Shown here in pieces: positions 1 to 64,000 of a stretch of DNA of 64,000 nt. The position numbers and the translations under genes are program-made. The stretch comes from Ctena decussata (lineage: Eukaryota; Mollusca; Bivalvia; Lucinida; Lucinidae). Within the stretch, counting starts at the first letter, position 1. Each line of letters opens with the position of its first letter. Below the pieces are notes generated by a model. It was not told the DNA's origin, searched no databases, and saw only the letters and a list, made by a program, of their open reading frames with translations. The stretch is taken from the NCBI GenBank assembly GCA_963989385.1, contig OZ022503.1, positions 93,258,638 to 93,322,637 of the forward strand. The letters run 5' to 3'.

Positions 1-489
1 TGGCGCCGAAAGAGTTAATTAACTGTCTTTGACCCCAGCAGACTACTGTCAGGCTGAGATTTGAACATACGTAGTTTGCATATGCCTCGTGAAGCTGCTT
101 GCCGGTGTCAAACCAGCCCACAGTCCACTGAGATGACGACGTGTTAGTATTCTTTGTCGCCCATGTCCCATAACGATGTCCGACAGGAGGCTCAATGCAA
201 CGAACCCATTACTCGCAGCACCTCGCACCAAGTCTAGAGTATACTTTAGGGCAAAGGTTCTGCACGGATGTTAAAGGAACATCCGTGAAGAACATTTTGT
301 CCTGAAGTATATATTAAAAAGGGATACAATTATAGAACGAACGGATAGAGAGTCTATCTTATAATGGGTGTTACTCTTATAGGAGTACTTTTCTTTTTGA
401 TCATATCATTTTCTTTTAGAGCATCCCCCATAAAGAAGTGAGGCTTCTACTCTCAGCTCAGAATTTTGATCAAACCTTTGATTAACGGC

Positions 490-490
<1 letters not shown>
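1..490. other. Unannotated sequence, no gene seen
   Basis: No open reading frame here resembles a known protein. The only notable content is the run-up to the A tract at 491. Frames are short and stop-rich on both strands. Confidence 0.6.

Positions 491-532
<42 letters not shown>
491..532. repeat. Poly(A) tract of 42 bp
   Basis: An uninterrupted run of A that ends exactly where a palindromic MITE copy begins (tgagccgcg at 533). It could be an old retroposon tail into which the MITE inserted, or simple-repeat expansion next to the MITE end. Length in an assembly is often unreliable for such runs. Confidence 0.9.
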
Positions 533-534
<2 letters not shown>

Positions 535-772
535 AGCCGCGCCACGACAAAAACAAACAAAGTGGCATGTGCGCCAAGCGAAGACTCAGATCAGCCTGGG
601 CATCCGCCCAGTCTGGTCAGAGTCTTAGCTGTCCTCATGGAGCTAGCTTGGACCCACAGCTTCCCTTTAAGCTCAAGCGAAGACTCTTATCAGACTGGGC
701 GGATGCCCATACTGATGTGAGTCTTCGCTGGGCGCACATACCATTCTTTTTCATGTTGCGGGTCGTGTTATT
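533..772. mobile_element. Palindromic MITE, family M1, copy 1
   Basis: This is a non-autonomous DNA element of about 240 bp with long terminal inverted repeats. The left arm starts TGAGCCGCG and runs through a block close to GACTCAGATCAGCCTGGGC. The right arm is its inverted copy but is eroded near the end (ttgcgggtcgtg instead of gtcgcggctcaa). The centre holds a second inverted pair around TGATCAGA. Eight more copies occur in this window. No coding capacity is present; the short frames across it are shadows of the repeat. Confidence 0.85.
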
Positions 773-779
773 TTAACAC

Positions 780-1504
780 AGAGTTGAAAACGACTGTTGC
801 AATTATTAGACGTGACTTTTCGCCAAGGTGATTTCTTTGCTTTTTCTTTCAAACTGCTATCAACAGGGCAGGAAATGTAGTTCAATTGAAATATTTCTTT
901 TCGTGTTGTAAGGAGCTTTAGAGTCAGATAATGATAAAAACATTAACTGATATTAAGTTCGCTGTCTTACTGCCGTGCTAATAGCAGCAGACCAAGTGAC
1001 ATGGCTTTTAGACAAATTTATGACTCGAAACAAGAACATTATGGCAGTTAGACTGTGCAAAGTGCGAACTAACGTAGAAGAGCGACACTCTCTGGTTACA
1101 GCCTTTCTCGGGCATCTGTATGTATATTGACACACCCATGGTTTGGGCTCCACACTGTCAGGGAAAACAACAAACAACTTAAAGTAAATGGGAAGGTGAA
1201 ACACTTCACCACTGGAGGCTACACTTAGAGAGAGAGAGAGAGAGAGAGAGAGACGTTTGTCTGTGAAGAGCAAATTCTTTTCTTTAAGAGTAGATCATAT
1301 GCGAAGGAAATGAAATATTACTATGTAGGGATATCAGAGCACCTCAACGATTGTTTAAGAAACTGATCTGTTAGAGCAGTGAAATCTTAAGTTATAATTC
1401 ACTGTTTGGAGGTCAGTTATAAAGTATATACACAATCTTTATTACACCCAGCTTACATATAATGTAATAACATGGGGAGCAATATTGAACAGTAATACTA
1501 TAAT
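780..1504. other. Unannotated sequence with (AG)n microsatellite
   Basis: An (AG)n tract lies at 1227-1253. The rest shows no recognisable gene, and the 106-codon reverse frame here reads the microsatellite as Ser-Leu repeats, so I do not call it coding. Confidence 0.6.
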
Positions 1505-1995
1505 GTTATTAATTAAGTGATTCCGTATTGGCCCAGTTACAGGTCCAAAGTTAGCTGTATTGGCCCGAGGCCGAAGGCCGAGCGCCAATACAGCTGACCG
1601 AGGACCTGTAACTGGGCCAATACGAAATCACTTGATTAATGACATTTTTATTAATTAACTTTATGTCTTCACCGTTTCGGGCAAATCTGTCCGACATTCT
1701 TGACATGACGTCTGCACAATTACACAGTTAACTGGCCGCCGTCATTGATGTTTACGCCGCTGTCATCCAGCCAGGAGAGCGCCCTCGCGTGACCAGAACT
1801 TTTAACCAATCGGATGCGTGGATTTCCGTATAGGTCGAAGGTTTTAATCAATATCACACGAGGTCAACCGTATAGGTAGGAGGTCAAGCTGTATTAAGCG
1901 GAGGTCATACTGTATGAAAAAGAAACGTCACCAGTATTATACGGACCGATTTCCCAGTAAAAGTGCTATATATTACTTAGTTAATTAATAATACA
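1505..1995. mobile_element. Fold-back repeat with a 65-bp-arm palindrome
   Basis: Positions 1507-1642 form an imperfect palindrome. The left arm reads TTAAGTGATTCCGTATTGG and the right arm ends CCAATACGAAATCACTTGAT, with inner arms CAGTTACAGGTCC and GGACCTGTAACTG and a central GGCCGAAGGCC. A further TTAATTAATAATA stretch near 1981-1993 echoes the TTATTAATTAAG at the left, so the element may extend to about 1995. I infer a non-autonomous DNA transposon; no transposase is present. Confidence 0.65.
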
Positions 1996-2007
1996 CATTA
2001 TGGCGGT

Positions 2008-2114
2008 TTCCAGCAGGCACACAACGTTAAAACAACGTTGATTCAACGTTGATTCGACGTCATGGCGTCGATTCAACGCTGAGTCACTGTATACTCAACG
2101 CTGTGTGCCCAGTG
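2008..2114. repeat. CAACGTTGATTCAACG palindromic repeat, copy 1
   Basis: The stretch begins CAGCAGGCACACAACGTT and ends AACGCTGTGTGCCCAG. The inside is a series of CAACGTTGATTCAACGT motifs around a GACGTCATGGCGTCG centre. A much cleaner copy is at 38997-39082. It is probably a very short fold-back element; function unknown. Confidence 0.7.
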
Positions 2115-2115
2115 T

Positions 2116-2226
2116 ATTATGACTGAAACAAAATGAAAACACAAAAATATATCAACAGATAAACAATAGCAAAGATGAGAAGAAAAAAAAATAATGTTCT
2201 TTAGTGAGGGTAACCTTATTATCACT

Positions 2227-2261
<35 letters not shown>

Positions 2262-2518
2262 TCATACACAAAACAAACGTAAACAGAAGCAACCGGTTCA
2301 TTCATAAGCCTACAACCATTCACGGATAAAAAAGCATGCATGCACGAAGTAGATCATATTACGAGCGCAGTGCGCGAGTGCTATATATATTTTCAACTCA
2401 CCTATAAACAGTAAATTATTTCGTTACAGTTCAGTGCCAGAGCTGAATTATTACGAACCTAATAAAAGCACCGCAGGCACTGCATGATACCCCGCCACCT
2501 CTGGACATCGTAACATTT
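2116..2518. other. Unannotated sequence with poly(T)
   Basis: A run of about 31 T lies at 2230-2260. No gene is recognised in the rest. Confidence 0.6.
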
Positions 2519-3965
2519 TAATGCCCCCGCCATGAAATGGCGGAGGGGCATATAGATTTTACCCTGTCCGTGTGTGCGTATGTGTGAGTGTGTGTGTGTG
2601 TGTGTTTGTGTGTTACCAAAATCGTGTCCGACCCATAACTTCGCCATGAATGGTAGGATTTGGAAACTTTTTGGCACAAATGATTAGCATGACAATATGA
2701 TGTGTCGCGTGCAGAAATCATGCCGCTCGCTTGAAGGTCAAGGTCACTTTTGGCACGTAAACTTTGTACATAGGCTATAGTGAATAATGTTCGTGTCCGG
2801 CCCATAACTTCGCCCTGAATGGTAGGATTTGAAAACTTTTTGGCACAAATGATAAGCATGACAAGACAATATGTCGCGTGCAAAAACCATGTTGGTCGCT
2901 TGAAGGTCAAGGTCACTTTGGGCACGTAAACTTTGTGCATAGGCTAAAGTGAGTAATGTTCGTGTCCGGCCCATAGCTTCGCCCTGAATGGTAGGATTTG
3001 AAAACTTTTTGGCCCAAATGATCAGCATGACAAGACAATGTGTCGTGTGCAAAAACCATGTCGCTCGCTTGAAGGTCAAGGTCACTTTGGGCATGTAAAC
3101 TTTGTGCATAGGCTATAGTGAATAATGTTCGTGTCCGGCCCAATAACATTGTCCTGCATGGTGGGATTTCAAAATTATTTGGTATAAATAATAATTATGA
3201 CAAGACAATGTGTCACGTGCAAGAAGCATGCCACTGGCTTAAAGGTTAAGGTCACAATCTGCACTTAACTATGTGCATTGGCCACTGTGAATCATTTCTT
3301 GTCCTGGCCATAACCTCGTGCTACAAGGTGGGATTTCAAAATTGTTTGGCCTAATCGCAAAGCATGAGAAGACAATGTGTCGCTTGTAAGAACCATACTG
3401 CTTGCTTGAGGGTCAAGGTCACATTACACACGTAAACTTTGTGTATAGGCTAAGTGAAAACATTTTCGTGTCTGACCCAAACCTTTGCCCTGCATGGTGG
3501 GATTTCAAATTTTTGTTTGCATAAATAATTATCATGACAAGACGATATGTTATGTGCAAGAACCATGTCCCTTGCTCAAATGTCAAGGTCACAGTTTGCA
3601 CTTAAACTTTGTGGATAGGCAGCAGTGAGAACCTGTTCATATCCAGCCCATAATTTTGTCCTGCACAGTTCGATTTCATATTTATTTGGCAAGGCGATTT
3701 GGCAAGGACTATGTCACTAGCTTAGGGGTCAAGGTCACAGTGCGCATTTAACCTAGGTGAATAGGTTTTATAAAAAACATGTTCGTGTCACATCTTGTCC
3801 AAGGTTTGACTGCAACGTAAATGCAAGTCCTTTTGACCGATATTTCTTGGCCCTTGATTTTCCCTTTATATTATACAATCTGCCTCTATAAAGCTAGTTA
3901 TCCTACACGTGCCAGTAGTTTAAACAAGGCGCTGTCTTACTGAAGGCACTAGGCGGGGGCATCCG
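2519..3965. mobile_element. Pearl/Helitron-like element with 169-bp tandem units
   Basis: The left end is a hairpin at 2521-2550 (GCCCCCGCCAT, loop, ATGGCGGAGGGGC), followed by a (GT)n tract. Then come about seven tandem units whose anchor 'cgtgtccggcccataac' recurs at 2623, 2792, 2961, 3130, 3298, 3467 and 3638, that is every 168-171 bp. A degenerate last unit starts near 3784, and the right end (GGCGGGGGCAT at 3952-3962) matches one hairpin arm. The architecture of hairpin, microsatellite and tandem core is that of bivalve pearl-type elements, which are related to Helitrons. Frames of 70-140 codons on the reverse strand follow the repeat period and are not genes. Units carry TCAAGGTCA half-sites. 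Confidence 0.7.
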
Positions 3966-3999
3966 TGTCCTATGAACACATTTCTACTTTAAATATATA

Positions 4000-4160
4000 A
4001 TAGCTAAACAGCCACAAAACTGGAATGGACAGAGGTATGATGTCCCTACTGCAAATAGATATGGATGTAAACCACTCACAAATAGCAGTCTTGTGAGATT
4101 TCTAACAATGTGGGGCATTCAGACCAGTGTTGATTTAGATCAGGCAGTAAAGTATTTCTT
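4000..4160. other. Spacer between two tandem-repeat elements
   Basis: About 160 bp with no feature apart from lying between the 169-bp and 150-bp arrays. Confidence 0.4.
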
Positions 4161-4164
4161 TGAA

Positions 4165-5195
4165 CTGAGAAACTCTGTTTCTTATTCTTTGGTGTTAAAC
4201 ATATCTGTGAAATTGCATTCATGTATTCCGTATAGTAGTGGAACTATCAAAGGTAAATAACTTATGAACTGGAAAGGTCAGGGTGACCGTCCTTAGTCAC
4301 AATATGTAAGCTTTGATGTTAAACATATCTGTGAGGTATCATTTAGATATCCCATACAGAAAAGGAACAACAGGTCATAAACCATTTTTCAGATCTATCA
4401 AGGGCAAATAACTCATGAACTGGAAAGGTAAGAATGCCCATCCTTAGTCACAATATATAACCTTTGATGGTCAACATATCTGTGAAGTTTCACTCAGATA
4501 TTCAATATAGTAAAGGAACGACAGGTCAAAAACATTTTCAGGTCAATTAAGGGCAGAAAACTCACGAACTGGAAACGTAAGAGTGACGGCACCTAATCAT
4601 AATAAGTAACCTTTGATGTTCAACATATCTGTGATGTTTCATTCAAATATTCCTAATAGTAAAGGAACTATAGGTAAAAAACTATTTTTCGGACGTGTCA
4701 AGGGCGGATAACTCACAAACTGGAAAGATCAGAGTGACGGCCCTTAATCACAATATGTAACCTTTAAAGTTCAACATATCTGTAAGGTTTCATTTAGATA
4801 TTCCTCATAGTAAAGGAACTACTGGTCAAAAACCATTTTTCAGACCTATCAAGGGCGGATAACTCCTGAACTGGAAAGGTCAGAGTGACGGTCCCTACTC
4901 ACAATATGTAACCTTTAATGTTCAACATATGTATGAAGTTTCATTTAGATATCTTAAACAGTAAAGGAATAACAGGCCAAAAACCATTTTTACAATATGA
5001 ACAAGGGCAGTAACTCTGTTAAAAATGGTCGGATTTTGCCCCTTAACAAGCCCAAACAACTCATCGCCGATAACAATATGTATGCAAAATTTGAAGAAAA
5101 AAAATCCGTGAATTACTAATCAAGTTATCGATCGGAAATGGTGAGCATGGACGGACGGACGGACACCGAAAGGTATATCATAATACCATAAAAAG
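4165..5195. mobile_element. Tandem-repeat element, ~150-bp units with (GGAC)n end
   Basis: The anchor 'acatatctgtgaagtttcat' recurs at 4201, 4325, 4476, 4625, 4776 and 4927, giving periods of 124, 151, 149, 151 and 151. The array is followed by GGACGGACGGAC at 5152-5163 and a short A tract. The same order, array then ACGG microsatellite, appears in the other pearl-like elements of this window. It is non-coding and non-autonomous. Confidence 0.7.
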
Positions 5196-5199
5196 TGAA

Positions 5200-6121
5200 A
5201 AAAAAAAAAAGAGATAAATTATTCTTTTGATTCGAGTTCTTTAAACCTTCCTGACAGCCAGTCAATGTTGTCGTCTACATTTTCAACTTAATGATGTATG
5301 CTTTCATGGCGATTAAAGAAAAGAAAAGAGACATTACACCGTCTAACAGTTCCAAAGCTCTAGATAAATGTCATCATTTTCCAGTGACATCAGTAATTAG
5401 GATCATGCGCTCCGAAAACGTGAATTGTTCCAGAATAAAATACGGAAACTTTCTATTGCTTCTACAGGCGGACTGTGTTAGAATAATCTCCGTAGCACAA
5501 AACTAACATGAAGTGCTATGCCTGTCCTTCACATAGTTAACCTTCGTGACTGCCTTCCCATGGGTGATTCAAATAAAAAAAATAAGTAAGCACTACATTG
5601 CAACACAGCCAAAACGAAACTATACACGAAGACCGATTCCCTTCCAAGATTCGTGAAGAAATCAGAGAGAGAAACGCAAACTATTAAACAGACCAGAGCA
5701 TCTACGATAACAGAGGCACTCAAGGATCTGTACATAAATACAGTAAACAGCACATTAATTATAAAAATGTACCTAGTTGCAATTTTATACAACCAAAAAA
5801 CATAATGCATGAATAAATAAATATGTAAATAAATAAATGAAAAATGTAATGGAATGTCATTCCGTGACCAAAAGTTATAACAGCTATGGGTTATTAGACC
5901 AGTATTGTCAGACAGTATTTTGGGGGTTGAAATTAAATCAGCCTGAAACAGACAGACAATGAAAGCAACATCATGCATGTATCGACTTTTATAAAGATAT
6001 TTATCTGATATTTTCTTTTCTAAATTGTCGGATAGCGCTAATTACAGAAAAACAATAACCTTGAGTGAAAGTTATTACATTTACTCCCAAACTCTGCTTC
6101 CCACACAAGTTAGTGTTATTT
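5200..6121. other. Unannotated sequence, no gene supported
   Basis: The longest frame in the window (149 codons, reverse strand 5529-5978) lies here. It is very hydrophobic and rich in Phe, Leu and Ile, as expected from AT-rich DNA read on one strand, and matches no family I know. I do not call it a gene. Confidence 0.5.
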
Positions 6122-6437
6122 TTGGTAAAGGTAATTTAGGTTTCCCATAGCCTAGTGGCCATAGGGGGTAGTGGGGGTCAAAAACCCACTGTATTTCAGG
6201 CTGGGGAACAGCATGTGAACAACGGATCCCATCTCTCTCCTTTCGCTGTCTTATCCTTCCCTGATTCGAAAGAGGTACTCACTTATTGCTAGAATGACTG
6301 AGAGAATGTTTCTGTCGCCGGATGGCAAGATCCGTGTTTGATCCCGCGATCTTCCAGCGACTTTTTGCATCAAATTTAACTGAGTCGCTATATTTGAATT
6401 CGCGCAAAAAACTGATAGGTTGCTGACGTCATGCTGC
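6122..6437 (-). mobile_element. tRNA-derived SINE, family S2, reverse copy
   Basis: Read on the reverse strand this starts in a degenerate tRNA-like head (gatcccgcgatc and the gccggatggc block near 6320-6350). It then runs through TTCGAATCAGGGAAGGATAA, a conserved body, and ends TATGGGAAACCTAAATTACC near 6130. It aligns along its length with the forward copy at 27203-27481. No protein is encoded. Confidence 0.75.
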
Positions 6438-6565
6438 ACTACATTAATTTTTGTGATAATGGGATCTCCACTAGAGCTCTAGTTTAGACAGAATTGACTT
6501 GTGCAAAATGTCGTCCGAGGTCACGCACTGATTGACATTAGACAAATTTTGTTTACGCAGAGAAA

Positions 6566-9500
6566 ACTAGAGGTGGCAGTAAGCATGGCTTACTAAATAC
6601 CCCCCGCTTAGTTTGTTTTTATCATTCAACTTTTTCATATACACATCTCTCAAGTTATATGTTAAAAAATACAGATACGGCTTATCCCTACGTTCTAGCA
6701 GGCAAAACTGACAATATTCATGTATACTCTTTTCTTATGCTGGCTCCCTGGACCAAATCTGAAAGAAATCAGAGAAAGAATGACAAAAACAAATATATAC
6801 AAATTTAGAGCAAAACAACTCATGAAAAGGGAAATAACTCAGAAAAAATGGTGGCTTCAAACCCATAGCTCAATACACAGCTATAGACCAGTGTATGTTC
6901 ACACACTTACTTTGAAAAATAACAGAGAAACAGTTTAGGAGAAGACACAACAACGAACTCTGTTTTCAGAAACCACAAAGGGGCGGTACAAAGCTGGAAA
7001 ACCCTTCTGGATAAAACTGAAAAATATTTAACATCTGTTGTCTTCTGCATTTAAGCACCAAATTGTAATAAAATCGAAACAACAAGTCATCAACTATTTT
7101 CTTATGATGCATCTATGAACCAAATTTGAATAAAATTAAAGAAAAAACAACTACTCCACCCCCTACCCCCCCTACCCCCCCCCCCCAAAAAAAAAAAAAA
7201 AAAAAAAACTAGAGGTGGCAGTAAGCATGGCTTACTAAATACCCCCCGCATTTAACAGTTAGGCATGCATGTTATGACAACTACAAGTGCACATCTATAT
7301 ACCAATATCTGTTCACATATTTAATATCAGTCAAACGGTTTAGGAGAAGTAGCAACAACAAACTCTGTTTACTAAGACTACAAAGGGGCACAACAAAGCT
7401 GGAAAAGCCTTTTGAGAAAAACAGAGGAATATGTGCCAACTCTTTCTTCTACTGTATCTGTGCACCAATTCTGAATAAAATGGAAGTGAAAATGGCATAA
7501 AAAAACTTCAAACTATGGCAAAACATATAAAAAAAGGGCATAACTCATGCAAAAGGGTTAATGTACATCTTCATTCAAATATGTGTTTGCACACTTAATT
7601 TCAAGAAAATCCATCAAATGGTCTTGAAGTAGTAGCGATAACAAACTTTTCTTACGAAAACTACAAAGGGACATAACTCAGCAGGAAAACCTTTCCGGAA
7701 AAACTGAACAATACGTATCAGCTCTTTCCATATGCTGCATCTAGTAACCCAATTTGAATAAAATGGAAGCAAAAAGGCAAAAACCCTATTAAATAGGGCA
7801 AAAAATATCAAAAAGGGGCATACCTCAGGCATAAAGGCAGAATTTAAAATCAAAACCCTAATGCACATCTTCATACCAATATCTGTTGACATACTTAATT
7901 TCAAGAAAATCCGTCAAATCATCTAGGAGGAGTTGCGATAACAAACTTATTTCACGAAAAATACAAAGGGGCATAACTCCGCAATAAAAACCTTCCAGGA
8001 AAAATTGAAAAATACGTATCCACTATTTTCTTATGCTGCATGGACAAAATTTGAAACAAATCGGAGCAAATTTAAGGCGTTGCGGACGGACGGAAAGACG
8101 GACGGACAACGTCACAACAGTATACCCCCCCAACAAACACAGTTTGCGGGGGGTATAATTAGGATTAAAAATCTCAAAAAGGGGCATAGCTCGGGCAAAA
8201 GGGGTCAGGTTTGAAAATCAAAACCTTAATGCACATCTTCATACTAATATGTGTTCACATACTGAATTTTAAGAAAATCGGTCAAGCAGTCTAGAAGGAG
8301 TTGCGATAACAAACTTTTTTATAAAAAATATAAAGGGGCATAACTCCGCAGGAAAACACTTCCCGGAGAAACTGGAAAACACGTGTCAACTGTTTTTTAT
8401 GATGCATCTATGAACCAAATATGAATAAAATCAAAGCAAAAAACTCCTAAAACGCCCCAATAAAGGGCCAAAAATATCAAAAAGGGGCATAACTCAGGCG
8501 AGAGGGGTCAGATTTCGAAATGGAAACCTTAATGCACATCTTCATACTAATATGTGTTCACATACTTAATTCTAAGAAAATCGGTCAAGCAGTCTAGGAG
8601 GAGTTGCGATAACAAATTTGTTTTACGAAAATTATAAAGGGGCATAACTCAGCAGGAAAACACTTCCCCAAAAAACTGGAAAACATGTGTCAACTATTTT
8701 CTTATGATGCATCTATAAACCAAATTTGAAAAAATCAAAGCAAAAGCCGACTAAAACCCCTGAAATTTAGGGCCAAAAACATAAATAAGGGGCATAACTC
8801 AGGCAAAGGGGTCAGATTTCAAAATGGAAACCTTAATGCACATCTTCATATCAATATGTGTTCACAGACATGTACTTAATTTCAAGAAAATCGGTCAAGC
8901 GGTCTAGGAGGAGTTGCGATAACAAACTTTTTTTTACGAAAAATATAAAGCGGCATAACTCAGAATTAAAACCCATCTGCGAAAAACTGAAAAATACGTA
9001 TCAACCCTTTTAACATGCTGCATCCATGAACAAAATTTGAAACAAATCGAAGCATGTGTTGAGGACGGTGGGAATGACGGAGGACGGACGGACGGAAGAA
9101 TGAATAAAATCAAAGCAAAAATATCCTAAAATCCCCAAAATTACGGCCAAAAATATCAAAAAGGGGCATAACTCAGGCAAGAGGGGTCAGATTTCAAAAT
9201 GGAAACCTTAATGCACATCTTCATACTAATATGTGTTCACATAGATTACTTAATTTCAAGAAAATCGGTCAAGCAGTCTAGGAGGAGTTGCGATAACAAA
9301 CTTTTTTTACGAAAAATATAAAGGGGCATAACTCAGCAGGAAAACACTTTCCCAAAAAACTGGAAAACATGTGTCAATTAATTTCTTATGATACATGTAT
9401 TAACCAAATTTGAAAAAAAAGAGAGCAAAAACCGACTAAAACCCCCAAAATTTGGGCCAAAAACATCAAATAGGGGCATAACTCAGGCAAGAGGGGTCAG

Positions 9501-9830
9501 ATTTCAAAACAGAAACCTTAGTGCACATCTTCATATCAATACGTGTTCACATACTCAATTTCAAGAAAATCGGTCAAGCGGTCTAGGAGGAGTTGCGATA
9601 ACAAAATCTTTTTAAAAAAATATAAAGGGGCATTACTCATCATTAAAACCCATCTGCGAAAAACTGAAAAAATACGTATGAACTCTTCTCACATGCTGCA
9701 TCCATGGACAAAATTTGAAAGAATCGGAGCATGTGTTGCGACGGATGGAATGACGGACGGAAGGACACCGTGAAAACAGTATACCCCCCCCCCCCCCTCA
9801 AACATAGTTGCGGGAGGTATAATAAATAAG
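6566..9830. mobile_element. Composite of nested pearl-like elements, ~300-bp units
   Basis: Two identical left ends (ACTAGAGGTGGCAGTAAGCA, 42 bp in common) lie at 6566 and 7208, so two elements of one family are stacked. The anchor 'ctaggaggagttgcgataac' then recurs near 7341, 7622, 7924, 8292, 8595, 8905, 9279 and 9584. Spacing is mostly 281-310 bp. Two longer gaps of 368 and 374 bp contain internal copies of the terminal (GGAC)n block at 8084-8106 and 9075-9093. One right end with hairpin TATACCCCCC...GGGGGGTATAAT sits inside the array at 8122-8158, and the outer one at 9779-9822. Non-coding. Confidence 0.7.
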
Positions 9831-9969
9831 ACGATTTCAACTTTTTTTGTGTGTGTGTCTTTCTTTTTTTCCTTCCCCATTTATATGTTTAGGACAGGAT
9901 GAGGTAGACAGTTTCGTTGGTTCCTGATCATTCCCAGTTGCATCTACTTTGCAACTGAGGGTTGGGAGC

Positions 9970-10167
9970 CTGGGGTCGTATTTATAAAACGACTTAAGTG
10001 GTTGCTATGGTGTTGCTAAGGTCGAATTTCTAGGAAGGAGATTCCCTTCAACTATGAAATTTGCTCCTCCAGAGCAAATTTCATAGTTGTAGGGAATCTC
10101 CTTCATATAAAAATTAGCCTTAGCAACAGCATAGCAACGACTTAAGTCGTTTTATAAATACGGCCCC
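9970..10167. mobile_element. Fold-back MITE, family M2, copy 1
   Basis: This is a nearly perfect palindrome of about 198 bp. The left arm reads GTATTTATAAAACGACTTAAG and continues with GTTGCTATGGTGTTGCTAAGG. The right arm ends with the reverse complement, CTTAAGTCGTTTTATAAATAC. The inner arms are CTATGAAATTTGCTC and GAGCAAATTTCATAG. A second copy is at 23758-23973. It is a non-autonomous DNA element by structure; no transposase is seen. Confidence 0.85.
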
Positions 10168-10169
10168 TG

Positions 10170-10557
10170 TTATTTAGCAGTGATGGCTATCTCCCAGGTG
10201 TGATGAAAACATAAAACGAATAGAGTCAACGGTTAAGCAAATTAAAGGTTTAACTGTCAAAAAGTTAAGTTGAAAGTATGTGTGAAAATGTTTTGAAGAA
10301 CCCGTACACAATGTCGATCACTTGAGAACAAATATTATGTTATTTCGGTCACCCCCTGACATTTAAGGCGAGGTTACTTATATGAACTTATAAAGAGGAT
10401 TGCATACTGTGGAGGAAGGTCAACTTTTGCAAATATTTATTTAGCAAAGGCTTAAGTTCTGTGATAACCTTCAGTCACATCAAATGACTGCCAACAATGC
10501 ATGTGAACCTTATCTACAGAGGCATCACTGTTGGGTGTACTCCAAAGATGGCCGAAG
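10170..10557. other. Unannotated sequence
   Basis: No gene, RNA or repeat recognised. Confidence 0.5.
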
Positions 10558-10622
10558 TGACAAGTGAAGGCTCTGATCAGACTGCATTCAAATGCAGTCT
10601 GATTAGAGCCTTTGCTTGTCAC
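10558..10622. repeat. Short hairpin repeat (TCTGATCAGACTGCAT)
   Basis: The arms GTGACAAGTGAAGGCTCTGA and its near-complement ending GCCTTTGCTTGTCAC enclose CAGACTGCATT/AATGCAGTCTG, so about 30 bp pair with almost no loop. It resembles the hairpin at 26213-26276 in carrying CAGACTGC/GCAGTCTG arms. Probably the core of a short fold-back element. Confidence 0.7.
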
Positions 10623-11551
10623 CAATGCTTCATTGTTTCAAACCACGTGATGTGGCTCACTGAATTTTGTCCAACCAAACTAATGAAAAAAAAAAAGGCT
10701 TCACAAAACTCTGAAGTTATTCAGAAATATACTTTAAAGATTGTCTCCCTCGTTTATTTCATGTTTTCAGAAACAAATATTTAAACAAAATTTCGTTAGA
10801 CAATATGTAATAGTCTCATAATTATCCGTAAAAGTTATGAGAAAATGCATGTTTTTTTCGATAAATGTGGAATGAAAAATTATCTTCAAATAAAAATGCA
10901 AATTACCTATTTCCTCACGGCCTGTAAGATTATCGATTTTGACCACGTGTGTCATGTGATCATGTACAGGTATGTGTCTTACTCGTGCACGTGATTGCGA
11001 CGTATGAATAAATTACTTGTGTCCAAAAATGCGATTTCGACCGCGGTCTGCGACCGTTTAAAATTTTATCTTATTTTTTGTTTTAGTCACTTTTATCAAA
11101 TATTATTATCTAAATTCTATTTTAAATGTAAAGTTAGACCATGTCGAAGGTATTGCATGAAATATTTCATTGAATCATTTTTATTATTATTATAAAGGGA
11201 GTAAACCTTTAACAGTTCGGACAGCTTCTCGAACCTAAGCAAGAAATCGCAGTCTGATATAAGTATGCTCCGTTTATCCCAAGTCTGTAAGTATTTCTTG
11301 ACATGACAAATAGATTTTCTCCACAAATCTGCTCAGTAGGTCTGATCAATAGGGGGTGGTCAATGTCGAAGATGAACGCGTACAATATGGATTTAAGTAC
11401 ATAGTTAAGTTGTCCGAAATTTTAAATACAGGTACAAATTCGGTAGTCAGTTTACAAACTGTACTATGTGTGAACCTGAATCAGTGCAAAAAGATTGTCA
11501 AGATCTAATTCAGACAGTAAACAAGTCCTTGACAAGTTCTGGAAGAAGATA
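10623..11551. other. Unannotated sequence
   Basis: AT-rich sequence with short frames only. No gene, RNA or repeat recognised. Confidence 0.5.
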
Positions 11552-11793
11552 TTTGAGCCGCGACACGAGAAAACCAACAATGTGGTTGTGCGCCCAGCGT
11601 AGACTCAGATCAGCCTGGGCATCCAACAAGTTTGATCAGACTCTTTGCTAAGCCCTTAAAGGGTAGCTAAGGGTCTAAGCTACCTTCATGTGGACAGCGA
11701 AGACTCTGATCAGACTGGGCGGAAGCCCAGGCTGATCTGAGTCTGCGCTGGGCGCACAACCACATTGTTGGTTTTGTCGTGTCGCGGCTCAAT
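11552..11793. mobile_element. Palindromic MITE, family M1, copy 2
   Basis: This is a complete copy of about 242 bp. The left end is TTTGAGCCGCGACACGAGAA and the right end TTTTGTCGTGTCGCGGCTCAA. Flanking TA dinucleotides lie on both sides (11550-11551 and 11794-11795), which fits a TA target-site duplication as in Tc1/mariner-type elements. The inner sequence repeats the palindromic theme with TCTGATCAGACTGGGCGG. Confidence 0.88.
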
Positions 11794-11794
11794 T

Positions 11795-12170
11795 ATTTAA
11801 CCAATTTATTAACATAAGCCTCCTCAAGTCCTACTGACGGAATTCTGAGTACAAAGGTCATGTGAACTTGTCAGCATGAAATGCTGTCCAGCCCTTTGCA
11901 TAGATATAAGCATTTGTAGAAGCTACAATAAGAGGAGGGGCGGGGCAGTTGGATTGCATTCCAGGGATATTTGTTCTTCTTTAATACCAACGCATCTCTT
12001 TTCTGATATCCACGGCTTTCATGTCTCGCGGATTGCTTTAGTAACTGTGGCTCGAGAAGTGCTCGTCACATTTTTTCTGTTTATACGCACGGTTTGTAGC
12101 GATATTGAAGTAGGGAAATACAGAAATGCACATCTATAGCTGCACTGAATTAATCTTTTATACCACTACC
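11795..12170. other. Unannotated sequence
   Basis: Contains a short frame that I do not recognise. No other feature. Confidence 0.5.
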
Positions 12171-12199
12171 ACTACAATACGTAGTGGCACTAGCTTGGA

Positions 12200-12430
12200 T
12201 ATACTGATCACCCCTACAGAGCTCCAGATAAATTGGGTTTCTGAGGATAATGGAGAGATGAATTTTCTTTTTTCACAACAAAAACGTATGTTGTGACTCC
12301 TCATTAGAACCGTCTCGCTGAGACGGTTATTATGATTGGTCACAACAGATTTTTTATGCAGAGATATGAACAGTTATGCTATATCCCTAAATTATTCCTG
12401 TTACCCCCTTTACATCTAGAGATCTTATGC
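12200..12430. mobile_element. Fold-back repeat, family M3, copy 1
   Basis: Centre at 12292-12345: TTGTGACTCCTCATTAGAACC, then GTCTCGCTGAGAC, then GGTTATTATGATTGGTCACAA. Flanking blocks CTCCAGATAA and GAGGATAAT near 12220-12250 match the outer arms of the copy at 32428-32632. The two loci therefore belong to one hairpin-forming family. Confidence 0.65.
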
Positions 12431-12439
12431 ACTGCCCCC

Positions 12440-12536
12440 TCCGCCCCCCCTCCCCCCCCCAAAAAAAAAATGACTAAAAACTAAAAAAAAAGAAAAAAAA
12501 AAAAGAAAAAAAAAAAAAAGAAAGAAAGAAAAAAAA
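12440..12536. repeat. Poly(C)/poly(A) low-complexity tract
   Basis: C-rich run followed by A-rich sequence with scattered G. Simple sequence, length uncertain. Confidence 0.85.
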
Positions 12537-12539
12537 GGA

Positions 12540-12935
12540 CAGCAAGTAATTTTTTCATATACGTTAATTATTTAATACCACAAAATCCACACACTCCACG
12601 AACAAGCAACTAATTTCCCATATTAGTTAATTACTCAATATATCAAAATAGCTTATGTGAAGGCCATTATGCAATATGCACGATTTCTCTGCATTCCATT
12701 CAGACCTATGAATATCATAATGTAGTTCATGCTTGCTTGCTTAATGGCAGTTAATATATCTATTGCTTTCCAGAAACTGCGTATGACAATTAAAATTATT
12801 ACTGTGGGGTCATAATTGATGGCTGGTTGGGTAATACTAGCGGAACCTTGTAATGATATCGCAGTATATTGCTCAACAATATACTTGAACACTAAAATAA
12901 CGGACGTTTTCAAGTGAGCAGTTTGTCTGATAGAC
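12540..12935. other. Unannotated sequence
   Basis: No gene recognised. The reverse frame 12653-13033 overlaps the start of the hammerhead repeat and is not supported as coding. Confidence 0.5.
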
Positions 12936-12939
12936 AGCA

Positions 12940-13680
12940 TTTGTATCACCCATGCTGCAGTAACTTTAAATTTTAATTTTACCTCACTGCCGTGTGGCGG
13001 TCGTAAAACGCCGCCCGGTACATCATCTATCATGAAGATTATATTTTATTTTCGCCCTTTGAAATTAGAGGATAAATTCTGAGAAATCTGAAAATAGATT
13101 GGTTTAGACTCTTATTCTAGATCATCGTCTTTAATATTATTTGGACCCTTTTGAAAGCTAATAAGTCATTGAATCGACTGCCGAATTAACGCTGAAAAAC
13201 TACAGTATGCTTTTCTCTGGTTTTGTCACCAGATATTATCAGGGTCACTGATGAGGCTTTATTTGCTGAAACTACGTAGTATGGTCCATGTCACTTCTTC
13301 TGAAAATGTTCTTTGCCTGTGAAGAAACTCTTTAAGATTTTAATTTTAGCTGGGCCTGCGTTAATGCACTAAAACTTAAATAGGAAAGTGAAAAGATAGG
13401 CAATGATCAGGAATTAATACAATCAAATCCCACATCCAGCCCTTAAAATTAACGACAAAAGTTCACGAAGGACACACACGGTAAACTGAATTAACAGCTC
13501 TTTCTCAAGCAGATAGTCATTCAGCTACCCTAACTGAAAACAGAACAACATCTATTTTTACCATTTTCCTATTCTAAATTACAAAACAGAAACAAAACAG
13601 ATATCAGAATGGGCAGCTATTTAGTGACCGAATTGCTAGGGACCAGAGACAATTGAACATATCATGTAACACTGAAGAAG
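12940..13680 (+). mobile_element. Hammerhead-bearing dispersed repeat, family HH, copy 1
   Basis: This repeat shares three blocks with the locus at 60475-61110. They are the GTGTGGCGGTCGTAAAACG block near 12992, the ribozyme at 13242, and the AAAGATAGGCAATGAT block near 13393 through GGGCAGCTATTTAG at 13612. It also aligns with 39105-39500 in reverse, sharing GATTGGTTTAGACTCTTA and CACCAGATATTATCAGGGTC. It has no coding frame. I infer a non-autonomous copy or terminal repeat of a retroelement. Confidence 0.7.
13242..13287 (+). ncRNA. Hammerhead ribozyme, type I, copy 1
   Basis: Segments in order are: stem I 5' GGGTCA; core CTGATGA (13248-13254); stem II hairpin GGCTTTATTTGCT; core GAAA (13268-13271); stem III CTACGTAG (3 bp with a 2-nt loop); TA before the predicted cut; stem I 3' TGGTCC. 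All six stem I pairs form, counting two G-U pairs. Stem II pairs GGC with GCT. The cut is predicted after 13281, where the NUH triplet is GUA, an allowed but usually slower site. Such a very short stem III is typical of hammerheads in Penelope-like elements and retrozymes, which often act as dimers. The fold was done by eye. Confidence 0.85.
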
Positions 13681-13689
13681 CGCAACAAA

Positions 13690-15160
13690 AGAGCCGCCTT
13701 AGAACGGTCAGCAATAGATCAATACGGAGAAGGGGGTGGGGGTTAAACTACTTTTACTGGATCAGAACGTCGCCATCTGTTTCTACAGTGGTACAAAAGA
13801 TTTAGGTTGCTGCTTGGACCGCATACAGGTTTCCTAACCCACCACTGAAGCATCAAAGGGGACAAATAAATCACGCAAATAAATCACGGAGAAGTCCTAT
13901 GTTGAATCAGAGATAAGGATTCGACAGAAACAACGTATTGCGGCCACGAAAGTCCCATGGGAAGTCAAACAACACCACTGAAATACAGGAGCAAAATAAA
14001 ACAACCAGTTGAACTCCAAATGACCAGGCAACAGACAAGACAAGCTCTGGTTTCAACCGACTTAAACAAATAGCGTTATTTCGGGTCGACCATTGAGCCT
14101 GATACCCTACCAACCGGCGTACAATTTAAGAGGGACCCCAAATTATCCATGATTTGGTTTACCATTAAGCACGAAGACTGCAGCATTACGTATATGTTTT
14201 ATCAAATACGTTTGTAATGTATGATAATGTTTCTGAGATCTGAAAAATCAGCTCTCTCAGAGTTTACATTTTTTAATTTATAGAGTAGGTCACCATGAAT
14301 TCTGTTTGCGATAGGCCTTGTTGCGGAAAAAATTTAATCCGACATTGAATTTAGGAACCAATCTATAGTGTCGGCGATAGAGCTTTGAAAAAAACAACAA
14401 CAAAAAAAAATAAATAAATAAAAATAAAAAAAATAAAACGTTTGTCGATGTTTATGATACTGATAGCCATGTTGAAGAAGTTTAGCAGTTAAAATTTCAT
14501 TACGAGCATTGAAGTCAGTCACATGACTAGACACTCTGGCAACCGATTAAGTTGAGAAATTGAGACATGTACACTCATAAGACAAAGAACGTGGAACGTC
14601 ACCATCCTGAACAGGAAAATTTTCTGAGTGAAAATCAAAGTCGCATGTATCATAAATTTCGGATGAAACAAATCCTTTTGGAATAAATAAATGTAAATCC
14701 AAAAGTAATGCCTGTTCCTCACTCCATGTAAATACGTCAAAGTTCAACCTGTTATTTTTATTCAGTATCGCGGAAACGTGATGAAAAAATAAGTATAAAA
14801 CTATGAATTTCAGCGGAAGGTGTATTTTTAAACTCGAATTGCTGAAATTTAAATGGATACAGTTGATAACTGAAGCGCAATGGTTTTTGGAATCTTAAAC
14901 TAATCCTCTCTAATCTGTTGATTTTTCTTTAGAAAACATATTCGGGTAGTGTTTCTTAGTTTTAAGTCTTCATCGTATGGAGATATTTTCCTTTTCTGAT
15001 CTTACGAAAGAACAATTACAGCTTATAATTTGGTATTTGTCTACAGCATATCCAGTGCTTTTGATATTTTTCATGGTTTTATTTTTATTGTACAAGTACA
15101 AATAGATCAAGCTGTCATTTTATGAATACATCTGACAGATCAGAAATTTTATTAGATCAG
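13690..15160. other. Unannotated sequence
   Basis: About 1.5 kb without a recognisable gene. The part up to about 14130 could still belong to the hammerhead-bearing element, but the other copies give no support beyond about 13680. Short reverse frames at 13907-14113 and 14334-14747 match nothing I know. Confidence 0.5.
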
Positions 15161-15163
15161 TTA

Positions 15164-17528
15164 AGCCACAGTCTCACTGTCACGTATTGAGGGCTAGGTT
15201 TTACTACGTTTTAAAACGTGGCAAAACGGCATTATACGTTAAAAAAAGGTAGTGAATACGTATAGATATAGCTAAATACGTGGCATAATAATGTGTGATT
15301 TAGATTTTTTTAAGTTAAACAAGGCATTTTGTTATGCGTAGCGTATACGTAGTAAAACGCACCAACGCGTAGTATAACGTGGTCAAAATGTACTAGAACG
15401 TAGCCGAAACGGATGAAACTAGGTTTTTTCTACGTATTTAAAACATACTAAAAAGGGCATATGCGCATTAAAACGTAGTGAATACATATTATATACAGAT
15501 ACATAAGTGGCCTAGCTACGTTTGATTTGAAAAATCAGTTTAAATGTAGCATTTCGAAATACTTACTGGATGCGTAGTATAAGCGTATTGAAGTGTAGTC
15601 TAAACGTACTAGAACGTAGATGAAACGTGTTAAATACGTAGCCATATGTGAAGGTCTTCTACGTACTAGTACGCATTATATACGTTTTATCACGTCTTAG
15701 TACGTTTTGTGACGTTTAATTCTGCGTTTTATTACGATTTGATATGATTTGCGATAACTACTGAAACGTCACTGTGACTAGGTAGTTATCCCGGTCACTA
15801 CCTAGTAGACCCTAGTAAAACGTACAGAATCGTAATAGGTAAGTAAACTGTTCTCATCTCTTCTAAAAGCGTGGCACAAAGCCGTTTGATAACCGAGTAA
15901 ACGTATTGGAAACGTGCTTAAACCATGGCCGTCGGAACGGGGGCGGCAGGGGAGGCGACCGCCGCCCCAATGTTTTTCGATAAGAATATGATTCTGCTTA
16001 GCTTAAGAATCAAAGAAGGGAGCCAAATAAAAAAATTGTACACTTTAACACCTCACACATCGCAGTTTTGCCAAGTCACAACAGGTGTCATGCCAGTTCA
16101 CACTTAAAACATTACATACAGGCGTAAAGGATGAACGATGAAAGATGTAAACGGGTGTTTACACACTTTCGCACCCGATTATCACATTGTGATTCTTAAA
16201 GACACATTTTAGTTGCATAATACCCTAACGACCATTTATTTAAATATGCTGCTTAGAGATAAAACATCCCAGAACACTTTTAACTGAAATACAGGTACGG
16301 GGCCAGATAAAGGGAAAACCAACTGGCAAGGGAAAAGACAGAATATGGTTATAAACAGATGATAATTGGACCAGACTGTTTTTGAAGACCCACATAGAGC
16401 TGTGTTGCACAGTGCTGCCATTATCCGATTCCTAAAAGGCAAAATTGAAGACTATGATCAATCTACACACTTTGACAGCTGATTTGAATAATTACTGTTC
16501 ATATTAAAGTTATGCAAAATCAGCCTGCACAGCAAGAAAGCAAAAAAAACCCAAAAAACCCTGATCAGTCTACATAGATGTGACAACTGATTTTAGATAC
16601 GCTGTTCACATGAAAGGTACGTTATCAATGAGTACTCGAAATCAGCATGCGCATAGTGTCTTTATTTTCGCTTGTCCAAGTTTTGGGCATATATATGTGT
16701 CTATGGTTATCTAATTTCTCACAAAATATAATATAGAATTAGATCTAGAAAATAAAACAAAAATAAGCATTTCTTTGTTTGGTTTACAAGTTTTGTATGA
16801 CTGTTTTACGTATGTCTAGCAATAAGACATTTTCATCTTTTTATAATGCCAAGGTCACGATTGCTATTTTCAAAAAACTTTGGCATTGCTTTAGCGCTTT
16901 TATTTATGGATCAGTTTTGATATAACTTCACACAAGTGTTAAGTATGACAATATCTTGGATACACACACTGCAGGTCCAAGGTCAAGGTCACTTTGTCAT
17001 CCCTCTAGCCCCTTTATTCATTGACAGATTTTGATGTTACTTCACCCAGATGTGTAGTGTGACAATAGCTTTGACAAGTTTGCGATCCAGAATTTTAGGG
17101 TCAATGTCACATTTGCTGTGCTATGGTCAAAATATTGGTGTCATTCAGAGGGATATAATTCTGTCATAATGACCTCAATCAAAGTTCTGTTTCCTTTATG
17201 CACATGTTCAATGCATGTCTGAACTGTTTTGCAAGTTTCAAAACCCTGCATCAAATACTACAGGAGGAGTTGCGGAGACAAGAACAGTACTACAAAATGT
17301 GACGGACGTACGTACGAACGTACGGACAAGGGCAAAACTATATGCCCCTCACCACTTCGTGGCGGGGGCATAAAAATCCGCTTACCCAATGTAAAAATCG
17401 TTTCGACGCCCCTGCTAAAACGTAGTAACACCTAGATACCTACAAAACAGAGTACATTTCTTTGCAAGACGTAGGGTTGGAAACGTCGTGCAACCTAGCC
17501 TTCAAAACGTGACATCGAGACTGGGCCC
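15164..17528. mobile_element. PIF/Harbinger-like non-autonomous transposon H1
   Basis: The termini are inverted repeats of about 50 bp. The left starts AGCCACAGTCTCACTGTCAC. The right, read inward on the reverse strand, starts GGGCCCAGTCTCGATGTCAC, and both continue into GGCTAGGTT. TTA trinucleotides flank both ends (15161-15163 and 17529-17531). A 3-bp TTA duplication with G-rich ends is the hallmark of PIF/Harbinger elements. Subterminal sequence is filled with short ACGTAGTAAAACG-like motifs. No transposase is visible. The interior has been split by a pearl-like insertion (about 16840-17372). Confidence 0.75.
16840..17372. mobile_element. Pearl-like element inserted in H1
   Basis: It contains two degenerate units with the anchor 'gattttgatataacttcac' near 16914 and 17025, each with a TCAAGGTCAC-type block. 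An (ACGT/ACGG)n stretch follows at 17301-17325, and the terminal hairpin GCCCCTCACCACTTCGTGGC-GGGGGC lies at 17343-17370. The ACGTAGTAAAACG motifs of the host transposon resume after it at 17415. That places the insertion after H1. The left edge is approximate. Confidence 0.65.
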
Positions 17529-17531
17529 TTA

Positions 17532-17885
17532 GCTTGTGTTCTTCGGAAACAAAATATGCTGTATCTGCAATGCTTTGATGCTTTCTGTGAGAGAATTACA
17601 ATGAAATAAAAAAAATAAATAGAATTAATAAGTGAAAAAGTAAAAAAAAGAAACAGATCATCAGTATTTTGGTTGATGATTATGGTTATTGTCGAAACGA
17701 GTTAGTCTCTGAAAAACAGTCTGCCTTTTTATTTCTTTATGATGTTATTTCAAAGGATGTTTTCTTTCTATTTCATACATGCATAAGTTTATATTTTATT
17801 CTTTAGAAAGCATGATGTTACAATTAAGTTACTGGAAAAAGGTGTGGTGGTGGCAATATATCAAAGTATCGAGGTTATAAAAAAA
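17532..17885. other. Unannotated sequence
   Basis: AT-rich, no feature recognised. Confidence 0.5.
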
Positions 17886-17887
17886 AT

Positions 17888-18075
17888 TTTATGCTCAACT
17901 CAGCTGAGCATGAAATTTTCCCTGCTGATAATTATGAAAATGCCAACTTATGTTGGCACTTTCATATTGATCAGCAGAGAAAATTTATACTCAGCTAAAC
18001 TGAGCAAGAAAACAACTGGGTTTATCAATAATTTGCTATTTATTAGCTGATGAAATTTCATGCTCAGCTGGGTTG
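17888..18075. repeat. Fold-back repeat (CTCAGCTGAGCATGAAATTT)
   Basis: Left arm TGCTCAACTCAGCTGAGCATG...CTGCTGATAA pairs with TGATCAGCAGAG...ACTCAGCTAAACTGAGCA. The centre GCCAACTTATGTTGGC closes the hairpin at 17942-17957. A third arm fragment (GAAATTTCATGCTCAGCTGGG) lies at 18053-18073. Structure suggests a small fold-back transposon. Confidence 0.7.
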
Positions 18076-18079
18076 AATA

Positions 18080-20100
18080 TAAAAAATGTTGTTTAACATT
18101 GGGGCCTGTATCTGTATCAAATATGAAATTGATAGGGAAGATAAACTAGCTGTTCGATGTATAAGGTCTAAATTTCTGTTACATAATTGCAATCGGGTCA
18201 GAGTAGGAACAGATTTACGGGGACATCATTGTTGCTTCATATTTCATGCAAGATGTCATCACCTGTTCTTTCGTTTACAATTTTGTTCAGCGTTTTCCTG
18301 TCTTTCATTAAGGCCGCGCTCGTCATTTTAAAAGAGGCAGGGTAAATTATGATTAACAATAAAGCAAATATTTCATGCTTTCTTCCAGATTTTTTGAATT
18401 AATGCATATCATTTTGCTTGTAATCTCTGATGCGAATTCTGTTATTTTTGATGCAGCAGTTAATGAAAGAATTAAAAATCATAATATTGCAAAGTCTGCT
18501 GGCTTTGGATATTGGAAGTAAAATGCTGGCCTGTTATCGTTATACGCAAAAGTGCTCAATTTTGCAGACAATTTGAGATGAAGCTAGACTGTTAGATTTA
18601 TACGAATTTCTTAATTGCAAAGGAATGTAACTTTATATTTTATTCAATATGAGGTGTCGGAGTTAGCTGGCAAAGCACATTCTACTGGTGCTAACATTTG
18701 TTGACCTACAACACATTTCAAACTTTTGATGAGCCTAACACCACAATGCACTTTTCCCAATTGTTATAAAGCACTGAATTTCGTCTTCGAGAATCAACAG
18801 TAGAAGCGTACTGATTCTCCTGGTTCGTTTGTAATTATACTGGTGCACAAAAATGATTTAAGTCTGGCGACAGCAATGGGCCGTAATTAGCTTCCTTATT
18901 TAGAAAATTCCACAGTTTTTGCGCTTGTTTTAGATGATTACTTTTGTGCTGTTTCATAATTGGTGCTGACATAAAGACCGGAAGGATCGGCAGTTAAATG
19001 ATTAGTCCGTCGACGTCTGCAAAATATATCTTAATTGTGTTTATTGTAATGCAGAGTGCCAGCTGCTTCAATAACAGTATAAAAATGTATCTACTCTCAA
19101 TTGGAGAATTGACCTGTTCCACCATGTATGCCCCGATGCAGAGCAATTTGCATCCGACCTCCACAAACATTTGATCAGGAGTCGGCGCAATGACAGAAAT
19201 TATGATATCCAGTGATGTGTCTACAACAGGTGTTAATTTCGTTTTTGTCTGACATATAATAGTTGGTTGTAACGGTTATTATAATTATTATAATGGTTTG
19301 CCTTTTACACCCGTTATTGTAACAAACCGTTATTAAAATAGAACTGGCCCCGAGGTTATAAACTAGGGGCTTCTAGAATCTTTCCTTCCTCAGCTAGAGC
19401 ATCTGTGTCATCAGCAAACAGCAGATTGGTAACCGCACACAAACGTATAGTGAAAAATGAAAATTCCAGATAAATTCGGGTCAAGGAATATTCAGATAAA
19501 TGAAAAGCATAAATCTACATTTACTCCAAACGAAATGATTTAAACTAATCAAGTAGTAAATAGTGAGTATATTTTGCACTTACTCAACTTTGAGATATCA
19601 TGCGACAGATTCTTGCAAACTGGAGACTTCTATATCTTTCTTACTCTACGTCCGATTTTATGAAATTTTCACGACATTTAATTGCTCATCGAGTTTTACA
19701 ATTGAAAGACATTCAAAATTTTAATGAACGTTTCCTTTAACTAACCACCTTCACACGAAATAACCGACATAATTGTTTCTATTTATTACAAATGACGTAT
19801 ACCAACGGCCAAGAGCCAGACTTGTGTCATATATATCCTAATTATAGATGGAATAATTGCTTTACTTATGAAACTGTCACCAAAGGCTTAGCTCTTTTAT
19901 TTACAAGTATCTACTGACTTCGAGTTTAATAGGCGAAGCAGCTGGCTTTGGTGTTTCTTAATCACTTTTTTTCTAAACTAACTTGAAGCAAGTCAGTTTA
20001 TATTTGCATTAAAGGTACAATTGATCATAAAGACATGTGTCAACGGCCGATTCTTAGATCACCTGCATATCCAGAGTCTATATTATAGTCTGTGTTATAT
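18080..20100. other. Unannotated 2-kb sequence
   Basis: No gene, RNA or interspersed repeat recognised. A weak AT-rich inverted repeat lies near 19268-19340 (AACGGTTATTATAATTATTATAATGG with TAACAAACCGTTATTA). Frames are short. Confidence 0.5.
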
Positions 20101-20102
20101 AC

Positions 20103-20335
20103 AACTGGGCCGCATAGCGCAGTCTGTAGCGCGTCTGGCTCAAGAGCCAGTTTCCGGATTCGATACGAGGGCCGGCCACTTACTTTTGTTTCCCGTTCGG
20201 CGAAAGTATGTGCATCTAGTACTACTTAACCGCATAGGAGGTCTAAGCCTGTCTAGGAAAAGTGCGGTTTGGTAAAATGATCGTCCCGACATGACTATAG
20301 CTCTTTATCGTCGACGTACGGCAACAAAACAAGAA
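20103..20335 (+). mobile_element. tRNA-derived SINE, family S1, forward copy
   Basis: The head (20106-20180) resembles a tRNA, with GCATAGCGCAGTCTGTAGCG as an A-box region and CCGGATTCGATAC as a degenerate B box. The body matches the reverse copies at 34519 and 40231, with blocks CGAAAGTATGTGCA, GGAGGTCTAAGCCTG and GTCCCGACATGAC. It is Pol III-type and non-coding, and divergent enough to be old. Confidence 0.8.
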
Positions 20336-20556
20336 CAAGACTTCCGCGGAATGCTATGTCACACCTACTATATGCCTTCCCATCAAGAACTCAATGAAAG
20401 CTTAAGTTCGATACATTTTTGGTCAATCTTGGACTGTCCAGTCACATTAATTTAAAAGAACTTCATTGTAGATATTCTGACCAAATCTGACTGATATCTG
20501 TTCTGCATTGTTTTAGATATTGGCATTTTAGCACAACCAGATTCGTAAATAAAAGT

Positions 20557-20571
20557 AGGTCACTGTGACCT
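20557..20571. promoter_or_regulatory. Perfect AGGTCA inverted repeat, 3-nt spacer (ERE-like)
   Basis: AGGTCA-CTG-TGACCT is a perfect palindrome and matches the consensus estrogen-response element (GGTCAnnnTGACC). Identical sites recur at 20876 and 21200. Sequence match is direct; activity is not shown. Confidence 0.5.
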
Positions 20572-20875
20572 AACTCTGCTACAAACTTTGTTCATGTTGA
20601 CAATTCTGAAAACCAAAATCGTACTAATGCTTCAAGCAAAATTTCAGCCAAATATGCCGAGTGGCTCTGGAGAAAAAAATGATTTTATTGGTTTGCTATT
20701 TTTAGTAACAGCGGCCATCTTGGATTCTCGATCTGGCTGAACTTTATCATTCTAATACCTTGCAGTCTTGCTGCATGTGGAGTTTGAGAACCATGGGTGC
20801 AGCGGTTTCATAGAATAAGTCATTTGAATATAATTTAATGCTATGGTCGACGTAATTTATCTTAGGGTCGTCGTA

Positions 20876-20890
20876 AGGTCACTGTGACCT
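20876..20890. promoter_or_regulatory. ERE-like palindrome, second unit
   Basis: Same 15-bp AGGTCA-CTG-TGACCT palindrome as at 20557, in the second tandem unit. Confidence 0.5.
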
Positions 20891-21199
20891 AATTTTGCTA
20901 CAAATTTATTCCGTTTTGATAATTCTAAATACCAAGGTCCCACTTATGCTTCATGCAAAATATCAGTCAAATATACCCAGCGGTTCTGGAGAAAAAGTTG
21001 ATTTTATTGGTTTTGCTGTTTTTACTAACAGCGACCATCTTGAATTTTCGACTCGGCTGAATTTTACCATTCTGTAGCCCTGTAGTCTGACCGTGGTGCC
21101 TGTGAAATTTGAGAACCATGTAACAGTGGTTTCAGGGCATAAGTCATTTGAATGGACTTTAATGCTAGGGTCGACTTAAATTATTCTAGTGTCGACGTA

Positions 21200-21214
21200 A
21201 GGTCACTGTGACCT
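21200..21214. promoter_or_regulatory. ERE-like palindrome, third unit
   Basis: Same 15-bp AGGTCA-CTG-TGACCT palindrome as at 20557, in the third tandem unit. Confidence 0.5.
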
Positions 21215-21539
21215 AATTTCGCCATTTATGCTTCATACAAAATTTCAGGAAAATAAACATAGTGGTTTCCGAGAAAAGTTGATTTCATTGGTTTTGCTAT
21301 TTTTAGTAACAATAGCCATCTTGGATTTTTGACCCACTTGAATTTTACCATCCTGAAGCCCTGCAGTCTGATCCTGCTGCATGTGAAATTTCAGAACCAT
21401 GGCTGCAGTGGTTTTAGAGAAATAGTTATTTAAATGGACTAAAATGCTAGGGTCGACGTAAATTGTGAACGGACGGACGGTCGGACTGACGGACGGACGG
21501 AAAACCGGGCGCCTATATCGCACCTTGTTAAAGCAGGTG

Positions 21540-23435
21540 CGACTGTTACAATGTATTACATACCTGTGCATGCTAATGTATCACACCGTATTGAATGTTG
21601 ATGCGATCAGACTTTCCAGTTGTCTTGATGATCTTGTATTCAAATACAATTTCTTGCATGACATCTCGCTGCCCTGCCTCGCTCGTCTACATCCCCCGCC
21701 CCCAAAGAAGGATTATAATAACTACTTACCTTTCTAAGACTAACGCTTACAATGGAGTAGATCGATGTGACTGTTCGTTGTGCAATCTTTGAACATTCCG
21801 TATGTTTTCTGTATTTGTTCTCCTCCATTATGGTGAAAGTTTAAATTACATTAGTAATTGATTTTGGTTTGGATTAGCGTTTCAACCATCTGGTACCCGG
21901 AAAAGAGTTGTTCATTCCTGCTGTCCTTTGTATTGTTGTACTGGGTTTTTATTCATATTACTGTTTAAGATGTCGCCATTACCTTGATGTTTCTACACGC
22001 ACTGTGCATTTTCATCGAAAACAACAACAACAACAACAACAAAAAAAAAAACTCGTTTCTGGCCATAGTCAACAATCATCAATTCCTAGCAGCAGTTCGC
22101 AAGTCGAAATCCCTTTCACTAAAATGGTCATGCAATGTCCGCCCTTTGTTCTCTCCATTTTTTTACAATATTTGAATCTGCATTACTTTTGGATAAAGTA
22201 TTTATCGACAACTCCAACTGCATCTTGCCGTCTGCCTATTTGCCGCTTGCCTATGTACTGACGGAGTATTGCCCTGCAACTTACAAACAAAAAGAAGCTA
22301 AGCCGATCATTATAGCACGTGGATTGCGTTGTTTATACTTGGTTTACTATTCGTATAAAACATGTCTGTTAATAGCATGTGACACCGAAATTTATGCAAT
22401 AACTGAGGGGTAATTTTACTCGAAACTGGCTTTTGCCGACCAGAATGACAATTTTCAATACAGTTCTCCGAAAGTGCACTAGGATTCCCGTTTAGTGTAG
22501 TTGTGAATATGGACTGGCCTATATCAGTTTCTGACCTATGCCATTTTACATTTTACACTACTTACCCATCAAACTGCGATTTCCAAATTCTTGGACTGCT
22601 TTCAATAACACTAAAAACATAAATGCCAAACTGTGATAAAGAACGGGGAGCAGTTTAACGCCCGCTCCGCTACACGGTAGTTTACACCAGTAGTTGTAAA
22701 AAATAGATACATTTTAAAAAATGAGCCTTAATATAAACGTAAACACTCACTAGAATGAAAAACAATTCGGATTTTGCATTATAGGGTTAGACTAACCGCC
22801 AATGTCAGATCTGCAATTTCGTTCCGGGTGTTTGTGAAGCTCAAAGCGGAATTTAGATAAATTGTATTGAATGGTGCCAACATCTTTTAGTAAAAACTAC
22901 TGAAATATGTAATGAGTATGTGTACCGAGTAAACTTGTCTTTGTTTCAACAAAATTCTGTGTTGTTTTTTTTTCGCACTTTACCTAGATGAATTAATTCC
23001 TCAATTATTATATCAAACAGCTTTGCATAAAACCATTACAATGCCAAGATTGTCAACATTGAAGATTGCGCAGAAACCTTTCAAAGAGACCTAGATCTTC
23101 AAAGTCCAATTTTATCACAATATAAGATCACTGACAGGATGAAAAGTGAATTTCAGTGCAAGTTCGCTTTGGTCAAATGAGTGCTGAAAAAGTGTTTAGA
23201 TTTGAAATTCGCTTTTGAGACATTCTTTAAGAATATTGAGTATGGTATCATTAGATACAAATACAGTTGATACGGACTCCAAATCCTCGCCATGTTTAAA
23301 CCAACAGCAGAATCTAAACATACAAATCATGAAACAACTTCAGTCAAGTCCCAATATCTCGAGCAAGGATATCTCAAAGTATCTTCTTGTATCAACAAAA
23401 TTATTTTTATTTTTGTTTACATATTACTCCTGTTA
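21540..23435. other. Unannotated sequence
   Basis: Contains a short (CAA)n tract near 22020-22041. Several overlapping frames of 60-117 codons at 21595-22413 do not resemble known proteins, and one is driven by the CAA tract (Gln run). No gene called. Confidence 0.5.
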
Positions 23436-23507
23436 TCTCAAACTACTGATATCTAAAAGTAAATTTTTTGGTATCAGAAAATTTACTTTGAGATATCAGT
23501 AGTTTCG
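23436..23507. repeat. Inverted repeat hairpin (CTACTGATATCTAAAAGTAAA)
   Basis: CTACTGATATCTAAAAGTAAA and its near-complement TTTACTTTGAGATATCAGTAG flank a loop that includes TTTTTTGGTATCAGAAAA. The neighbouring GATATCTCAAAGT and GATATATCGGAG suggest a larger GATATC-rich repeat from about 23365 to 23545. Confidence 0.6.
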
Positions 23508-23757
23508 GAAGAAATTAGACTTCGATATATCGGAGAGTTTACTGTATTTCTATTTTTTTTACCTTTATTCTGTTTTAAACAATACAGAAAGCAAATGGAA
23601 CAGTTATACAGTTGACTACTGTGCCAGAGGTCAAAATCTAAGCAAGCAAAACGAACAAAAGCACTTATATGGACAACAAAGACAAGTAACAGTGATTAAA
23701 CCTCAACAGAAGAAAGACCTTGTATTAAATATTTCTTTTTAAATGCAAACACTCTAG

Positions 23758-23973
23758 CTCTTGGGTATTATTCATAAAAACAGTTAAGTCGTTGCTATGG
23801 GTTAATTTAAAAAAAAATACTTCCTGCAATTATGAAATTTGCTCCGGGGCAACAGTCGTTTCAGACTGTTCCTCCAGAGCAACTTTTGATAGTTGTAGGG
23901 AAACTCCTTCAAAGAAATTTAGCCTTAGCAACCGCATAGTAAGCACTTAAGTCGTTTTATAAATACGGTCCTA
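23758..23973. mobile_element. Fold-back MITE, family M2, copy 2
   Basis: Right end CTTAAGTCGTTTTATAAATACGG is identical to that of the copy at 9970. The left end is more worn (ATTCATAAAAACAGTTAAGTCG). Inner arms TATGAAATTTGCTC and GAGCAACTTTTGATAG still pair. An extra CAACAGTCGTTTCAGACTGTTCCT hairpin sits in the centre. Confidence 0.8.
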
Positions 23974-23974
23974 G

Positions 23975-24369
23975 ATCAGACGCTGTATACTATGGAGTCT
24001 GAGCTGGCTCTCCACTGTTTTACAAAGGTCCATTTTAAGAAAGCAAAACATGTACACATAAATGATCGAAAAACGTGAATTTGATGATAATGATAATGAA
24101 AAAAAATTGTGTTCTTATTTATGACATATGCATTCACGGAATTTTCCCATACAAATGTACATTATCAGCGTTACAAAAGAACTTGTACTGAGATCGCTGG
24201 TGATAATTAACAATGAGGCTTCTCCAAATTTGGCGGCATAATTCAATTTGTATATCCGTTCCTTACTTTATACGGTAATCGATATGACATCATGTGAAAT
24301 AAGGCTTGATTTTAATATGACTAAGAGAAAACAATTGAATGTGGGCGTATTCGTTCAGCAACAAACTAT
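23975..24369. other. Unannotated sequence
   Basis: No gene or repeat recognised. Confidence 0.5.
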
Positions 24370-24888
24370 GGAACCCCGGAACGGACATATCCTTTCCGTT
24401 ATTTAATCAGAATTAAAATTGAAACGAAACGGAAATTAAAACAATAAACATCTCGTTCAAACGACTTATTATATCGTTTAAACGACAAACGTCAGAACAG
24501 AAATCGAAACAAGAAAACTAGAACGGAAATCAAAACATCAAAAATCTCGTTTAAACGACTTATATCTTTTAAACGGCACACTTGATATTTTTTTTATTTT
24601 TATTTTTTTTTATTTCTGTTCTAATTTTCTTATATCTTTTTTTATTCTGATAAATATCGGATAAGGAAAGTAAATAATACTTCGTTAAAACGACATATTT
24701 GTTGTTTCGATTTCTCTGTTTTTCTTGATTTAATTTCCTTTCTGGTCTTAAACGATATAATATGTCGTTAAAACGATTGAACAAGCTGTTTAAACGAGAC
24801 GTTTGTGGGTTTGATTTCCCTTCAAATTCCCTTGTTTCAAATTCCATTCTGATAAATATCGGAGAGGAAATGTCCCTTCCAGGGTTCC
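24370..24888. mobile_element. Fold-back transposon with ~55-bp inverted termini and GTTTAAACGA subrepeats
   Basis: Left terminus GGAACCCCGGAACGGACAT and right terminus ending ATGTCCCTTCCAGGGTTCC pair, and pairing continues through AATCAGAAT / ATTCTGATAAAT. The inside is filled with GTTTAAACGAC / GTCGTTAAAACGA motifs in both orientations at about 24450-24565 and 24680-24805. No protein frame matches a transposase. I infer a non-autonomous fold-back DNA element of about 519 bp. No convincing target duplication was found. Confidence 0.7.
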
Positions 24889-24889
24889 G

Positions 24890-25083
24890 TACAAAACCCC
24901 TTTCACCAAGTATAATGTTGTAACGGCACAAGATATTATTGTATTACATGTATGACAGTTTGCATTGATGTCTAAATGAAGAATAAAGCAAAATGCAACT
25001 AACTTTCTTAATAACAGGAGTGATTGACTTAAACCTTTTGCTGTCAAAGGCAATTCTAGTCGACATTAAGGAATGGACAGATC

Positions 25084-25131
<48 letters not shown>

Positions 25132-26210
25132 GCGAAGAAACTTTATGCTGCCAAAGTTGATTACATTGTAAATATGACAGCCAGTCATAGAATAATGTAG
25201 CCATAGAAAATACAAAAGAGCAGTATCTAAATCATCACGACAGAATACCTTGAACTGTTAGACACTGAGCTCGCGCAGTTAGGCTTGTTATTCAGTTCCT
25301 TAGTTAGGAGTGGTTTGGTCAGGTGAAGGTGCTGGGTAATTTTCTGCAGTATCAATCAATCAATTTACATATGACAAGCTAATTAAAATATAAACACATA
25401 CAATGTACACGGTCACTCCTAACCTTTTGACCTTTTGAGTGGCTACTTCTATTACTCGATAGCCGGACCATTTTTTGGGAATATGCCTGATTAATTATAG
25501 TGATGGAAATAAAATAAAGATTTATAGGGACATGGGTACTCCTCCATGTTTTTCCGACCTTTTCTTGTTTCCCATTTACTTCACTGAATGACGACACGGT
25601 TGATATTTTTAAACAGTATTTCCATTATATCAGGACGATAGAAAGTTGTTAAAGAAATACTGTCTGCAATGCTATGAAGAATTTCGGAAACTAGTGTTAC
25701 TCTGAAAGACTGCTTAAAAAGAAGCCCAAAATAAAACTGTTAAGAGTTCTTCTTGGGAAGAATTATTTCACTTTTAAATGCATCCTGAATACGACCGTTA
25801 GTGCAAAACTGATCCAAAGAGTGCTCCAAGCAACAGTAATGAAAGTGCCAATCACAATTTCTTTATACACTCGCAGGCACTAAACCGGCTACAGGAAATG
25901 AAATAATGGCGTCTTGAACAGAAAATTTATTAGCAAAAAGACGCAGTGTGCAATAAAAACAGAGATTATATAACAAGTGCATCTGCAACTTGCAGGCAAA
26001 ATGGTTTTAGCATATAATATTTCAGTGCACAGGGAGACGGAGACATTAAAAGTGCAAGCTAATGTAAGGGATATGTAGAGTACCAGACTATTTAATAGAT
26101 ACCGAAAAAGCCTAAAAAATGGGATATCTAAAGTAATAACCGCAACTGATATAGAGTAAAAAGTTTGACTATACAATGCAGTAACGCATCAAAAGTTGTA
26201 AATGTAGGAA
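24890..26210. other. Unannotated sequence with (CT)n microsatellite
   Basis: A (CT)n tract lies at 25087-25129. The hydrophobic 95-codon reverse frame at 25889-26176 is not recognised and has no supporting context. Confidence 0.5.
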
Positions 26211-26212
26211 TG

Positions 26213-26276
26213 GCAAACAGGGTAGACAAAATCAGACTGCCCCCAAAGCAGTCTGATTTTAGTCTACATTGTTTGC
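26213..26276. repeat. Short hairpin repeat (GCAAAC...CAGACTGC)
   Basis: GCAAACAGGGTAGACAAAATC and GATTTTAGTCTACATTGTTTGC enclose CAGACTGC-CCCCAAA-GCAGTCTG. It shares outer GCAAACA/TGTTTGC arms and a gtagac/gtctac step with the element at 26435-26645, which suggests one family. Confidence 0.7.
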
Positions 26277-26434
26277 TGAGACCTTTCTGTCCAAATTAGT
26301 AGAATGTTTTCGGTAATTTGAAATCCAAAATGACCACTGGCGTTAACTGTCAGGACAATTAGATTAAAAATAAAGACGTAATGTTCAAACCAGGAAATGT
26401 TTTGTGTACCGTACAAATGAGTGGGCTGGATATT

Positions 26435-26645
26435 TTAACTCTTTAAGCCCCAGTGACGCAATTAGCAAAATTTGCAAACAGCGTAGATCCTGATGAGGCG
26501 GCTCATAATGAGCCGCCTCATCTAGATCTACACTGTTTGCCCTCTAGTCTTTGAATTCTCAATATAAAAAGTCTTGGACAAGGCATTTTTTTAATTTTTG
26601 CAGACGTAAATTTTGTCGTCTGCTTTTTGGTAGTGAAAGAGTTAA
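26435..26645. mobile_element. Small MITE with TTAACTCTTT ends, 211 bp
   Basis: Terminal inverted repeats TTAACTCTTT and AAAGAGTTAA define the ends. The inside carries a strong hairpin at 26472-26540: TTGCAAACAGCGTAGATC, then TGATGAGGCGGCTCAT, then ATGAGCCGCCTCATC, then GATCTACACTGTTTGC. Non-coding. Confidence 0.7.
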
Positions 26646-26649
26646 GGTG

Positions 26650-27189
26650 GGTTGATACAGCTCTATCTTTTCTTTCTCCCGTTATTTATACAAATCGGTC
26701 AACGTTTGTGACTTCCTTTCAATTTCAGATAGGTATATTCTTTTATAGAATGTTCTCCGAGAAGACCTCTCGTGTAGAGCTGACCTCATTGACCAGGGAT
26801 GCATAAAAAAATTGCAAAATTGCTTTCTTGAAGTACATCTTAGCTGTTTTACTCTGTTTGCAAGTCTCATATCAGATAGTACGGGTAAAAACACAATTAT
26901 GCTGATATTAGCTGCGATGGCTGAAATCAGTGTCTTTTATCATGCATCCACCGCAAAATCCACCTGATAACAGGAGTATGATAATATAATGTGATATCAT
27001 GTCAGTATAGAACGCCATATGTGCGAATGATATCAGGCGGTTCCTTATAATTAAGAAGCGATCGCTGAAGACGATTGGTTACCTACTGATGTTGGCCGTG
27101 ATAACAACGTTCGTTTGGTTAAATGATGTCACCTTCTGAGGTCATGACACATTTCCTACGTCAGCAAGTTCGAACAAAACTGCGTTAAC
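26650..27189. other. Unannotated sequence
   Basis: No gene or repeat recognised; short frames only. Confidence 0.5.
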
Positions 27190-27200
27190 TATGCTTTTCA

Positions 27201-27481
27201 GAGAGGCGCCGTAGTAGAGTGGTTAGAGTGGCTGGATTATTGTGCAGAAAGTCACCGGAAGGTCCTGAGTTCGCGGCTCACCGTCGCCATCCGGCGACTG
27301 GACAACTCTCTCTGTCAACTCAGCAGTAAATGGGTACCTGTTTCGAATTAGGGAAGGATAAGGCAGCGAAAGGAGAGACATGGGCTCCGCCTTTCATCAG
27401 TTGTGCCCAAGATACAGTGGGTCTCCAACCCCACTGCCCCTACGGCTATTAGGCTATGGGAAACCTTTATCTTTACCCTTT
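27201..27481 (+). mobile_element. tRNA-derived SINE, family S2, forward copy
   Basis: The head holds an A-box-like TAGAGTGGTTAGAGTGGC at 27213-27230 and a B-box-like GAGTTCGCGGCTC near 27268. The body runs through TTTCGAATTAGGGAAGGATA to a tail CTATGGGAAACCTTTATCTT. The flanks TATGCTTTTCA (27190-27200) and TATACTTTTCA (27482-27492) match at 10 of 11 bases, a likely target-site duplication. The second copy is reversed at 6122-6437. Confidence 0.8.
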
Positions 27482-27563
27482 TATACTTTTCATTTGTTTG
27501 ACGCTCCTTTTGCCTTAAAACCTTCTAATGATGCATGATAAATAGAAAACCATGTGTTTTTTT

Positions 27564-27660
27564 ATATCAAGTTTATCAGGCTCACACAGAGCCTGATAAA
27601 CAAGGCAAGCCTTGACATTCCTACGCTGTTTCTGATCTCGGCTGATAAACTTGATATCAA
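27564..27660. repeat. Fold-back hairpin (ATATCAAGTTTATCAG)
   Basis: ATATCAAGTTTATCAG at the left pairs with CTGATAAACTTGATATC at the right. An inner hairpin, TTTATCAGGCTC-ACACA-GAGCCTGATAAA, occupies the left half. About 97 bp, probably a very short fold-back element. Confidence 0.7.
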
Positions 27661-27664
27661 AAGA

Positions 27665-29130
27665 AACTAGCATGGTATTCTCTAGTTATTGGCAAGGCTA
27701 GTCGGCAAGTCGACGTTTCGTTTGTTTTCGAAAACAGCCAGGCTAACATTGTCCAGAAGTGAATATTGTTCAAGGTTACTTTTACATAAAGGATCTTACA
27801 CGAGTGTTCTTTTCTTATGAATTTATGAAACGAGTCTTCGGCGAGTTTCATATATTTCATATGAAATTATCACGGGTTTAATATTCTGTTTATCATATGA
27901 CCCTTAAAAATGGAATTTTAACGCTTTTTAACTAAACATTATTTCAATAAGAAAACACACATGCTGTGTCATGCTCTTAGAGAATTGACCCCGACCGACC
28001 CGACTTACTGCTATATAAACTCGGGTTACTCGGGGTATCGATTTCACATGTGTTTCTAATGGAACTGGCCGTATAATCCTCCGGTAAACCAATAAATGAT
28101 ACATAATTATGCAACTTCGCAGCAGTGCCCCAGGCGGTGAAGATAACGCTGCTAACCGATTTTCTCTAGTTAAAAGTAAAACATAAATATCCCGCATCCT
28201 AATCTTGATATAAACTAGAAAATCGAAATCCTGGTTAAACGTTATGTTGTTTAGGCATTTTGAATGGATTTCTATGTTAAAAATTAAGCGTTTTGTAATA
28301 TGACAATTTTGTAATGGCACGGGAACCAGCGAAACAGCATTCCCTCTTTTACAGCCTTTATAAAAAAATAGTTCCAGTTGTATTGCTAACTTATTTTCGT
28401 GTGATACTTCAAAAATATGTCTTCAAACACACTGACTGTATTTAGAATAAAAGTAGACAAAACTTTATCATTGGATATGCGATTTTCTAGAGTATTTTAT
28501 GAGAGCGTTCTTTAATCGGCGCACTAATACTGTGAATCAGGCTGATACCTGCAGTGTCCAGATAATTAGGTGATGGCGAAAACATCTGGTCTGATTATCA
28601 GTTAGGCATAAATTTTAGGTTATTTTTCTCTAAGAGGATGTACACATCATGTTGTTGACATGAACGTTTGGAATGACGTAACATGTATGCGCCAAAGTGT
28701 TATTACACTTGTGGTCATACGATTTTTGACACGATGTCATCCACTAAATATTAGTCACGTCATAAAATCTTATCTCTACAGACAATTTACTACCAGATGC
28801 CAGGCTCCCATAATTATTTGATAATCAGATATAGTTTTTAAACTGCTTGCATCTTGGCAATTAAATTGTTTGAGCTGCAAACATATCTCGGGGGCTAAAA
28901 TAATATCGACAGTTGATACACTGTTACAGTTCATCCTGGAATAACTCGTAAGTGATGAGGTAAAACAGAATGTTCTGATTTCTGTTGACTTTTGCTGAAG
29001 TTAGCTAGACTGTAAATATAACCAAGAAAGACAAAGGTAAATTTCTGTTTGTATTGTAGCATATAATTCGTACATGGGCAGATGTTTTTTATTGTGTCCT
29101 TTTCATCCAATTATAGTAAACAAAAATAAA
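27665..29130. other. Unannotated sequence
   Basis: A 130-codon reverse frame at 27928-28320 has no recognisable domain. Nothing else stands out. Confidence 0.5.
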
Positions 29131-29136
29131 AAAGGT

Positions 29137-29296
29137 GTGACGGTAGAAGGTCACAGATATAAATAGATATGCAAATTACAAACTCGGTAGTTTGTGGTCG
29201 AGTAAATGTTGGGGTATATAAGCAAATAAACCGCCCTTGGTGGGTGAGCATGCTTTTCCACTGACGGGGTTTGTTTGCAGGTCGGCCCACGTTACA
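29137..29296 (+). repeat. 5' LTR of the TRIM
   Basis: 160 bp, starting TGTGACGGTAGAAGGTCACA and ending GGCCCACGTTACA. It contains a possible TATA box (GGGTATATAAG, 29211-29221) and AATAAA at 29225-29230, the expected promoter and polyadenylation signals of an LTR. Confidence 0.88.
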
Positions 29297-29298
29297 TT

Positions 29299-29316
29299 TG
29301 GTGGCAGCGGTGGGAT
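29299..29316 (+). promoter_or_regulatory. tRNA-Leu primer-binding site of the TRIM
   Basis: TGGTGGCAGCGGTGGGAT is complementary to the 3' end of animal tRNA-Leu (...ATCCCACCGCTGCCACCA), as I recall that sequence. It lies 2 nt after the 5' LTR, the normal position. Confidence 0.8.
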
Positions 29317-29387
29317 AATGACAACTGCCAGACCGGAGTTGCCTTACCCATGTAATTCCCAGGCCAAGTCTCGGGACGAGATTTCTT

Positions 29388-29398
29388 GGAGGGGAAAG
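29388..29398 (+). promoter_or_regulatory. Polypurine tract of the TRIM
   Basis: GGAGGGGAAAG lies 3 nt before the 3' LTR, the normal site for plus-strand priming. Confidence 0.8.
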
Positions 29399-29401
29399 TA
29401 A

Positions 29402-29564
29402 TGTGACGGTAGAAGGTCACAGATATAAATAGATTTGCAAATTACAAACTCGGTAGTTTGTGGTCGCGTAAATGTTGGGGTATATAAACACAAATAAACC
29501 GCCCTTGGTGGGTGAGCATGCTTTTCCACTGACGGGGTTTGTTTGCAGGTCGGCCCACGTTACA
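29402..29564 (+). repeat. 3' LTR of the TRIM
   Basis: 163 bp and almost identical to the 5' copy. Visible differences are a few substitutions (for example gatatgc/gatttgc, gtcgagt/gtcgcgt) and a short insertion near the TATA box (ataagc/ataaacac). Such low divergence points to a fairly recent insertion. Confidence 0.88.
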
Positions 29565-29569
29565 AAGGC

Positions 29570-32425
29570 ATTATATTTCTTCCTACCGTAGTCGGGAAAA
29601 TTCAGGTTTAAACATCATTTTTAGTCAGGAATAAGTAATTAGTTTCTAAAACTGCAGTCATATAAAATTCAAGATTTCTGGGTATAGCAATTTTATGCTA
29701 TTTAAATGTCGCAAGGGCTACTTTTCTGCTTTTTCTTTGGTTTGCTCAGAACCAAACAGTTTCAAGAAACAGTTTTAAAACTAAAAACCAATGAGGCCGT
29801 TGAGATTGAAAAACAATCCATGAAATATCGAAGACAAGATGAAAACGACAAACAGGTATATACATGTAGGAACTATGGCGTCTCTAAAATCTCTATCTGT
29901 TTTATCCAGAGGTAGATACTTTAGGTATTTTGAATCTTTTTACTTTATTTTTCAGGGAGTGATTACAATCAACGTTAGCGTTTAAGGGTTCATCACACCA
30001 CCAAGTGGGTGGGGAATGGTCTGAAAACATACTTTGAAATTTTTTACTTATACTTGTGAAATATGAAGTTTTGCCTATCCCAAATGTAATTTCTATGTGT
30101 TAGCAAGATATATTGAGAGGAACTTTAAATATAACATTTAAAATGAGAAATTAGAGGAAAAATACAAGGTGGCCAGGACTTCCATTAGAACTCATAAACC
30201 AGAGATAATGGCATAAAACTATTCCGGCATGTTAAAAGTGTCAAGCATGAACTACAATCTCCCACAGTTGCAAAGCCTTTTAACTGTCTACTTTTTAAGA
30301 AACCCCTTCAATGTTGGTCTCGTGTATCATGAAGTCACTGAGGTCGCCATTTCTTCATTCATTAAAATTGTAAACAAAAACTTTCAGTATCCGCTCTCAC
30401 CAAAGCAAGTATTGAACACTGCATGACTGTATCAGTTAAAAGCAAGTACTATTCTAAATGCAAACATGTGCATGATATGGGCGATCAAAGCACAGATGTT
30501 GACATTGTAGCAGTAAAATCTGTAAGGTCGTGGATAAGTTTTTGCATTGTTTTGATTCTCACAAGAACACACGAACCGCTTAACAATTTATTCTTGCGCA
30601 TTTCGCGGGGTTGGTAAAACCCCGAACAACATACCAAAATCCGGAACCAATTTCCCGGTACCAGCCTCACAACAATATAGTTTGCATTGATTTAACAGCC
30701 TAAGTCTATCTTATTCATTGTCATGTCACAGTGCCAGGTCTTTGAATCCTGTCTCCGTGTCAAAGAAAAAAATAATGAGACAATATCAATGATGAAAATT
30801 GTGCTCCAGTACATGTTCAGAGTTCCCAAAATTAAGCATAAATTCACTATACAGTATCTAAATAGGTTTGAAGTTTATGAATTTATATTTAGGATAAAGT
30901 TGTATGATCATTATATCATAACAGTGGGTGTTTTAATCCGCTTAAATTTACTGTTCAATGCAACTGTGGTACCGGAATCGGGTCCCGACTTTTCAATTGC
31001 ATTCTCGGCTTTTAGATGCTGCATGGGAGACTAATCTTGCTATCTTGAGTAACTCTTCGAGAAACAATAAATAATCGAATTCAGATGATTAAAAAGATAT
31101 GAAATATAGTTAATTACTATAGCGCTTATCGAAGGACTATTCCATGTTTTCAAGCAAAACAGTCTGTGTTATAAATAATGAAATAAGGTGGGTAACTATA
31201 TTTCATGTCGCATCTTTTTCCAGATGAGTTGTTGGGCCTTTCCGATTTTACTTTGCAAAACATAAACAAATATGGAAACTTAATTTTTCGCCAATATATT
31301 ATGAAGAAAGCGGTGATCGAGGGAAGAATTGCTGAATAAAAACACAGACAATTGTTGTCTATTGGATGAAAATAATCTGCGATTGTGTTACGTTGATTAA
31401 AGGTATTTTATAGCTTCTGAAACTAATTTACACATTTCAATGACACGTGTTTACGTGAAACTGCCGAAGCACGTGTTGGGCAAGCTGTTTGGAATGTTAG
31501 AGAGTAGGGTGGCACATTCATACAATGAACAGATGTTTATGAGATAAAAAATAAAGTTGTGGTTTCTAGGACAAGTAACAGCAGTAACTATTTTGGCTTA
31601 GCTGTGTCCTAATTTTTAAATATATACTGGTGTTGTGGACACATCAGTGCAAATTTATTGGGAAATTAATAAGGAAAAGAAGATGCAGAAAAACCAATGT
31701 TTCGGGGCATCAGTTCACGGACACATCTTTTATTTCAAGATTTTGCATGGAACAGAAAAAAGGTGACAGTGATAAATTTTTCACATTATCATCATATCAG
31801 GTAACCAGAGACCATTCCTGTTAGTAACAGAAGTCCATATTGTTGACATTTGGAACACATTGCCAGACTGTTGTTTTGGCAGCCTTTGCTAACGTGTTCA
31901 AGAATCGTTTGAACATTCACTGGCATATCCATCCTTTTAATAGAAACGTATCCATACCAATTTTAGTGCGACAGATGCGCGTTTCTGTATTTAACTGAGA
32001 TTTACAGAGAGATTCTATTTTATTGTCTGACCTGCGGCTATCAGAAGCGATACATAAGTATTGCTTTTATGGCATCATTATTAGTGTCAGCGGCCTAAAA
32101 TTTTGGCAACTTCTCTGATTCAGCTCTCTTTTGAAACAGTGCTGTGACAGGGGAGATACCATCAACCCTGCAATTATTATTACATTTCCACCACTAGAAA
32201 TTTGTCTGTTGGTTAAAGTAAAATTAGCCATTCGTTCATTTCCTTGTGAGTGAATTATAAATTTTATACTTGATTTAAGTTCATTTCATGTGAACTTCGG
32301 GAAAAAAAATAAATAAAAAACAAAGAAAGATCTTTTTGTGAAGCTCCTTTTTTGGAAGAAAAATATTGTAACTGTGTACTATAGGTACAAAGTATTAGAC
32401 TTTTACATTAGATTTTTGCACAGTG
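29570..32425. other. Unannotated 2.9-kb sequence
   Basis: Several frames of 60-103 codons (29706-29915, 30229-30426, 30423-30617, 30723-31034) do not resemble known proteins. A small hairpin CGGGGTTGGTAAAACCCCG lies at 30606-30624. No repeat family of this window is found here, so it is the longest stretch free of recognised repeats. Confidence 0.5.
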
Positions 32426-32427
32426 AT

Positions 32428-32632
32428 CCAGATAAGAGGAGGTTACAGGGATAATTTAGAGATAATTTCTGATACTTCTGCATGAAATATAAGTTCTGAC
32501 CCCTCATTAGAACCACCTCACTGAGACAGTTCTAATGAGGTGTCACAACATATTTTTGGTTAAGAGATAAGAAAAATAGAAAAAGTATCTGAGAATTATC
32601 CTCAAAAAACACCTTATCTGGAGCCCTGAAAT
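32428..32632. mobile_element. Fold-back repeat, family M3, copy 2
   Basis: Outer arms ATCCAGATAAGAGGAGG near 32427 and CACCTTATCTGGAG at 32620 pair. The inner hairpin at 32501-32546 is CCTCATTAGAACCACCTC-ACTGAGACAGTTCTAATGAGG. The inner hairpin and GTCACAACA following it match the copy at 12200-12430. Confidence 0.7.
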
Positions 32633-32847
32633 AATTTTACACCTCCACTTTTTTTCTTTTTTTTTATGGTTACAGAATTTGAAGGCTAAAATCGAAGTCT
32701 TCATAATAAACTGTTATCAACTGAATCAATGAAAATTCTTCAAATTTGTAGGTGAGCTGTCTCTAAAATGTGTGTTGTTGAATACTGTCTTAGTTGGGGC
32801 ATGCATGGTGATTTAATTATAAGATTACTCAGTTACTGGTTTTTATA

Positions 32848-33745
32848 CCCTGCCACACGTTAGTGGCGGGGTATTATGTTTTCCTGCTGGCTGTCCGTGT
32901 GTCCGTCGTATGTACGTCCGTCCATCTGTCCGTCCGTGTGCACTTCATTTCCGTTCGATAACTTTAGTATTTATGAACTGATTTTCTTCAAACTTGGCTT
33001 GTGCATTGGTCTTGAGAATATCTCAGTTGGGATTGTTAATGGGAAAATTTCCATTTCTTCTGATGGAGTTATTGCCCTTGTCAATGTCTTAAAAATAGGT
33101 TTTGGTCTATAGTTCTTTTACACTTTGAAATATCTTGATGAAATTTCACAGAAATGATTGCAGTAACATAAGCTTTCTGTTACAAGTGGATTTTTGTCCA
33201 CCTGGGGTATCTGCCCCTGCCCTGGTGCTATATACATGTATTAAATAACGAAAAAAAATGTATAAAAGAGTTGAAAGGGGATTTTCTGAAACTTGTAACA
33301 AATTATCATATTGATATAAGCTTTCCGTCTTGATAAAAACAATTGTTCCCCAGTGGTTACCTGCCCCTGACACATGCTATATACATGTATCAAATCATGA
33401 AAAAATCTATATAAAATCAGACTTTTGGTATATCTTGATGAAATTCCACAGAAATAAGCTTTCTGTTACAAGCAGAATTTAGTCCACTTGGGTTACCTGC
33501 CCCAGGGCTATATACATGTATAAAATTATGAAAAAAATCTGTATAAAATCAAAGATGAACAGGATTTTCCTGAAACTTGCAACACGTTATCAAGGTAATA
33601 AGAGCTTCATGTCATGATCAAAATTTCGTCCCCAGCGGTTATCTACCCCTGCCCCAAGGCTATATACATGTATAAAATGATAATAAAAATCGTGTAAAAA
33701 TGTACAAAAAGGTAAAAGAAGTGATATTGGTTGGCAGTGGCGGGG
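32848..33745. mobile_element. Pearl-like element, ~150-bp units
   Basis: The left end is a hairpin, TACCCTGCCACACGTTAGTGGCGGGGTA (32848-32875), followed by GTCCGTCC-type microsatellite at 32900-32940. The anchor 'ctatatacatgta' recurs at 33229, 33378, 33508 and 33660, with periods of 149, 130 and 152 bp. The right end repeats GTGGCGGGGTATTA at 33735-33749. Non-coding; the 78-codon frame at the left reads the microsatellite. Confidence 0.75.
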
Positions 33746-33759
33746 TATTACGCAGTCGT

Positions 33760-34515
33760 TTACGATGCTTTTATTCCAACATATTTTTGTTTGAGTGGAT
33801 TATCATTTTCAGAGACCCTCAAAGTTTGGCAGTTTTAAGCCCTTTGTTCAATTTTTTCCACCAAACTCAATACCAGTGAGGGAGAAGAAAGTTTCAAATA
33901 TACAATATTATTTTTTCTTCTTCAAAGTTGAAGAGGCGTATTGTTTTTGCCTTGTTGTGTTTTTAAGGGGGTTGATTTGTGAGTATTCACCTTTCATTAT
34001 CTTCACTATTACTGCTAACTTTTGTATTTGTGTGTGTTATGGAGGGGGAGACCGTGGGGGAATGGAAAGAAGAGATAGGAGAATAATATTTATAGCTGTC
34101 CAAAACAGTTGTGCTGGAAACAGTTTATTACTCAAAGCATGTTCTTACTTTCATGGTCTGTAATTATCTCCCCAAGATTTATTTTATTGCATATAATGTC
34201 CACCATACCTTTATTTTGGAACTATTTTGTGACTAAAACATGGTGGATATTTCAGATTTTTGTTTTCAGGTAGTGGGTGTCTGTTGAATTGATTTTTGTA
34301 TTTGTTATTTGTTTCTATGCAATTTTCATTCTGGGAGATTGTAGAAGGGTGTTTGGAGATTTTATCAGGGTAATTATTTTTGGGTAGAATTTCATCCACA
34401 TGGACTTTGGGCGTCCTTGGGATAGCCAAGTCTCAGATATGCTAATTGTCTTCATGATTGCTTTTATTATACATGTTATACCCTAGAATGATGTTCAGGT
34501 GGTATGTAACATTGA
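33760..34515. other. Unannotated sequence
   Basis: A 122-codon frame at 33795-34163 is Phe- and Cys-rich and not recognised. No repeat identified. Confidence 0.5.
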
Positions 34516-34518
34516 AGG

Positions 34519-34726
34519 TTTGGTTGATTGGTTGATTTGATGCTTAACGTCCACGGTAAACAACTAAGGTCATGTCGGGACGGTCAGTTAACCTAACCAC
34601 ACTATTCCTTGGCAGGCTTAGACCTCCTAAGCGGTTTACCAGTACTAAGTGCACATACTTTCGCCAGTAACTGACAACTGCCCTTCTTGAATCAGCGGAA
34701 GGAGAAACGAAAGTATGTGGCCAGCT
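34519..34726 (-). mobile_element. SINE family S1, reverse copy without tRNA head
   Basis: Matches the reverse copy at 40231 almost base for base from GGTTGATTTGATGCTTAACG to CGAAAGTATGTGGCCAG. It then diverges before the tRNA-like head. A copy broken at its 5' end is typical of incomplete reverse transcription. Confidence 0.82.
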
Positions 34727-34749
34727 TGAAAGCTTTGTGACAGACCCAG

Positions 34750-35060
34750 TTATTTTTAAAAAAAATGTAACTCACATTTTTCAACGTACCCCACCCACTA
34801 CACATTGTGATGAACCCTTAAAGTGTTTTCTGTGCGTAGTGGAAATAATGTTTCCTGTGTGCATGAAAACTTTCTGCTGCACAAGCGCAAATTAAAGTTA
34901 ATTTCTTTCATCTATATAGACATAAAAAATTACATGCGGCTGACAGAGAGCAAACATACCAAAACAAATAATAAGTAAATGAATTAATGCGAAAAATAGG
35001 CAATAAATATCACTTGAAATAGAGGTTCGCGCCAAATCCGAGGGCTGATACTAGGGCTGA
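34750..35060. other. Unannotated sequence
   Basis: No gene or repeat recognised. Confidence 0.5.
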
Positions 35061-35210
35061 GATAATTCTATCCCGCCCTACACGCGATGTGATCTCGGCC
35101 CTACACGCGACTTTTGGACAACATGGCTGGACAGCGCTTTCTGACAGGGCTATAATGGTTGGGCCAAATATCTAATATCAAGGGCAATACTAGTAACAGT
35201 ATATGATAAA
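35061..35210. repeat. 150-bp direct repeat D, left copy
   Basis: Shares about 88-90% identity by eye with 35761-35910, including TCCCGCCCTA, GATCTCGGCCCTACACG and GACAGGGCTATAATG. The copies start exactly 700 bp apart. Their ends are not TG...CA and no target duplication is evident, so I do not call them LTRs. Confidence 0.8.
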
Positions 35211-35223
35211 AATAGAATCTATC

Positions 35224-35340
35224 ATTGGTCTCCGATGCGGACAGGGAAATCCCAACCCGAGGGCACATGGGGTGTGTCGGAAACGAGGCTTACTCTTGTG
35301 CCCGAGGGTTGGGATTTTCCTGCCCGCATCGAAGATCAAT
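35224..35340. repeat. Palindrome with 44-bp arms between the D repeats
   Basis: ATTGGTCTCCGATGCGG...GAGGGCACA (35224-35267) pairs with TGTGCCCGAGGG...CCGCATCGAAGATCAAT (35297-35340), around a 29-bp loop. It should form a stable hairpin. The 70-codon reverse frame across it is a shadow. Confidence 0.8.
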
Positions 35341-35344
35341 GCTT

Positions 35345-35760
35345 GATTATTTTTCTTACCTACGATGAACGGGGAACTATAATTTCGTGCAAACATGTAC
35401 AAGCGTAAGTAGTAATGTGACGTAACGTCAACGGTATTTCAAACGTCAGTTGGTAACGTCTTCAAAATGGCGGCATCCTCGGCGACAGCGTTTGGTGTGA
35501 AGCACTGACTTTTTCGGAGTTTTCTCCGTTTTAAGATATAGTAACAGATAATGATGGACTTATAAAGAATGAATTTCTTTGAGGAAACTCATTGCTATAG
35601 AAAAATAATGCATAAGTATAGATTGCCGAGTCGGCTTATTGCATTTCATCGATCGAGTAGAGATACACAGAATATAAGCTCGTGTGAGCTGTCCCAGTCT
35701 ATGGGCAAGACATAATTTTCCAGCACCGCTAAAATAGAACAAACTCTGTCTCATAGGTAA
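35345..35760. other. Unannotated interior between D repeats
   Basis: Apart from TTACCTACGATGA near 35357 and CATAGGTAAGAAA near 35753, which are mutually inverted in part, I see no feature. Confidence 0.45.
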
Positions 35761-35910
35761 GAAAATTCTGTCCCGCCCTATACGTGATGCGATCTCGGCC
35801 CTACACGTGACTTTTGGACATCAGGACTGGACAGAGCTTTCTGACAGGGCTATAATGATCGGGCCAAATATCTAGTATCAAGAGCAATACTAGTAAAAGT
35901 ATATGATAAA
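35761..35910. repeat. 150-bp direct repeat D, right copy
   Basis: Second copy of the repeat at 35061. It lies about 100 bp upstream of a LINE C-terminal fragment, which may belong to the same insertion. Confidence 0.8.
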
Positions 35911-36006
35911 CCAAAGACAAGAAACCAGCCGTTTGTATCCACTGAAGCTTTGGAGCAAAAGAACCATGACGATCCAAATTAAAATTAGGGAAACATCAAA
36001 ATATAA

Positions 36007-36342
36007 ACCAGAGACAGTAAAGAAAATAAATGGTTCGCTTATGCTGAGAACAGACGAATCGATGCTCTTCTGATCATGTTCTTTAGAATAGCAAAGGGCA
36101 ATGTCGCAATACAACTTCAACCATACTTTGAAAGACCCCAGAGATACACCCGTCCCATGCACTCTCTTCCGTTTCTACAGATACATACTTCTGCTATATA
36201 TTTCCAACAGTCGTTTTATCAAGCATCAATAGTTCTTTGGAACAGACTTCCTTCCGAAGTTGTTCTCTCGGAAGATCTTGACTCCTTCCGTGAAGGCACT
36301 GTAAGATCATTCATCGGTCACCCTAATTCAGAACACTGTTAA
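36007..36342 (+). pseudogene. C-terminal fragment of a LINE reverse transcriptase (CR1/jockey type)
   Basis: This 111-codon open stretch encodes the region downstream of the reverse-transcriptase core in many non-LTR retrotransposons. The pattern is a Trp-containing start, an Arg-Arg pair about 15 residues later, IMFFRIAKG in place of the usual 'LxMFYKIxxG', then a gap and the conserved FYQASIVLWNRLPSEVV motif near residues 77-91. The family form is 'SFFPRTIxxWNSLPxxVV'. A stop lies just upstream of 36007 and the N-terminal domains are absent, so it is a relic, not a host gene. The family match is from memory. Confidence 0.75.
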
Positions 36343-36344
36343 AC

Positions 36345-37120
36345 TTTACTTCTTCTGCACTAACACTATGTCTTTTATCACGTCTCACTATTGCACTTTT
36401 TATCTCCTACAATCTTTCGTTTACCTTTGCACTGACAGCGCAACTGCACATAATACACAAAAGAGGGTGCTGTAGTTTGAAAAGATAAATATATACTTTC
36501 TATTTCAAATTTCTAATACCAAAGAAGTTATACAATGTAAAGTACACTATAATAAAGTGTAGAAAACTATTCTAGAGCTGAGAGACGGTTCGTACACATA
36601 GTTAACATGGTTTTTGGCACGTTTTAAATATCATTTCCGACTGCTAATCAGCCTAATCGATTGAGTGTGACGGCACATACTGCATTTTTCTTGCAGCAAT
36701 AATAATATTGGCCCATTAAGATATAGCGTGACGCCCACAAGGCACAAAAAATTTATCCATTGCATAGCATCCTACATTATTATTGCTTCTTATAACATTG
36801 AGCTCCTTCAATACATTGCAGTAAAAAGACGGAAGAAAAAAAAGTTATCAATCTATAAAAGGTTTTAGAGATAAGAAACTTTTAGAAGCCATAGGCTTAT
36901 TGTTGGTTCATTAAACGTAAGGAGGAAACGCTTTTAATTTGGTTGATATGTTTGCAGTTTCAAATGCCGAAATACCAAAACGAAGGGAATAAGAATGAGG
37001 TGTTATCAAGGAAGTGCCGAGAAGTTCGCTAATTATTTTCACTTTTTAGTTTCTCGCATAGATAGACATACGTCTGTTTAAATGCAAAAGGTTTTTGGTT
37101 TCGAGCACACATAAATACAA
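36345..37120. other. Unannotated sequence
   Basis: The first part may be the 3' untranslated region of the LINE fragment. No other feature recognised. Confidence 0.45.
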
Positions 37121-37122
37121 AA

Positions 37123-37362
37123 TTGAGCCGCGACACGAGAAAACCAACAAAACGGTTCTGCGCAAAATGCAGACTCAGATCAGCCTGGGCATTCGCCAAG
37201 TCTGATCAAAGACTTCGCTTTGCGCTTAAAAGGTAGCTACGGGTGCTAGCTACATCCATGCTAACAGCAAAGATTCTGATCAGACTGGGCGGATGCATAG
37301 GCTGATCTGAGTCTGCGCTGAGCGCAAAATCACTCTGTTGGTTTTCTCGTGTCGCGGCTCAA
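37123..37362. mobile_element. Palindromic MITE, family M1, copy 3
   Basis: Complete copy of 240 bp with ends TTGAGCCGCGACACGAGAA and TTCTCGTGTCGCGGCTCAA and the inner palindrome TCTGATCAGACTGGGCGG. Flanks are A-rich, so a target duplication is ambiguous. Confidence 0.88.
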
Positions 37363-37364
37363 AT

Positions 37365-37725
37365 AAAAATTGAGATGGCAGACAAGACAGCAAAAAGTAA
37401 AAGTTGTTCCAAAGTTGTTCCAGCAGATACATGTATTACGTAAATTCTATCTCAACCAATATATGCCACTTTACCCTTCTATCAGGGCATATAAGACAAT
37501 GCAAAGTGTGTAATTTTCTGCTTTATAGTTCAGCATTTCTAATTAACATATAGCCTGACGTGAAGGAAAGAAGTATGATTTCCCACAAAACACGACAAGG
37601 TATGCGGGATCATTTACTTAAATGGAATTGCTTTATAGTCTTCAAACCCCAAATCAGTCCCAGTAAATGCATTTGGTTTCATTGGTTGCTATGTTGTTAT
37701 TGACAAGAGCTAACCATAGGACAAA
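37365..37725. other. Spacer between MITE copies 3 and 4
   Basis: About 360 bp, nothing recognised. Confidence 0.5.
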
Positions 37726-37962
37726 TGAGCCGACACGACAAAACAAACAAAGTGGTTGTGCGCTCAGCGCAGACTCATATCAGCCTGGGCGGATGCCAGT
37801 CTGATCAGAGTCTTTGCTATCCGCATGGAGGTGGCGTAGACCCTTAGCTACCCTTTAAGAGCTTAGCGAGGAGTCTGATCAGACTGGGCGGATGCCGAGG
37901 TTGATCTGAGTCTGCGCTGGGCGCACAGCCACTTTGTTTCTTTTCTCGTGTCACGACTCAAT
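37726..37962. mobile_element. Palindromic MITE, family M1, copy 4
   Basis: Copy of 237 bp, left end TGAGCCGACACGACAAAAC and right end TTCTCGTGTCACGACTCAA. It differs from copy 3 at many positions, so the two are not a recent tandem duplication. Confidence 0.87.
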
Positions 37963-37964
37963 TA

Positions 37965-38994
37965 ACATTTGCAAGCATCTGGGTATCTATAATATAAAAA
38001 GCATAAGGTGGTTATACGTATAATTTAAAAACAAATAAATCCTGAAATATTTTAAACATTTGATAAAGACTACTGTTGATTCTTTTTTCAAAAGCTTTAT
38101 GGACAAATTTCGAATCTGTCTTTTTTTAACGTTTATAACGTAATTCTACAAATATGAACATGCTAGATCTCGTTGTAAGTAATGTATCTATATTTACTCA
38201 AAATCCTATTCATCTTCTAGTTTGTAACAAACTAAGCGTTTTCTGGTTTTTTTCATATTTAGCTCGTAATGGTCTTGCCCATCTACCAGCTTTATTTTCT
38301 ACCCTATGAGACGAAACTCTAAAAATTCAACTATAAAACTCGAATATTTTTAACATTAAAGATATCGTAACTACCTTGAAAATTACAACTTAAAAATAAG
38401 TAAGAAGCTAGCCCGATAAGAACTTTTGATTTCTTCATTTCAGTTTTTCAATCGTATAAACGTGTCCCTTAAACTCTGATTTACCTGCATTCAACTCCGA
38501 CGAATCCCTTATTCTCAAGTAGTCGTTAAACTGATAATACTAATTGAACTAAACGGTCTAAACTGGAATCTACAAATAAGGTCTCCGCTATGGGTGCACG
38601 GCATGGAGTCAGCTCAGAGTCAATGTTGTGCACCTGCTCTTTTGCAATTCAACTGGCTTGTTTGTATTTAATCACTGTAATATTTTACAACGCCAACGCC
38701 ATAACCATTATTGTATGAATGTTATTGTTGATTCTCTTGCTCTTTACATGTAAACCAGAGATGATCAAATAAACTTGGAAACTTGATGATTATATTGTTA
38801 TCTTCATTGCTTCATTACCATGTAATGCATTCAGGGTATATGATCACGTGTTGTTTCTACGTCACAGGAAATAGAGGACTTCCAGTACAACGATGTGCTT
38901 TGTGGTTAGGGTTTTCAAGACAATTTCTTTATTTCTGAATGCATTCTTGTAAAATATAATGCAGAAAATGCATTCTCGTATGTAATTTTCCACT
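37965..38994. other. Unannotated sequence
   Basis: About 1 kb with no gene or repeat recognised. Confidence 0.5.
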
Positions 38995-38996
38995 GA

Positions 38997-39082
38997 GCAC
39001 ACGACCTTAAATCAATTTTGATTCAACGTCATGGCGCCATGACGTTGAATCAATGTTGATTCAAGGTTGTGTGCTTGCTGGG
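38997..39082. repeat. CAACGTTGATTCAACG palindromic repeat, copy 2
   Basis: Nearly perfect palindrome: GAGCACACGACCTTAAATCA, TTGATTCAACGTCATGGC at the left, GCCATGACGTTGAATCAA, then TTGATTCAAGGTTGTGTGC at the right, joined with almost no loop (GGCGCC centre). The copy at 2008-2114 is a shuffled relative. Confidence 0.75.
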
Positions 39083-39104
39083 TTAAACTGATATTCTTGT
39101 TTTT

Positions 39105-39500
39105 ACTGACAGCTTACCACGTTTAAGCCAACCTCAATTTCACAGCAGCAACAATGTTTACAGACCAATGCCTATCTCTGGTCTGGGATGTTAAGGGACG
39201 ATTTAATACAAATTAAAATCTTAAAGAGTTCCTTCAAGAGCGGAGAACACATTCAGAAGAAGGAACATGGACCAGACTACTTAGTTTCGGCTATTAAAGC
39301 CTCTTCCGTGACCCTGATAATATCTGGTGACGAAACCACATTGTAATTTCTTATTTTTAAGTGGGCAGCTGATTCAAAGACTGATTAGTATAAAAAAAGA
39401 GCCCAAGTAATATAAAGGAAGATGATCTAGACTAAGAGTCTAAACCAATCTAAAATTTCAGATTCCTCAGAACATATTCTCTGACCTCAAAGGACAAAAG
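39105..39500 (-). mobile_element. Hammerhead-bearing dispersed repeat, family HH, copy 2 (reverse)
   Basis: Read on the reverse strand this matches the locus at 12940 through GATTGGTTTAGACTCTTA, CACCAGATATTATCAGGGTC, the ribozyme, and GGAACTCTTTAAGATTTTAA. It lacks the GGCGGCCGTAAAACG block, so it is truncated or diverged at that end. Confidence 0.7.
39269..39314 (-). ncRNA. Degenerate hammerhead ribozyme, copy 2
   Basis: On the reverse strand the order is GGGTCA, then CGGAAGA in place of the core CTGATGA, then GGCTTTAATAGCC, GAAA, CTAAGTAG, TC, TGGTCC. Every segment has the same length as in the two other copies. Stem I, stem II (GGC/GCC, better paired than in copy 1) and stem III (CTA/TAG) all form, and the cut triplet is GUC. 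Two core bases are changed (U to G and U to A), so this copy should be inactive. Confidence 0.75.
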
Positions 39501-39509
39501 CTAAATATG

Positions 39510-40150
39510 ACCTATATAATCCCGGATAAAATCAATAGTATTGTCTATACAGTGCTCATGCCTATATACTCTCTTTGCTTTATTTTGAAAAAATGCTGTA
39601 ATAACGAATTTTTAAGTGAAACATGAAGGATTCCGGGTGTTGTCTCGTTGAAAGTGACATAAAAACGAAATAAGAAAACGCGTGATCATTAACCCTGGCA
39701 TTATAAACTTTTCTCTGTTATGAGTTTGTGCTCTCAGAGATCACAAACTAATGTCGTTAGTTACAAATTCAATACCTTTATGTTTGATAATTCAGTCGAC
39801 CAAGCTAACCATTTATAGAAATATTCTGATTTGAGATTTTAACCCCGAGAAAACAGTTTATGGAACTACAAAAGAGGGAAAAGAATCATCTCTAAGGCTG
39901 AGATCAGAAGGAAAAGAGGTGCTCATATAGGCTTGTTCGATACCTGACCATCGAATATAGTCAAACCACACTGAAGAAGTCAAGAAGTGAAAGATTGCTC
40001 TTTCACAGTAAATACAATTTTATACAAATCCACAGCCTTTTTTGGATCTCGACTCAGCGTGATTGTGAATGTATTTAACCCATTTATGCCTAGTTGGCAT
40101 TTTGTACATATTGGACGAATTAATGTGCTATTTAAGGGGCGTCTGGGTTA
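39510..40150. other. Unannotated sequence
   Basis: No gene or repeat recognised. Confidence 0.5.
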
Positions 40151-40154
40151 GGTT

Positions 40155-40545
40155 ACTTTTATTATTTCGTTTTAAACGGCAAACAGTGCTTACCCTGATC
40201 AGACGCCGCAGTCTGAGGTATCTGATCTGTTGGTTGGTTGGTTGATTTGATGCTTAACGTCCACGGTAAACAACTAAGGTCATGTCGGGACGGTCAGTTA
40301 ACCTAACCACACTATTCCTGGGCAGGCTTAGACCTCCTAAGCGGTTAACCAGTACTAAGTGCACATACTTTCGCCAGTAACTGACAACTGCCCTTCTTGA
40401 ATCAGGGGAAGGAGAAACGAAAGTATGTGGCCAGACCGGAATTCGAACCCAGGACCTCTGACTTACGAGTCAGGTGCCCTACCGATTGCAGTATCTGATC
40501 TGTATATGCACTGTCAGTCAGAGTCCTTTAAATGGGAGGGTTAAA
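40155..40545. repeat. Hairpin-type repeat interrupted by a SINE
   Basis: AACGGCAAACAGTGCTTACC...CTGATCAGACGCCGCAGTCTG at the left and ACTGTCAGTCAGAGTCC at the right resemble the small GCAAACA hairpin family (26213, 26435). A SINE occupies the middle (40231-40490). Confidence 0.55.
40231..40490 (-). mobile_element. SINE family S1, full reverse copy with perfect target duplication
   Basis: On the reverse strand the head is GCAATCGGTAGGGCACCTGA, then CTGACTCGTAAGTCAG as an anticodon-like stem-loop, then B box GGTTCGAATTCC. The body follows, and a (CAAC)n-type tail ends in ACCAACCAACCA. The 13-bp sequence GTATCTGATCTGT flanks both ends (40218-40230 and 40491-40503). This is the youngest-looking SINE of the window. 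Confidence 0.9.
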
Positions 40546-40549
40546 AACT

Positions 40550-41165
40550 GAAACACAGTTTATAATCTCAAGTGCTCCTGCTAAGCTTTTCGAGTTTGTC
40601 TCAAGTATGGCTTACGCTCAGAAGTCATGGAACTTACCGATCAGTTACCGGACTTAACTTACTATTGTTTCTTATACGCACACCAGATAGGTGTACTGCA
40701 ATAGCAAGAGGTGAGTACTATGTTTTGTTGTTTAATGGGGAGGTATATTTGTCACAACTTGTGGTCTCTACCAGTTGTCTGTACCGTTCGGCAATAAAAT
40801 GTGTTTCAACCAACAAACTGTTGTTTTATACTATGGTCGTAACGAGGCATCCATGGAGATCCTTGAACAAACCCGTATCAGGCACGTCAATTTAGGGATC
40901 CAAGTACGTTAAAATAGTGAATATTTGAGCTCGTGTTAAATAACTTACCAACAACTAGACCATATAGAGACGGCCCTCGGTCAAAATCTCATCAGAAAGA
41001 CCGGAGAAGCGGGCTATCGATCTCGTGACCTCTGCATTGGTAGTCCAGGGTGCTATCCACCACAGCGTAAAAGCGAGGATACTGAATTTGTCAATGTTTC
41101 TACGCTGTGCCTCGGAATGTTGGGCTGAGTGATTGTGGCTTTTCCCGAATACCTTCATTTTATAC
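40550..41165. other. Unannotated sequence
   Basis: A 107-codon frame at 40572-40895 is not recognised. Nothing else seen. Confidence 0.5.
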
Positions 41166-41170
41166 ACATA

Positions 41171-41436
41171 TGAGTCGCGACACGAAAAAAAGCAAAACAA
41201 AGTGGCATGTGCACCCAATAAGACTCAGATCAGCCTTGGCGTACACTCAGTCTTATCAGAGTATTTGCTGTGCGCATGACCAGTCTTTGCTGTCTGCATG
41301 GAAGTAGCTTAGACACTTAGCTATCCTTTTAAGCGCACAGCAAAGACTCTGATCATGCTGGACGGATGGTCAGGCTTATTTCAGTCTTTACTTGGCGCAC
41401 ATGCCACTTTGTTGCTTTTCTCGTGTCGCGGCTCAA
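41171..41436. mobile_element. Palindromic MITE, family M1, copy 5
   Basis: Ends TGAGTCGCGACACG and TTCTCGTGTCGCGGCTCA. About 266 bp, slightly longer than other copies because of an extra GTCTTTGCTGTCTGCATGG stretch that looks like a local duplication of its own GTATTTGCTGTGCGCATGA block. Confidence 0.85.
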
Positions 41437-41597
41437 ATGGTAACGGTGCCTTTACAAATCTTGATTGTCCAAACCCATATCTATAGGTTGATTATACCAG
41501 CGTGGGACATCAAATTGCTTTTATTTTGATACACTGCAAGGGCAAATGGCGTTGCTGTTGGTAAAATGGGTTTGCGTATGGATTAACAACTTATTAT

Positions 41598-41702
41598 TTG
41601 AGCCACTAATCGAGAAAACCAACAAAGCGGCACAAGCGCCCCAGCGAAGACTCAGATCAGCCTAGGCATCCGCCTAGTCTGAGCAGTCTTTGGTATGCGT
41701 TC
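41598..41702. mobile_element. Palindromic MITE, family M1, copy 6 (left half only)
   Basis: TTGAGCC...GAGAAAACCAACAAAGCGGC through GACTCAGATCAGCCTAGGC and GCAGTCTTTGGTATGCG. The right arm is missing, so the copy is truncated. Confidence 0.75.
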
Positions 41703-41798
41703 AAACTTTTGTTTACAGAACTTTCAATGGCCTATAGTTCGCAAGTTATGCAATCAGTTGACATGAGATAGTGCATGCATGTAGACATTTTAATGGCC

Positions 41799-42390
<592 letters not shown>

Positions 42391-42392
42391 TA

Positions 42393-42620
42393 ATTGAGCC
42401 ACGACACGAGAAAACAAAGTGACTTGTGCGCCCAGGGAAGACTTAGATTCTCCAAGTCTGATCAGAGTCTTCGATGTCCGCATGGAGGTAGTTTAAACTC
42501 TTAACTATCCTTTAAGCGCAAAACAAATGCGCTTATCAGACTGGGCGGCTGCCCAGGCTGATCTGAGTCTTCGTTGGGCGCACATGTGCCTTTGTTGGTT
42601 TTCTCGTGTCGCGGCTCAAT
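42393..42620. mobile_element. Palindromic MITE, family M1, copy 7
   Basis: Ends ATTGAGCCACGACACGAGAA and TTCTCGTGTCGCGGCTCAAT. TA lies on both sides (42391-42392 and 42621-42622), again fitting a TA target duplication. About 228 bp. Confidence 0.88.
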
Positions 42621-42811
42621 TATACGAGTAGACTTGCTTAAGTGGCTTCTTCTAATTGTTTTTATTCAGCAGTCTGTGCTGAGAACGAGATCTGACAATC
42701 AAACATACCGTATTTTTTTTTCAAATATGTACACTTCAAATACGTATAAATACCACATAATTATCAAATTAGTCCCCCCCCCACACACACACCAAAAAAA
42801 CCCCCCAGAGG

Positions 42812-43002
42812 ACCCATGGTCCTATATCGCTCACCTGAGCACTGAGGTTATGTTGAAAAAAAACTTTAAATTGTCACAGCAACAAAAACACATGCACAAC
42901 AGCAATAAAATACACCATTTATGTAGAGGATAATATCATAAACATTTATACAAAAAATATTCAGCTTTATTCCCCTTTATGGCTTCTGAGAAGAAGATAT
43001 TT

Positions 43003-43037
<35 letters not shown>

Positions 43038-44712
43038 AAAATATGGCCTTTCGGTTGCAATGGCAAACAATTAAAATCAGGGATTTTGGCTAAATTCATA
43101 TGGCTGGTAGAGGACTACTCCAGGTACATTTTCTATAAAGCTTGTGTCAAATGTTTTGCAGTTACACAGAAACAAATGCAATATTTCGTATTTCCCCATT
43201 GTAAGTCTATGGAACCTCTAAGTTGCCATAGCAACAAATTCACATGAGCAACGGTAAAATAAAAGATAACTAAGGGAGAGGCTAATGTCATTAACATGTA
43301 TGCAAAGTATCAGCTTCATCCCTTTATGGCTTCTGAGGAGAAGATTTTGTAATATTTTTTCCAAATTTACCCTTTAATTTGCCATAGCCACCAATTAAAT
43401 TCAGCGATTTGGACAAAATTCATATGAATCACAGAGGACTGCTTAAGGAACATATTTATAGAATTTTTTTTAAATAACTGGAGTAAGACAGCAAAAATTG
43501 CCAATTTTCACTTTCCCCATTATAAGTCAATGGAAACTAAAAGTTGCAATAGCAACCAGAGTTCTTATGCGATTGGAGGAAAAATCATACTTTATGTAAA
43601 GGCTAATGTCATTTACATGTATGCAAAGTATCAGCTTCATACCCCTTATGCCTTCTGAGGAGAAGATTATTGAATATTTTTTTTTCTAAAATTTACCCTA
43701 TATTTTGTCTTGGCTACTAATCAAATCAGCGATTTTATCAAAACTTAAATGAATCGTTGATGACTACTCAAGAAAAATTTCTGTAGAAAAAAAATCTAAA
43801 TAACTGCAGTGAGATAGCAAAAAATTGCCAATTTTCATTTTTCCCATTATAAGTCAATGGAAATTATAATTTGCCATAGCAACCAAACCGCTAGAGCAAT
43901 TACCATGAAAAGCAGTAATTCTTTAGAGGCTAGTACTAAGATCATTTCTGTAAAGTAGGAGCTTTATTGGCCACACAGTTTCTGCCGAGATGATTTTTTA
44001 ATATTTTTCTATTTTTAACTATTCGGTTGCTATGCTATGGCAACCAGCCAAATTGTGCAATTTGCCGTTATTTAATATGGCTGGTTGGGGACTACTCAAG
44101 AGACATTTCTATTAAAGTTTTGTCAAAATTTCTGCAGTGACATAGCAATAAATGCAAATTTTCCATTTTGCCATTATAAGCCAATGGCGACTTAAAGTTC
44201 ACATAGCAACCAAACTGCTAGAGCAATTGCCGAGAAAAACAGTTCTTTTATAGAGGATAATAACAAAATCCTTGCTATGAAGTTTGAGCTTTATTGGTAG
44301 CATAGTTTCTGAGGAGATGATTTTTGAATATTTTTTCTATTTTTAACCATTCGGTTGCCATGGTAATTTGTCAAATTGTGCAATTTACGTAAATTTCATG
44401 TGATTGATAGAGGACTACTAAAGGAACATTTATATAAAAGTTTTGTCAAAATATCTGCAGTGACATAGCAATAAATGCAAATTTTCAAATTTTCCCATAT
44501 AAGTCAATAGCAACTTTAAGTTGCCATAGCAACCAAAGTTCCAAAGTGATTTGGATAAAAACAGTATTATTGGTTGCCCCGCTGATGCTACATATGAAAT
44601 TTGGTAACAATGGGCTTTGTAGCTTCAGAGGAGATGTCGTTTGAAAATGTTGGCGGACGGACGGACGACGGATGCCTGCCTATGCTATAAGCTCACCTGT
44701 GAGCCTTCGGCT
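42812..44712. mobile_element. Pearl-like element, ~325-bp units
   Basis: The left edge has CGCTCACCTGAGCAC and the right edge GGACGGACGGACGACGG followed by AGCTCACCTGTGAGC, so related short hairpins close both ends. The anchor 'cttctgaggagaaga' recurs at 42983, 43330, 43652, about 43979, 44306 and 44623, with periods of 347, 322, 327, 327 and 317. A 30-bp A tract lies at 43006-43035. Non-coding. Confidence 0.75.
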
Positions 44713-44714
44713 AA

Positions 44715-45330
44715 AAAGAAAAAAAAAAAAGAAAAAATAGAGTTTGATTTTACAATGCCTTTAAAAGAGATGCTGATGTTATGGCGAACAAGAGCAGACT
44801 GATTCTGAGTCTGTACCGCTGTTTAATCGGACCTATCTGTCCGAATTATTACAATTTTTGCGGTAGAGTGGAGTGAGTTTGGTGCAGAATCTGATCAGAT
44901 TTGAGCTCTGGATGCAATCTTGACCTGAATGAAAAACAATTTCCTCAAGTACGTCTGTTTTCATTGCCATATGTATATTTCGTGAACGATCCACGCTTAC
45001 TAAGTCATTGTAAAATGGTTTAAATACAGGGCTATCATTTGTTCGATTATTCAGATTGAAAATGTTGAATGGACATATTGCCTTGCTAGCGTAAAACCTC
45101 TGTTAGAAGATCCACTAGTGTATGCAGGGGAAATTTGTAAAAGATGAAATGAACTTGTCAAAAAATAAGAAAAGTCGCGTTTAACGCATCCAAAAAATCA
45201 CGTAGAATATATGTCCCTAGCAGACAAATACGAACAAGAATCAGTGTTGAAGTAATGGCTTTGCACCAGCACGGGTACTTTTGTATTATGTGGACTAATT
45301 ATTGTCATATACTTATTTGCTTATGTACTA
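44715..45330. other. Mostly unannotated; possible hairpin-repeat fragment
   Basis: Positions 44780-44860 (GGCGAACAAGAGCAGACTGATTC...TCTGTCCGAATTATTAC) resemble the flank of the hairpin repeat at 26213-26310. Nothing else recognised. Confidence 0.4.
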
Positions 45331-45336
45331 AATAAA

Positions 45337-45522
45337 ATTGAGCTGCGACACGACAAAAGCAACAAAATGGCATGTGCACCCAGCATCCGCCCAGTCTGAT
45401 CAGAGTCTTCGCTGTCGGCATGGAGGCATATTAGACTCCTAGCTACATGGGCTGCTGCCAAGGCTGATGTGAGTCATCGCTGGGTGCACACGACACTTTA
45501 TTAGTTTTCTTGTGTTACGGCT
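45337..45522. mobile_element. Palindromic MITE, family M1, copy 8 (internally deleted)
   Basis: Left end ATTGAGCTGCGACACGAC, right end GTTTTCTTGTGTTACGGCT. About 186 bp, so some 50 bp shorter than a full copy; the GACTCAGATCAGCCTGGGC block of the left arm is missing. Confidence 0.8.
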
Positions 45523-45694
45523 GATGTAATATGGGTTAATCACCTTAAATTAAAGTACAGAAAATGTATTCCCAGATAATTGCAAATCCTATAAACAAAC
45601 AATATTGCGGTAACAAAGTCTTGTCATTTTGTCATTGAAAGTTACTCTGGCTATAACGATTTATTTTGGTGACACCAAAAGCGACAGCATTCAT

Positions 45695-45985
45695 CTCTGT
45701 GGAACTACAGAATCAGCAGCCGTATCAGCCATTCAAGCAAAGTCATGCTGAAAGTCACCTTGATTCAAAGGCGCGACTCGTGCGCTCCCTTGTCATATGC
45801 CTGTGAAACGTGGACGTTGACAGATGAGACAAAGAAAATATGCAGGCCTCTGAGATGAGATGAACAGAAGATTTCTGATCATACCTTACAAATCCTCAGG
45901 AACAGACACAATTCAGTGGGTGTATGACAAGTGTGGTCACAGATGACAGACTTCGTTTTGCGGAAGTCTGCTTATATGACTAAAT
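45695..45985 (+). pseudogene. Internally deleted RTE LINE fragment
   Basis: GAACTACAGAATCAGCAGCCGTATCAGCCATTCAAGCAAAG matches 58229-58268 of the larger LINE. It then jumps directly to a stretch matching 59070-59180 (GCGCTCCCTTGTCAT, TATGCCTGTGAA, CTCTGAGATGAGATG). About 770 bp of reverse-transcriptase sequence, including the FADD region, is deleted. The copy has no open frame of any length. Confidence 0.75.
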
Positions 45986-45989
45986 GCTA

Positions 45990-46290
45990 CTCATCTCCGG
46001 CTTCGAAATAATAATGTAGTGCAGCCGTCAAGCAACAACATAGATGTTTACAGTTTTGTCTGGTGGAACCTAGACATACGTGTACTTCCTACAGAATTTC
46101 TGGTTACCCAATTTCAGATAACGAAAACTAACTTTAGGATTACGTGGTAACATGGTAGTAGTTTGAAAATAAAAGGAATATTTAATTTCCAATCACTTAA
46201 AGCATTACACTCAACATGATCTGTCTTACAGCAACGATTACAGAAGTCACTAAGAGATACTGCAATTTCTTTGCGATACTTTTAAAACTC
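45990..46290. other. Unannotated sequence
   Basis: No gene or repeat recognised. Confidence 0.5.
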
Positions 46291-46296
46291 TATTAT

Positions 46297-46341
46297 TCCC
46301 TCGCACAACCAAGTTGTGGAGGGGATAAAAGGGTCTGTCCC

Positions 46342-46372
<31 letters not shown>

Positions 46373-46705
46373 TGTATGTATGTTCACCTTTTGTCATCGC
46401 TCTAGTTATCAATTATTAACCGATTTTGATATAACTTCACACAAGTGTTAGGTATGACATCCCGAACGAATTTGCGTTTCAGCGTGATGGGGGCAAGTTC
46501 AAGGTCACAGTGGCTATTTATTAGAAAAACTTTGTCATCGCTCCGGCCCCTTGATTTATAGACCGATTTCAACTTCCTACAAATGTTTAGTATGACAATA
46601 TCTTGGACAATTTGCGTTTCAGTGTTCTAGGGTTAAGGTCAAGGTCACAGTGGCTATTTTTAGAAAAAAAACTTTATCAACGATGTAGCCCCTACACACT
46701 GACAT
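46297..46705. mobile_element. Pearl-like element fragment with (ATGT)n
   Basis: The left end CCTCGCACAACCAAGTTGTGGAGG is an imperfect hairpin, followed by (ATGT)n at 46343-46382. Two units follow, with 'accgattttgatataacttc' at 46421 and 'accgatttcaacttcc' at 46561, each ending in AGGTCACAGTGGCTATTT. Same family as the insertion at 16840-17372; the right end is missing. Confidence 0.7.
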
Positions 46706-46929
46706 GGGATTAATACCAATTTGATTGCCTGTGCTGTCGACCGATATGGTACTGTGCAAAGTGATTGCCGACCGAAAATGCGGTCGTAAGTAATACCAAT
46801 AGCAACGAATGATACAGTTGTAAACGGCTGTTGTTTGCGCTGATATTGATGTCGATTGTGTAATCAACAGCAACCTTTGCATGGTAACTGACTCGCGGGG
46901 TCGACGCAACAGGCACGGGAACTGGCATT

Positions 46930-47012
46930 TACCCGATAAACTAGGGCAGCTGAAAGCAGGACCTATTGAAAAGAGATTGTTCCAAAGTTACTTGTGATGC
47001 ACTACCAATCTG
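46930..47012 (+). pseudogene. RTE LINE 3'-end fragment
   Basis: AACTAGGGCAGCTGAAAGCAGGACCTATTGAAAAG...GTTCCAAAGTTACTTGTG matches the last coding part of the LINE at 59442-59505. It probably belongs with the fragment at 45695, separated by later events. Confidence 0.65.
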
Positions 47013-47014
47013 GC

Positions 47015-47580
47015 ACGATTAGAAGATTGACTAAGTAAACTTAGCATTTGATTTGACCTACATTGTATGTTTGCTTTACTTTGAATGCAATTTTGATCTA
47101 TCAAATGCGCATTAGAAATTATTCAAACAAATGATAAGAGTTGCCGTATATTTATAACAAATGTTAAACGCTGATTAAAGAACGATCATTTGCGTTTATC
47201 CTTCAAATAACTCATCGTTAGCTCAAAAAAGTACGACTAATGGATATAATGGCGGATGATAAAACGTGAGCAATGGCTTGGAAAACTATCCTCTTAAGCA
47301 TGTTTGTATACCCCGTATCGATTCACATTTGCAACAGCTATGTCTAATTGTTTCTTTAGATTCTCAAAATTATACAACCAATAAACTAATAGATTTTTCA
47401 AGAGAACAAGGGAAAAAACAAAACAAAAACAAAACACAAAAAAACACTGATAGACGGCATATTGTGATTGTTACCTGCTATAAGGTCCTGTTTCCTGAGT
47501 TGAAAACTGTCGTTCAAGATACACGAATGAGGTTTATTGTAATAAAGATGATGATAATAGGTATAGTTTAAGCAGCATCT
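47015..47580. other. Unannotated sequence
   Basis: The 101-codon frame at 47266-47571 has a Lys/Asn-rich middle and is not recognised. Confidence 0.45.
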
Positions 47581-47583
47581 CGT

Positions 47584-47634
47584 CAGAATTAATAATAATT
47601 CTACCGACAGAATTAATAATAATTCTGCCGAAGA
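47584..47634. repeat. Two tandem copies of a palindromic 26-mer
   Basis: CAGAATTAATAATAATTCTRCCG occurs twice in a row. Each copy has the palindrome AGAATTAATAATAATTCT. Confidence 0.85.
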
Positions 47635-47664
47635 AGCAGGTCATTTATTTCAGACCAACGCTTA

Positions 47665-49422
47665 TACCCCCATCACACTAAACTCATTCCCACTACGTTC
47701 TGGAAAATGCTGTCAAACGGGCTCAGACTGTGTTCCAACAGAGTGGCCGCAGTAGCAACGTTTAAGATATGTTTACGAACCTCATTGACGGCCTCGGACG
47801 GATTCAGACTAGAAGTGTGCTCCAGAACGTTGAGCATGTTTAAAATTTTCTAGCGGCCTTCCTGTATTGCAATTAGACGGAGTGGCAAAGTACTTAAAAC
47901 GAGATGGACATTCTACGAATGAAAGTGGTCAAAGTACCACAAATTATAAGTACGAACTCGTAAGTAATTTAGTAAGCATCACATTCCTACTAAATATACC
48001 CGCCATATCTATGTGTCAGTGGAAAAAGTCAGTGAAAATGAAAGTCCAGTATTCGAATGCTTAACTACGTAAGCTTCGGCTTAGGCCATCAAATCGGTAA
48101 TTAGTTTAGAAACGGCCACATTGTAGGGGGATCAGCGAGGTCATTGTGCCTCGCATAAAACATTTTAACCGTCGACACAAGCGTCCATTTATAATAACCC
48201 TGTGCCAACAGTTTACGGGTGAAAAGCCTCCCTCTTTCAACAAAGTCTTGATATTTGAAACAGGCTCTAGCATAGCGGACTAACTGAGAGATATAAACAT
48301 CGTATGCGGGGGCCGAAGGGATATTACTACTCAAAAATGGAAAGTTAACTATGGGAATAAAAAGTCGTCCCTCTTGTTATAAAGCCTAGTAACAAGCTTT
48401 TCATTGTCAATATAAAGATAACAATCTAAGTATGAGGCAGATGAAATGGACTCTGTGGTATCTTTAATTTCAAGTTCACATGAATAGATATGGTCAATAA
48501 ACTCCGAAATCATATTTTGATTATTCAGAAACAGAAAATCATCTGTGTACCTGTAGGTGAAGTTGAATTTCTGTGCAAGGTGTTTATTACCCTCTTTTAA
48601 ACATGGAATTGCCGTACTTCGATCCTAGTAGGACGTGCTACATGTACAACGTGGTGCGGACCGGCATCAATTTGCTGTACGTGTACAATATGACCAGTCC
48701 GCTGTAGCTCGTTCATCAACTTTGCGGACTGACACAACTCAACCAGAGGGTCCAGGGTATGCAGCAATCTTCTTTTCTTGACTCCTTCATTCAGCAAAAG
48801 GCTCAGGAGACTGTGCAATTTGGTGATAGGCTGATATGCAGCTTTCGAATCAAACAATAGCTACTTCAGTGTGGTCCGCCTTTCTAGCTCCACCCTTTCT
48901 TTGGAGGCATGATACTCACAAGGATGCAGTTCTCTGCACAGCTTGAAGTGACGAATGCAAATGAGAACTGCGTAGAACGCGCTGGAGTTTTGTAGCCGTC
49001 GGACCAGGTCATGATTGCAATTACATTTTGCACACACTAGGGACGAGATGAGGACGTAGTCAGAACGAGAAGAACTGCATTTGAACGAGGTAATCAAGTT
49101 ACGAACTAGTTTGGACGTATTGGGGACGTAGTAGAAAAAACTACGAACGGAGTTGAACTGACCATGGACGTACTTGGACTGCTTGAAAACGGTCTATGCA
49201 CGAAGTGGACGGGCATTCTGACCCAATATGAACTTGACACGAACGGACAACGGACGGGATACAGACGAGATGGACGTACTGAAAAGTGTTTATGAACGAC
49301 CAGAACCGAATTATAGACATTTAGGCCAAACGTTATACTCTCTACTACGACCACAGCCCGTTTCTTGCTTTTCTATGGATGGGGTAGGACGTGTTGAGAA
49401 CTAGTTTGGTGTGACAGTGGCC
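47665..49422. mobile_element. PIF/Harbinger-like non-autonomous transposon H2
   Basis: The left end is TACCCCCATCACACTAAACT. The right end read inward is GGCCACTGTCACACCAAACT. TTA lies on both sides (47662-47664 and 49423-49425). The left and right ends align base for base over 20 positions from the TTA. Subterminal sequence is rich in ACGTAC / GGACGTA motifs, like H1. No transposase is seen. The interior carries a Penelope-type reverse-transcriptase relic. Confidence 0.65.
48101..48598 (-). pseudogene. Reverse-transcriptase relic, probably Penelope-like
   Basis: On the reverse strand the conceptual product starts LKEGNKHLAQKFNF, then has the catalytic motif RYTDDFLFLNN (YxDD, near 48535-48545). 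It continues with an ASYLDCYLYID block, KRDDF and, after a 1-base frameshift near 48353, NFPFLSSNIPSAPAYDVY and SQLVRYARAC. It ends near a stop at 48101. This order (YxDD, YLD, KRDDF, NIPxxPxYGVYISQL) is a very common animal reverse-transcriptase family. I place it with Penelope-like elements, but that assignment is from memory and less certain than its being a reverse transcriptase. The N-terminal half and any GIY-YIG nuclease are absent. Confidence 0.65.
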
Positions 49423-49439
49423 TTAGTTTGCAGGCAACT

Positions 49440-50062
49440 TACCGAGTCTGCTATTTTCTGTTCATTGCTGTATTCCTTGATTCCAAAGGATCTTACTATT
49501 GCGAACGTATTTATCTTCACTGCAGCTGGTGATTATGCCGTATGGCGGCCGTAAAACGTCTCCCAGTACATCATCATAGTGCAGATTATATTTTCTGGCC
49601 CTTCGGGATCATTGAGTTCATTTAAGTTATTTTGATAAAAGAGTTCCGATTAAGTCGATGCTACGGGGCGTGTCGCACATTTCATTACTGGTCATGTACA
49701 GACTCAATTAAACCGAGTCTGCTATTTTCTGTTCTCTGATATATTCCTTGCTTCCAAAGGATCTTACTATTCAGAACTTATTTATAATCACTGCAGCTGG
49801 TGTTTAGCCGTGTGGCGGCCGTAAAACGTCTCCCCGTACATCATCATAGTGCAGATCATATGTTTGGTCCTTTGGGATCATTGAGTTCATTTGAGTTATG
49901 TTGAAAATATAGTTCCGCTTAAGCCGGTGCTAGGGGGCGTGCCTGGTGTCGCACATTTTATTACTGGTCATGAATACACTCAATTAAACCGAATCTGCTA
50001 TTTTCAGGTCTTAGATGTATTCCTTGCTTCCAAAGGATCTTACTATTCAGAACTTATTTACA
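49440..50062 (+). repeat. Tandem monomers related to the hammerhead repeat, ~271-276 bp
   Basis: 'CCTTGCTTCCAAAGGATCTTAC' recurs at 49475, 49746 and 50022. The block GTGTGGCGGCCGTAAAACGTC recurs in the first two units. Both blocks are found at 60475-60735, and the second also at 12990. In these units the position of the ribozyme is occupied by unrelated-looking sequence (AGTTCCGATTAAGTCGATGC and a variant), and no CTGATGA core is present. The array begins just to the right of transposon H2. Confidence 0.75.
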
Positions 50063-50064
50063 TG

Positions 50065-50690
50065 ATAATTGTTCACAGATACTGTCCAGTTACTGTCCGA
50101 AATCTTAATGACGTCCCAGAGATGGAAACAACAACAAAAATAAAAAAAATACGAAAAAGAAAAAAATAAAGGAGATTGTCTTCAAATTGAGTTTAGCAAA
50201 GAACGCTTTCTTTCATAGCCTTTATATGACTGTGGTATTGTTGGAAAAGACGTAAAACCCCAAGTCATGTTGGTGGTGCAAACACTAAAATAGGACACAA
50301 TTTCCACGACCATGACTGACATTTGCTTTAAAGTATTTTCGATTAAAAACATTGCGTTTCAATTTCGATTAAGTATATCAAGGTCACAGACTTATAACTC
50401 TAAGCTGCTATTATCAATAAATCCATTAAGAACAGAAGATTGTGCATATGAGGGCAGAAAATAAGTGTTGTTGCTGTGAACAACACCTTATGTTGCAATA
50501 TGTCTAGTTCTCTAAGGGTAACGTGAAAATAAATACTGCGGCTAATGACCAGACAAGTCTTTTAACGACTGGACTTTTGAGTTCTTGTCGTGATAAAACT
50601 TGTAAGGATTGAGTGATGTCTTCTTGTCTGAACACCCTTTCATACACAACTTTAAATACGTCTTTTAATTTAATTTATAAATTCGCGATG
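50065..50690. other. Unannotated sequence
   Basis: No gene or repeat recognised. Confidence 0.5.
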
Positions 50691-50699
50691 ATACTGGGA

Positions 50700-50832
50700 A
50701 GATCAACCTAATAACAAACAGCTTCAACAGCATCCAAAGGAAGATGAAAATAAAAGAACAGAAAAAGGGAACGATGACAAGTATCAAATACCTTGTAACA
50801 GTTGTCTGAGCTGATGGTACCGAGCCCGAGGT
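50700..50832 (+). pseudogene. RTE LINE fragment
   Basis: TAATAACAAACAGCTTCAAC, CATCCAAAGG, and ACAAGTATCAAATACCTTGTAACAGTTGTCTGAGCTGATGG correspond to 58858-58970 of the larger LINE, the segment just after the FADD motif. Diverged and short. Confidence 0.7.
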
Positions 50833-50869
50833 TCTCACAAGGACTACACCAACCATTGCAGCCGGAACA

Positions 50870-52660
50870 AATGTGAATCCAAAATGAAGAGATAATAATA
50901 TACCCCATATAGTGGGCTATTTCTGTGGGTGCAGATTTTTTTTATGTTGTGACCGCAAAATGTATACGAAAATATTCTGTAGTTTTATTTTCTGTAGATT
51001 TCAAATACTCGGAAATTCTTAAAGATATTTAACAATACCAAAGAGAAAATTGATAAAAAAAACAGCAGATGCTGCTAGGTTGCTATAATTATTCCTTTAA
51101 GCACGTGTGAGGGGGGTGGGTGGGGGTGGGGGTGGGGGTAGTGATGGTAGACGAGGCGGCGGGGTGGCGGGGGGAGGGTCGGTAGCCCGAGTGACAGTGA
51201 CCTAATTAATTATCAGTCACAGTTTTGCTGATTATAGATCACGAACTGCAGAGCGTAATGTATGTTTGACAAGTCTTGATGAAATAAAGAAGTGATAAAG
51301 TCTTAATGTAATAAAGAAGTGATAAGCCATACATTATGACACGTCAACTCCCCAATGATCTCTCCAACTTGAGCCTTTTGTATATTCTTGCTGCATCGTT
51401 TATCTCCTTCTTGATGCTCCTTTCTGTCTCGTTTCTCCAGACATAGGAGTAGAAGTGGCTCGATTAGGCAGGGGGGGGGGGCATTGGCATTTGCCCTGGC
51501 AGGCGTCTCTTACTTGATGTCTGCAGCAGCTACTAGTTCTCGTGAAAAATGGCAGTCAGCGTGGCTCGGAGGGGGCTGCTCGTTGCTTGCCGAGATCTGC
51601 CAATCACCTTTTAGTTCATTCAAACATTTAGGGCTTAGCGATACTGAAAAAGTTAAAATACAGAAACGCGCGTCAGTCCCACTAATTGGCATTGTTACGT
51701 TTAAATTTAAAAGACACTTTTAGATATACTATGTCAAAAACTTCCTATACATGAAATTTCTTGTGTTGCCATGGCGACTGTGGAAACTTTGAACATTTAG
51801 TTTTTATTAACCTCACAATAATATCTATTAACCTATTGAACAGACTTTTTCGTTATGCTACAAGGGTCGTTTGAATATCACTTGCGCAGAGCAACATCAT
51901 TTGAATTGCTAAAGTTTGTTTGTGAATAATGATTTCCCTAATTCTGTGCTCCACACTCTAGAACAAGCCTTATGCATTGCTTCATGCCTAAGAAATTGAA
52001 ATTTGACTCCTTCTGATGCCAGAATTTGAGCCATAACTTTGGGAATTGATATTCTAAGAGGGACTTTAAAATGCCACTGTCAATGGGGTTTCCATAGGAA
52101 TTCAAAATTGTAACGGCTACCTGGCGCCTTGATGCCTTGAAAGTCGCTAATTTTTTTTTAAAGAAAAGGGAGATAATCTGAGAATTTTAAGAATTTAAAC
52201 GTCGCTTGTTAAACCTAAATACAAGCCATTGGACATTTAAAGTGTGTTTCGAGACTCCTGCAGTCTGGACTTTTCTGCGCTATACAAACTGTATTCCTGC
52301 GCATAAGTGGTGAATTCCACTTAATTCCTGTCGAATAATGCCAGATATCTTTTGAGTGAAAAAAAGGATGTGTTGATAATTTTCCAGGCATTTTGTTTTT
52401 TGGCGTCTCCCCAAATATACATGAGCCTAAATAAAAACCGCCAATGTGCACTGGGGTCCTTGAAAATATGGCCAATAGTTGGCATCGTTACTTTTTTGAC
52501 TGAGTACATCTATGTTATCATTGAATGATAGCAAATGGATATAAAATGAAGGGAACACATAGATCTACGCATAATGATAGATAATTGAAACTTTTTTTTA
52601 TATAAAATCGCAGAAATACGCAGAAATGATATACGCCTCTGGTAGCCTAGATCTACACCC
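50870..52660. other. Unannotated sequence with G-rich tract
   Basis: A G-rich stretch lies at 51111-51180, and a run of about 11 G at 51471-51481. The 79-codon frame at 51484-51723 is not recognised. No gene called. Confidence 0.5.
51111..51139 (+). other. Potential G-quadruplex
   Basis: GGGGGGTGGGTGGGGGTGGG and following GGTGGGGG give at least five G-runs of three or more with 1-nt loops, the most stable type of quadruplex-forming sequence. Function is not implied. Confidence 0.7.
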
Positions 52661-52670
52661 GCAGAAATAG

Positions 52671-52818
52671 AACTGATCCGCCTGGACAGGGTCTAGGGTC
52701 TAGGCCACCTCTATGCGGACACCGAAGACTCTGATGAGACTGGGCGGATGTCCAGGCTGATCTGAGTCTGCGCTGGTCGCACAACCATTTTGTTGGTTTT
52801 CTCGTGTCGCGGCTCAAT
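52671..52818. mobile_element. Palindromic MITE, family M1, copy 9 (right part)
   Basis: GGGTCTAGGCCACCTCTATGC through GACTGGGCGG, GATCTGAGTCTGCGCTGG and TTCTCGTGTCGCGGCTCAAT. The left arm is missing or too worn to see. A C-to-G change turns the usual CTGATCAG into CTGATGAG. Confidence 0.8.
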
Positions 52819-52821
52819 TAT

Positions 52822-54998
52822 AATGTGGTATCTCTTGAAAGATGAATACGAAACGGGCACACTCGTGATAGGTATTTTTTTCTATATACCAATGAAACAT
52901 TACGCTGGACTAAGAAAGTATGCGTTTGAAATTATGTGCTAGCGAAGTCACCGGTCACTTGGTACAAGGATAACGTAGCTTACAGATGTTTAAAGAAAAT
53001 TCCAAACACCCTTGGAGATCATAACGAACCCCTAATAGAAGGATAGAATCGGAAACTTAAGCAACTTGGCTACATCTCAAGGTCTTTATTGGCAGTAAAG
53101 ACGATCTCTAAGGGCACTTTGAAAGAAAAAAAAGAAGAGGAGAGAGGGGCGAAAAGTAGACACGGGTGAACTTTACCAGCAGAACCAGAGCAGCTGATTA
53201 CAGGAACTTGGCGAAAAGAAGTAGTAACCCAAAGGTAATGCAAGGAGATGGAAACTAGACTAGGCATATCTTAGTAAATGTCTCTGCTCAGTTTCATGAG
53301 GACAAGATTGCCAAATATCCCCATAACCGCACCTTTTACAAGCTAAGCACGCCTTTTTCTCATCTTAATTCAACCCATTGTTTTGTTGCATTAATAAAAA
53401 CCTGTGTCAATACTTGTCCGAATTGTAGAGTACCACAAAAGAAAGCATCAAGAAGGAGATATCTGACGCAGCAAGAATCTGCAACAAGCCAAAATAATCT
53501 AAATTGATGGAAGCCAATGTACAGCTTTCTTGCTTCCGTTCACTTGTTTCGTGAGCAGCTGCCAGTTTATCTATGTACGTCTTGATCTTTTGGTTCTGAG
53601 GGCGGCATATGGATTCCAATTTTATTAGTTCCTGATCATTGTCTATCTGTTTACTTTGACAATTCATTCCCGAATTTACAACTACACACAGTCAAACCTC
53701 TTATAAATGCACTTATTACAACAACAAAATTCTTTATAACGTCATTTTGATTTGCACGAACCGGATGAATTGTTCGGAATATGCATTCATTACAACAGCA
53801 AATTCAGTTTAACGTCAATAATTTTGGGAATTAATGCCTTCGTTGTAAAGAGGATGCAATGTATTTAGTCAAATTTACCGAAATTAGTTTAATAAGCAAA
53901 ATAAAGCTATTTTGAATAGAGCACGAAAGCTCTTGTATTAACTTTGATGAATATGTAGGTTTAGTTTGTTAATGTTTCTATTGTTTATTATCATTTCTAC
54001 TTTTGGAAGCGAACTGCGCAAGACGAGGCTGTAACGCGTCTTAAAGGGTGCTTGGCACTAAATGCCAGCTTCAATGGTTGCAGCGATTTTTGTTTGGTCT
54101 CACGTGTGCTCGTTCCAATGCAGTTCTTTTTTTTCACGCCATCTTTGCAAAACTGAGAAACAAAAATGACAACACGGAATCGTGTTTCAGAATCATCGGT
54201 GGGTTATGCTTTGTATATTAGGCATTCTACTGGTATCTTCATCTGTGTTTGGCAGTTATAAGAAATACTGTTAAGTACTCTTGCCCGCACTTTGTACCTT
54301 GTTGTAGTAGCAGAAAATTTAGTCTAGTCTAGCCCAGTATATTTCATAAAACTACGCTATTGTAGCACCATAGATGACTCTGCAACACTAAATCCCCTGT
54401 TTGCAGGTGTCTTAATTGTGCTTGTGCTCGTAAATGCCATATACAGCTATATGTCCAGTTTCCTTCTCTTCCTCTGCTTGAGTCTTCTTTTTCCCTTCGC
54501 TGTTCCCTGTAGGTGTTGATGTTGCCGGGCTATCTTAGTTTCCGTTTTCTGTCCATGATCCGGATTTCGTCTTGTTCTCCAGTTGATATTCAGATATCGC
54601 TGCAAACATTATTATTAGTGACATTGTTTTTGTAAGTTCCGGTAGCATGTGGGCTCAAGCGCCTGATTTACTTTTCTAACGCTATAATTGTGGACTGCGT
54701 ATAAGTGATATACAGAAAATGGTATGTGACAAGGAAACAGTACATCAGTTTTACCTTAGATCCAGGAGCTTGTTGTTGTCTATTAAAATTGGCTTCAACC
54801 TGAAAAAGATTTTGCCTTTGATAGATGCATCAACAATGACAGCAAGATTCTGTCTCATATTTATTGGTACATACAAATCAAAACGGCATTATGTTTTATT
54901 CACCTCTAATATTTTAAAGGTTCATCTTAGCTAATAATAATAATAATGATAATAATAATAATAATAATATAGAATACAGTCGGAGATGTATCAAGGAA
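52822..54998. other. Unannotated 2.2-kb sequence
   Basis: An (AAT)n/(GATAAT)n tract lies at 54934-54970. A block at 53690-53870 with repeated ATTACAACAACAAAATTC / ATTACAACAGCAAATTC may be a short degenerate tandem of about 85 bp. No gene recognised. Confidence 0.5.
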
Positions 54999-55000
54999 GA

Positions 55001-55130
55001 AGCACGCGTACTGTTCAAGGGTAATATAATTCAAGAAACGAACTAGTTCCAAGAGTAGCAATTAAAGCACGCATGCTGTTCAAGGGTAATATAATTCAAG
55101 AAACGAACTAGTTCCAAGAGCAGCAATTAA
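55001..55130. repeat. 65-bp tandem duplication
   Basis: GCACGC[G/A]T[A/G]CTGTTCAAGGG...GTTCCAAGAG[T/C]AGCAATTAA occurs twice in direct succession with about three differences. A recent local duplication. Confidence 0.9.
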
Positions 55131-55134
55131 AGAA

Positions 55135-55715
55135 TCTAATGGCGAATTTGGTCCATAACAAGTGTACTTTAAATTATAATGGTATAACTAGTGGAATAAG
55201 ATATGTTGTAGGAAACACGTTTTGTCTTTTATGACGAATTAAGCCTTAAAGAACTATATTGTATTACAGTAGAATCACGTTCCTGTCTGTCGTTTTGTTG
55301 TTGATGGGGGTAAAACGGTGTACATAGGTTACAGAGACATTTTACTGTTATTTTTGTCGTCTCAGATCCATAATTGCACAGCCAAGCAAATCCACTCGCT
55401 GACATAAACCATAATGTGCCGTAACCATCTCAATTTTAATTGGCTATTTTAAGAAAGAAGCGGCTGGCCGTAAATGACAAGATGAAAGTTTGCTGTTTGT
55501 TGTTGCGTTTTTCAAGCCTTAAGTTTCTGGAATAACATTAATATCTTTGAAAGAAAATATTTCAGATTAAAGTATACTTTTTATCTATAGGGTGGGTGGG
55601 TGTGTGTGGTTCCCATCTCACATCATATTTACCTGTACGGATAAAGCTGTGAAAATTTATTCAGCCCATCAGTGGACTAGAATTACCAATTATGATTATT
55701 TTATGGGCTGACTGG
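55135..55715. other. Unannotated sequence
   Basis: No gene or repeat recognised. Confidence 0.5.
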
Positions 55716-56512
55716 AAGTGTTGACCCATGTGATCAAGAGACAGAATGACACTGTTGAGGTTAATCCTCCTTATATAGTACCATCCCTGTCTTTAACGGA
55801 AAATTTAACTTGGTCAGGTCAGGTATGACCTGCTACTGGTACCATGTTAAACCAGTACTACCTGTTGCATGTGGGTAGATGCGGCTCTTCAACCTGGGAA
55901 GGTGTTCTGTCTAAGAGAAACTAGTCTCTTATTAAAACTAGAAGGGGTAGGTGGAGCTCTTATCCTTGGCAGGCAGTCCACCTAGGAGTTCATTGCTAGG
56001 TCTGTAAACAAAACCTATGAACAAAACCTGTGAACACAGCACAGTTGGGCGGAAGTCTTCCTAGAAGAAGTCAACGGCCAGAGTGGAACTCAAATCTAAA
56101 TCAAGTGTTAGCAGCAAGACCCGAGCGAGCCCTGCTCAGCTTGGTGGAACAGCTAGATTAAGGGGTCACTGATAGGTAGGGACTGGCCCGATCACATTGA
56201 CCCTTTGAATCTGGTTGTCTAAATTATAGGCAGTGGACGAGTCAGTAGCTTGATGGGAGGAAATAAGACGCTCCAACCTCCACGAGTCTCCCAATCCTAT
56301 GGGTCAACAAGGGGTGGTATTAACACAGCATCACTGGGGGGAAGTCTTCCTAGAAGAAGTCAACGGCCAGGGCGGAAGAACTCTTTGAGTCAACGCCCAT
56401 GTGTTCTTGACCTAGGCGAGCCATACAACAATCGTTTATTTCGGCTGTGGTCAACATATATAGCCTGGAGAGGGATGGGCTCCGTCAGGCTGAATCCTGC
56501 CCTTGAAACACC

Positions 56513-57710
56513 ATGGTTGACAACCTAAATAAGAACTTCATACCGGATCGGTCGCAGCCAGGGTTAACAATGACCGGGCCTACTGTTGGACACCGGGACG
56601 TAGGAGACAAGTATGCAACTGGTGTAACACAGATCAAAAAAATCAGAGGTAGGGAGAACATCTCAATTGGTACCTGGAACGTGAGGACTCTGAGGCCAGC
56701 TGAGAAGCTTGAAGAGCTGACTCTTGGAATGGACAGGTATCACTGGAACATACTGGAGCTCTGTGAGATGCGCTAATAAAAACTTTGGTGAGATGTCAAC
56801 AGATGACATACACAAGATTTATTTCAGTGGAGAAGAGGTCAAACATGAGTATGGGGTTGGATTTCTTGTGCAGAAGGACATGATGATTGCTGTCTTGGGA
56901 TGCCGACCAATCTCCAGCAGACTGATTTCAGTTCGCCTGAGAGCAGCTACTTTCAACATCACCATCATACAGGTTTATGCACCAACATCTTGGCATGACG
57001 ACAATGAGGTAGACCACTTCTACCAGCAACTCCAGGAAATCATAGACCAAACACCCAAGAAGGACATTCTGGTTGTACAAGGGGAATTGGAATTCTAAGG
57101 TTGGAAAGAATGCACAGGCAGACTTGGAATACGTTGTTGGACCCTACTACAATGTCTAGAAAAATAAGAGAGGTCTCAGACTTCTAGAGTTTGTAACCTG
57201 TAACAGCGTAGTACTGACATTCACCATTGACCCTCACAAACCATCAAGAAGACAGACATGGCACAGCCCAGATGGGAAAGACCACAATCAGATTAATTAC
57301 ATCTTGGCGAGGAAGCGCTTCCGATCAGGAGTCAACATCCATAGGACAAGGAGTTTTCCTGGAGCAGACATAGGAAGTGTCCATTACCTGGTCATGAAGA
57401 TCTTCCGAGTTTGCCTGAAGAATGCTAGAAAACCAACCCAGCAAAGACTAAAGTTTGATCTTGAGAAGCTAAGGGACCCAGATGTAATATGCACTTTTCA
57501 AGCAACAATAGGTGAAACATTTGCACCACTCATTGGTCTGAGGGATGATGATATAGACATAGATACCATGATTACTACCTACAGTTCAGTGGTGACTGAT
57601 GCAGCCAGTGAGATACTTGGGAAAAACGTCGCAGGAAAAAAACCTGGGTCAATAGAGATGTTCTCGACTTCTGTGATGAGAGGAGAAATTTGAAGAAAAA
57701 GAGGTATAAA
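56513..57710 (+). pseudogene. RTE LINE endonuclease domain, broken
   Basis: The frame at 56513-56776 encodes the start of the nuclease, with ISIGTWNVRTLRPAEKLEEL (TWN motif). A frameshift at about 56770 moves to the frame 56724-57098, with YGVGFLVQKD and TIIQVYAPTS. A further break follows ILVVQGELEF. The frame at 57304-57693 holds the end of the domain and the linker. The catalytic motif normally SDH reads SVH here (IGSVHYLV, near 57370), and the HNQIDYI-type motif reads HNQINYI. Even without the frameshifts this nuclease should be inactive. The start of translation cannot be fixed. Confidence 0.85.
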
Positions 57711-59540
57711 GCAGGAGGAGCAGAAGAATACAGGGAAGCAAACAAGAGGATTCAGAAGGCAGTGAAGAATGCGAAGGAGGACTGGATAGCTAGTCAGTGC
57801 GAGGAGATCGAAACTTGCCTGAAAAAAAAAACAAAAAAAAAACAAGAAAGCATACCAGCTGGTGAAGGATCTAACTCCAGAGAAACAGGGTAGATCCACA
57901 ACTATCCAGGACAGGTCTGGAAAATCTCTTATAGAGGATTAAGGGACTCTCTGCAGATGGACAGAATATTGCTCAGAATTATACAACCATGAGACTGACG
58001 GTGACAATGCGGTTCTGGACTGCAGACAGACCCCAGAAGAAGATCAACAACCGATCCCTCGTAAGGAAGTTGAGATTGCAGTAGCAGCATTGAAGAAGGG
58101 GAAATCTGCCGGAGTTGATAATATACCGGCAGAACTTGTTCAAGCTGGTGGGGAGACCATGATTGATGTTTTAACATATCTGTAACAGGATCTGGAGAAC
58201 AGGAGAATGGCCTACCCCATGGACTCTGCCAGAACTACAGAACAATCAGCCACATCAGTCATTCAAGCAAAGCTATACTAAAAGTCATCTTAGACAGACT
58301 TAAACCACAAGCCGAATAAATAATCGCTGAGGAACAGGCTGGGTTCCGAGCAGGAAGGAGCACCAAAGAACAGATCTTAAACCTTAGAATCCTGTGTGAA
58401 AAGTATCTCCAACATCACAGAATCTGTACCATGTCTACATTGACTTCAAAAAGGCCTTTGACAGGGTATGGAATGCACCCTTATGGGCCACCATGAGGAA
58501 GTACAATATTAGTGCAAACCTAGTTCGCACCGTTGAGCCGCTATACGACAAGGCTACAAGTGCAGTCCAGATAAATGGCAGCACAGGAGAATGGTTTAGA
58601 ACAACAGTTTGAGTAAGACAATGATGTCTTCTGTCACCCACTCTCTTCAACATTTTTCTCGAACGAATCGTGTCTGATGCTCTGGAAGAACATGACGGAA
58701 AGGTTAGCATATGTGGCAGAAGCATTACCAATCTGCGGTTTGCCGATGACATAGACGTTCTAGCTGATGAAGAGCAGGAACTAGAAGCTCTAGTTGAAAG
58801 TCTCGATCAAACCTGCACAAGGTGTAAGATGGAGATCAGTGCTGAGAAGACCAAATTGATGACGAACAGCGCAGATGGCATCCAGAGGGTGATCAGGGTA
58901 AAAGGGCAGAAGCTGGGTACCGTAACAAGCTTCAAATACCTTGTAGTAGTTGTCTCAGATGATGGCTCAAAACAGGAGGTTCTCTCAAGGATTGCACACT
59001 CTGCTTCATCTCTTATCAAATTGAAACCATTTTGGAGAGATAACAACATATCTCTTGGCTGAAAGCTGAAACGTATGCGCTCCCTTGTCATTTCCATATT
59101 TCTGTATGCCTGTGAATTGTGGACCTTGACAGCAGAGTTAGAGAAAAGAACGCAGGCCTTTGAGATGAGATGCTACCGGAGGTTACTGAACATTTCATAC
59201 AAGGACCATATAACCAATGAGGAGGTTCGCAGGAAGATCCAAACAGACATTGGAGAATATGATGAACTCCTGACGCTGGTCAAGAAACGGAAACTAAGGT
59301 GGTTTGGCTACGTCACAAGGTAATCTGGTTTAGCAAAGACGATTCTACAGAGCACAGTGAAAGGTAAAAGAAGAAGAGGCCGACAGAAGAAGAGGTGGGA
59401 AGACAATATTAAAGAGTGGACAAGGATGGATTTTGCCAGCTCAACTAGGGCAGCTGAAGAAAGGACAAGGTGAAAAAGTATTGTTTCGAAGTCACCTGTG
59501 GTGCCCCAACGACCTAGTAAGGTTATGGGATACAATAGAA
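57690..59540 (+). pseudogene. RTE LINE reverse-transcriptase domain, broken
   Basis: In order: KEYREANKRIQKA-like linker (57729-57780), an A-rich slip at 57823-57845, KSAGVDNIPAELVQAGGE (58100-58150), an apparent deletion of about 45 bp before QNYRTI near 58230, and QAGFRAGRST. Then come FKKAFDRVW, a doubly interrupted VRQGC motif (two stops near 58609-58623), and the catalytic FADDID at 58739-58756. The C-terminal thumb follows with YACELWTL and FEMRCYRRLL at 59101-59190, then RWFGYVTR and KGKRRRGRQKKRW at 59357-59398. Family residues are as in RTE/BovB-like elements. The stops and frameshifts make it a pseudogene. Confidence 0.87.
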
Positions 59541-59554
59541 TAGAATATACTTTT

Positions 59555-60420
59555 AACAGCGATAGGCTTAGCTACATGTCTAACAAGACTGAACTCAGAT
59601 ACCTTAAATCGACCATATTCCCGAAGTACACCTGATAGATGTTAACATTATTCATCTTTGTTAATAATTATTTGGTTTTCATATGTCTGTGTTCCACAAT
59701 GTGTTTTTCAATAAACAGCTTATCATTTCTCTTTATTTTCTTTAATTATTAATGAGACGATGCCAAGCCTTGTTATATTCCAGAGGCAAAATAGACAGTT
59801 TTCCTACATAAAGGTTTTGTTATTGTTTTTTACAACCAAGCAAAGACGGACACATATTTTGCCATGAAAATGTATTCATGTCAAAATGGAATATACTTCG
59901 AAAGGAAAGTATTGAACATATTCTCTCTTTTAAGGGTTACCCCGACTGAGAAGAGAAGCAAATTTGGAAATATAGGAGTTTTCCCCTAAAATATACCCAT
60001 TTACCTTACAGTGTCTGGACGCACCTCTGTTAGAGATAATTGTAACCTTCTTACCTCTCATATTGCACAGTTTACTCCTGAAGGCTAGAAAATTATTAAG
60101 AGCTTTCATTTTGTTAAACATTTTCCTCTCGGGAAAGCAGTTACGATTCACAAAAGTTTCTCTTTTTTATTTCCATTACGGTGAAAAAAACCCATCCAAA
60201 TCAGGAAGATTTTCAGATAAGTTAGAAAACGTCTGGACTATTTGCACCTCTAGTTATTTCTTTAAAATTGATAAAAATACCAGAGTATTTTTACAATGAC
60301 CTATCACTGTGGTTAATTTTTATGGATTCTGTGTTTGTTAATGTTGTAATCTAGCAATGTAGTCACTTGTACATTGGGCGGCTATATAGCTGTCCATCTT
60401 TCGTGGATTTGAAAAGAATT
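59555..60420. other. Unannotated sequence
   Basis: No gene or repeat recognised. Confidence 0.5.
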
Positions 60421-60444
60421 TGTTTGAGTGTGTTGTTTTGCTTT

Positions 60445-61110
60445 GTGGCTTCAAAGTTTTTATAGAACATATTGAACTTCACTACAGCTGGTGATTGGGA
60501 CTGTGTGGTCACCGTAAGAAGTCTCCCTGCCCTTCATCATAGTGTACATTTTATTTTCTAGTCCTTTGGGATCATTGATTCCATTGTAGAACTTTAAAAA
60601 TATTTGAGGGTCACTGATGAGGCCTAATTGTCCGAAACTAGCTAGTCTGGCCCAGAAAACTTGTACACTCGACAGTTTTCAGTTCTTTGGTGTGATCCTT
60701 GCTTCCAAAGGATAACCCTTTTATAGAACATATTATCGTATTGTCACAGGAATCATGGATAAAGTAGGGTGAGGGTTGGAGGTCAAACAAATCTGTTAAA
60801 GGTTTTTCCCATTCTGGTTGTTTCTTACTAGCCGTTCCAAAGTTAAAAGATAGGCAATGATATGGAATTAATACTTCAAATCCCATACCCCGCCCTCAAA
60901 ACCAAAAGGGAAAGAAGTAAACACACAAAATGACAAAAGGTCAGGTAAGACTCGTACGGTAAACCAAATGAGCAGCTCTTGCCTAAATAGGTGCCCTTTC
61001 GGCTACCCCAACTGAAAACAACAGCAACAGCAATTCCATTCTCTATTTTAGATTACAAAAAAGCAGAGAGAACGGGCAGCTATTTAGGTGACCATATTGC
61101 TCGACAGTGC
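60445..61110 (+). mobile_element. Hammerhead-bearing dispersed repeat, family HH, copy 3
   Basis: Contains GTGTGGTCACCGTAAGAAGTC, CTTTGGGATCATTGATTCC, the ribozyme, CCTTGCTTCCAAAGGAT, and the AAAGATAGGCAATGAT to GGGCAGCTATTTAG part shared with copy 1. TATAGAACATATT occurs at 60461 and 60722, so at least part of a ~261-bp monomer is repeated in tandem. No coding frame. Confidence 0.75.
60608..60653 (+). ncRNA. Hammerhead ribozyme, type I, copy 3 (best copy)
   Basis: Stem I 5' GGGTCA, core CTGATGA (60614-60620), stem II GGCCTAATTGTCC, core GAAA (60634-60637), stem III CTAGCTAG (3 bp with 2-nt loop), TC, stem I 3' TGGCCC. Stem I forms six pairs (five Watson-Crick and one G-U) and could extend beyond an internal loop through TTT/AAA. 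Stem II keeps the needed G-C at its base with one mismatch inside. The cut triplet is GUC, the standard efficient one, after 60647. All invariant core bases are present. Confidence 0.88.
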
Positions 61111-61114
61111 TTCC

Positions 61115-61720
61115 AGTTTGTTTTATCCATGTTATTGTCTAATCCCCCCCATTGGGTGTAGATAGTCTTGCGAATACCTTTTGCTCCGCACACATTTTAG
61201 AAAAGTTCATGGCTGGTTGTATGTTACTTTGTATTGACTGGTTATCAATGTAATTTTGCGCACGTTTGATCAGGTCCATAAATACTAGAAAAATTATCGA
61301 CATGAACACGTTCTAATAGTATCACAATTTGACCAATGTGCGATTTGACAAAACAGATGTGAACTGAATATGCATAAATGCTCAAATCGCGGGTTGCCAT
61401 TCAATCGTGCCAATACACACACGCGTCCATGCACGTACACGCTCTCGCACTCGCAACATGATTTGGAATGGACAATTAAATCAAATGCGGTCATATTTGC
61501 TGTAACACTAATAAAACATAAGCATAATACATTTTGAAAGTTCAATTTCCAATCCAATGGCTACGCAAATAAATGTGTGCTCAGCCTAGACCTATGCTTT
61601 TTGTAAAAGATAATACTTTTAAAATACTTGTTGCTTGTTGTTTCCGTTTGAGTAAGAGAGTGTTTTATATGCGTGTTTTCTTTTAAGCTCATGTAATTGT
61701 TTTACATCCTTTGGAAAGGA
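61115..61720. other. Unannotated sequence
   Basis: A CACGCGTCCATGCACGTACAC-like GC-alternating stretch at 61418-61445 is the only oddity. No gene recognised. Confidence 0.5.
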
Positions 61721-61721
61721 A

Positions 61722-62300
61722 AAACCGGGCGTATTATGTCAGTCCGTCTGATCGTCCGTCTGTCCGTCCACCCGTACACATTCCTATTTCCGCCTTAACT
61801 CAGTACCGTTTGGGATATATTGCTGTATATTGCTGTAAGTTTATAGCAATATGTTATAGATCAGGGCAGCGTATCATGTAGAAAAATAATTGTTTCCCCT
61901 TTCTTAACTGCCAAGTTACGCCCTTTGATTTCTAATTCTAGACAGTCTTGTGTGCGCCATAACTAGACAACCGTTAGGAATAAATTCATGAAATTTCCTA
62001 GCAATGTGTATGACATCCAGACAATGTGTCGCGTATAACAATGGTTGCTCTTCTATACTTTTTTTCAGAGTTAGATTCCTTTTATTAGTTTCTTAGGCTT
62101 GTGCACCAGATAGCAAAGTAACTGTTTGGAATATCTTGGTGGAACTTAATAGCAATATGCATGATCTAAAGAGAGTGTGTCGCATACGTGGGTTATCCAA
62201 GAAATCATGCAAACGCAGTCATAACTTGTTAATTATATTAGGGCACTAAAATTATACGATGAACAGGTCATGCATAACATACTCGTATGTGCCAAATATC
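61722..62300. mobile_element. Pearl-like element fragment with (GTCC)n
   Basis: AACCGGGCGTATTATGTCAG leads into GTCCGTCTGATCGTCCGTCTGTCCGTCC (61741-61770). Two or three degenerate units follow, with 'tatagcaatatg' near 61845, 'cctagcaatgtg' near 61998 and 'aatagcaatatg' near 62148, about 150 bp apart. The right end is not clear. Confidence 0.6.
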
Positions 62301-62304
62301 ATGC

Positions 62305-64000
62305 ATGTGACTAATGTTTCTGAGAAATAAGAGGATTTTAATGCAAAGATGGAGGCGATACCGGTGGTAAAATTTCATAAACTCGACATATTCTACAAGA
62401 GGTGAGGGGAAAAAGAGTTCCTGCAGATCGTTTTATAGTAATTTCGAATTATTGGAATGTGTGTTATAAGATGATTTAATACTTAGGTACTCTAAATAAG
62501 AGACAGTTATCATTTCATATTACCAAATAAATGTGATTTCAAGGCAACAAAGGTATACCACAGAATTTTAGAATATGTCATTTTTTTAAATGTTTCCCTC
62601 TGTTTTTCGAAGGGTGCAAATGATATAAAAGGAGACACGTCTTCTATTATTTCTTCAACTTTTTTTCTATTTTATCATCTCGAGAGTACCTTTTGATAAC
62701 AAAAAATGTCGTTTAAGGAAATACTTCAATTGTCGTAAATGTTAAGTCAGTTTTGAAATTCAAGGTTTATTTCAACATTGATTTAAACTTGAACCTCAAC
62801 AGTTACTCGTATTTAATAATAATTGCCCCTTAATCGCATAAAAGATGATTAACCTCTTGATTATTAAATTTCTTTTTGTTTTTTGTTTACTTCAGGACAA
62901 TCTTTAACCCACAACTAAGGATTTATCTCTGTTTCGCAGTCGCATTGTCTGCGGTCGGAGTTGTAGCAACAGTATTGCAGATATCTGTTTATGTGTGGAC
63001 ACAATTTGCGTGGCATTGTACGTTTAAGGCACTGACAGGAAAGTATCAATGTTTGGTAGTTTGGTTTATGCAGAAAAGCCTCGCTCAATCGCATTAACTA
63101 TGTAATTATACAAGGTTGCAGCCAAACCCAGCAAATCTGAGTACAATATTGTCTTTCAGCCCAAGGGAAATAAACAAAACATGAATTGCAAACACTTTAT
63201 TCCTGTCACAACAGGAAATGTCATCAGTATTATGTAACAGTATTATGTAACTGTAGTGTTAGACGATATTGTGATTAATGAAATGGCCTATTGTTCCAAA
63301 ATAAAATAGTGGGTCAGGCATCAGACTCAATATTGGTACCGACATAAAACTAGGTTTATTTTTTGGATGAAGTCGGAGCTTTTCATTTGTTTCTTAGCAA
63401 CTAGGGGCTCCCCTAATGGTTTTCATTTTTAATCTACTATATGCTCCAGCCTATGGAATGTCCCTTGAGTCAAGGATCAGATAAAATTGTTATAGTTATT
63501 TGTTAACTAGCCTCTAATAGCATAAGAAAACAAAAAGCTCAAAGACAGCTTGTAAGATCTCAAACATCAAACAGTTTGACCACGGTTTGGCAGCAGGATG
63601 CCACTTAAGCAACAGTTACAGCCGCTTATCAGCCATCTATGTAAACAAACAATTTCATGCTGAAAAGTTCACCAGAATTTGAACTTGTAGCCTGTGGACA
63701 AAAGTGAATCCTGTATTTCAGTGGTGTTTTATTTTTGACATTTCAGGGATCTCCAGACGCCTCGCACCTTCCTATCCTCATATTTTCTTCTAATGGTAGT
63801 ATATCCATGATTTATGAGTATCCTATGATGATTAATTGATGAGCTAGAAAAACGTAATGCATACCTAACAATCAATTTAATATTTTAAACTATAACAAAA
63901 GCATATCGCTAGAGGTTTTAACCTGTAAAATTAGTTTAAGCCCGCTTCTACTCTCCCAGGTAATCGAACAGACCATTCCAAAGAAATTCTTTTGTTGTGG
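62305..64000. other. Unannotated sequence to the end of the window
   Basis: No gene, RNA or repeat recognised. The 73-codon frame at 62876-63097 has hydrophobic stretches but no recognisable domain. A tandem TCAGTATTATGTAACAGTATTATGTAAC lies at 63223-63250. Confidence 0.5.

Follow-up and report, generated by a model that had tools for sequence, protein, structure and literature searches.

Metazoan retrozymes are reported to be built of units of 150-450 bp, of 350-390 bp in the mussel Mytilus galloprovincialis, and to show target-site duplications of more than 4 bp when such duplications are present (PMC7229834). In retrozyme relatives, unit-length RNA is described as circularised by a host ligase, and copying of the circle by the enzyme of a LINE or a Penelope-like element (PLE), primed by target DNA or by a small RNA, has been offered as a set of hypotheses for its return to the genome (PMC7229834). 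The geometry of the copies described below bears on the route by which retrozyme RNA circles re-enter the genome.

The 64,000-nt stretch of DNA analysed here (the window) holds two families of hammerhead-bearing repeats, A and B, which by their sequence fit the metazoan non-LTR retrozymes, the closest known kind. The A family shows several of the features by which metazoan retrozymes are recognised, namely 150-450-bp units of low GC carrying a type I hammerhead ribozyme (HHR), an arrangement in dimers to multimers, and PLEs in the same genome. The label of "uncharacterised repeat" given in the initial annotation was therefore too strong as to kind, since size, GC, tandem layout, hammerhead and co-resident PLEs match the published retrozymes (PMC7229834). 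We consider it likely that the A-family locus of the window arose when a non-coding retroelement inserted there, one that is non-autonomous, belongs to the metazoan-retrozyme type and would cycle through a hammerhead-cut RNA circle and target-primed reverse transcription. The features of the three families in the window are collected in Table 1.

Table 1. Features of the A, B and C repeat families, in positions of the window
Feature	Position	Strand	Remark
A-family insertion, 277 bp = 1.06 units (locus L002)	60458..60734	+	3' end about 60734
One 261-nt A-family unit	60474..60734	+	
Type I hammerhead ribozyme motif (A family)	60608..60653	+	predicted cut after 60647
Stem I, 5' strand	60608..60613	+	partner strand 60648-60653
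Core CUGAUGA	60614..60620	+	
Stem II and loop, GGCC-UAAUU-GUCC	60621..60633	+	third pair is a C-U mismatch
Core GAAA	60634..60637	+	
Helix III, perfect 10-nt palindrome ACUAGCUAGU	60637..60646	+	counted as 3 bp in the monomer and as 10 bp in the dimer
B-family element (locus L069), 388 bp = 1.06 units	12964..13351	+	366-bp direct repeat at ends
B-family hammerhead	13242..13287	+	core intact, GUA cut site, weak stem II
Truncated B-family element of one unit	39210..39520	-	
B-family hammerhead, decayed	39269..39314	-	core CGGAAGA
C-family array, 2.25 units of about 271-276 bp	49441..50060	+	body and 3' end homologous to A unit, no hammerhead
C-family core GTTCC-GCTTAA-GCCGGT-GCTAG-GGGGC	49912..49938	+	in hammerhead slot; putative twister-sister-like loop

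The hammerhead motif at 60608-60653

The motif reads GGGTCA-CTGATGA-GGCC-TAATT-GTCC-GAA-A-CTAGCTAG-T-C-TGGCCC and contains the core CUGANGA...GAAA...NUH together with an open-ended stem I, in which GGGTCA and TGGCCC form 6 pairs, one of them G-U. The cut site is GUC. Judged by these features, it is a real type I hammerhead, as first annotated: the core, GAAA, GUC and stem I fall base for base where they had been placed, and the small helix III (CTAGCTAG) was borne out. The accompanying description as "intact-looking" has to be qualified: it had overlooked the C-U mismatch in stem II, the monomer fold is poor, and a dimeric helix III is favoured by covariation. Inspection of the flanks by eye for loop 1-loop 2 contacts revealed no clear helix Ia or loop motif, and the mussel hammerheads too are reported without most of the nucleotides that make these contacts (PMC7229834).

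The pattern CTGATGA..GAAA alone was discarded as evidence: it is uninformative, with 4 occurrences in the window against 1.75 expected, a number reached by 8 of 100 shuffles. A full descriptor (stem I of 6 bp, stem II of 4 bp with at most one mismatch, GAAA, helix III and H17) matched twice on the two strands of the window, at 13242 and 60608. The same descriptor gave 21 matches in 9,969 Markov-1 windows of 64 kb, both strands, and 0 in the 150 random windows of an earlier control run. A chance resemblance to a hammerhead within a repeat, the reading that the missing Rfam match at cut-off would favour, has a practically negligible probability in view of this control frequency, the existence of two HHR families and the covariation described below.

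The covariance-model search suggested in the initial annotation, in which a missing hit was to count against the motif, went partly against it. The Rfam scan of the whole window yielded no family at the gathering score, and the Rfam hammerhead models recognised none of the window hammerhead copies at their cut-off. When positions 60301-60900 were scanned with E up to 10, the sole hammerhead model listed was RAGATH-1-hammerhead, which scored 15.3 bits against a cut-off of 56.3, with an E-value of 9.4 across all families; the copy at 13242 reached 15.7 bits with this model in a local scan, far under the cut-off. A model made from the three window copies recovers those three strongly, as it must by construction, and scored nothing else above 17.3 bits. 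Rfam scans of 60301-60900, 49380-50120, 12950-13400 and five C-family loci returned solely sub-cut-off matches, a pattern scan of viral contigs, from which records of this genome itself were possibly left out, gave 0 matches, and ARAGORN found no tRNA gene. The strongest sub-cut-off Rfam matches in the window and in loci L067 and L068 were miRNA models lying on long palindromes. Near-perfect long palindromes of the window, at 10035-10103, 17900-17998, 23431-23514 and 26465-26554, score below the miRNA-model cut-offs and are probably MITE-like hairpins.

Energy calculations distinguish the monomer from the dimer. As a monomer, the window copy reaches -7.6 kcal/mol in the HHR fold against a minimum free energy (MFE) of -12.3 kcal/mol, so that the HHR lies 4.7 above the MFE and another fold is preferred. 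As a dimer, it reaches -31.9 against -32.3 kcal/mol, within 0.4 of the MFE, the dimer MFE structure misplacing stem II. The copy at 13242 is weaker in both states (monomer -3.2 vs -8.4, dimer -22.3 vs -27.5 kcal/mol).

In the three window copies no measure of covariation stands out. The covariation set consisted of six distinct HHRs, two of family A and four of family B, at least two of the latter decayed; 95.6% of its pair cells are standard. Two-sided changes occur in four pairs, a number reached by 4 of 500 shuffles, and the covariation score was reached by 0/500, while the number of further pair types is not above that of shuffles (210/500 reach it). Three of the four two-sided changes sit in the helix III palindrome, where columns 33-36 and 34-35 can pair only between two molecules; two of these three derive from a single, otherwise decayed copy (L055), and the third separates A from B. 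Within these six sequences, at least two of them decayed, covariation supports the three helices of a type I hammerhead.

Because helix III is palindromic with covarying inner pairs, and because the dimeric HHR lies close to the dimer MFE, the window hammerhead probably cuts as a dimer; the small number of sequences (six) makes the covariation support for this rather than proof. The covariation in helix III also suggests selection on the ribozyme. Folded as the predicted circle, the A unit shows no more structure than shuffled sequence does (z -0.83 and -0.92). A small RNA within a mobile repeat can probably cut itself here, and we infer the self-processing of repeat RNA that had been proposed at the outset.

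Genome copies and the geometry of their ends

The motif at 60608 stands between the two copies of a 16-nt direct repeat, which are 261 bp apart. The genome (1.66 Gb, 245 contigs) was searched with the 67-nt A motif, giving 1,028 first-look candidates; the 40 that were scored are all 99-100% identical, lie on five contigs and include several spacings of 261 or 262 bp. Of these 40 places, 7 overlap neighbouring loci of one array; with these set aside, 33 distinct copies remained. Stem I, core and palindrome are kept in 33/33 of these, and stem II is complete in 30, with a mismatch in the window copy, L001 and L003; since the search ordered copies by their likeness to the query, this retention is no measure of selection. 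The 261-bp unit is dispersed, non-autonomous and without coding capacity: the A element lacks an ORF with reverse transcriptase and GIY-YIG domains as found in a Penelope-like element, and the tested ORFs beside the window copy have no Pfam match except in the upstream LINE.

In the B family, the plus-strand hammerhead at 13242-13287 is 80% identical to the window A hammerhead, and its search gave 973 first-look candidates, of which 40 were scored at 90-100%. Spacings of 381, 383 and 768 bp among the scored places, of 387 bp in L071 and of 366 bp in the window indicate B units of 366-387 bp. Their 3' ends coincide in four of the five copies fetched besides the reference, L071 being the exception. 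In the pair of window B copies, the HHR (84%) is not clearly more conserved than the upstream (82%) and downstream (88%) body, the piece from the copy at 39 kb being one base off. B hammerheads neighbouring the PLE loci L052, L055 and L041 (3 of 20 loci) were considered as PLE-internal hammerheads; this was rejected, and they are taken as insertions. The copies at 13242 and 39269(-), the direct repeat and the genome-wide 261-262-bp spacings agree with the initial description of a dispersed, partly tandem repeat.

The ends of the A copies were mapped on a real unit taken from L018, itself among the 33. The 3' ends fall at unit positions 259-262/1-13 in 31 of the 33 distinct loci, and within 259-262/1-3 in 26; the common end lies near ...TTTTATAGAACATATT, at a distance of 87 nt on the downstream side of the cut. 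Two loci deviate, L001 and L014, the latter seemingly with an internal deletion and the same end. The 5' ends scatter over the unit (KS vs uniform, p 0.35), the nearest being 9 nt from the cut site. Copy lengths range from 0.57 to 6.3 units, at least one unit in 21 copies and less in 12; as copies were found through the HHR, short copies without it are missed from these counts. A fixed 3' end combined with scattered 5' ends is the mark of target-primed reverse transcription.

The A copies have unlike flanks. Among 23 A copies, the only matches of at least 7 nt that could count as target-site duplications were two lying within repeats, and the targets are not enriched in AT (0.625 vs 0.625, with 23 of 33 copies anchored). 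Copy L024 sits in a LINE of which another copy lies in the window, and its flanks fit that LINE; comparison with this empty site left 1 to 3 LINE bases between the flanks, depending on the element end chosen, and no duplication. The combination of fixed 3' ends, scattered 5' ends and unlike flanks, present even in sub-unit copies, is a reverse-transcription signature that argues against a satellite-like tandem repeat propagated by unequal crossing-over, carried about by DNA transposons such as Helentrons and retaining the motif as a relic. Such an origin is very unlikely, even though Helentrons of an oyster are reported to carry satellite-like arrays (PMC7492417) and other repeats frequently form short dispersed tandem arrays in the window.

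The cut site lies inside every A copy examined and is the starting point of none; the template was therefore not a linear cut monomer, leaving a circle or an uncut multimer. Nine copies contain several units. In five of them (L001, L008, L011, L027 and L036), a substitution found in at most one other copy is common to all units covering the site, spanning up to 7 units within one copy. The remaining four have no such private shared substitution: L015 and L037 contain no shared variant, those of L018 also occur in at least three other copies, and L016 shares a gap found in one or two others. The units of one copy differ from each other at 2 to 78 positions per copy, as expected of later decay. 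We read the private shared variants as traces of a single circle having been copied several times; homogenisation within a locus may likewise produce them.

Alternatively, long multimer transcripts might be reverse-transcribed uncut in a target-primed manner, the hammerhead being a passenger or acting elsewhere and no circle being involved. This route would equally yield copies that cross the cut site and never begin there. It would also accommodate the report that catalytic HHR mutants of one PLE left in vitro insertion unchanged (PMC11167929), as well as the amplification of the C family, which has no hammerhead. The private variants present in all units of one copy (5/9) point instead to a single unit copied repeatedly, and the covariation of helix III suggests that the ribozyme is under selection, so that we regard uncut templates as unlikely. 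Target-primed copying of a circle would be expected to leave a fixed internal 3' end, scattered 5' ends, lengths of 0.57-6.3 units and private shared variants. The copy geometry suggests that an RNA circle is reverse-transcribed in rolling-circle mode from a primer in the target DNA.

The hammerhead-less C family and neighbouring elements

The array at 49441-50060 shares 66% identity with the A body and 3' end. Its family produced 2,416 first-look candidates in the genome, 40 of them scored at 92-100%, and the five copies examined besides the reference (5/5) end 3' together. In the slot of the hammerhead stands a core that may be compared with the twister-sister-like ribozymes of LINE-1 and OR4K15, in which the loop strands GCU[C/U]AA and GCUAG lie between two stems, and in which U for C at the cut site is reported to be partly active (PMC11620745). 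The loop strands of the C core match those of the LINE-1 ribozyme except that U replaces C at the cut site (C10U); in the C core, the second stem would be possible solely between two molecules. A classical twister reading was dropped in favour of this twister-sister-like loop, which we put forward as a post hoc hypothesis, formed after seeing the sequence.

The unconstrained dimer MFE of the C core corresponds to the lantern fold, with unremarkable dimer stability (173 of 500 shuffled homodimers are as stable), and the stability of the single-strand hairpin at its centre does not exceed that of shuffled sequence (z -0.66). Rfam listed no twister-sister match for the array (49380-50120) or for five C-family loci, no covariation was visible by eye in the fetched copies, and the loop is no longer present in the first unit of the array at 49441-50060. 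A twister-sister-like descriptor matched once in this window and 8 times in 1,036 random windows. On a broader and doubtful reading, sister retroelements with the same body and internal reverse transcription start would swap their ribozyme cassette (hammerhead in A, twister-sister-like in C), both acting only as dimers through a palindromic helix, which would couple cleavage of the RNA to its multimeric form, with circles copied by target-primed rolling-circle reverse transcription. A different ribozyme-like core in the hammerhead slot of a sister family would, if true, mean that the catalytic part is exchangeable.

The genome is rich in PLEs. A search for GIY-YIG, the PLE endonuclease domain, gave 926 candidates, and the 150 scored were all over the cut-off; many lie in frames of 766 or 774 aa, in tandem or head to head, so that PLEs with long open frames reside alongside the A family. 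This abundance, and one PLE family with CTGATGA..GAAA and a palindromic helix III upstream of its ORFs, would suit a derivation of the hammerheads from the pseudo-LTR of a Penelope-like retrotransposon, the repeats being its fragments. The A unit, however, has no significant similarity to the two PLE families fetched whole and compared (best E 0.12), and the sole convincing Pfam matches among 30 stop-free window ORFs are parts of a LINE reverse transcriptase at 58.4-59.1 kb, hits to other families being sub-threshold; descent from such an element is accordingly highly improbable.

Several side observations concern these neighbours. In the PLE with the 774-aa ORF, CTGATGA..GAAATGCATA|GGGAA stands upstream of the ORFs (L061, reverse strand, about position 147; also L042, L043, L045, L052 and L056-L058) and is possibly a minimal hammerhead with a palindromic helix III. 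The broken LINE of the window spans 56223-59320 (outer limits approximate) and ends about 1.3 kb upstream of the hammerhead; its RVT_1 pieces lie at 58400-58609 (below cut-off) and 58625-59059 (over cut-off). A dispersed repeat beginning AGATAGGCAATGATC follows two of the hammerhead loci on their downstream side (13385-13637 and 60839-61101) and occurs again at 53560-53658(-) and next to a PLE (L047, 506-645). The block shared by 13385-13637 and 60839-61101 was rejected as part of the element: the occurrence at 53560-53658 has no hammerhead match nearby, another is beside PLE L047, and the A copies end earlier. A further repeat of about 240 bp is present in both orientations at 522-743, 11549-11799, 37111-37365, 37721-37964, 41162-41438, 42386-42624 and 52695-52822, and in PLE loci L041 and L047.

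Proposed cycle and comparison with known systems

In the cycle that we propose, tandem A units would first be transcribed. The palindromic helix III would then join two hammerheads, each cutting the other after the position of the unit corresponding to 60647, a step suggested by sequence and covariation, and a host ligase would close the 261-nt unit RNA into a circle. The reverse transcriptase of another element would start at a fixed internal site of the circle, the unit end ...AGAACATATT at window position 60734, primed by target DNA. On the unit, the predicted start site is ...AGAACAUAUU. Reverse transcription would run round the circle zero to several times and stop anywhere, leaving a fixed 3' end, scattered 5' ends and like units. 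The copy ends themselves are observed; the circle would be their template, and a PLE enzyme may be the helper. The link to PLEs rests on their co-residence, on the published proposal (PMC7229834) and on the report that one PLE enzyme initiates reverse transcription internally (PMC11167929). Copy-end and private-variant patterns of retrozymes are countable in any genome, and they name a testable start site of reverse transcription.

The nearest counterparts are the non-LTR retrozymes of the mussel, which likewise consist of short non-coding tandem units with a type I HHR and a GC content of about 40%, range from partial monomers to multimers and share their genome with PLEs (PMC7229834). The A unit (261-262 bp) is shorter than theirs, no target-site duplication of at least 7 nt was found around 23 of its copies, and the fixed 3' end with 5' truncation seen here is not mentioned in the available part of that account (PMC7229834). 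The satellite retrozymes of newt and axolotl have units of 330-350 bp in another host and are likened to the A family by description rather than by sequence; as in A, helix III is very short with a palindromic loop, and activity is expected of the dimer (PMC7229834). The minimal type I hammerheads of Penelope-like elements and Terminons lie in the pseudo-LTR of an element encoding reverse transcriptase and GIY-YIG, whereas that of the A family lies in a non-coding 261-bp unit; they have, as here, a minimal helix III, for which cleavage as a dimer has been proposed (PMC7761336).
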